DNA of 27,901 nucleotides from a virus, in the IMG/VR virus record IMGVR_UViG_3300032288_002065, positions 1 to 27,901 of that record. One strand, given 5' to 3'. The notes under the pieces were generated by a model. The model was given only the letters and a program-made list of their open reading frames with translations. It ran no database searches and was not told where the DNA came from. Made by a program: the position numbers and the translations under genes. This document shows, one piece after another, positions 1-27,901 of the stretch (positions within the stretch are counted from its first letter, which is position 1; each line of letters starts with the position of its first letter).

Positions 1-228
1 AGCCGCATGAGTCTGCGCCTGAGTCTGCATGGCGACCTGCTCTGTACGAATCTCCTCAACCCGCTGCTGTGCAACAAAACCGCGTTCAGCCATTGCCATG
101 TCGCGGTCATTCTGCAACCGGGCCAGCTCAAGCTCGTGCTTGTTGTCGCTCTTGGACTGGAAGAAATCTAACAACTTAGGCAGACCACCCGATGCAAACC
201 CGAGTAGGCTCGAAAATAGCGTCATCAT
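1..228 (-). CDS. Small phage protein, amphipathic N-terminus plus charged helix (3' end cut by window edge)
   Basis: The minus-strand frame is open from ATG at 228 to the left edge, giving 76 residues with no stop. The product starts MMTLFSSLLGF, has a short hydrophobic/glycine stretch (residues 4-20), then a long highly charged helix rich in E, Q, R and A that probably forms a coiled coil. Its ATG overlaps the stop of the upstream holin-like gene (ATGA), so it is the next gene in the late operon. Similar proteins are recalled after holin-like genes in environmental phages, but no function is known. A membrane-associated lysis accessory or virion protein is possible. The missing 3' end prevents a firmer call. 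Confidence 0.7.
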   Translation of the reverse strand, partial: MMTLFSSLLGFASGGLPKLLDFFQSKSDNKHELELARLQNDRDMAMAERGFVAQQRVEEIRTEQVAMQTQAQTHAA

Positions 229-446
229 AGGTCTTTATCCTCACTCGACAGCTTCACGCCAGCCAGCAGGCCAATAAACCCACCCACCACCGTCTGAAAT
301 GCAGGGTTGATTAGCTTGAATATTTCGGAGTTATCCACGCTTGGATCAAACAATCCCGTCATCAACGTGCCGACCATACCAAGCACCACGATACACAGAG
401 TAAAGCTCACCATGAGCGTGACGTAGAACGTGAGCTTTTGCTTCAT
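225..446 (-). CDS. Holin-like small membrane protein
   Basis: This 73-residue protein has two hydrophobic segments, about residues 7-31 and 49-66, joined by a short polar loop containing NSEIFKLINP. The C-terminus is charged (KLSSEDKDL). Small size, two membrane spans and a charged tail fit class II-type holins, which permeabilise the inner membrane at lysis. It overlaps the upstream 197-residue membrane protein by 4 nt (ATGA) and the downstream gene by 4 nt, so it is translationally coupled within the late operon. No endolysin is visible in the window and may lie beyond the left edge. The holin role is inferred from topology and position only. Confidence 0.65.
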   Translation of the reverse strand: MKQKLTFYVTLMVSFTLCIVVLGMVGTLMTGLFDPSVDNSEIFKLINPAFQTVVGGFIGLLAGVKLSSEDKDL

Positions 447-1036
447 TTGAAAATACCTGCCCCGGGCAGTGCCCGCAAAATGGGGTGGTTAGTCGCATTG
501 GCAAGCCAAATCACTAACCCGTAGCTCCCTGTCACAATAATAATTGCGCCCAAGATCACGCCTAGAATCGTCTCATTGCGTTGCTTGCGTGCGTACTCGG
601 CCTTGGCTAACGCAATCTTCTCCGCCTTGATCGCCTCTAGCTGCTCCTTCTTGGCCGCGTCATACGCCCGCTTCTGCTCAAGCGTCATGGCGTTGTACAT
701 CGCCCGTTCTTCCGCGTCCTGCTTCTCTTTGATCAAGACTTGGCGCATGAGCGCCTGATTGGAAGCGACCGAAGCGTTGTATTTGTCCGCAGCCTCCGAT
801 ACGTCGCGCCGTGCGACCTTCTTGACGACCTTCTGATGTACTTTGCTTGGAGCCTTTTGCTCCGCTTTCTTTTCGCGTCTGGCAGCTTCTTTTTCTGCTA
901 TTGCCCGAACGTCCTCAACAAGTCCATATCCTTCGTTGACTACGCCTCGGGCGGCTTTGAGGGAGGATTCTGCTGCGGAGAGCGGATTAGCCGCTGCGCC
1001 AGCGATTTCAGATAGTTTGTCAATTGGGTCAGCCAT
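443..1036 (-). CDS. Coiled-coil protein with C-terminal membrane anchor
   Basis: This 197-residue protein is alanine-, lysine- and glutamate-rich. A long predicted helical region covers about residues 20-150, followed by one hydrophobic span at about 157-179 (ILGVILGAIIIVTGSYGLVIW) and a short tail. This resembles tail-anchored helical phage proteins with a large cytoplasmic rod. It lies between two small membrane proteins and just after the ejection-protein genes, so it may serve lysis or DNA-ejection channel formation. AAGGGG about 10 nt upstream of ATG 1036 supports the start. I do not recognise a named family. Confidence 0.65.
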   Translation of the reverse strand: MADPIDKLSEIAGAAANPLSAAESSLKAARGVVNEGYGLVEDVRAIAEKEAARREKKAEQKAPSKVHQKVVKKVARRDVSEAADKYNASVASNQALMRQVLIKEKQDAEERAMYNAMTLEQKRAYDAAKKEQLEAIKAEKIALAKAEYARKQRNETILGVILGAIIIVTGSYGLVIWLANATNHPILRALPGAGIFK

Positions 1037-1051
1037 TTCATAACAACCCCT

Positions 1052-1273
1052 TTACCTATCGACCTTGGATTCCAGCTTGTCGAAGATTTTGCCAAGCATG
1101 GCCTTAATCTCGTCAATGTCATGCCGGTAGTCGTCTTTACTGACATAAGTGTGCGGCAGATCGCGAACATCCTTATCCAATCGCTCGACGCTGCGGTAGA
1201 TGCTGTTCAGAACCCACCCGCCGAAAAACGCTGCAACAGCGACAGCAAGGTTAAAGAGTACTTGGTAGTCCAT
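1052..1273 (-). CDS. Small membrane protein with N-terminal TM and coiled-coil tail
   Basis: This 73-residue protein has one N-terminal membrane span (about residues 5-24, LFNLAVAVAAFFGGWVLN) and a charged helical C-terminal half (DDYRHDIDEIKAMLGKIFDKL). This N-in/C-out or C-in single-span layout is common among small proteins near phage lysis genes. It starts 2 nt after the stop of the largest ejection protein and is followed by two more membrane proteins. A role in lysis regulation or holin modulation is plausible, but there is no catalytic motif to prove it. Confidence 0.65.
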   Translation of the reverse strand: MDYQVLFNLAVAVAAFFGGWVLNSIYRSVERLDKDVRDLPHTYVSKDDYRHDIDEIKAMLGKIFDKLESKVDR

Positions 1274-1275
1274 GA

Positions 1276-3759
1276 TTACTGTGCCAGAGCGTTTTGGTTG
1301 TCTTGGGAGTACGCGGCAGCGCCGGCAGCGCCGCGCGCCAGGTTATTTTTCGGGCCGCCCGCAACGGGGGCTTTTGCTTTTGCGGCTTCTTTGACCCGCG
1401 ATTTTTCCAGCAACCGCGCAATCTCCGGGCTGTTAATCATGTCACGCGCGATTAACTCTACTAACTGATCGTCGATTTTTGCTCTCGTGCCGCGGATAAC
1501 ATTATAGATTGCGGAGGCAAGGGTGCTAAGCCATTGCGGACCCGTTGGGATAACCTTAGACGCCAGTGTAGTCAGGTCTTGAGTAGATTTACCGCCCGCC
1601 TTGGCAAGATCGTCAAATGATTCTGCCGTTTCAATCTGCGCTTTAACTTGGTCAATAGCCGCGCGAACGTCCGGTAATGTCTTAAGACGCTCATCCAGCG
1701 CCGCCGATTGTGCAAGACGATTTTCCGTCACACCCACGCGGCCCGCCGCATTGGTCAACGCACGCTGCACCCGGTTAATTTCGCCGAGGGCTTCTTCTTG
1801 CTGTTTGGTTACCGCCGCGGTTTTTGCCGCCGCCGCTTCCGGCGCAAGCGCCGCCCGCTCCCGTATGTCGGCAGCTTTACCGGAAATCTTTTCAAATTGC
1901 TGACGCAGCCCTAAACCGGCGCTGTCAAGCACATCAAGCTGATCGTTGTACTTGTCCAAAAACCTGCCGTGCGCGGCAGCGTCTACTTTGCCGTTCCTCA
2001 CGACGGCCTTGCGGTACGCGTCCACCACGCCGTTTTTTACTGCGTCCAGTGCTTTTTGGTCGTCGCTAAATGACGAAATAAATCGCGAGGCGTTTTCTTC
2101 GTTCTTGAGAATTTCCGCGGTAATTTTGCTAGGCGGCAAAAGTTGTTCGCCCGTCGCGGATTGACGCTCTAGGTTTGCGACCCACCCCCTACGAAACGGC
2201 CTGTCAACGCGGTTCATAAACGCTTGCTGTGCCTTCAGATACGCGCCATAAGTTTCTGCGGGAACGCCAACGCCCATGTCTTCTTTAAGCGCAGTTTTGA
2301 GTTGCGTCAAATTGCGCCGTGTCACGTTGGCTGTAGAGTCAAACGAACCGCTCAGTGCAGACAAATCGCGGTTAATGGCCTGCATAATCTCATCCGCGTC
2401 CTGCATGGACACTTGCGGAGGCGTAACTGTACGCACTCCCTCTCCCGCCACACCCGTAAACGGCGATGCCGTCGATACTGTTTCTTTGCCCTTAAACCGC
2501 GCCAAAATTTCTGAAGTGTTGGGGGCAACTCTAGGGTCGAGCGCCGCCTCAGTAGACGCAGCTTGCGTTTTTGCCCTAGAAATTAAGTTGCCTATCGTAA
2601 ATTTTGTGTCTCCCGCAGATTCAATTGCAGACTTGTATAGTTGGCCGGTTTCTGCTTTGGCCGCCGCCAGCAATTTTTCTCTGGACGCCGTAACCTGTTT
2701 GCCGACTTCCATCTGACGTGCGCGGGGAACGGCAGCGCCGACTTGACGTTGGGCCGTTTCGGCAACGTCCAGCGCCGCTTGCAGATCGGTCTGAATCTGC
2801 GAAAGCTGTTGCGCGGAGCTGGCACGCTGCTGCGCTTCGAGCTGCTGCAACGTCTGTTGCGCGGCGGCAAGCTGATTGGTCTGCGCTTCTTGAGTGGCTT
2901 TGTTACGCAAAAACAGTTCATTGGCAACTTCGGGCGAACGCGGCGTAACTTGTTTGAACGCGGCTGCTAACTGCGGCGAATCCAACGTAAGCGCAACGTC
3001 CTCTACTGACCTGCCTTCGTTCAACAAGTCAATCGCTTGCTGAATCCTGGCCGGGTCATTACCAAGCAGTTGCGCGTAAGTACGCCCGCGGATAGCTTCT
3101 TTGCCCGCCGCCGTAAACGGCTCCAGCGCGCGTTTGACGGCAGGAGCAGCTTTCTTAGCAACAAACGCGGCGGGCGATATTTTGGAGAGCGCCGCAGCGG
3201 TTTCGCGGGGCGATCCGGTTGCCAAACCCACGCCTAATGAACCGAGCGAACCAAGCGTTTGATAGACTTGAGGGCCGTATTCACCAAACACGCTAAAAAT
3301 TTCTGGTGTGTCGCTTTGCCGGAAAACTTCCCCCGTAACTTCAGCCGCCGCACCGCTCAAAGCAGGCAGACCGGGGACGGGAATTACCGCACCGCCACGA
3401 ACCGCTGCGCCGACCAGTCGTTCTTGAGGCGTGCGCGGTTCGGGCAATCCGATGGCCGTCAATCCACGTTGAACTTGTGACGAAGCAGACGGAATGTTTG
3501 CGCCAGCAAGGTTAAACGGCGCGGCAGCCACATCGTAGATGATGCCTGGAATCGTCGCCAAACCCGCCACAACGTCCCGAGCGCCTAAGCCTAGCCCCCG
3601 CAACGGGTCGCCCTTAAACGGCGAAAACCCTTCTGCTACCCGCGAAGGCTGCGCCCGAGCGCCAGGCACTTCAGACGGCGCCCCCATTTCTTCCGCACGA
3701 CGCCGCCGCGCTCTGGCAAGCGCAAGAGCTTGCTGTTGTTCAAGCGTCATTTCTGCCAT
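1276..3759 (-). CDS. Large ejection/internal virion protein (P22 gp16 position)
   Basis: From ATG 3759 the product is 827 residues, starting MAEMTLEQQQALALARARRRR. An upstream ATG at 3792 is in frame, but GGAGGAG lies 7 nt before 3759, which decides the start. The N-terminus is Arg-rich. A glycine/proline/alanine-rich region follows (to about 180), then very long Ala/Gln/Glu/Lys helical stretches (about 290-370 and 640-700). Such large helical, low-complexity proteins last in a row of three fit the P22-type ejection proteins that leave the virion with DNA and build a channel across the envelope. No lysozyme or transglycosylase motif is visible. The call rests on gene order and composition, not residue-level homology. 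Confidence 0.65.
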   Translation of the reverse strand: MAEMTLEQQQALALARARRRRAEEMGAPSEVPGARAQPSRVAEGFSPFKGDPLRGLGLGARDVVAGLATIPGIIYDVAAAPFNLAGANIPSASSQVQRGLTAIGLPEPRTPQERLVGAAVRGGAVIPVPGLPALSGAAAEVTGEVFRQSDTPEIFSVFGEYGPQVYQTLGSLGSLGVGLATGSPRETAAALSKISPAAFVAKKAAPAVKRALEPFTAAGKEAIRGRTYAQLLGNDPARIQQAIDLLNEGRSVEDVALTLDSPQLAAAFKQVTPRSPEVANELFLRNKATQEAQTNQLAAAQQTLQQLEAQQRASSAQQLSQIQTDLQAALDVAETAQRQVGAAVPRARQMEVGKQVTASREKLLAAAKAETGQLYKSAIESAGDTKFTIGNLISRAKTQAASTEAALDPRVAPNTSEILARFKGKETVSTASPFTGVAGEGVRTVTPPQVSMQDADEIMQAINRDLSALSGSFDSTANVTRRNLTQLKTALKEDMGVGVPAETYGAYLKAQQAFMNRVDRPFRRGWVANLERQSATGEQLLPPSKITAEILKNEENASRFISSFSDDQKALDAVKNGVVDAYRKAVVRNGKVDAAAHGRFLDKYNDQLDVLDSAGLGLRQQFEKISGKAADIRERAALAPEAAAAKTAAVTKQQEEALGEINRVQRALTNAAGRVGVTENRLAQSAALDERLKTLPDVRAAIDQVKAQIETAESFDDLAKAGGKSTQDLTTLASKVIPTGPQWLSTLASAIYNVIRGTRAKIDDQLVELIARDMINSPEIARLLEKSRVKEAAKAKAPVAGGPKNNLARGAAGAAAYSQDNQNALAQ

Positions 3760-4976
3760 AACGCTTTCTCCTCCGGAGTCAAAAACTTCCACTCTTCAGG
3801 GTCCACCTTAGAAGGCGCATCCCACGATCCCGACGCGCCCGCGCCGCGTGCTGCGGGTTTTGTTTCGCCGGCAAGATTTTTTAGCCGATTTTTCGCTACG
3901 TTCCAAGCCGCTAAACGCTCCGACCGCGTTTTACGGGGGTTTGCTACGTCGCCCAACGTCCCTTTCAAGAAGTCGCGGTCTTCGTTGGAGAAACCTGCGC
4001 CTAGTTTTCCTCCCGCGAGATCTAGCGCCATTTGATTTGCTATGGCTGCGAGGGACTCAATGTTTTGCGCGCCCGCAGTCCCCATGCCCACGCTTCGCGC
4101 CAACGAATCAACCCAAGTTCCCGCCAGAGACCCCGTGGAGTTTTTGATAAGGTCTGTAACCGTATCGGACGCAGTATTCGGGTCATACCCGATTTGCGTG
4201 AGCGCTTTGCGGGCAGAAGCGGCCTCTTTAGTCTCCTGCACTTGACGCAACGGCGTAAATTTGTTGGTTGTAGAAGAAATAAACCCGCCCGCATCGGCGT
4301 TGTACGTGCCCAAATCTTCCGCTGCGACTCTGCGCTGAAATTCTTGTTCCGTCCTGCGTTCTTGTCTTTTCGCTCGCTCTTCGGCGGAGTCCGCCCGTCT
4401 TTCTTGCTGCTGCCTAATCCCAAGGTCAATTAGCTTGTCTAAGCCTAAATCCGATTGCACAAGAAAAGACTGCCACGAATCCGGCGTTTTTGCTGCCTCA
4501 AGAATTTGTGCCCGACCCCTATCAGCAGTTGCACCCATGCTTTCCAAATAAGGCCCAAGCACGGCGTCGGCATGAACTGCATCGTGAAATGCAAGCCTAT
4601 CTTCTGGTGTAAGGGCGCTTTTTTGGATCTCTTTGAACGACTTAAGTCTGTCTGTAATCAACTGTTGTTGCGCCGAAGCCGTTTGAAGAGAAGCAGCCTC
4701 GGCCTGCTGAAGCGCCCGCTGCGCTTCAAGCCCCGGCGTGCCATACCGAACCAGTCCTTTCCGCGCTTCCGACGTGCTTAGGTCAGCGCCTCTAAGGTAC
4801 TCGCGCAACGCGTTTTCTTGCTCAATGCCCTGTTTAAGCTGCCCCATCTGAAGATCGCGCAGCGCGTTTTCTTGCTGCGCGTTCCGCATCGCCATAAGCT
4901 GACCCACCTGGGCCATCGCATTGACGGGCTGAATCTGCGGGGGTTGAATCTGCGTAGCAAAAGGTTGGATAGGCAT
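3747..4976 (-). CDS. Ejection/internal virion protein (P22 gp20 position)
   Basis: This 409-residue protein has a Gln/Pro-rich N-terminus (TQIQPPQIQP), then long Gln/Glu/Arg-rich helical segments (about residues 20-120 and 185-215). The C-terminal part ends with a conserved-looking tail, DPEEWKFLTPEEKALWQK. It lies between a gp7-like protein and the large ejection protein, 3 nt after the former and overlapping the latter by 13 nt. P22 ejection proteins are poorly conserved, so the assignment is based on order (gp7, gp20, gp16), helical composition and lack of other domains. An alternative is a generic internal head protein. Confidence 0.6.
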   Translation of the reverse strand: MPIQPFATQIQPPQIQPVNAMAQVGQLMAMRNAQQENALRDLQMGQLKQGIEQENALREYLRGADLSTSEARKGLVRYGTPGLEAQRALQQAEAASLQTASAQQQLITDRLKSFKEIQKSALTPEDRLAFHDAVHADAVLGPYLESMGATADRGRAQILEAAKTPDSWQSFLVQSDLGLDKLIDLGIRQQQERRADSAEERAKRQERRTEQEFQRRVAAEDLGTYNADAGGFISSTTNKFTPLRQVQETKEAASARKALTQIGYDPNTASDTVTDLIKNSTGSLAGTWVDSLARSVGMGTAGAQNIESLAAIANQMALDLAGGKLGAGFSNEDRDFLKGTLGDVANPRKTRSERLAAWNVAKNRLKNLAGETKPAARGAGASGSWDAPSKVDPEEWKFLTPEEKALWQK

Positions 4977-4979
4977 GAC

Positions 4980-5759
4980 TTATCCCAAGTTGGAAAACTG
5001 CGGACCCGCGTAGTTATAGGTCATCGGCGTGCCCCCGCCATAAGTGGACGGCATGTTGCGAAGATACTGCATCATCAACTGATTTTGTTGATACCCTTGC
5101 GCCGCGCCGGCAACGCCGGACAGCGCCGCGTTCAGCGCATTGGCCGATCCCGCATACCCCGACGCCCGCGCCGCGCCGACATCCGCCAACGCTTGCCCGC
5201 CCGCCGCGCCGAAGCCGCCCGCGGCACCGGACAACGCCCCGGCAGCCTGCTGGCCGGAAGCCATGAGGTTCTGAAGCGGCGCATACCGTGCCTGCCGTTC
5301 AGCCTGGTATCGCTGGAAGGCGTTCTGATACTCCTGCGAGGCCAGATCTTGGCCGTACCGCTGGATGCCCTTGAGCGCCGATCCGGACAGTAGGCCGCCT
5401 CGCGCTGCTGCGCTGCGTTCCAGCGCCTTCATGCCCTCGGCCATGCGGAATCCATAGCCGGGGTCGGCCTCGAATTGGGTCTGACTGAACGGCTGCGTCA
5501 GTGAGCCATAGCCCGCGGAGGCGCGGTCGCCGCGCAGCCCCAGAAGGCGCATCAGTTCGTTCTGCCCTTCCAGACCGGCCTGCTGATACGGCGACAGGAA
5601 TTCCTGCTGCCGTCCAAACATCTCGCGTTGCAACGCCAGTTGTTCCCGAGCGGCCTGCGCTTGGGCCTTTGCCGCTTTTTTAGCGCCGCTGGCACCAATC
5701 AGGCCGCCTAAAATTGACCCGCCAGCGGCGATACCGGCAGCAGCAACCGCAAAAGTCAT
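4980..5759 (-). CDS. Ejection/DNA-transfer protein (P22 gp7 position)
   Basis: This 259-residue protein begins with a small-residue, glycine-rich hydrophobic segment (about residues 4-24, with GGSILGGLIGASGAKKAAKA). A Gln/Arg-rich helix follows, then a central region with YGFRMAEGMKALERSAAARGG, which is common in phage DNA-transfer proteins, then alternating Gly/Ala helices. The N-terminal glycine-zipper-like stretch would suit membrane insertion during DNA ejection. It overlaps the cupin gene stop by 4 nt (ATGA). It is the first of three ejection-type genes, and its motif makes it the best supported of the three. Confidence 0.7.
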   Translation of the reverse strand: MTFAVAAAGIAAGGSILGGLIGASGAKKAAKAQAQAAREQLALQREMFGRQQEFLSPYQQAGLEGQNELMRLLGLRGDRASAGYGSLTQPFSQTQFEADPGYGFRMAEGMKALERSAAARGGLLSGSALKGIQRYGQDLASQEYQNAFQRYQAERQARYAPLQNLMASGQQAAGALSGAAGGFGAAGGQALADVGAARASGYAGSANALNAALSGVAGAAQGYQQNQLMMQYLRNMPSTYGGGTPMTYNYAGPQFSNLG

Positions 5760-6187
5760 GTCAACACCTCATAAGGTTTTTGCTTCAAGACGTTTCCCAC
5801 ACCAAACGCGCTGTCGGGTTCGTCTTCCACTAAATCCGTTTCCGCTTCTTCAACGTCGTTTGCATCTGTGCGATGAATCGTCATGCACAACGCGTCTGTC
5901 TCAGCATAAACCGCCCTGCGCGTTCCGGGCTTGCTGCACAACAAATGTGGGCCGGTAATCGTGATGACGCTTTCATCCGTTGTTACCGATACGGTTCCCG
6001 CCACAACCATGTAAAAGTGTTCTTTCTTGTGAACCTTTCCTATGATAACCGTTCCGGCGGGCCGCCATACTTGACGGCAATACATCCCGCCGTGAAACGT
6101 ATGCGTCGTCGGCAGTTCAACCTGCGGCAGCTTAAGCACCTCGGCCTTCAGCGCCGTCACCGCCTCCTGAACCGCTACTTGGGTCAC
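5756..6187 (-). CDS. Degenerate cupin-fold protein
   Basis: This 143-residue product from GTG 6187 overlaps the upstream stop as GTGA. The core at about residues 43-105 has the beta-rich cupin pattern: PAGTVIIGKVHKKEHFYMVVAG, then a second motif around KPGTRRAVY. In canonical cupins, motif 1 supplies two His and one Glu and motif 2 one His. Here His53 and His57 remain, the first His position is Lys and the motif 2 His position is Arg, so classical metal binding may be lost. The C-terminal 35 residues are acidic. Its place between tail and ejection genes suggests a virion or assembly role rather than metabolism. Confidence 0.65.
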   Translation of the reverse strand: MTQVAVQEAVTALKAEVLKLPQVELPTTHTFHGGMYCRQVWRPAGTVIIGKVHKKEHFYMVVAGTVSVTTDESVITITGPHLLCSKPGTRRAVYAETDALCMTIHRTDANDVEEAETDLVEDEPDSAFGVGNVLKQKPYEVLT

Positions 6188-6519
6188 GATACCTCTCGTC
6201 CGCTAACGCGCATGTTGATTGCGCTCGCCGTTCCGGCGATTGTGCTAATAAAATCGCCGGAGGCCAAAACTTGCCCGACCAATTCAGGAAACGTATAGAC
6301 CTCGGCAGGCTGAAGCGTTTTAGTCTTGGTAATCAGGTTGGCGTTGCCCGCCGCGCCCGCTGAGGTTACCAAATTCACGCTGATTGTCGCCGCCGCCGTG
6401 TTGTAGTTGGTCGCGGTAAACTTGTCGATAATCGTGGTCACGCCAGTCGCGGTGTACTGGGTGGTTTGCGTGCTTTCGACCGTTTTGGCCGGTACAAGCA
6501 CTTTGACGGTGACTGTCAT
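6184..6519 (-). CDS. Small beta-rich virion-module protein
   Basis: This 111-residue protein is rich in Thr, Ala and Val and dominated by alternating beta-type sequence (TTIIDKFTATNYNTAAATISVNLV, described here only by pattern). There is no signal peptide or catalytic motif. It follows the long fibre gene by 11 nt and overlaps the cupin gene by 4 nt. Composition resembles small beta-sandwich decoration or tail-tip proteins. I recognise no named family. A structural role is inferred from context. Confidence 0.55.
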   Translation of the reverse strand: MTVTVKVLVPAKTVESTQTTQYTATGVTTIIDKFTATNYNTAAATISVNLVTSAGAAGNANLITKTKTLQPAEVYTFPELVGQVLASGDFISTIAGTASAINMRVSGREVS

Positions 6520-6530
6520 AAACGGACTCC

Positions 6531-8564
6531 TTACTCCAGCAACAACACGTTGTTAGGCGTGTATTGCGTCATTATCCAATTTGTGCCATCAGAAACCAAG
6601 GTGGCCGTGTCGCCTGCCACTGCGGCCAGGATTGCCGTCCCCGCCGCGCCGCCGGTCAGCGGCACGACGTTGCTAGACGCAGACACCAACGCTTGCGCCT
6701 GGTAGTTCAAAAAATGCAGCACCCGGCCAGTATAGCTAGATGCGGCGGGTAATGTTGCGGTGCAAGATGACCCCGATTTATTGTTTATGACCCAAAGATC
6801 GGTGGCCCCAACGGAAAAATTGGCCGTATAGGTTACCGGCGCGGCGACGGCTTGTTTGCTGTTAAATGTCGTCCAATCGGTGCTACTTAGGTAGCCGTTG
6901 GCGCTGCTGGTGGCGACCGGAATGCTCAGGGTGCCGGCCGAGTAGCTCAGGGGTGAGCTGACGGTGGCCGCAGCGATGGCGGTGCCATTGCCGTACAGCA
7001 GGCCGGTGATGCTGGTCGAGATCGTAATGGCCGGTGTGGTTGTCGCGTTGGCGACAGTGCCAGCAAAGCCGTTGGCCGACACGACCGAAACGCTGGTGAC
7101 CGTGCCGCCGGTGCCGGTGGCCGAGATCGAAATGCCGCCGGCCGAGTTGGAGATGCTGACGCCGGTGCCGGCCGTCAGGTTGGCAACCGTGTAGCCGGTG
7201 CCGTTGCCGATCAAAAGCTGGCCGTTAGCCGGGGTCGTGTTGCCGCCCGTGCCGCCCCGGCTGACGGCAAGCTGACCCGTCCAGCCCAGCGTCAGCGATG
7301 TAGCGGCCAGCAGCGACGTGGCCGGCGTGCCGCCCAGCGTCAGCGTGACGTTGGTGTCGTCGGTCTTGGTCAGGGCCGCGCCGCTGACCCACTGAGGAGC
7401 CGTAGCGCCGGCGTTGACCTTAAGCACTTGAAGCGCCGAACCAATCGATAGGAATGTCGTAGTGCTAGATGCGGACTGATACGGCACCGAGCCGGCAGCG
7501 CCGCCCGCCAAATTGGTAGCTGTGCCGACCGGCAGCGTGGAAGCGGGGACGTTTTTCCAGTATTGTAGCGCCGAGTCATACTGAATCAGGTCGCCATTCG
7601 CCAACGTGCCAAACTGCACGTTGCTGTCCGTGCCGCCCAGTATTGAGCCGTACGCGATGCGGATATGGATGGAGCCGGAGCCACCAGACCCGGCGTTGAT
7701 GACTTCGCCGAGGTAAGTTTTCTGGTTTGGCGCGGACGGTTTGGTCTTGGTGAAGCTGCCGACGTAGGCAGGGTTGTAGTACAGCGGGTCGCCGTCAGCC
7801 CAAGTCTCGCCGACGCTGCTGCCGGTGGTGTTGAATCCGCGCAGGTCGCCGCTGACTTGAATCAAGCCAAATCCATTAAGCGCAATGGTTTCGGCGGCTA
7901 CACCGACAATTTGGTTTGGGTCAGCCAACGCAAGCGGCGTTGGTGCTACCGTAATGACGCCGGAAGCGCCGACTGCGCCTGTGTGGTAACAAAGCTGTCC
8001 TTTGGTAACCGCCGCCGACGCCTTAGCGTAAACGTATTCAGCCTCACCAATGCGGATATTGACGTTTGCTGTTGCTTGGACGCCCAGCGTCGAGCCGCCG
8101 TCCCACGCCAATGTTCCTATACTTATTGGGACAGGCGAAGGCGCGTTGTTAAATGTTACCCAGGGCAGATTATCTTGCTCCAGCGGAGCCATACTGCCGA
8201 GTTCCGGCTGGCGTTGCGTTTCAACTTCTTGCCGCAACGCATTTATCTGCTGCTGTAACTCGCCAACTTCATTGGGCGGTTGCGAAAAAACGGCATTTTT
8301 AAGCTGGTCAATTTCAACACAGCAATCAATTTCTGGCGGTTGCGTCTCAGCGTATTGCGATAGCGCCCGCAACGCCTCATCATAAGACGCGATCAACGAT
8401 TCCGCGCTTGGGCCTATATTTTGGCCGTCTGTAGACTCTTGCGCTGTCCGGAAAAGGGACAGAAAAAACATGTACCACGCACGGTCGATTAGCCCCGTGC
8501 GCTCGTTTATGAGCGGCACCCGAGGAGGCGTAATCGGCGTCGGCGTGGCGCTTGGGTTAGGCAT
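6531..8564 (-). CDS. Tail fibre / tail-needle-position protein
   Basis: This 677-residue protein has an N-terminal motif common in phage tail proteins (PLINERTGLIDRAWYMFFLSLF, about residues 17-38). A short helical coiled coil follows (about 90-120), then a long Gly/Ser/Thr/Ala beta-rich shaft (about 320-590) with tail-fibre phrases such as LAVSRGGTGGNT and GYLSSTDWTTFNSKQ, and a C-terminus ending NVLLLE. It begins 8 nt inside the gp10 gene, which is the position of the P22 needle gp26. It is far longer than gp26 and lacks its continuous coiled coil, so a trimeric fibre or fibre-needle hybrid is more likely. The role is inferred. Confidence 0.7.
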   Translation of the reverse strand: MPNPSATPTPITPPRVPLINERTGLIDRAWYMFFLSLFRTAQESTDGQNIGPSAESLIASYDEALRALSQYAETQPPEIDCCVEIDQLKNAVFSQPPNEVGELQQQINALRQEVETQRQPELGSMAPLEQDNLPWVTFNNAPSPVPISIGTLAWDGGSTLGVQATANVNIRIGEAEYVYAKASAAVTKGQLCYHTGAVGASGVITVAPTPLALADPNQIVGVAAETIALNGFGLIQVSGDLRGFNTTGSSVGETWADGDPLYYNPAYVGSFTKTKPSAPNQKTYLGEVINAGSGGSGSIHIRIAYGSILGGTDSNVQFGTLANGDLIQYDSALQYWKNVPASTLPVGTATNLAGGAAGSVPYQSASSTTTFLSIGSALQVLKVNAGATAPQWVSGAALTKTDDTNVTLTLGGTPATSLLAATSLTLGWTGQLAVSRGGTGGNTTPANGQLLIGNGTGYTVANLTAGTGVSISNSAGGISISATGTGGTVTSVSVVSANGFAGTVANATTTPAITISTSITGLLYGNGTAIAAATVSSPLSYSAGTLSIPVATSSANGYLSSTDWTTFNSKQAVAAPVTYTANFSVGATDLWVINNKSGSSCTATLPAASSYTGRVLHFLNYQAQALVSASSNVVPLTGGAAGTAILAAVAGDTATLVSDGTNWIMTQYTPNNVLLLE

Positions 8565-10095
8565 TGGTGCCGCTTATCTGCAACTCAGCGCCCATGATGG
8601 CGATCTTAACCGGATCGGTTCCCGATAGTTCATATACGCGATCACGCAGCTTAAGCGTCATGCCGAGACGGCGAAAGAAAACGCGCTTGTAATACTCGCC
8701 AATTTTCCCCATCGGCGCCCAATGTTCGTTGGACCATGTGTGGCCGCCATCATCGGACCATCGCAGCATCAGTTGCGGATCGCTGCCTTGCGTTGCTGGT
8801 GCGGTTTGTTCTGCGATTAAATGCTCGTCATTTTCGGTTGTAAGATATTCATCGTTTTCCGTCATCAGATAAATATCTTCTGTTTGCACAAGACCGTTTA
8901 ACCCGGTACCCGACTCAAGGTCAATCTGCATTGTATGTTGCGCGGTTCTTTTAAGGTTGTTGTCGCCCGTCGGGAGCGCCCGCCACGTACGCAACCATCT
9001 TTGTATGGCGTTATTGTCCGAAAAATCGTCTAGGTTAAACGCATAGATATTGCCGTTTTGATAATCCCCAACAATTACCTTGTTGTTAAAAAACATCTGG
9101 CAGTTGCTACGGTGACGCGTAAAAGCCCCGTCAGCCCATCCCGCACGTTCGTGCCAGGCTTGAGTGGCTACGTCATACACCCAAGTGGTGTTAGCGTTCG
9201 GGAAAATCAGCACGTAGAAGCTGTGGCCGTCTTGCTGATACGTATAGCCAATCGCATTGGCCAAGCTACCGTATTGCTGAATATGCCATTCAACAGCGTG
9301 CGTCGAAATGCGTTGGCCCGTATAGCCGTTGGCCCGGTAAACGATGCCCTGACCGCGTGCGTCTTGTCCGAGCCAAAACAATCCGTTATCCATCTTGGCA
9401 ATCGAATAGGGCGCCGCACATCCCAATTCGTTAAACGCGCCTTGAATACGTTGCAGCGGAAAATCAACGCCGCCAACGTCGTACCAAACTTCTACGCTGT
9501 TGGTTCCGTACACCCACACTTCGCGGTGGTCTACAATCAGGCCAACCACGCCGTCTGGCGATCCTTCGGCGCTGGCAAAATCGAGTGGATCTACGGACGT
9601 ACCATCCAGCAAAGCCGTCACCCAGATTTTCTGGCTGTCAGGTTCGTTGAAGACGAAGTAACCATCTAGGTAGCCGACCGTTACCGCGCCCGGAAAGTCT
9701 GGGTCAGTAATTGCGGCAAACGTGTTTGTGCTGTTGTTATAGATGTAGCTCGGCCCATTAGCCGCGATAAACAACTGAGTCCCGTTGTCCGCCATGCTGA
9801 CAGGCCCAGTGCCCGCAATCGTCCCCAAAAGGGTAGGGACGTAGGCTGACGTAATTTTATAGAGGCTGTTGCCGGAAACGACAAACGCAAAGTTTACGTC
9901 GTTAGAAAAAGCCCACAGTCCGCGGATAGGCCCGGTTCCGATAGCCGCAAGTAAGCTCATCCCCGGAGCGCGGTTCAGAAAAGCAGGTTCTTTGCCGCCT
10001 TCTGGCACCATTTCCGGGAAAAGATTTACCATCCTTGCGTTCGCAGCGTTGACGCTGCGAGCGACATAGGTTGAGCCAAGGATGGGCGTTTTCAT
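8557..10095 (-). CDS. P22 gp10-like packaged-DNA stabilisation / tail hub protein
   Basis: This 512-residue protein matches the gp10 family in its N-terminus (PILGSTYVARSVNAANARMVNLFPE) and in the repeated beta-propeller-like strands that follow (NLYKITS type, WLGQDARGQGIVYRANGYTGQRIS). In P22, gp10 forms a hexamer below gp4 and closes the portal channel after packaging. The start overlaps the gp4 stop as TGATG, the same order as in P22. Residues about 406-428 carry an 8-residue repeat (ENDEYLTT, ENDEHLIA) that looks like an insertion in a surface loop. The assignment is firm at family level. Confidence 0.88.
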   Translation of the reverse strand: MKTPILGSTYVARSVNAANARMVNLFPEMVPEGGKEPAFLNRAPGMSLLAAIGTGPIRGLWAFSNDVNFAFVVSGNSLYKITSAYVPTLLGTIAGTGPVSMADNGTQLFIAANGPSYIYNNSTNTFAAITDPDFPGAVTVGYLDGYFVFNEPDSQKIWVTALLDGTSVDPLDFASAEGSPDGVVGLIVDHREVWVYGTNSVEVWYDVGGVDFPLQRIQGAFNELGCAAPYSIAKMDNGLFWLGQDARGQGIVYRANGYTGQRISTHAVEWHIQQYGSLANAIGYTYQQDGHSFYVLIFPNANTTWVYDVATQAWHERAGWADGAFTRHRSNCQMFFNNKVIVGDYQNGNIYAFNLDDFSDNNAIQRWLRTWRALPTGDNNLKRTAQHTMQIDLESGTGLNGLVQTEDIYLMTENDEYLTTENDEHLIAEQTAPATQGSDPQLMLRWSDDGGHTWSNEHWAPMGKIGEYYKRVFFRRLGMTLKLRDRVYELSGTDPVKIAIMGAELQISGTNA

Positions 10096-10814
10096 CAGAA
10101 GTTATTTGCGTAAATGTTGTACCGCTGGCGAGTCGCCACAATCGGGTAGGGAATCGCCATCAGGTCATTCGGGTTGTTAATGCGCTTCAGATTGCGCTTG
10201 CTAGTCATTGCAATCCGCTGCACTTGCGGCGAGGGTTCTACCCCAAACTCCGGTGCCAGTTCCATCGCAAGATTGTAACGGAAGGCGCGCAAATAACCTG
10301 GCGGAAAATACATATCCGTAGCCACGCTCGTAACTTCCGTCAAGGTTTCCACGGAAATTATATGCCACTCAAGCGCTTTGATAGGCACTGGGTAAATTGT
10401 CAGCGTCATGTCGGGAAAAGTATTGTTTACGAACATCACCTGCGGATACGTAGAAGTGACGGTCTTAAACGCAATGCCATCGTATTGCTGCTGGTTAATC
10501 AGCTTGACGCCAAACGACAGCCCCGATGAAGGGTCTTTAAAGTAGGTAGCGTCGTCAATCTCGATTGGCCTGTCCCCAACAAAATTACCTGTGGGGCCGA
10601 TAGTCCTAGTCATTTCATACGCCGGCCAAGTAAAGACCTGATCCTGCGTGCTAAAAACGGCGAGACGTTCAGTATCCCAAGACTGAATCATCTGGTTAAT
10701 CGCCATAATTGAGTCTTGCATGACCGCAGCGGAAGGTGTTTCCCCCTCCGCCAGCACGCCAATAAGGCGCAACGACCCGTTGATAATCTCGCCGGCAGTA
10801 GCAGAAGTGGTCAT
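10095..10814 (-). CDS. P22 gp4-like tail accessory factor (portal adaptor)
   Basis: This 239-residue protein opens with TAGEIINGSLRLIGVLAEGETPSA, followed by QDSIMAINQMIQSWDTERLAVF, a signature of the P22 tail accessory factor family. gp4 binds the portal after DNA packaging and forms the ring to which gp10 attaches. The central region (EWHIISVETLTEVTSVATDMYFPPGYLRAFRYNLAMELAPEFG) is also typical. P22 gp4 is 166 residues; longer versions like this are common in environmental P22-like phages. The start overlaps the previous stop as ATGA, preceded by GGGAG. Confidence 0.88.
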   Translation of the reverse strand: MTTSATAGEIINGSLRLIGVLAEGETPSAAVMQDSIMAINQMIQSWDTERLAVFSTQDQVFTWPAYEMTRTIGPTGNFVGDRPIEIDDATYFKDPSSGLSFGVKLINQQQYDGIAFKTVTSTYPQVMFVNNTFPDMTLTIYPVPIKALEWHIISVETLTEVTSVATDMYFPPGYLRAFRYNLAMELAPEFGVEPSPQVQRIAMTSKRNLKRINNPNDLMAIPYPIVATRQRYNIYANNF

Positions 10815-11044
10815 TCTCTAAACTCCCGAGGCCGTCGTCCGCGACGCTTTGGCAGGGCATTAACAACCCCCGCGGGTGATGGCGCAAAACCATCTGTCAA
10901 GTCGCCGTCCTCTGAGTCGTTTTCCGCAGCTAATGCAGTGGGGTCGAACTCTTCCCACCCGTTCTGCATATCCTGTTCCGCTTCGACTTCAGAGATAGCG
11001 ACTTTTGCGCCGTGTTGCGCGTGCCGTAGATAGATAACTGCCAT
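10811..11044 (-). CDS. Small head/connector-region protein with basic AT-hook-like tail
   Basis: This 77-residue protein starts MAVIYLRHAQHGAKVAISE, has an acidic middle, and ends in a basic stretch with RRGRRPREF. The N-terminal phrase recurs in small phage proteins next to connector genes. The RGR-P core resembles an AT-hook or a nuclear-type DNA-binding tail, but this is motif-level only. No Shine-Dalgarno (SD) sequence lies directly before the ATG. The nearest AAGGA is on the other side of a 7 bp hairpin. It overlaps gp4 by 4 nt. Function is unknown. Confidence 0.6.
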   Translation of the reverse strand: MAVIYLRHAQHGAKVAISEVEAEQDMQNGWEEFDPTALAAENDSEDGDLTDGFAPSPAGVVNALPKRRGRRPREFRE

Positions 11045-11053
11045 AGTTTAAGC

Positions 11054-11073
11054 AGGGGGGTTTACACCCCCCT
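11054..11073 (-). promoter_or_regulatory. Leader hairpin that may bring SD to start codon
   Basis: On the minus-strand RNA, AGGGGGG pairs with CCCCCCU around a six-nt loop (UGUAAA). No U-tract follows, so it is a poor terminator. AAGGA lies 1 nt before the stem, fused to the stop of the upstream gene (TAAGGA). The ATG at 11044 lies 9 nt after the stem. If folded, the effective SD-to-ATG spacing is about 10 nt. Unfolded it would be too long. Confidence 0.5.
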
Positions 11074-11077
11074 TTCC

Positions 11078-11374
11078 TTACGGGGTGACAGAGCCAATCT
11101 GCCACTTAGTGCCGTCCGAATAAAACAGCTTGCCAAGACCCGTTGCGTTGCTGGTCATGCCGAGAGATCCGGCGGGAGCAGTCGTCGTGGTCGTGTTAGC
11201 CGTAATGGCCGTTGAGTAGAAATACACGCCGGCAACCGCGTTACTGGCCGCCGCAGCGCCAGAAGTGGTGACGCTAGTCGCCGTAACAGCCGCAAGCGCG
11301 GACGCGCCGGTAACGGTCAGTGAATCAAACTGCGGGTCGCTATATGCAACGCCTACAGCCTTAGTATTAGGCAT
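11078..11374 (-). CDS. Small beta-rich head protein, candidate decoration or head fibre
   Basis: This 98-residue protein is rich in Thr, Ala and Ser. It contains two strand-like repeats (SLTVTGASAL, VTATSVTTSG) and a C-terminal phrase, GLGKLFYSDGTKWQIG, seen in many phage structural proteins. The start at 11374 has AGAGGA 8 nt upstream. It is the second small gene after coat, downstream of an intrinsic terminator, so it is probably made in lower amounts than coat. A decoration, head-fibre or minor tail function is likely but not proven. Confidence 0.6.
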   Translation of the reverse strand: MPNTKAVGVAYSDPQFDSLTVTGASALAAVTATSVTTSGAAAASNAVAGVYFYSTAITANTTTTTAPAGSLGMTSNATGLGKLFYSDGTKWQIGSVTP

Positions 11375-11388
11375 GGAAATATCCTCTT

Positions 11389-11413
11389 AAAAACAGGGGG
11401 CCGAAGCCCCCTG
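11389..11413 (-). terminator. Intrinsic terminator with UUCG tetraloop
   Basis: The minus-strand RNA reads CAGGGGGC-UUCG-GCCCCCUG followed directly by UUUUU. That is an 8 bp, mostly GC stem closed by a C(UUCG)G loop, one of the most stable RNA tetraloops, with a T-tract at 11389-11393. It sits 4 nt after the stop of the first decoration-type gene. The U-tract runs into the ribosome site of the next gene, so downstream genes depend on read-through or antitermination. Confidence 0.85.
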
Positions 11414-11417
11414 CGTA

Positions 11418-11816
11418 TTACGACAGACGATAAGCCGTCCAGGAACCGTCGCCGGTCTTACGCGCGCGGAAATGCGCCGACGTATTCTCGGTAACAGCCG
11501 CCACGCCCACAATCGTCCAGCCCGTGCCAGTCGTCAGGGTAATGTCGTCCGTTCCCGCATCAATGTTAATGATGTAGAAATCAAACGCGGCATTTACCTT
11601 AGAAGCCGACGAAATTTCCGCTTCCAGATCGGCCACGGTCGGCAACTGAAGATTGCCTGCGGTGCCATTGAAAGTGAAAAGGCCGTTTGCAAGCTGAGCG
11701 GCCGTTGCCGTTGCGCCTGCCGTCAGAGCCGTCGGAGCGCCCTGAACGAGCAGCAGCGCTTCGCCATTGTTGCCGTCGCTATACTGATAACCACCAGCGC
11801 CATTAGGAATCGCCAT
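11418..11816 (-). CDS. Candidate head decoration protein
   Basis: This 132-residue protein starts MAIPNGAGGYQYSDGNNGEA. It is rich in Gly, Ala, Thr and Ile/Val strands (DFYIINIDAGTDDITL) and ends KTGDGSWTAYRLS. It directly follows the coat gene and is bracketed by two strong terminators, so it can be expressed at a level separate from both neighbours. Position and beta-rich makeup fit a capsid-surface decoration protein, as in many phages whose decoration gene neighbours the major capsid gene. AAAGGA lies about 9 nt before the ATG. No family is recognised with certainty. Confidence 0.6.
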   Translation of the reverse strand: MAIPNGAGGYQYSDGNNGEALLLVQGAPTALTAGATATAAQLANGLFTFNGTAGNLQLPTVADLEAEISSASKVNAAFDFYIINIDAGTDDITLTTGTGWTIVGVAAVTENTSAHFRARKTGDGSWTAYRLS

Positions 11817-11843
11817 AATTAATATCCTTTCAAAAAGTTGTTG

Positions 11844-11867
11844 AAAAAGCCCGGCTAAAAGCCGGGC
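11844..11867 (-). terminator. Intrinsic terminator after the coat gene
   Basis: The minus-strand RNA reads GCCCGGC-UUUUA-GCCGGGC followed by UUUUU (T-tract 11844-11848). The 7 bp stem is entirely GC. It lies 7 nt past the coat stop codon at 11875. A terminator here would limit transcription beyond coat and protect the coat mRNA 3' end, giving coat a higher dose than genes further left. Confidence 0.85.
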
Positions 11868-11874
11868 ATTTCAG

Positions 11875-13083
11875 TTAGCCCCAAAGGCGAACGGCCATCT
11901 GCGGACGAATCGTGCTGTAGCCATACAGCACGTCGATACGGCAGGGCATACGGTCGTTGTTGATGTCGTACTGACGAACAACACGCATCGAAATACCGTT
12001 ATGCACCTGACGCGAGGCCATATCCACGCCCTGCGGCAGCAACAGATCCGCCGTTGCAAACGTAATCGCATCCTTGTGGTACACAAGGTTCTGCGGATAC
12101 TGCGACGAAGCGGCGCCTACAAACGTGACCGCCTTGCTGTTGCCGGGCAGAGAGTTGACCGTCGCCAGTGCCTGGGAGGACGAGTAGATCGGGGCCACGG
12201 TCAGGTTACCCTCACCGCTAGAGCCGAGCGTCACATCCGTGGTCACCACGAACTGGAACAGCGAACCCGTGGACTCACGAGTCTGCGGGTTCACGGCGTA
12301 GCAGTCTGCCACCGTGAACACATCGCCGGCCTTCACGGTCGAGTTGTTGCCAGCGCCCGTGACAGCGATAGTGGTGGCACCTTCGGAGCTAACAGCCGCC
12401 GAGGTCGTGCCGCCCGTCGCATTACGCGAGCCGGTCGTGAACTGCTTGATCGACTGAGACATGTTGATCTCGTCGAAACCCAGAACGCCCGTGCCCATCA
12501 GGCCGTTCTTAAACTGACGGCTAATGGTGTCGGTTGGGTTAAACAGACCCTTCATGCCTTCGACCAGCCCCGCGTTAGCCGCCGGGTTGACCGTCGCGTA
12601 ACGTGGAGACATGACAGCGGCGTTCTCGTTGAGCTTCTGCTGCGCCTGCAACAGGACCAGCGAGGTAGATGGCGTCGTGCCGGGGGTGCCCACCGAGTTA
12701 CCGACATAGCGGTAGGAGTTGGCAACGTCCGCGTCAATGCTGGCAGCGAGCTGACTAATACGAGGCTTCAGCACGCGCTCTGCAAAGTCATCCAGCTGCA
12801 GGGTCAGTTCCGCCGACGTGAAGTTCACGCCGATGTGCTTCTGAGACGCCACGGAAAGCGTGGTGAACTGTTCGTTGTCGCTCTGAACCTGAAGCGCCGC
12901 GCCGTCCGTCACCAGCGCGCGATCCGGCAGACGGATACGCAGCGTGGAGCCGATCTTAGCGCCTTCGACAGCAAAGCTATCGTCATACTGGCGGTTCACA
13001 TTGCGAGTCAGGACAAGATTATTCTCAAGGATTTCAAGTGCCTTGCGAGTAATCATGTCGATTGTAAGCAAACTATTTGCCAT
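11875..13083 (-). CDS. P22-type major coat protein
   Basis: This 402-residue protein has the P22 coat family pattern. The N-terminus SLLTIDMITRKALEILENNLVL and FTSAELTLQLDDFAERVLKP (about residues 109-128) are characteristic, and a beta-rich insertion follows in the middle (about 220-320). P22 coat is 430 residues with the HK97 fold and builds T=7 heads on the scaffold. The scaffold gene is immediately upstream, and a terminator follows 7 nt after the stop. AAGGA 9 nt before the ATG is a strong ribosome site, as expected for the most abundant protein. Confidence 0.92.
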   Translation of the reverse strand: MANSLLTIDMITRKALEILENNLVLTRNVNRQYDDSFAVEGAKIGSTLRIRLPDRALVTDGAALQVQSDNEQFTTLSVASQKHIGVNFTSAELTLQLDDFAERVLKPRISQLAASIDADVANSYRYVGNSVGTPGTTPSTSLVLLQAQQKLNENAAVMSPRYATVNPAANAGLVEGMKGLFNPTDTISRQFKNGLMGTGVLGFDEINMSQSIKQFTTGSRNATGGTTSAAVSSEGATTIAVTGAGNNSTVKAGDVFTVADCYAVNPQTRESTGSLFQFVVTTDVTLGSSGEGNLTVAPIYSSSQALATVNSLPGNSKAVTFVGAASSQYPQNLVYHKDAITFATADLLLPQGVDMASRQVHNGISMRVVRQYDINNDRMPCRIDVLYGYSTIRPQMAVRLWG

Positions 13084-13102
13084 GACAGAGTTCCTTCAAA
13101 AG

Positions 13103-13882
13103 TTAGCGAAGTTTAGATTGAGCTTCCCATTTCCGAATCTGCCGTTGACGTTCGGCTTCAATCCATTCCGATGTCGACATTTCCTTTACGGAACGCGGAT
13201 CGGTTGTGTCTAAAGTCCGAGCCGTGCCTCCCCTAGGGGTGACGGGCTGAATCGGTGCCGGAGCACTCGACGATTTCTTAACCGGAGGATTGTCGGTTAA
13301 TTTAACCTCAATCTTCCCGATCTCCTTAGCCTGCATATAAGGCGACAGTTTGGCAATGCGTTCGGCTTCTTTAGGGTTAGACCCCAAATAATAAGCCAAG
13401 TCAGGGCCAACGTCAGACGCCTGGATGGTTTCCGCCATCACGTTCGTGATTCGCAGATTGGGGTTGTAAACGACTTGTTCAAAGTCGTCGTATTTTTCCC
13501 GAGCCTGCTCTTCCTTATCGTGATAAGCGTCCGCCACTTCTTGGCGCTGTCGTTCCGTCTCCCGTTTTGCTAATAGCTCTTCCGCCTTTCTGGCCGCAAT
13601 TGCCTCTGCATAGGCTTCTGCTTCCTCCGGGCTGGTAAAACTATCAGGCTTTTGCACTTCAGGCACAGGCGGTGCAGAAGTAGAAAGTGACTTCTTCTCC
13701 CGCTCCCACTTGCGCTGCTCTCGTGCCAGCCTTTTACTGACAAGCGCGTCTACTTCATCTTGCGTAAACGTCTTGGCAGGCTTTTCTTCCGGCGTAGAAA
13801 CTTCGGGTTCCGGGGCGGCCGTCGCCTCGGGCGATTGCGCGGTTTCAACTTCCGCTAAGGCTTTTTGGACTTGTTCAGTCAT
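13103..13882 (-). CDS. Scaffolding protein
   Basis: This 259-residue, very hydrophilic protein has a Glu/Pro/Ala-rich N-terminus. A KTFTQDEVDALVSKRLARE segment (about residues 36-54) is widespread in phage scaffold proteins. A charged helical middle follows, then a basic helical C-terminus (WIEAERQRQIRKWEAQSK), which is the part that binds coat in P22. It lies directly upstream of coat. AGGA 8 nt before the ATG gives a good ribosome site. No protease motif is visible, so the scaffold is probably released intact and reused, as in P22. Confidence 0.85.
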   Translation of the reverse strand: MTEQVQKALAEVETAQSPEATAAPEPEVSTPEEKPAKTFTQDEVDALVSKRLAREQRKWEREKKSLSTSAPPVPEVQKPDSFTSPEEAEAYAEAIAARKAEELLAKRETERQRQEVADAYHDKEEQAREKYDDFEQVVYNPNLRITNVMAETIQASDVGPDLAYYLGSNPKEAERIAKLSPYMQAKEIGKIEVKLTDNPPVKKSSSAPAPIQPVTPRGGTARTLDTTDPRSVKEMSTSEWIEAERQRQIRKWEAQSKLR

Positions 13883-13979
13883 TTCTTGAATCCTAAGATT
13901 CCCTGATGAACCGCATCAGTACAGGTTTTGTCTATACTACATTTTACTGTTAGTTAAGCACAAGATCGACAGTTTTAAC
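13883..13979 (-). other. Leader region before scaffold, possible weak promoter and hairpin
   Basis: This 97 nt gap is one of the few in the late block. It holds a hairpin at 13903-13919 (CTGATG / CATCAG with a 5 nt loop) and AT-rich sequence with TTGTGC (13963-13958) and TAGTAT (13939-13934) spaced 18 nt on the minus strand. Both hexamers match sigma70 consensus only partly. A separate promoter for scaffold and coat would make sense, but the evidence is weak. Confidence 0.3.
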
Positions 13980-14150
13980 TTAACTTGGGTCCAAAATTGA
14001 ATTTCCTTGTTTAAGCGATTCTTGAAAAGCTAAAAAATCATCATCGATTATTGAGTCGCGTCCGACAACAAGCATTGATTTGTACGATTTGTCATCGTCA
14101 TTGATGATGTGGACGACTTGTCGCTCATCATCCACCCATTGATATTTCAT
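13980..14150 (-). CDS. 56-residue acidic protein after the tail fibre
   Basis: The minus-strand frame from ATG 14150 encodes 56 residues starting MKYQWVDDERQVVHIINDDD and ending in TAA at 13980. The protein is acidic, with two Asp clusters (NDDD, IIDDD), and has no membrane segment. Its ATG overlaps the tail-fibre stop by 4 nt (ATGA), which supports expression by translational coupling. Small proteins after receptor-binding genes are often fibre chaperones, but nothing in the sequence identifies one here. Function is unknown. Confidence 0.55.
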   Translation of the reverse strand: MKYQWVDDERQVVHIINDDDKSYKSMLVVGRDSIIDDDFLAFQESLKQGNSILDPS

Positions 14151-15211
14151 AGTTCAACGCTCCATGCAAGATAAGGGGTAATTCCGATTTGGGCGCCGTG
14201 AGCCGTTGCATAATAAGCAGTTAACCCGGAAGCAACCGTAAAAGTGGTTCTTGCAAACCACGTATTTGCCGCGTTAAATGCTGGAACTGCAGAACAATCC
14301 GTAGCAATAGCACCTCCACCAAAAACACGGTAATCGGTTGCCGTCCCCGTTTGTTCTAGCGCGGTTGGGGCTATTCTCATAGCAACTGGAAAAGGCGTAA
14401 TTGTTCTGCTACCTGTTGCGCTAATTGCATACCCCGACGAGCCGTCAAGACTGGCGGCTGCCATAGTTGTTCTGTAGTAATATCGCTGACACAACACAAG
14501 TTGCGTTGAATACGGACGCTGCTCAAACGCCGTTGCGATAGACCCAGATTCAAGCTGCACGTTTTCAAATTTAATTGTCTGCGTGCCGGTTAAAGCGCCG
14601 CAAGAAAACTCCAGTGCGATTCCATTTGCCGCGTTTGTTCCCGCGGCAAAAGAAAACGAATAGTCTGTGGGAGTGCTGGTAATTGTCAGCGTACCCGTGG
14701 CAATTTGCGTTTTGGCAGCGAAAGTGTCTGTGGAGTTAGCGTAATACGCAGTCCAGGTCAAAGTTGTGATTGATGAGCTTGATACAGTCAATGAACCGAC
14801 AACCGTTTTGCTCACCAAGTCAGCACAGTTGAACGATTCAATTCGCTGTCCAAAAATCAAGCCAGTGTTGCTTGTCGCTCCCGTAAATTGGTACGCATAA
14901 AGATTTGGAGATGTGCCACTGACGCGTTGTCCAGTTATGTTCGCGCCAGTGCAGGATGCATACCAGCGGTCAACACCATACGCAATAGCCGCAGCCGCGG
15001 TAAATGTTTGCGATGCGCCGTTGTTTCGCTGGTCAACCGCCATGTTGCCGTTAATGAGACGGTTTCTAAATAGTGCGCCAGAACCACCAAAATCAAGCAG
15101 TGTGGCAATTGATGTTTTAACGGTAGTTGAAGATTGAACAATCGGTAAAACTTCACTGCCCGCCAACGGTCTTGTTGAGGCGGTAAGTTGGGAGATTTTT
15201 TTATCGGCCAT
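14147..15211 (-). CDS. Second receptor-binding protein: tail fibre with carbohydrate-binding-like C-terminus
   Basis: This 354-residue protein starts with a short attachment-type segment (KKISQLTASTRPLAGSEVLP, residues 4-23). The phrase NRLINGNMAVDQRN follows (about residues 50-63), a hallmark of phage tail proteins with a jelly-roll module. The end of that module reads VQLESGSIATAFEQRPYSTQL, then LCQRYYYRT, also typical. Jelly-roll modules of this kind often bind glycans. It follows the tailspike by 13 nt, so the phage probably carries two receptor-binding proteins. No hydrolase residues can be identified. Confidence 0.75.
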   Translation of the reverse strand: MADKKISQLTASTRPLAGSEVLPIVQSSTTVKTSIATLLDFGGSGALFRNRLINGNMAVDQRNNGASQTFTAAAAIAYGVDRWYASCTGANITGQRVSGTSPNLYAYQFTGATSNTGLIFGQRIESFNCADLVSKTVVGSLTVSSSSITTLTWTAYYANSTDTFAAKTQIATGTLTITSTPTDYSFSFAAGTNAANGIALEFSCGALTGTQTIKFENVQLESGSIATAFEQRPYSTQLVLCQRYYYRTTMAAASLDGSSGYAISATGSRTITPFPVAMRIAPTALEQTGTATDYRVFGGGAIATDCSAVPAFNAANTWFARTTFTVASGLTAYYATAHGAQIGITPYLAWSVEL

Positions 15212-15224
15212 TTTATTAATCCTT

Positions 15225-17393
15225 TCAGTTTATGCTGCGGGCAATTTCATACCATTTACCGTCAGCTTTTTGAATCAGCGTCAACGTGTCTGTTGCGTTC
15301 ATGTCAAAGTTGACAGACCCTAGCAAAAAAATATCTGTGCCATCCGCGATGGTAACTGCGTGTTCAGAAATTAGCACAAATTTTTGCCCGACGGTTCCAT
15401 CGGTAAAGTTTGTTATGGTCGTAGTACCGCCAGTTGTTGCTTGACTTATACCGTATACACTTGGTGTAGGCCCGTCCGACAAAGCGGTAATCCCCGTGGT
15501 TGGCTGAATGTATGGCTCATACACGATTCCTGGCAACGCTACAAACCCGGTTATGTAGAACGGATCGGTGTTGGCGGCTGTGGTGGTGAAGGTGAACGCT
15601 TGATTGCCCGTATCGCCAAAACCTATACACCGGCCGATACTAAACCATTTCCAATCAGAGTTTGCAGAAAAGGAATTTACCTCAGCCGACGTGTATGACT
15701 TGGGCATGTTGACCGACGACAGCTGCGGCCAAAATGCGCTTGATGTGGCGCTGCTCGTTTTCAAAAACCAACCGTAAGTGTGAAAGTTCTTTGCAAACGC
15801 ATATACAGCGTTGGTGGACTGAATTTGAACAACACCGGGTGCAGTAGGCGTCACCTTGTAAACCGGTACGTTGCCTGCAGGGCTGGCAATCTGCTCGACC
15901 GTCACAGTACAGTTGGTCGTGCCCCACGTATCAATTTTTGAGTACGGGAACACATTGGTAATCGGGCTGTTCGCAAACTGAACAGGAAAATCGTTGTTGT
16001 CAAAAACACGAATTGCGTCAGTTGATGGAGTCGAATAGCAGTTTGTTATTAGAGGCGCGCTGGCATATTGATTCACAATAATTTTGCCGCCACCAAGAAA
16101 ATGACACGAATCAATACGAGCGTTAGTTCCGCCTTGGATTTGGATTGCTGGACCCGTTCCGTTAATGGACCACAATTCGGTACTGCTGATTACAGTACCT
16201 TTAGGCACCGTGACAAGCGAGGTGCCGTCACCAAGAAGAATATGGGTTTTGTTGTCTTCTAACCAACAACCATTAATCTCAACGGTATTTGCCTCGCTGC
16301 TTAGGTAAATGCCAACACCGTCGCCAGTTGCGTAGTATTGACCGGTCGATTCAATGTCAACATTCGTGATCGAAACACGGTATGTAGACACGCCAAGTCG
16401 GATGCCATAATTTTTGTTTTGAACGATTTTTCCGCCTTGAATGTACGACATATATGAATTAGCGGTTTCCGTCGTTCCAAACGGGCCGTAATCCATAGAA
16501 ATGCCGGCATCTTGGTTATACTCAGCCTCGCAATCGTGCATGGTCGCGGTCAACGCGCCGTAAAAACGAAAACCGGAAAGACTGAACCATCCCGCGTACA
16601 CACGATTGCAAATCATGCGCTGACTGCTGTAGCACGCCAGCCCGTAAGTGCCGCGTAATGCTTCGTTTTGCGTTACTAGGCCGCCAAGCAACGTCATATC
16701 GGAGATCGTAATGTGACCCTCGCGATCCGTGTCTAGATTACCTGTCGAGGTGTACAACAAGAACGCATTAGTGGTCTGAATCAAACGGGTGCCTTCACCG
16801 ACGTTTTGCGTGTACGAGGTGACATAGCCAACTTTGCCTGCGCCCTGCAAGGTTGAGTACGGGCGAATGGTCAACGTGCCATTGATCTTGTAGTTTCCTG
16901 CTGGAAAATAAACATTGTAACTAGCGTCAAGTGCGGCTTGAATAAACGCTGTATCGTCGGTTATACCATCTCCAGCAGCGCCGAAATCTTTAACGCTGAC
17001 GTATTGAGCTAGTTTATTTTCTACCGTGGTCGCAACGCCATACACAAACGGAGGGTCGTAAGTAACTTGCGACGAATCAACCGGAAGATTGACGTTGCTA
17101 ATGCCGTATACGTTATCGTAAGTGGCGATCAGCACATCGTTGCTGTCTTTGAGCACAAACTTATAGACGACTGCATCGGTCAACCAAATCTCGCCGCCGC
17201 TTGGGACTCGACCCGCAGCATCCAGCACGATCGGGTTTGTCCAAGCTACATTGCCCGCAGATGTGGTGTACGTAGCTTGAGGTGTGGTAGTGCCAGCAAC
17301 GTAGGTATACAGTTTGCCGCCAGTCAACACCGTGCCGGTGTTAGTAAAAAACTGGGCCGCAACGCCGCCCACGGGAGAAAGATTGACGGCCAT
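15225..17393 (-). CDS. Tailspike with pectate-lyase-like beta-helix
   Basis: This 722-residue protein has an N-terminal adaptor domain (about residues 1-110, MAVNLSPVGGVAAQFFTNTG), as in many podovirus spikes. The pectate-lyase-3 signature VKDFGAAGDGITDDT lies at about 134-148, followed by a right-handed beta-helix with N/G/T turn residues to about 470. A C-terminal beta domain follows (about 480-722). Such spikes are trimers that bind and often cleave surface polysaccharide. The catalytic acids cannot be assigned without a structure model. GGAG 11 nt before the ATG lies in the end of the previous gene. Its placement between portal and scaffold differs from P22, where the spike gene is at the far end. 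Confidence 0.85.
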   Translation of the reverse strand: MAVNLSPVGGVAAQFFTNTGTVLTGGKLYTYVAGTTTPQATYTTSAGNVAWTNPIVLDAAGRVPSGGEIWLTDAVVYKFVLKDSNDVLIATYDNVYGISNVNLPVDSSQVTYDPPFVYGVATTVENKLAQYVSVKDFGAAGDGITDDTAFIQAALDASYNVYFPAGNYKINGTLTIRPYSTLQGAGKVGYVTSYTQNVGEGTRLIQTTNAFLLYTSTGNLDTDREGHITISDMTLLGGLVTQNEALRGTYGLACYSSQRMICNRVYAGWFSLSGFRFYGALTATMHDCEAEYNQDAGISMDYGPFGTTETANSYMSYIQGGKIVQNKNYGIRLGVSTYRVSITNVDIESTGQYYATGDGVGIYLSSEANTVEINGCWLEDNKTHILLGDGTSLVTVPKGTVISSTELWSINGTGPAIQIQGGTNARIDSCHFLGGGKIIVNQYASAPLITNCYSTPSTDAIRVFDNNDFPVQFANSPITNVFPYSKIDTWGTTNCTVTVEQIASPAGNVPVYKVTPTAPGVVQIQSTNAVYAFAKNFHTYGWFLKTSSATSSAFWPQLSSVNMPKSYTSAEVNSFSANSDWKWFSIGRCIGFGDTGNQAFTFTTTAANTDPFYITGFVALPGIVYEPYIQPTTGITALSDGPTPSVYGISQATTGGTTTITNFTDGTVGQKFVLISEHAVTIADGTDIFLLGSVNFDMNATDTLTLIQKADGKWYEIARSIN

Positions 17394-17398
17394 TTAGT

Positions 17399-17563
17399 TC
17401 ACTCCAGCAGAATCAACCCGCCGTCTTCTTGGACGAGGTTGTCTCCATTTTCACAAAGAAGATTGCTTTGGGTTTGCTCACTAGCGCGGCCAGAAAATAG
17501 TGTAGCAATGCCGCCAAGCCCAATGGCAAGTGCGTTACGAATGTCGGCGCCGAAAAAACTCAT
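17399..17563 (-). CDS. 54-residue protein with tail-type ENGDNL/EDGGL motif
   Basis: The frame from ATG 17563 encodes 54 residues: MSFFGADIRN, a hydrophobic/Gly stretch (about 10-24), and a C-terminus CENGDNLVQEDGGLILLE. The ENGDxL-QEDG-LLLE pattern recurs in phage tail-fibre and tail-hub proteins, often as tandem beta repeats. It overlaps the upstream stop by 4 nt (ATGA) and ends 5 nt before the tailspike start, carrying the spike's ribosome site. It may be a small tail component or a remnant of a fibre gene end. Function is unknown. Confidence 0.55.
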   Translation of the reverse strand: MSFFGADIRNALAIGLGGIATLFSGRASEQTQSNLLCENGDNLVQEDGGLILLE

Positions 17564-17868
17564 TGCTTGTTAAGAGGCTTGCAGTACGCCGTGCCATCCG
17601 TGCTACCAATCCGCAAAACGCTGACGCGCCAAGGAGCACCGCTCGTATTCAGCGGAACCGCAAACGGAATTGGCGTATAGGCCGGAATCGGCGTACTGGC
17701 GTTCGTTGCCGTGACGCCCACGCCAACTTCAACGTAGCATGGTTGATCGCACCAGACCAAAACCCCCTCCGCGCCAGGCAACCACGCAGTTGTGTTGCCC
17801 GCCGTGGCTCCCGCAGTTGCGGTGTAAGCCGGGTAAGCCGTTTGATCCAGCGATTTTAGAAGTTCCAT
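17560..17868 (-). CDS. Small beta-rich virion-module protein
   Basis: This 102-residue protein begins MELLKSLDQTAYPAYTATAG and has strands such as GVLVWCDQPCYVEVG and PIPAYTPIPFAVPL, ending YCKPLNKQ. It is hydrophobic in a beta-strand pattern without a membrane helix. AAGGA precedes the ATG. It lies between the Dps-like gene and the spike. Similar short proteins are recalled near tail genes in environmental phages, but no function is established. A minor head or tail component is the likeliest role. Confidence 0.55.
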   Translation of the reverse strand: MELLKSLDQTAYPAYTATAGATAGNTTAWLPGAEGVLVWCDQPCYVEVGVGVTATNASTPIPAYTPIPFAVPLNTSGAPWRVSVLRIGSTDGTAYCKPLNKQ

Positions 17869-17877
17869 AATCGGTCC

Positions 17878-18240
17878 TTAAGCAAGGAATTTGATTTTGT
17901 AAATGGTTGAAAGATACAAGCCGACAATTTCGTCGATAATGTTTTGTATCGCCGTATCTGATTTGTCGCACACGTCGTATCGAACACGCTCAATCTCGGC
18001 AAGCTGGTCTTCCAAAAAGTCCAGCACGTTAGCTGTTTTGCGAGCGTTAAGCAGCGAGATAGGGCCGACTAATCCGTGCCGGCCTTGGTAGGCTTCGGCA
18101 AACGTATCGGCAAGATCGACAACCTCGTCATAAAACTTATTCAGGGCCTTATGCTTGGCGTAGCTGCGGGTATTCAGATGAACCGAGTGCGTTACGTCTC
18201 GGGCCAAAAACAGCATCCCAATGAAATCGGCAGCTTTCAT
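17878..18240 (-). CDS. Dps/ferritin-like phage protein (DUF5856-type)
   Basis: This 120-residue, all-helical-looking protein starts MKAADFIGMLFLARDVTHSVHLNTRS. His18, His30, Asp45 and Glu49 have the same spacing (12, 15, 4) as the E. coli Dps ferroxidase ligands His51, His63, Asp78 and Glu82, and both share a D-T-x-A-E ending. The remaining Dps ligand, Asp67, corresponds to Asn34. Dps stores iron and protects DNA from peroxide. At 120 residues this protein is shorter than Dps (167) and may be a minimal four-helix bundle. It starts 2 nt after the portal gene with AAGGA upstream. I believe this corresponds to Pfam DUF5856, from memory. The iron-binding role is inferred. Confidence 0.65.
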   Translation of the reverse strand: MKAADFIGMLFLARDVTHSVHLNTRSYAKHKALNKFYDEVVDLADTFAEAYQGRHGLVGPISLLNARKTANVLDFLEDQLAEIERVRYDVCDKSDTAIQNIIDEIVGLYLSTIYKIKFLA

Positions 18241-18242
18241 AC

Positions 18243-20489
18243 TTATGTTCCTTGCGGCACAACCGTAGGCATCGGCGTGGCTTGCTGACGTTCTTCCTGC
18301 CGAGCCATTTCCGGCGATTCTAGCCCTTCAGGCGGCATTTCCGCCATAATTGGCCCTGACATAGATTGAGGCGGAATCAAGTCTCCCGCGTCTTGCGCGG
18401 CGGCCAGCGTGCCCATCACGATGTCTTGAATCTGCTCAAACGTCATGCCGGCCATTGTGGCCGAAATTCGCTTAGTTTCTGCGTCAAAGGCTTTAATCTT
18501 CGACTCAAACTCCCGAACCTGTGCTTCGCGGGCTTCAAACGACTGATTTACGTTCATCAGCATGTCGTGCATCTGCTGCATCTCCGCAGACATCGCTTCG
18601 ATCTGCTGTTGTGCGGCCTGCAACGCCGGATCGTTATCCTGGTCTGCCAGCAACTTCGGATCGATAGTCTTGCGAAGCCGCGCAGCCATCTCTTGAGCGC
18701 CCGGCCAGTCCATATTCTTCACAAACAAATCGCCCGCCACCGCCCACAGTGTCGGGTTGCCCTGAAGAATCTGCGCCATCGCGTCCATTGCTTCTTGACG
18801 CTTAGTCAAGTAGCTCGGGCCAGTTGCGACCACTACGTCGTAACGCCCCAAAGACGGGTTATAGATTTTCTCAATCACGACGCCCGTTTCATCTACGATC
18901 TTTCTGACCGGCTCCGGCTGCGTTGGGTCGATCTTTGCCATGCTGGTTTCGCCGTCGATTCCGATAATCCGCGCAATCCGCCGCGTGTCGTAAATCTTCG
19001 GAATCAGGTCAACAAGTTGGCGCGTGACGTAGCGGACAGCGCGGGCTAGGTTATCTACATAGTGATATGTTCCCGTGTCGCTCTGCCGTTCACGCGCCAA
19101 AATTGCCCGACCAGACCGCTCGTTGGACTGCGCTCCAAGGCTTGGGTCGTACTGGCCGGTAGTGGATTTAATGTCATCCGAGGCGCCCATTTTGGCCTGG
19201 ATAAGCCCGGTCTGAGGCAGCGGTGGGGCGGCGCGTTGAGGCAACGGCAGCACGGCGCCTTGGCCGTCCGTGACATCAGGATTGACTTCCAAATACGGCC
19301 AGTTTTGCGTGTTAGCCGTCTTCCACTGGTATTCATACCCTTCAAACTGCCCGCCGTAGCCGATAAACGGCGCTTTGGGGGCCAAGGCCAGCATTTCCGC
19401 TTCTTGGCTCGTCCAGTAATTGTACATCCGCTGCGCGTCTTTGGCGTTGCGGACAATACCGGAGATAAAAATGCGTCCATCAACCTGAAATTCGTTACCG
19501 ACAACGCGGATAACCGGAATCCAATCGCCTGCCCACTCACGCTCTTCGAGGACTTCAAACCCGTTGGTTTTCATCCACATGACGCGCTTTCGATCTACGC
19601 GGCGTTCGCGCACCGGCTGAAGCCCCATTGCACGAAGGGCTTTATCTTGAGGTGATCCTTTAAAGACTGTTTGATCGCCAGGGAACAAGTACAGCGTGTC
19701 GTCTTTATGGTCAATGTAGAAGTATTCCGCGATGCGGATCGTATCTTCCGTAATCCACTGGCTGATGTCTTGGTCACCGATGCCCTGCGCCATGATGGAC
19801 GACAGCGGCGCGGCGTTGGGGTACAACCGCTCGTACTCTTCCTTCATCAAGTCTTCGGTAATAAAGCACCACTCTGCATCTGCCCCGCAAGGGTCTTGGA
19901 TGAGAGGGTCCATGTAGACGCTAAAACTGTTGCGAATCCGCGCGATCTTGATGTCTTGGTCAAAGCTGTCTTCGTAGCAATACTCAGTCAAAAGACGAAT
20001 ATAGCCTTCGCCATACGTCACTTGGTTTTCACAAGCTGTATCGTAGGCAACGTCCGCGTCCGACATATATTCAATGTGCCGAACAATGCCGTTCAGCACT
20101 TCGGCGACTTCAATGTCTGCCTTGTCGTTGACGGGAATGACTTTGCCCGCAGGGCGGTTTTGCCGCTGCTCATTGGTAATTTGCCGAACGTGTTGCGGCA
20201 GCTTGTTGATCGTCAAACAGGGCCGGGCGTTAACGGTTTGCCCCTGAACTGAGCCTCTGGTTGCCAGCACATCTTGCGGCCACTGCCACTGGTTGTCCGG
20301 CGAACCGGCCATAAAGCGCAGATCGTCCAGCTCATCTTCGCGGCTTTCCGAATACGCGCCGATTGCTTGCCGCAACCGATCGCGCATCATCTGCAACGTA
20401 TCCCGATGGTCTTTTTGGTTAGGACCACCCCGCGCGGACACTTTGCCCGCGCCTTCAATTCCTGTCGGATCTTGCTTTAGCGTAGCCAT
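18243..20489 (-). CDS. P22-type portal protein
   Basis: This 748-residue protein matches the P22 portal family (P22 portal is 725 residues). The wing/stem region has RVMWMKTNGFEVLEEREWAGDWIPVIRVVG (about residues 300-335). Motifs near 420-460 (DDIKSTTGQYDPSLGAQSNERSG) follow, then a Gln/Met-rich helical barrel-type C-terminus. The portal forms a dodecamer at the packaging vertex, binds terminase during packaging and gp4 afterwards. Its ATG shares one base with the stop of the upstream basic protein (TAATG). The C-terminal Pro/Met/Gln-rich tail (from about 700) is low complexity. Confidence 0.92.
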   Translation of the reverse strand: MATLKQDPTGIEGAGKVSARGGPNQKDHRDTLQMMRDRLRQAIGAYSESREDELDDLRFMAGSPDNQWQWPQDVLATRGSVQGQTVNARPCLTINKLPQHVRQITNEQRQNRPAGKVIPVNDKADIEVAEVLNGIVRHIEYMSDADVAYDTACENQVTYGEGYIRLLTEYCYEDSFDQDIKIARIRNSFSVYMDPLIQDPCGADAEWCFITEDLMKEEYERLYPNAAPLSSIMAQGIGDQDISQWITEDTIRIAEYFYIDHKDDTLYLFPGDQTVFKGSPQDKALRAMGLQPVRERRVDRKRVMWMKTNGFEVLEEREWAGDWIPVIRVVGNEFQVDGRIFISGIVRNAKDAQRMYNYWTSQEAEMLALAPKAPFIGYGGQFEGYEYQWKTANTQNWPYLEVNPDVTDGQGAVLPLPQRAAPPLPQTGLIQAKMGASDDIKSTTGQYDPSLGAQSNERSGRAILARERQSDTGTYHYVDNLARAVRYVTRQLVDLIPKIYDTRRIARIIGIDGETSMAKIDPTQPEPVRKIVDETGVVIEKIYNPSLGRYDVVVATGPSYLTKRQEAMDAMAQILQGNPTLWAVAGDLFVKNMDWPGAQEMAARLRKTIDPKLLADQDNDPALQAAQQQIEAMSAEMQQMHDMLMNVNQSFEAREAQVREFESKIKAFDAETKRISATMAGMTFEQIQDIVMGTLAAAQDAGDLIPPQSMSGPIMAEMPPEGLESPEMARQEERQQATPMPTVVPQGT

Positions 20490-20644
20490 TACTTCTTCTT
20501 TGACGACCCGCTTTTGCCCCGCGCTGCGCTACGCTTGGTTGCATAGGCAATCGCAACGGCCTGCTTGACCGGCTTGCCGTGCGCAATTTCCGTCTTGACG
20601 TTTTTTCTAAACGCCTGCTTTGATGCCGACTTGACCAGAGGCAT
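20489..20644 (-). CDS. 51-residue lysine-rich basic protein
   Basis: The frame from ATG 20644 encodes MPLVKSASKQAFRKNVKTEI, then KPVKQAVAIAYATKRSA and a KKK terminus, with TAA overlapping the portal ATG (TAATG). It is strongly basic. The KxxKQAxAIAY phrase recurs in short phage proteins of the DUF6496-like type, from memory. The ATG is 2 nt after the stop of the previous basic gene. It may bind DNA or RNA, or be packaged in the head. No function has been established that I know of. Confidence 0.65.
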   Translation of the reverse strand: MPLVKSASKQAFRKNVKTEIAHGKPVKQAVAIAYATKRSAARGKSGSSKKK

Positions 20645-20646
20645 GG

Positions 20647-20802
20647 TTACTTCCTCTTCTTAGCCGTTTTGGCCGACTGGCGAAACGCCTTGGCCGTCGG
20701 TGCGCCTTCAGCGCCTACTTTCCGCATCTTTTCGCCCGAGCCGGCCTTGATGCGCTCGCGCTTGGCGTGGATGTTGGCGTACAAGCCCTTCTTAGAAGCC
20801 AT
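20647..20802 (-). CDS. 51-residue basic protein starting MASKKGLYANIHAKRER
   Basis: The chosen start is ATG 20802, with GGGG 6 nt upstream, giving 51 residues. An in-frame ATG at 20814 overlaps the preceding stop and would add 4. The protein is very basic (RERIKAGSGEKMRK, AKTAKKRK) with no hydrophobic segment. The MASKKGLYANIHAKR phrase is recurrent in short phage proteins near terminase and portal genes. It is the second of three adjacent basic proteins. Nucleic-acid binding is inferred from charge only. Confidence 0.65.
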   Translation of the reverse strand: MASKKGLYANIHAKRERIKAGSGEKMRKVGAEGAPTAKAFRQSAKTAKKRK

Positions 20803-20813
20803 TTTATGCCCCA

Positions 20814-21077
20814 TCAGTTGCACTTCCACCGCCGCAGCGACGCCTTAGCGCGTTCCGCCGGGCCTTTTGCCTTTGCCACCACCCCGGACATGCGAGCACA
20901 AAAAGAGGCTTTACGCCCCTTATCGGCCTTGGTCTTTGGGCTTGGCGCGGGAGCCTTGAGATTTGACCCAGTTTCCCGGTTGTATTTTGCGCGGCCTTTG
21001 GCGGTAAGTCCAGCCCCGCGGGAAACTGGCTGTTTTTCGCCCCGTCCGACCGACAACGAAACACTTTTACGTGTCAT
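20814..21077 (-). CDS. 87-residue basic protein (DUF6321-like)
   Basis: ATG 21077 shares one base with the large-terminase stop (TAATG). A GTG at 21092 is in frame but less likely, since relatives begin MxRKxVSLS. The protein is basic and contains RGEKQPVSRGAGLTAKGRAKYN and SFCARMSGVVAKAKG, phrases I associate with DUF6321, a phage family of unknown role. The K/R-rich C-terminus ends RRWKCN. Position between terminase and portal suggests a packaging or capsid-interior role. This is inference. Confidence 0.7.
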   Translation of the reverse strand: MTRKSVSLSVGRGEKQPVSRGAGLTAKGRAKYNRETGSNLKAPAPSPKTKADKGRKASFCARMSGVVAKAKGPAERAKASLRRWKCN

Positions 21078-22603
21078 TATGATGCCATCCACGATCCGGT
21101 TGTTTGCCCCTGCTGCGAGTACCGTCGCAGCGCCTTCTCTCGCGCCTCCCGGTGGGCAACCGGGTACGCGAACGTCACCGCCAACGCGTCAGCGGCGTCC
21201 GGAGACGCCAGCCCGCGGGCCTTCATTTCCTTCTTGCCCTCCAAGAAGATCGTTCCCGCCGAGTTGGGCTTGGTTTTTGGCCCCGTAAAGTCGGCTTTTA
21301 GCTGCCGATCCTTCGGGATCGCCGCCGTTCGCAACCAATCGCGCATTGCACCCCACATTTCGGCGCGTTTGTTGCCCCACATGACCGGATTCTTGGCCTT
21401 CCAGCCAAAATTGACGCCCCGGACCTTGTACCGCTGCTCGTTTAGCCGGTCCAAGATGCCATATCCTAGCCCGCCTTCGTCAATGACGGTCAGCGCCGGC
21501 CGGTACTCCTCAATGGCGTCGATGATGTGCCCTACGGTGGTCATCGTGTCGTCGCCCTGGTAGCGTTTCAACGCGATCAGGTCGCGCCCTTGCCGCACTG
21601 CAATAACCGTCGAGTCCATGCCGCCTCGCGCCGGGTCGATCCCGATGACAATCGGCGCCGTTTCGTCCTTGTACTTGGCCCGCGCCGCCGCCTCGTCCAC
21701 CATCCGCGGGGAGATGAACTGATCGTCGCCCGAGGACGGGAACTCGCCGTACACCTCTACCCGCGCCTGGATAGAGTCCTCGCCGTATTCGGCAATGATC
21801 TGCTCATAGACGGCCTTGTCGGTGTCCTCGACCGTCCGGGCGTCGATCTTTTCGCTGCTCCAGAAGTCCCGTTTGGACCCCTCGACCGCCTCGAAAAAGT
21901 ACCCTTGATTGCGCCGAGGGTTGCTGAACGCGAACCAGTACCGGTCCAGAATGTTCTCGGTAAAGAAGCCCGCGCCGACCGCCCAGATGGGGTCCGGTAT
22001 ACCGCTGGCCTCGTCAAAAATGAGCATCATGCCGTCGTGGTTGTGGACGCCCGCGTAACTGTCGGGGTTTTCTTCCGACCACAGTTTGCCCTCCGCCGCC
22101 CAGTAGCGCGTGCCTTTCTTCAGGTCGCGCTCGACCAACTCTGTAAGCCACTGCGCCGGGGTGATCTTGGTTGCGCTGATCTCCCACCAGTGCGAGTTGA
22201 TGAGCATGGCGCACCACTTGGACAGCTCGCCCCAGGTCACTGACCGTAGCTGCGCTTCGGAGTTGGCGCTGACGATGACCGACGCCCCGATGCGCGTCGT
22301 CATCATCCAGAGGATGAGCCAGCTCACCAGCGCCGATTTGCCGATACCGCGCCCGGACGACACCGCCAGCCGCAGCGTGTCCATCGTGACCTGACCGCGG
22401 TTTTCGGCCAAGTGCTGCTTGATCTGCCTAAGAACCGTCCGTTGCCACTTGCGCGGCCCCTTGAACTTGGCAAGCGGCGTATTGGCCTGCCCCCACGGGA
22501 AGGCAAACAGCACGAACGCTTCCGGGTCGTCTGCGATGTTCGGCTGCCACAGCCGGGTCATCAGCAGCATCTCCTCGTCGGCGCTATAGATCGGTTTCTG
22601 CAT
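21077..22603 (-). CDS. Terminase large subunit (ATPase-nuclease)
   Basis: This 508-residue protein has both terminase domains. The ATPase has Walker A GRGIGKS (residues 84-90) and Walker B MMLIFDEAS (about 192-200, with D197 and E198). The RNase H-like nuclease has GIDPARGG (D323), VIDEGGLG (D375) and a late acidic motif SPDAADALAV. It cuts concatemeric DNA and drives it through the portal. The gene overlaps the small-subunit gene by 20 nt and is followed by three basic proteins, then the portal. Length and motifs are complete, with no missing catalytic residue seen. Confidence 0.93.
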   Translation of the reverse strand: MQKPIYSADEEMLLMTRLWQPNIADDPEAFVLFAFPWGQANTPLAKFKGPRKWQRTVLRQIKQHLAENRGQVTMDTLRLAVSSGRGIGKSALVSWLILWMMTTRIGASVIVSANSEAQLRSVTWGELSKWCAMLINSHWWEISATKITPAQWLTELVERDLKKGTRYWAAEGKLWSEENPDSYAGVHNHDGMMLIFDEASGIPDPIWAVGAGFFTENILDRYWFAFSNPRRNQGYFFEAVEGSKRDFWSSEKIDARTVEDTDKAVYEQIIAEYGEDSIQARVEVYGEFPSSGDDQFISPRMVDEAAARAKYKDETAPIVIGIDPARGGMDSTVIAVRQGRDLIALKRYQGDDTMTTVGHIIDAIEEYRPALTVIDEGGLGYGILDRLNEQRYKVRGVNFGWKAKNPVMWGNKRAEMWGAMRDWLRTAAIPKDRQLKADFTGPKTKPNSAGTIFLEGKKEMKARGLASPDAADALAVTFAYPVAHREAREKALRRYSQQGQTTGSWMAS

Positions 22604-23051
22604 GGTCTGCGGGGGTCACGGTGCGCGGCAAGCGCGTTGGCTCGGTGTGCTCCAGCGCGGGGAGCGTCTTACCCTCCAGCACGCGTCCCTGCGCGGCCTG
22701 TAGCGCGTCGGTGATCGAGATGCGGTGCTGAACGTCTACGCTCAGTTCATGTTTGGCCGTCCAGTCGTGCCGGTGCTGAAGGATCGCCAGCGCCGCCTTG
22801 GCGTCGCCGTTTTCGGCGGCCTCGTGCAGCTTGCCCGCAATCTTTAGCTCGGCGTCCGCTTTGCCTTTGAGCGCCGCCATCTCGGCCAATGGGTCAAATT
22901 GGCATAGCCGACGGTACTCGGTCGGCAACATCCCGGCAGCCAGCGCCAGGGAGTCGCCTTTCAGTCCGCGCGCGGCGGCGTTGTAGATGGCTTCCAGTCG
23001 CGCCTCGGTGGCGCGGATTTCGCGGGGTGCGAGCGGGAGGTTGCGGAACAT
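22584..23051 (-). CDS. Terminase small subunit
   Basis: From ATG 23051 this is a 155-residue protein starting MFRNLPLAPREIRATEARLEAIY. A helix-turn-helix-like region lies at about residues 14-50 (ARGLKGDSLALAAGMLPTEYRRL), then a helical oligomerisation segment (about 60-95). An in-frame extension to 23291 would add 80 residues made partly from the 15 bp tandem repeat and is unlikely. The protein probably recognises the pac site and hands DNA to the large subunit, whose gene overlaps its 3' end by 20 nt. No strong SD precedes the ATG. Family call comes from position and the HTH pattern. Confidence 0.75.
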   Translation of the reverse strand: MFRNLPLAPREIRATEARLEAIYNAAARGLKGDSLALAAGMLPTEYRRLCQFDPLAEMAALKGKADAELKIAGKLHEAAENGDAKAALAILQHRHDWTAKHELSVDVQHRISITDALQAAQGRVLEGKTLPALEHTEPTRLPRTVTPADHAETDL

Positions 23052-23242
23052 CTTGCGCCGATCATAAACGCGGTTGCACTGCCGCGGCAAGGGCTGTGCG
23101 TAATAAACCGTGTTGCGGTGAGAATTTTGCAAAAAAATTTGTGCGACCCCTCTATAGCTATGACCGGTCGCCCGTCGGCCCTCCCCCCCACCCCTTCGGC
23201 TCGGCGCTCGCGGCACTCGGCCCCCGAGCCTGGTGCGGCGCA

Positions 23243-23287
23243 GCATGTGGCAGTGCGGCATGTGGCAGTGCGGCATGTGGCAGCGCG
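23243..23287. repeat. Three tandem 15 bp repeats (GCATGTGGCAGTGCG)
   Basis: Three head-to-tail copies start at 23243, 23258 and 23273. The first two are identical and the third has one change (GCG for TGCG). Each carries the core GGCAG, which recurs at 23297, 23386 and 23395 outside the array. Fifteen-base spacing does not match whole helical turns exactly. It may be protein-binding iterons or a small slippage array. Confidence 0.85.
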
Positions 23288-23293
23288 GCATTC

Positions 23294-23422
23294 ATTGGCA
23301 GTCTGGGCATATCAATTTGAAGTCTCAAACTTTTTATTGCAGGCACGCGACGAACGGCTTTGGGCATACTGTATATAAACCCATTGGCAGAATTGGCAGT
23401 TTATGCATACCAATTTAAGTTT
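23294..23422. repeat. Pair of diverged 31 bp direct repeats with TTGGCAG core
   Basis: Copies at 23294-23324 and 23392-23422 align without gaps at 23 of 31 positions by my count. Best kept are ATTGGCAGT at the left, GCATA in the middle and CAATTT. An additional ATTGGCAGA at 23383-23391 abuts the second copy, so two ATTGGCAG units stand in tandem there. Conservation of separate blocks suggests binding sites rather than a recent duplication. Confidence 0.65.
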
Positions 23423-23467
23423 ATGGCCGCCCACGGCGCGGGAGATTTTCCGGGCCCCATATTTCTA

Positions 23468-23487
23468 TGCTGTATTTCTATACAGTA
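23468..23487. promoter_or_regulatory. LexA (SOS) box
   Basis: The site reads TGCTGTATTTCTATACAGTA. It has the invariant CTGT-N8-ACAG arms (23470-23473 and 23482-23485) and matches 17 of 20 positions of the E. coli consensus TACTGTATATATATACAGTA. It is followed by an AT-rich run with TATAAA at 23494 and TAGAAT at 23505, which could be promoter -10 elements under LexA control. Host LexA repression with release on DNA damage is the direct prediction. Confidence 0.75.
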
Positions 23488-23630
23488 TATATATATAAAT
23501 TCTTTAGAATAGGAAACCCACTATCAATAATGCCAATATGAATCTAATCGCTTGATTCTCAAAGCCCAGTCACACCTGCGCAAAAGGTCAAACCGGATGC
23601 AATATGCAGTCAAAACGGTATCAATACTTC

Positions 23631-23658
23631 TTGCAATAGATGTTGTTGCGCCTAGAAT
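23631..23658 (+). promoter_or_regulatory. Sigma70-like promoter for the early cassette
   Basis: TTGCAA at 23631-23636 and TAGAAT at 23653-23658 are separated by 16 nt. The -10 matches TATAAT at 5 of 6 bases and the -35 matches TTGACA at 4 of 6. It lies about 37 nt upstream of the first early start codon (23695), which has GGAG about 9 nt before it. Confidence 0.6.
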
Positions 23659-23694
23659 CGCGCTTGTCCGACAACAAACCTGGAGTGCAACAAG

Positions 23695-23883
23695 ATGAAC
23701 AAGTCAGAAACCCGAGAAGTAGCCAAGCTCACGCGCTACCGCGCGGCCGGCGCCGATGACGGCATGATGGCGCGCAGCTTGTCGGCGCTGGTCCGCAGCG
23801 CGCTACGCGCAAGCAGCGCGCGCGAGATCCGAGACATCGCGGCGGAATGGGGCGTCGCCAACCATCCAGAATTTCGCTGCTAA
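23695..23883 (+). CDS. Small basic early protein, leading gene of the cassette
   Basis: This 62-residue protein begins MNKSETREVAKLTRYRAAGA and includes MMARSLSALVRSALRASSAREI, which is helical and Arg/Ala-rich. GGAG 9 nt upstream supports the ATG. It is the first gene after the early promoter, a typical slot for a small host-takeover or regulatory protein. The layout of two amphipathic helices resembles short phage proteins of unknown role. No DNA-binding motif is clear. Confidence 0.65.
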   Translation: MNKSETREVAKLTRYRAAGADDGMMARSLSALVRSALRASSAREIRDIAAEWGVANHPEFRC

Positions 23884-23932
23884 TTCATAAACACCACAGC
23901 GCCAGGGACGGCGCCACACTGAGGAATCGACA

Positions 23933-24187
23933 ATGCTTTATGATCAAAGAGACTTTGACGCAAACCCCAAGAAGTATGAATTGTTCTGCACGGCGACTAT
24001 CGCCAAGCACATCATCACGCACGAAGGCGAGCAGGATTTACCGGAAGGTACGATTGTCGGCGTGCGATACGCCACGACAGCACGCAATCAGCTAATGCGC
24101 CGGAATGAACCCGTGTTTGCCGTGACAGTCCGCGGGCAATTTTGGGGCCATCTGTACGCCAACACGCTAAAGGATTTTGTACTGTGA
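23933..24187 (+). CDS. Small early protein, unknown function
   Basis: This 84-residue protein begins MLYDQRDFDANPKKYELFCTAT and ends WGHLYANTLKDFVL, with mixed alpha/beta character and no membrane segment. GAGGA about 8 nt upstream of the ATG supports the start. A 5 bp GC hairpin (23899-23914) lies in the short gap before it. It overlaps the next gene's GTG start by 4 nt (GTGA). I recall similar short proteins in environmental phages without a known role. Confidence 0.65.
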   Translation: MLYDQRDFDANPKKYELFCTATIAKHIITHEGEQDLPEGTIVGVRYATTARNQLMRRNEPVFAVTVRGQFWGHLYANTLKDFVL

Positions 24188-24318
24188 CGCGGCCCTACTT
24201 TTTCCTCACCCGTGACCAAGCCCGCGCACGCGCTACCCGCCGCGCCAGGTTTGCGGCTTGGTTTTTCTTGATCGGTGCCGGGTTAACGCTCGGCGCCGTG
24301 TTCGCGCTTGCTATCTAG
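24184..24318 (+). CDS. 44-residue single-span membrane protein
   Basis: This frame starts at GTG 24184, overlapping the previous stop as GTGA, and ends in TAG at 24318. It encodes TRPYFFLTRDQ, a basic Arg/Ala stretch (RARATRRAR), then one membrane span of about 20 residues (WFFLIGAGLTLGAVFALAI). By the positive-inside rule the basic N-terminus would stay in the cytoplasm. The overlap makes it more credible than its length alone. Role is unknown. Confidence 0.5.
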   Translation: MTRPYFFLTRDQARARATRRARFAAWFFLIGAGLTLGAVFALAI

Positions 24319-24344
24319 TCCACTACACGAAAGGAAACCCGACA

Positions 24345-24980
24345 ATGACGACTCTGACACTTCACATTCCTCATGCCACCATCAAAGCCGCGCTGATCGT
24401 CGCGCCTAAAATGGACGTGCGCAATTACTTGAACGGCGCCGCGCTGGACCTGACGGATGGCACCAAGCCGCGGCTTGTCGTCACCGACGGCCACAGAATG
24501 CTTGTCATTAACGCGGAACCCTTCATCCGCGACGATGACGGCAATTATCCCGGCCTGCCGCCGGAAATGATCGGGCAAACCTACATTCTCCCGCGCGACC
24601 TGCTCGCCGCCGTCAAACCGGCCAAAGTCGGCAAGGTTGAATTGCCGCTTGCCGTGACGATTCACCACGCGGACGGCAAACCGGCCGGGTTGACGGTCCA
24701 AGGCGCGACGACCGCGCAAGGTAGCTGCATCGATGGCAAGTACCCCGAATGGCGCCGAGTATGGCCGCAGTCCCTATCCGGCGAGGCGATGCAATATAAC
24801 CCGGACTATCTGGCCGACTTTAAGGCGATCGCCGCGCTATTGATAGACAAGAAAGGCGCGCAAATAGTCGTCGGGTATAACGGCCACGGCCCGGCCCTTA
24901 TCGACTTTGGCCTTGATACCGCTGCGGGAGTTGTCATGCCGCAACGGCTGGACCCGCCCACCCTGCCGACTTGGATCTAG
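24345..24980 (+). CDS. Two-domain DnaN-like sliding clamp protein
   Basis: From ATG 24345 (AAGGA upstream) the protein is 211 residues. It aligns with the second and third domains of the bacterial beta clamp. DVRNYLNG (24-31) matches DVRYYLNG, VVTDGHR (45-51) matches VATDGHR, GKYPEWRRV (131-139) matches GRFPDYRRV, and VVMPQRL (196-202) matches VVMPMRL at the DnaN C-terminus. These include the peptide-binding pocket residues. Domain I is absent. DnaN is normally about 366 residues and dimeric; a two-domain form could be a trimer like T4 gp45 or act on the host clamp system. An extra 9 residues follow the RL. The upstream in-frame ATG at 24258 lacks support. Confidence 0.8.
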   Translation: MTTLTLHIPHATIKAALIVAPKMDVRNYLNGAALDLTDGTKPRLVVTDGHRMLVINAEPFIRDDDGNYPGLPPEMIGQTYILPRDLLAAVKPAKVGKVELPLAVTIHHADGKPAGLTVQGATTAQGSCIDGKYPEWRRVWPQSLSGEAMQYNPDYLADFKAIAALLIDKKGAQIVVGYNGHGPALIDFGLDTAAGVVMPQRLDPPTLPTWI

Positions 24981-25008
24981 CTCACTACCTGCCGCACAGC
25001 GTAGCCTA

Positions 25009-25038
25009 TTGCACGCTGCGCGGCTTATGCCCTATAGT
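25009..25038 (+). promoter_or_regulatory. Possible secondary promoter before the small-gene cassette
   Basis: TTGCAC (25009-25014) and TATAGT (25033-25038) are spaced 18 nt in the only gap between the clamp gene and the next gene. The -10 is good (5 of 6) and the -35 weak (3 of 6). It could boost expression of the small genes from 25071 on. Confidence 0.4.
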
Positions 25039-25070
25039 TTATTACCCTTTAGCACATGAGGACCGAGACA

Positions 25071-25505
25071 ATGGACAAGCAGCTATTGATTGATGCGCTC
25101 GACGTTTTCATCCGCCAGCGGCCCGGATTCGATCCGGCCAATTACACACCGGCCAGCTATCGCGCCGACTCGCGCATGGTGGCGCGGCAATTGCGGGAGG
25201 CGCTGCAACTACTGCGCGCGGTGGAGCTTCGTTGGAGCATAACCGTCGAGGACATCCTGCGCGAAGCGCAAGGCGGACGGCTCGACATTACCGACACGCC
25301 GGAAGGTGTGCGAATGAGCTACACGGCGGGGCAATACTACTGCACCGAATATCGTGCCGCGGTGGCGCGGCTGCTGGCCGGCGTGCTATGGGATCACGCA
25401 CGCGAAGCCATGATCGCCGCGGACGGGCGCGCGGACGGCGACGCGCTGCGCGCACGGTTCCGGCGGGAGTTCGGGCGCGGGCTGGCGTCGCGTTACTTCA
25501 ACTAA
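25071..25505 (+). CDS. 144-residue early protein, unknown function
   Basis: ATG 25071 is preceded by GAGGA and chosen over ATG 25056, which places the ribosome site inside the gene. The product begins MDKQLLIDALDVFIRQRPGFDP and contains YRADSRMVARQLREA (about residues 30-44), an acidic/Arg-rich middle, TAGQYYCTEYRAAVARLL, and a helical C-terminus. A similar architecture is common in phage early regions without a known function. It is soluble, with no cofactor or nuclease motif visible. Confidence 0.65.
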   Translation: MDKQLLIDALDVFIRQRPGFDPANYTPASYRADSRMVARQLREALQLLRAVELRWSITVEDILREAQGGRLDITDTPEGVRMSYTAGQYYCTEYRAAVARLLAGVLWDHAREAMIAADGRADGDALRARFRREFGRGLASRYFN

Positions 25506-25515
25506 GGAACGCACA

Positions 25516-25755
25516 ATGATTCACCTAACCGAAACGGGGTTTTACGCCGGCCGGCGCCTATGCCCGACGGATTGCACGGACGGAGATACTACCGTCCACG
25601 CCGTATACGCGCCGCTAAACCGCGACGAATTCCGCGCCAAGTGTTGCGCCCATTGCCTGATCGTATGGGCGCGGGAGGCTTACGAGGACGGCGACGACAT
25701 GCCGGAATGGGTGCGAATCGCTCGCACGTTTGAACATCAGGACGCCACGCCATGA
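25516..25755 (+). CDS. Small cysteine-containing protein, possible zinc binding
   Basis: This 79-residue protein begins MIHLTETGFYAGRRLCPTDC. Cysteines 16, 20, 43, 44 and 47 (C-x3-C, then CC-x2-C) could form a zinc site, followed by IVWAREAYEDGDDMPEWV. It starts the run of nine overlapping early ORFs. The last codons overlap the next ATG (ATGA). Function is unknown. Confidence 0.65.
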   Translation: MIHLTETGFYAGRRLCPTDCTDGDTTVHAVYAPLNRDEFRAKCCAHCLIVWAREAYEDGDDMPEWVRIARTFEHQDATP

Positions 25756-25925
25756 AACTGCAATATCAATACATCCTCATTTACGGAAACCCGGTTGACG
25801 GATTTCAGGTTGTCGGCCCGTTCCCCACTCGGGAAGCGGCCGACGCCTACAGGGACACGGGACCAAACCCGGACCGCGTGACGCTTACGCGCCTATACGC
25901 GCCCGTAGGGGCCGGCCATGAATAG
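25752..25925 (+). CDS. 57-residue early protein
   Basis: The frame from ATG 25752 overlaps the previous stop by 4 nt and ends in TAG at 25925. It encodes MKLQYQYILIYGNPVDGFQV, then GPFPTREAADAYRDTGPNPD, and ends APVGAGHE. The alternating beta-then-helix pattern suggests a small alpha/beta fold, and the middle is reminiscent of short phage proteins predicted to bind regulators. Its existence is supported by the overlap chain. Role is unknown. Confidence 0.55.
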   Translation: MKLQYQYILIYGNPVDGFQVVGPFPTREAADAYRDTGPNPDRVTLTRLYAPVGAGHE

Positions 25926-26031
25926 CCGCGACCACTACAACCGCGGGTGGGAGCATGGCTTTTACACGGGCGCGGCCACCGCGTTCGGCACCGTCGCGCT
26001 CTTACTTTGGATTACGGGGTCGCTGATATGA
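25918..26031 (+). CDS. 37-residue single-span membrane peptide
   Basis: The frame from ATG 25918 overlaps the previous stop region by 8 nt and ends in TGA at 26031, itself overlapping the next ATG. It encodes MNSRDHYNRGWEHGFYTGAA, then one membrane span (TAFGTVALLLWITGSLI). The GW-HGFYTG segment resembles the N-termini of short phage membrane proteins. Credible because it links two other genes by overlap, but short. Confidence 0.5.
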   Translation: MNSRDHYNRGWEHGFYTGAATAFGTVALLLWITGSLI

Positions 26032-26225
26032 CGCCCGCACAGCGTCCCCGTTGCGGCGCCTGCTGGGGTGACGGGTTCGTACATTCCATTTTCAGCGGCG
26101 AGCGGGAATACTGCGACGCCTGCGACGGGACCGGCTTTGACCTCTACTACCTACCAGGGGCACCCCATGACCAGCAACTCGAACCCTGCGGAATGGATAC
26201 GGGAAATGATACGGCTGGAGACTGA
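26028..26225 (+). CDS. Small double CxxCxGxG zinc-finger-like protein
   Basis: From ATG 26028 the protein is 65 residues and contains C9-GA-C12-WGDG and C29-DA-C32-DGTG, two copies of the CxxCxGxG motif that binds zinc in DnaJ-type cysteine-rich domains. There is no J domain, so it is a free-standing zinc module. Its C-terminal 20 codons overlap the next gene in another frame by 59 nt. An in-frame extension to 25947 would run through the previous gene and is rejected. It may bind nucleic acid or a host protein. Confidence 0.6.
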   Translation: MTPAQRPRCGACWGDGFVHSIFSGEREYCDACDGTGFDLYYLPGAPHDQQLEPCGMDTGNDTAGD

Positions 26226-26403
26226 AGGCGAACGGTCGCCCAAGCTGCCGCCGATTAGGGCCTATTACGACCCCAAGCCCGTGCCCGACGAGGCGCACGA
26301 TTGGGTCGCCTACTTTGACGGGTTCGAGCCGGGCGAGCCTATCGGCTACGGCGCGACGCGGGACGCGGCCATCGCGGCCTTGCTGCGGGAGGTGGGGCAA
26401 TGA
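26167..26403 (+). CDS. 78-residue protein with HicB-like GYG-T repeat
   Basis: From ATG 26167, with AGGGG 6 nt upstream, it encodes MTSNSNPAEWIREMIRLETE, a Pro/Lys middle, and the C-terminal phrase DGFEPGEPIGYGATRDAAIAALL. The GYGxTxxxAIxxLL pattern occurs in HicB-like and other small alpha/beta proteins. No HicA toxin is adjacent, so a toxin-antitoxin role is unsupported. It overlaps the preceding gene by 59 nt and the next by 4 nt. Function is unknown. Confidence 0.55.
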   Translation: MTSNSNPAEWIREMIRLETEGERSPKLPPIRAYYDPKPVPDEAHDWVAYFDGFEPGEPIGYGATRDAAIAALLREVGQ

Positions 26404-26567
26404 ACAAGCTCACGCCGTTGTTCAAGAGCCTAGCCCGCTACGACCGCGTTTGCGTCCGATGCAAGGAACGCAAGCCGGTCAAGGGCGGAAAGATCCTCGG
26501 GCGCCACAAAGGCGCCGAGCGATTCATCTGCGGCGACTGCCGCGCACAACGGGAGGGGACGGTATGA
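26400..26567 (+). CDS. 55-residue zinc-ribbon-like protein
   Basis: From ATG 26400 (overlapping the previous stop as ATGA) it encodes a basic protein with C18-VR-C21 and C44-GD-C47. This C-x2-C, 22-residue spacer, C-x2-C arrangement is that of a zinc ribbon. The loop is Lys/Arg/Gly-rich (KERKPVKGGKILGRHKG), suiting nucleic-acid contact. It overlaps the next gene by 4 nt. A transcription or replication accessory is a reasonable guess but unproven. Confidence 0.6.
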   Translation: MNKLTPLFKSLARYDRVCVRCKERKPVKGGKILGRHKGAERFICGDCRAQREGTV

Positions 26568-26755
26568 GCGACTTCGAGGTGCATCCAATCGGGACGGCCA
26601 AGCGACTCAAGCGCCTGACCGACATTTTGAGCCGGCTGCTGCGCGATGACGTAATCGGCGCCCGGATAGACGATTACGACCGGTCCTGTATCCGCGCCGC
26701 CGAGGTGTACGACCGCCAGGACCGCTACATTCGCAGACTGGAGCGTCAATCGTGA
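26564..26755 (+). CDS. 63-residue charged helical protein
   Basis: From ATG 26564 (ATGA overlap with the zinc-ribbon gene) it encodes MSDFEVHPIGTAKRLKRLTD, then Arg/Asp-rich helices (RLLRDDVIGARIDDYDRSC) to RQDRYIRRLERQS. It has no cofactor motif. Its stop overlaps the next start as GTGA, which supports translation in this chain. Role is unknown. Confidence 0.6.
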   Translation: MSDFEVHPIGTAKRLKRLTDILSRLLRDDVIGARIDDYDRSCIRAAEVYDRQDRYIRRLERQS

Positions 26756-27114
26756 CGCGCCGAGGACGCCCGGCGGGCAAGCCGAACCGAGAGAAACCAT
26801 CGACGGAGCCACCATTGCCGTCGCCGACACCGGCCCCTAGACCTACGGCATGGACACAGACGACCGATTATAGGGGGATTCAAGACCTATGGTTCGCCGT
26901 GCTGCACTTGGCCGTAGTGGACTTGGCGAGCCGATACGACGGCGAACGCCGCACGGCGCTGGAATGGGTCGCCGATACGTATCAAGGTCCGCAGTCCTGC
27001 GCGTGGGTTTGCGAAGTGTTAGGAATCAGCCATGAGGCTTTCGCGCACGCGGCCTTGTCACGTCAAGGCCGGGCGCGGTTTCTAGCAACTGCTGAAGAAA
27101 GGGGGCGCGCATGA
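26752..27114 (+). CDS. 120-residue protein with AT-hook-like N-terminus
   Basis: From GTG 26752 (GTGA overlap) the protein begins TRRGRPAGKPNREK, an AT-hook-like Arg-Gly-Arg-Pro motif, then a Pro/Thr-rich linker (about residues 15-40). A folded C-terminal part follows, with LWFAVLHLAVVDLASRYDGERRTALEWV and WVCEVLGISHEAFAHAAL. The second phrase looks like a helix-turn-helix. Together these suggest a DNA-binding early regulator, but there is no firm family match. It overlaps the tiny membrane ORF after it by 4 nt. Confidence 0.6.
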   Translation: MTRRGRPAGKPNREKPSTEPPLPSPTPAPRPTAWTQTTDYRGIQDLWFAVLHLAVVDLASRYDGERRTALEWVADTYQGPQSCAWVCEVLGISHEAFAHAALSRQGRARFLATAEERGRA

Positions 27115-27176
27115 TTGCCCTCCTCGCCATCCTGCTTACGCTGTTTTTGGCTTGGGCGCTGGACTTGGATTCTTGA
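27111..27176 (+). CDS. 21-residue hydrophobic peptide, last overlap of the chain
   Basis: ATG 27111 overlaps the previous stop (ATGA). The frame reads MIALLAILLTLFLAWALDLDS and stops at 27176, so it is a single hydrophobic helix. It lies over the 3' end of the convergent helicase gene (stop at 27136), so much of its sequence is constrained by that gene. It may be a real membrane peptide or a coincidence. Confidence 0.35.
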   Translation: MIALLAILLTLFLAWALDLDS

Positions 27177-27900
27177 CAATATGGAGTTGCGGCGCGGTGG
27201 GAGTCTCGACCATCCGCCGCAGTTCCGACTTTGACACTCGCGCCATGTCGGGCGCGGAGAAAATGCGCTTGCGGGAGTTCAACTCCGCCGAGGCGCATAA
27301 TCCCCGATCTTCCCAGCCGGCCTCCTCCAGCGCGTGCAGGAGCGCCGCAGGGACGATCTTGACGCCGGACGGTGCCCGAGCCTGTAGCTGATCGCAAAGC
27401 CGGAAGAAGGGCGCACCGACGGCCCCGGCGGCGAACTCATTGCGCCGCGCGCGGATCTCGTCCAGGACGAAAGCCTCAGCCGCGCTCATGCCAACCTCAA
27501 TCAGGCCGAGCTTGAAGTCCGTCATCATTGGCGTGGCCATCGGGTTGAAGGCGGACACGTCGCGGACGTTGAGGAAGGCGCCGACGCGAGCCATACCGCC
27601 GGCCTTGTACCATCGCCAAATGGCGTCCGTTTCTTCTTGGGTGAGGCGCGGCGCGTCCGACTGAAGGCAGAACCAGCGCCGGTCCTGCGATTCGAGCGTA
27701 ATCGGCATCCGGTCGTTGCTGAAGGCCAGCACCAAGAGCCGGTTGATGGCCTCGTAGGGGTGCAAATTCTTACGGTTGACGGTAAGCGTATCGGGCGGCG
27801 CGGCGATGACCGGCTTCAGACGATTCGCCAACTCGCGGCGCGATTGGCCGTCCGTCTCTTTCAGTTCGTTCAGGATCAGGATTTCCGACTGGTAAGCGTA
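27136..27900 (-). CDS. Primase-helicase C-terminal part (NrS-1/D5-like; 5' end beyond the window)
   Basis: The minus-strand frame is open to the right edge, giving 254 visible residues of a longer protein. A TTG at 27831 is not a true start because the frame continues (AYQSEILILNEL). LLVLAFSNDRMPITLESQDRRWFCLQSD matches the SF3/D5-type helicase stretch in which the DRRWF region follows the ATPase core. The rest is helical (TDFKLGLIEVGMSAAEAFVLDEIRARR). NrS-1 polymerase-type proteins fuse primase and helicase. Walker motifs and the primase domain lie outside, so the polymerase/primase part is assumed. It converges on the early cassette. Confidence 0.75.
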   Translation of the reverse strand, partial: YAYQSEILILNELKETDGQSRRELANRLKPVIAAPPDTLTVNRKNLHPYEAINRLLVLAFSNDRMPITLESQDRRWFCLQSDAPRLTQEETDAIWRWYKAGGMARVGAFLNVRDVSAFNPMATPMMTDFKLGLIEVGMSAAEAFVLDEIRARRNEFAAGAVGAPFFRLCDQLQARAPSGVKIVPAALLHALEEAGWEDRGLCASAELNSRKRIFSAPDMARVSKSELRRMVETPTAPQLHIVKNPSPAPKPKTA

Positions 27901-27901
27901 G

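Follow-up and report, generated by a model that had tools for sequence, protein, structure and literature searches.

The window, by which we mean the whole 27.9-kb virus record analysed here, carries a P22-like set of head genes comprising large terminase, portal, scaffold, coat and a gp10-like head-closure protein. The gene for the P22-type portal protein (18243–20489, minus strand; phrog_156, E = 3e-127) is followed directly by a gene for a 120-residue protein of the DUF5856 (phrog_858) family (17878–18240, minus strand; Pfam PF19174), predicted to form a Dps-like four-helix bundle. The junction reads TAA-GT-ATG, leaving a 2-nt gap between the two genes, and so bears out an earlier note on this DNA that had placed the gene immediately after the portal. 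The next gene (17560–17868, minus strand) starts 9 nt past the stop codon of the DUF5856 gene and has an AGGA upstream; its 102-residue product matched no Pfam or PHROG family, and in relatives it often trails the DUF5856 gene (49–76% identity). No promoter or terminator rose above chance level around the DUF5856 gene. The encoded protein has 14 Lys + Arg against 17 Asp + Glu (pI 5.7) and contains no Trp; pI values computed for other family members range from 4.5 to 5.8.

Two observations concern other parts of the window. A 15-bp tandem repeat (23243–23291; 3.3 copies, 97% match) encodes MPHCH repeats in the N-terminal part of the open reading frame at 22584–23291, taken in its longest reading; the true start of that gene probably lies further in. 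The product of 4980–5759 (minus strand) matches the T7 internal virion protein gp14 weakly (E = 3.3e-4, below the curated cut-off) and is possibly an ejection protein.

Assignment to the DUF5856 family is secure: the window protein matches PF19174 with E = 1.4e-22 (80.9 bits against a gathering cut-off of 34.6) and phrog_858 with E = 2.1e-27 over residues 2–119, and PF19174 is matched by all 53 members of a diverse homologue set. A tblastn search with the window protein returned 1,414 phage records, mostly from T4-like and Kuttervirus phages. The family includes the product of T4 rI.-1 (RI.-1), the gp217-type proteins of Kuttervirus phages and the 'ferritin like protein' of Salmonella phage SE_PL. 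Existing annotations vary: Kuttervirus homologues are labelled 'structural protein', and some other homologues have inherited from the family the name 'DNA binding protein' or 'starvation-inducible transcriptional regulator'. We rejected the last of these, the phrog_858 label, as a name transferred by similarity, since nothing in the present analysis supports DNA binding. A host origin of the gene was rejected as well, because DUF5856 is rare in cellular genomes, turning up in 2 of 398 from the one bacterial phylum searched, including the genome that had been used to set the search. One relative (L153) is located in a 4.2-Mb betaproteobacterial chromosome assembled from a metagenome, which suggests betaproteobacterial hosts. 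The median dN/dS over 198 close pairs is 0.04, indicating strong purifying selection on the DUF5856 gene.

We examined gene order by searching for the portal first, taking the 80 portals most similar to that of the window (70–89% identity), a sample that covers the close clade. Among relatives whose sequence extends far enough downstream, all 79 have a DUF5856 gene, nearly always immediately behind the portal, and in 57 of the 79 the two genes overlap by 4 bp (ATGA). No DUF5856 gene was found behind the portal in three distant P22-like phages (Rhodoferax phage P26218, Pseudomonas phage PAE2 and Xanthomonas phage PBR31); the open reading frame in that place in PAE2 matched no family. The DUF5856 protein is thus not required for the assembly of such heads, and its presence throughout the close clade together with its absence farther out marks it as an added late gene that became fixed in the lineage of the window.

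The AlphaFold2 model of the window protein, computed from 53 sequences (window plus related loci), has a pLDDT of 94.3 and a pTM of 0.88 and consists of four helices (residues 3–21, 27–55, 72–90 and 96–118) arranged as a bundle. Compared with solved structures by VIA-align, the top-ranking matches are nearly all Dps proteins, the best being MsDps2 (8hwz; Z = 14.2, rmsd 2.3 Å over 118 aligned residues); E. coli Dps (6gcm) scores Z = 12.9, bearing in mind that, by the tool's own account, values near 13 can be reached by unrelated helical bundles. A Foldseek search of the PDB gave weak matches (best E = 0.16). A model of the T4-type RI.-1 protein (taken from IMG/VR locus L109, whose protein is the same as the T4 query; pLDDT 88.9) has the same top match (Z = 14.1). 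Sequence profiles agree with the structural comparison, and it is mainly for this reason that the fold evidence carries weight: in an hmmsearch of the PDB the family profile found HP-NAP at E = 2.5e-5 and many Dps proteins below 0.05, and hhalign matched the family to an alignment of 22 bacterial Dps-type proteins at E = 9.8e-6. The predicted fold is therefore a four-helix bundle of the ferritin type with Dps as its nearest relative, as the earlier note had supposed.

Similar predicted folds turned up elsewhere among viral proteins. In BFVD, two proteins of giant viruses (A0A481ZC29 and A0A7D3V608, from Pithovirus and Fadolivirus; function unassigned) resemble the window protein with E = 8e-4 and 6e-3. 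Two 'prohead protease' entries from uncultured phages (A0A6J7XDU5 and A0A6J7WIS1) contain a region like the window protein (Foldseek E = 0.7–0.85, TM 0.6–0.7); judged from their models, they are possible protease–ferritin fusions, and such proteins would connect Dps-like domains with the assembly of heads.

The earlier note had read His18, His30, Asp45 and Glu49 as a copy of the H-x11-H-x14-D-x3-E spacing of the Dps ferroxidase site. The residues and their positions are as described, and pure chance was rejected as an explanation of the pattern by shuffling (about 4 of 10,000 shuffles of the window protein, P about 4e-4), by its presence in 1 of the 202 open frames of at least 60 residues in the window, and by the conservation of residues in homologues. 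The first ligand, however, is His21 (codon 18178–18180, minus strand). In phmmer, hmmsearch and hhalign profile–profile alignments, His21, His30 (18151–18153), Asp45 (18106–18108) and Glu49 (18094–18096; all minus strand) pair with E. coli Dps His51, His63, Asp78 and Glu82, respectively, and His21 also pairs with His25 of HP-NAP. His18 (18187–18189, minus strand) falls instead on the variable Dps position Lys48, a column occupied by Lys, His, Arg or Gln. These alignments place a 3-residue gap in the loop between helices A and B (the AB loop). In three relatives (L108, L161 and L162) that loop is 3 residues longer and the H-x11-H spacing counts from the equivalent of His21; for these reasons the His18 register was rejected. 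With an AB loop 3 residues shorter than that of Dps, the 'exact' x11 spacing from His18 is a coincidence of loop length, and the ferroxidase ligands are nonetheless present.

Conservation follows the corrected register. His21, His30, Asp45 and Glu49 are invariant in 53 of 53 family members, as are their four counterparts in 22 of 22 aligned Dps proteins. His18, which the earlier note had expected to be conserved along with the other three residues of its set, is nearly so (52 of 53); the exception (L107) has Arg at position 18 and keeps all four ligand residues. His18 may thus have a role of its own, perhaps as an extra ligand replacing the acid lost at the position of Dps Asp67, which in the window protein is Asn34 (18139–18141, minus strand; hhalign), as had been noted. 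This position holds Gly, Asn or Gln in 51 of the 53 members and Asp in one, compared with Asp or Glu in 21 of 22 Dps proteins. The shared DTxAE end also holds, DTFAE here matching DTMAE of E. coli Dps. The initial Dps reading is thus partly supported, being right in substance and wrong in register.

The resemblance of one family member to ferritin has been published once. Sajous1 gp217, a DUF5856 protein 39% identical to the window protein, was named 'ferritin' on the basis of a Phyre2 match (96.7%) and was detected by mass spectrometry in CsCl-purified virions with 10 spectra, a count to which the authors' own caution applies that low spectral counts may reflect contamination (PMC10892097). 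A true Dps has been reported in virions of the podophage Privateer (PMC7881722), and Lactobacillus phages and Gratiaviridae also encode Dps-like proteins (PMC6669764, PMC8008677). The open-licence papers searched contained no match for the name 'DUF5856'. Relative to those papers, what appears to be new is the assignment of the ligands, their invariance across the family, the connection with T4 RI.-1 and the conserved place of the gene behind the portal.

We consider it probable that the window encodes a virus-specific, minimal Dps-like protein that is expressed from the head operon and acts as a ferroxidase with a metal site at a two-fold intersubunit interface. In the predicted structure, His21 and His30 lie at one end of the bundle, at the end of helix A and the start of helix B, and Asp45 and Glu49 some 15–19 residues (roughly 22–28 Å) farther along helix B than His30. 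At that distance the two His residues and the two acidic residues would be unable to share a metal within one chain; they could share one solely across the two-fold subunit interface, with subunits packed head to tail as in Dps, an arrangement of the Dps type and not of the ferritin type. The site would bind Fe(II) and oxidise it, probably with H2O2 or O2, and thereby avert Fenton damage to phage DNA and proteins, either at a late stage of infection or inside the particle. As the gene belongs to the head operon and comes right after the portal, its product would be available when heads are assembled. We infer the subunit dimer or cage, the ferroxidase activity, the protective role and the possible association with virions from these comparisons. 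Judging from its sequence and model, the window protein most likely functions as a ferroxidase; the activity could be weak, different or absent given the loss of the Asp67 acid and of the residues equivalent to Dps Trp52, Arg83 and Trp160. Dimer and cage contacts of the Dps type are likewise putative for a protein whose model has no BC helix.

A head-associated role is plausible from the portal synteny and, by analogy, from the homologue reported in purified virions. The same two observations, and the translational overlap in relatives, would also fit a metal-binding component of head assembly or of the virion, internal to the portal or head, in which the metal holds a subunit interface together and performs no ferroxidase chemistry. 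The 'structural protein' annotation of the Kuttervirus homologues and the loss of the Asp67 acid and of the aromatic residues of true Dps lean the same way. Yet other P22-like phages lack the gene, the T4 and Kuttervirus relatives lie outside head modules, and two His, an Asp and a Glu that stay invariant at Dps ferroxidase positions in distant phages are better explained by redox metal chemistry; we regard a purely structural protein as unlikely. It is quite improbable that the protein is directed at the host or times lysis, as proposed for T4 RI.-1. T4 rI.-1 is a homologue and belongs to the rI operon, and its over-expression from a plasmid is described as slightly extending lysis inhibition (Golec et al., 2010, as reported in the review PMC6832632). 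The effect as given there is slight, however, and an equal delay could arise if the protein altered cell physiology through iron or redox chemistry; moreover, RaK2 has a homologue but neither T holin nor RI antiholin (PMC3622015), and the podovirus group has its gene behind the portal, away from the lysis genes.

The Dps fold, and the homologue names that imply DNA binding by family transfer, might suggest a protein that condenses or coats DNA like E. coli Dps, a role that the earlier note had also entertained. This is very improbable: condensation finds no support in a protein with a pI of 5.7 and no basic tail extending past its helices at either end, and the other members computed are similarly acidic. 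Least probable of all, and in our view scarcely credible here, is an iron carrier in the tail that serves host entry, the 'ferrojan horse' idea for Vi01-like phages. It was proposed for Sajous1 gp214–217 on proteomic grounds, but infection was about as efficient in tonB and feoB mutants, so that entry by iron uptake was not supported (PMC10892097), and the gene in the podoviruses sits in a head module.

The ferroxidase reading can be extended to the whole family. On this broader view, which we put forward as doubtful but possible, DUF5856 would be a virus-specific miniferritin family with a pared-down Dps intersubunit di-iron site, whose member in the present lineage is translated together with the portal and travels in the virion, and T4 RI.-1 would itself be a miniferritin. 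If so, the phage would ship a ferroxidase with its DNA, and the weak lysis phenotype of T4 RI.-1 would reflect iron or redox effects. Through this analysis a family of 'function unknown' found in more than 1,400 sequenced phages acquires a fold, a metal site and a chemistry that can be tested, and T4 rI.-1, a gene whose effect on lysis inhibition had been reported yet left unexplained, is linked to this family. The analysis also suggests that phages commonly need to control iron or peroxide, and that one lineage of aquatic podoviruses does so with a protein encoded beside the portal.

Within its own family the window protein is a clear member, having the same length as other DUF5856 proteins and the same invariant His21, His30, Asp45 and Glu49, but the place of the gene differs: behind the portal in the podovirus group of the window, after rI in T4, and near the primase in Kuttervirus. 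With the Dps miniferritins (PF00210; E. coli Dps, HP-NAP, MsDps2) it has in common the four-helix ferritin bundle and the ligand set that Dps carries on helices A and B (His51, His63, Asp78 and Glu82). It differs from them in its AB loop, shorter by 3 residues, and in Trp52, Arg83 and Trp160, which are invariant in 22 of 22 aligned Dps proteins and are not kept in DUF5856 (position 22 is Leu in the window protein and Trp in 16 of 53 members, and position 50 is mostly Ala). The BC helix that lies at the two-fold interface of Dps is absent from the window model, in which residues 56–71 are predicted to be non-helical, and the basic N- or C-terminal DNA-binding tail of some Dps proteins is absent as well, the helices spanning residues 3–118 of 120. 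The PF00210 profile gave no match to the window protein up to E = 10 and matched 4 of the 53 homologues, all with E of at least 0.02. The window protein is Dps-like and is not a Dps; we do not file it there because it lacks the Asp67 acid, Trp52, Arg83, Trp160, the BC helix and the tail. The canonical phage Dps proteins (of Streptomyces and Lactobacillus phages, Gratiaviridae and Privateer) are also phage-encoded and of the Dps type, but are longer PF00210 proteins, that of Privateer having 154 residues and matching PF00210 with E = 1.2e-11; phage records matching E. coli Dps number 125, compared with the 1,414 that match the window protein.

Follow-up and report, generated by a model that had tools for sequence, protein, structure and literature searches.

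A phage-borne DnaN relative, predicted to comprise one and a half clamp domains, keeps the peptide-binding pocket and lacks the ring-interface regions

In the bacterial DnaN dimer, as described in the sections of PMC11139829 drawn on here, I78 and F106 contact I272 and L273, and K74, R96 and R103 are ion-paired to E298 and E300; E304 is a conserved charged residue at the same interface. The engineered monomeric beta I272A/L273A, covered in those sections, is a pocket-bearing protomer without a ring. It bound the clamp loader subunit delta at ~7.5 nM, compared with ~460 nM for dimeric beta in that study (7-160 nM in others), and processive synthesis with it is impossible. Other members of the clamp superfamily have fewer than three domains per chain. 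T4 gp45 and PCNA, according to the cited part of PMC9690074, consist of two complete domains and form trimeric rings. The host clamp system can also be a target. The Gp168 protein of phage Twort binds the DNA channel of the host clamp (PMC11139829, same sections), the SocB toxin binds the clamp pocket, and suppressors of SocB and RipA map to this pocket (PMC12795458 and PMC9690074, in the excerpts used here).

The phage protein described here, which we call a short clamp, resembles each of these systems in part. With bacterial DnaN it shares domain II, the second half of domain III, the pocket geometry and most pocket residues, but DnaN also has a domain I, a first half of domain III and a ring interface that the short clamp lacks. 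The engineered monomer keeps all three domains and carries two point changes, whereas in the short clamp the interface regions themselves are missing. Unlike gp45 and PCNA, the short clamp is predicted to have 1.5 domains of the DnaN type. Gp168 is likewise a phage protein, but the short clamp resembles the clamp itself rather than something that binds within it.

The gene lies on the plus strand at positions 24345-24980 of the window, by which we mean the whole 27,901-base stretch of DNA analysed, identical to its source record, a virus contig. It encodes 211 amino acids plus a stop in a frame without internal stops, its relatives use the same start, and direct reading of the sequence finds a Shine-Dalgarno-like AAGGAAA at 24331-24337 (plus strand), ~7 nt 5' of the ATG. 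The surroundings are those of a P22-like podovirus, with portal, coat and terminase genes on the minus strand. The short clamp sits in a plus-strand cluster flanked by the terminase genes and by a minus-strand gene for a VapE/D5-like primase-helicase. The C-terminal part of the latter occupies 27136-27900 (PF19263, E 4.6e-6), where it is cut by the end of the record, and its product shares 54.7% identity with the VapE of MW202483. The large terminase subunit (21077-22603, minus strand) served as the lineage marker for presence/absence comparisons. The next gene 3' of the clamp (25056-25505, plus strand) encodes a 149-aa protein of no known family, with a homologue at 12 of 80 relative loci. 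A PADLOC search of the clamp and five neighbours gave zero matches. Judged by its structural genes, the phage is closest among annotated relatives to Phage DSL-LC05 and MW202483 (portal ~70% identity), and a search with the family profile found a short clamp in neither. As a separate observation, a 15-bp unit is repeated 3.3 times (97% match) at 23243-23291, at the 5' end of the open reading frame for the small terminase subunit, whose true start is probably further inside the frame than called.

Relationship to DnaN was established by several profile comparisons. The protein matches the NCBIfam dnaN model TIGR00663 at E 1.8e-8 and 33.7 bits, a score that, in contrast to bacterial DnaN, does not reach the cut-off of 137.65. 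Its match to the central-domain family PF02767 (E 7.6e-4) is also under the cut-off, and this family matches all 48 members of a set made up of the window protein and 47 relatives at E values up to 1. Against DnaN chains in the PDB, the best E value was 1.9e-6 for the window sequence alone and 1.2e-29 for the 48-member family profile. These matches, the intact frame and the lack of a domain I match described below bear out the earlier note, which had reported a 211-residue DnaN relative without domain I at this position.

That note had also aligned the protein to DnaN domains II and III, and this holds in full for domain II but for domain III extends to the second half alone. Residues 1-143 (24345-24773, plus strand) correspond to a complete domain II, aligned by hhalign to E. 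coli beta 126-252 at a probability of 99.6. At an approximate junction (24774-24779, plus strand), placed by half-domain profiles and structural alignment, the counterpart of E. coli ~254-311, the first half of domain III, is absent. Residues 145-202 (24777-24950, plus strand) correspond in the column table to the second half of domain III, a beta-alpha-beta-beta-beta unit matched by the C-terminal ~57 aa of the protein. Residues 203-211 (24951-24977, plus strand) form a tail past the DnaN end that is modelled at a block pLDDT of about 89. In this tail 56 of 79 relatives carry a P-x-[W/F/Y] motif that is as yet unexplained.

The assignment of the C-terminal part comes from six half-domain profiles, built on E. 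coli beta together with 76 bacterial DnaNs; 80 short clamps were compared with them through their C-terminal segments. All 80 segments match the profile for the second half of domain III, 45 of them above 5 bits (hhalign 94.0%, E 1.3e-7). The other five profiles gave at most 0.35% with hhalign, and one row reached 6.3 bits to domain IIb. Against the domain III second-half profile, eight of 13 members from cultured phages exceeded 5 bits, with a maximum of 32.8 bits in ZK22. Eleven of the same 13 also exceeded 5 bits to the domain IIb profile because the queried segment contains the end of domain II. The first-half profile of domain III also gave 6.4 bits with the ZK22 member, whose PF02768 alignment is confined to positions 68-121 of 121. 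A global MAFFT alignment had placed the helix at residues 153-167 on the first half of domain III, with gaps at N320 and Y323. This placement was dropped after the half-domain test, and the pocket counts below use the global MAFFT alignment for domain II and a separately re-aligned C-terminal segment for the second half of domain III.

Predicted structures agree with this division. An AlphaFold model of the window protein (pLDDT 93.5, pTM 0.88) shows domain II plus an alpha-beta-beta-beta unit, and its residues 1-202 superpose on E. coli beta 123-366 over 173-175 residues at 2.3-2.5 Å with Z scores of 13.5-16.1. A divergent member near the clamp of Acinetobacter phage 4316 (locus L088) was modelled at pLDDT 87.0 and pTM 0.86, with Z scores up to 16.2, and both models fit DnaN domains II-III at 2.2-3.4 Å across 169-183 residues. 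In structure searches with both, the 50 matches listed were all bacterial DnaNs, with neither PCNA nor gp45 among them. The prospect, raised in the earlier note, that a structure might reveal no clamp fold is thus excluded at the level of the models. Profiles and models together identify the protein as a 1.5-domain clamp relative composed of domain II and half of domain III.

The possibility that domain I is encoded elsewhere was also addressed. The domain I family PF00712 has no match in the window protein, in any of 26 clamp-bearing records or in any of another eight records from cultured phages that encode short clamps; the record of the window itself is a 27.9-kb fragment. Two PF00712 hits in the corresponding ten-record set are full-length DnaNs. 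Weak PF00712 matches in five of the 48 members (best E 0.0016) probably represent cross-matching among repeated clamp domains.

The databases name short clamps in conflicting ways, among them "DNA polymerase III beta subunit" and, for Bcep781 gp15, "DNA Pol III b subunit fragment". A third label, "RusA-like Holliday junction resolvase", is attached to PHROG 3007 and 12598, for example for NC_005887 gp31, NC_004333 gp15 and NC_006953 ORF2. Residues 5-204 of the window protein match positions 2-188 of the 190 in the PHROG 3007 profile at E 8.1e-26, and all 48 members match it. Taken at face value, this would make the protein a resolvase. PHROG 3007, however, is the short-clamp family itself, with members from Bcep781, BcepC6B, EP23 and Salmonella and Vibrio phages. 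The RusA family PF05866 matches none of the 48 members, whereas the true Rus of Bcep781, gp22, matches it at E 1.1e-16 as a positive control. With the model adopting a DnaN fold, a resolvase function is exceedingly improbable, and on this profile and model evidence we conclude that the label is wrong for short clamps. Many phage genes misnamed as Holliday junction resolvases can have their label corrected.

Short clamps are numerous. Among IMG/VR records, at least 329 relatives were confirmed and the best 80 of these were kept, so the sample is tilted to close relatives. One locus (L078), a 380-aa open frame when read from its first start, was excluded from the counts; PF00712 matches nothing in its record (G014). 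The remaining 79 loci all have intact frames of 190-228 aa, and alignments described as having 80 rows contain these 79 plus the window protein. Matches were also found in 153 phage records, some of which encode full-length DnaNs. Of 80 bacterial genome loci kept, 76 have a full-length DnaN, one (L092) has a 216-aa short form, and two (L094 and L130) are broken or partial; at the last (L129) no DnaN was found. A tree of 83 domain II rows, based on few columns and with an unsettled bootstrap, separates (99/95) 61 short clamps from two full-length phage DnaNs and 20 bacterial ones, which comprise E. coli beta and 19 loci. The median dN/dS was 0.10 over 76 pairs that are not independent of one another. 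These comparisons identify the short clamps as a widespread lineage of phage genes whose sequences bear the mark of purifying selection. That the gene is a host dnaN that was captured and is now decaying, as the GenBank "fragment" note on Bcep781 gp15 might imply, is highly improbable given the separate lineage, the signature of selection and the intact frames at 79 loci.

What the lineage preserves best is the pocket. In the cited sections of PMC11139829 the pocket is listed as 18 residues, and 15 of these are the same in the window protein as in E. coli beta, the exceptions being L177 (M), V344 (H) and M364 (Q). The first pocket wall, in domain II, comprises R26, L29, T47, G49, H50, R51, P134, R138 and V139, and the second wall, in the second half of domain III, comprises N152, Y155, V196, M198, P199 and R201. 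The ten pocket positions singled out in the earlier note are all present (L29, T47, G49, H50, R51, P134, V139, V196, M198 and R201). Across 80 rows, the bacterial residue is retained at a median of 93% at pocket positions versus 11% at other aligned positions (p 3e-8). Even when the comparison is confined to positions that are at least 90% conserved in 76 bacterial DnaNs, retention in short clamps is 63%, versus 93% for the pocket (p 0.0014).

Not every pocket position follows this pattern. Retention over the 80 rows is 32% for R176, 46% for M364 and 6% for V344, although V is not the majority residue in the V344 column of bacterial DnaNs either. Due to this weak retention, the ligand preference of short clamps may not equal that of beta. 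In the BcepC6B clamp the pocket M-P is missing. A further feature is an [HQ]NG turn by pocket subsite II (E. coli V344-S346), represented in the window by the codons for Y178-N179-G180 (24876-24884, plus strand). In the columns of the 80-row alignment the N is conserved in 76 rows and the G in 79, and [HQ]NG occurs in 65 of 79 relatives. The turn is family-specific and so far unexplained. Three loop residues, D150, Y153 and Y154, are likewise retained in short clamps, and D150 belongs to a loop that contacts DNA (PMC4045847, in the part cited).

The ring interface shows the opposite pattern. All listed dimer-interface residues, including E301, E303 and R105, which we take to be additional members and added to the list, map to the absent domain I or to the absent first half of domain III. 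Within the retained half, eight positions (a count that depends on the alignment) carry a hydrophobic residue in over 80% of DnaNs and in less than 40% of short clamps, where polar or small residues take their place. This change fits the face that would be newly exposed by loss of the other half.

These observations bear on two ways in which the protein might still take part in a ring. One is a new ring, a D2 tetramer around DNA with 12 half-domains in which two second halves of domain III pair as a composite domain and two domain II edges pair as well. Clamp domains have pseudo-twofold symmetry, four chains of 1.5 domains give the required number by arithmetic, and the three retained half-domains are presumably contiguous in the DnaN ring, so the idea is reasonable on geometric grounds. 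We regard it as unlikely, however, because hydrophobic positions of the retained half become polar and the monomer alone is modelled at high confidence. In the second, the short clamp would cap an opened host beta ring, its domain II edge, freed by the loss of domain I, taking the place of domain I and blocking closure or loading. A loading block by a phage protein has a precedent in Gp168 (PMC11139829, same sections), yet a cap would leave the conservation of the pocket without explanation, and we consider this quite unlikely.

Comparison of closely related phages indicates how far the gene is tied to its surroundings. Our comparison set consists of 80 loci whose terminase is 78-84% identical to that of the window, 26 of which contain both terminase and VapE. 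The short clamp is present in seven of these 26 close relatives and absent from 19. A whole-record profile search found the clamp elsewhere in none of 22 clamp-less records (the 19 plus three more), several of which are fragments, and the same profile matched all 14 control records known to carry a short clamp. The interval is of similar length with or without the gene. The short clamp gene is an optional passenger that is tied to no single type of phage polymerase.

The settings in which it travels are correspondingly diverse. In Bcep781 and PSDA-2 the gene stands alone, reversed, amid head genes, and in EP23 it is reversed with one neighbour. ZK22 has a reversed cassette of clamp, anti-restriction gene and ParB-like gene, and AB4P2 has one of clamp, ParB-like gene and HNH gene. 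In Acinetobacter phage 4316, BcepC6B and loci L068, L084, L085 and L088, the clamp lies within a cluster for a family A polymerase, a VRR-NUC nuclease and a helicase. On gene calling, the frame of BcepC6B gp31 (NC_005887.1, 28670-29185) extends upstream to a GTG that adds an N-terminal helix and DIRYYLNG, and the protein is probably annotated too short.

Plasmids form a further setting. On pBB2 of Cupriavidus necator (NC_015724.1, 322848-323579; locus L265, 6968-7699), PRTRC plasmid genes have as their neighbour a short clamp that bears the HNG turn. Matches occur in 253 plasmid records, and three were examined, yielding two Cupriavidus short forms and one full-length Pseudomonas protein. In the record of a Cupriavidus KK10 plasmid, the putative short form lies where no genes are listed. 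More generally, DnaN relatives are encoded on many Pseudomonas and enterobacterial plasmids, and the full-length Pseudomonas protein just mentioned is the 368-aa relative at 378452-379558 of NZ_CP124659.1. The matches in Microcystis phage Mae-JY28 and at locus L001 are also full-length.

If the short clamp served a phage polymerase, the two might be expected together. A family A polymerase is indeed encoded in 16 of 26 clamp-bearing records (13 above the cut-off), but in just one of eight further cultured-phage records, for a total of 17 of 34. The full annotations of phiHSIC and ZK22 name no DNA polymerase. From position 4092 on, the annotation of phage D14E names none save in the clamp's own label, and a Replication P family gene is present. 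PF07733 (Pol III alpha) matched none of ten records, whereas its positive control matched; PF03175 also matched none of the ten, and its control likewise gave no match. Clamp phages without an annotated polymerase therefore probably rely on host Pol III and beta, and for them a strong general decoy would be harmful.

This distribution argues against a trimeric processivity clamp, the first function proposed in the earlier note. Two-domain clamps do form trimers (PMC9690074, in the part cited), but the short clamp is predicted to have 1.5 domains, with the halves that carry the interface residues absent, and its gene is missing from most near relatives that keep their replication genes. Because the gene is optional and also occurs in phages without an annotated polymerase, both a trimer like gp45 or PCNA and, more broadly, a clamp dedicated to a phage polymerase are disfavoured, and we judge the trimer very unlikely.

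A role beside a phage enzyme need not involve a ring. The pocket could grip a phage polymerase, nuclease or helicase while the inner helices hold DNA, so that the protein acts as a tether or scaffold and raises processivity without encircling its template. The frequency of family A polymerases among the 26 clamp-bearing records speaks for this, as do the position of the gene beside polymerase, VRR-NUC and helicase genes in 4316, BcepC6B and their relatives and the retention of D150, Y153 and Y154. The cultured-phage records speak against it, with their single polymerase in eight, and among the 19 near relatives that have VapE and no short clamp, eight nevertheless have a polymerase on the locus. 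Nor was a conserved clamp-binding motif found in 16 polymerases of clamp-bearing phages, 30 VapE proteins or 13 neighbour proteins. KLDLF or KLELF, seen in six of the 16 polymerases from clamp-bearing phages and in none of three from clamp-less phages, was considered as such a motif and rejected, as it maps to a conserved polymerase region, which we take to be polymerase motif A. A tether of this kind is possible, and we would not call it probable.

The reading we prefer, and to which we would give about an even chance, is that the short clamp is a non-ring mimic of the sliding clamp that binds the clamp-binding motifs of host replication and repair proteins, as a competitor or a recruiter. 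A decoy for host clamp-interacting proteins had been the alternative offered in the earlier note, and it gives the best fit to a protein whose pocket is its best-conserved part and whose ring-forming parts are gone, although its action on host proteins is our inference. Sequence and model together show a pocket module that lacks the interface of the DnaN ring and keeps the two pieces, domain II and half of domain III, that form the groove for QLxLF-type motifs. Such a protein would be expected to remain monomeric, or at least to close no DnaN-type ring, and so would leave DNA unencircled; engineered monomeric beta offers the closest precedent. It might then take up one or more host partners, for example clamp loader delta, Pol III alpha, repair factors or clamp-targeting toxins. 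As a result, these partners might be withheld from host beta or brought to phage DNA in early infection.

How forcefully a mimic could act is limited by where the gene is found. Some of its carriers apparently need host Pol III, so this polymerase is unlikely to be blocked completely in every case, and a selective target or a low dose would be more fitting. Titration of a toxin that acts at the clamp pocket is one possibility; proteins such as SocB and RipA target this pocket and could in principle be absorbed by a clamp mimic. The replication-cluster setting in 4316, BcepC6B, L068, L084, L085 and L088 suggests a replication role there, and counts against the mimic. A literature search limited to PMC-licensed text found no paper dedicated to short clamps and no earlier statement of their exact architecture, selective conservation or passenger behaviour; we claim no priority.

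In its broadest form, which we put forward tentatively, the proposal is that viruses possess a lineage of clamp mimics that never encircle DNA, whose free pocket absorbs or redirects motif-bearing proteins such as delta or host toxins, and through which phages and some plasmids control the clamp network of their hosts. Known sliding clamps are rings, and a ring-less family maintained by selection, if real, would show that the pocket alone can serve a virus. Short clamps would then reveal which host proteins are worth controlling, and they would provide a natural scaffold for studies of clamp-targeting inhibitors.
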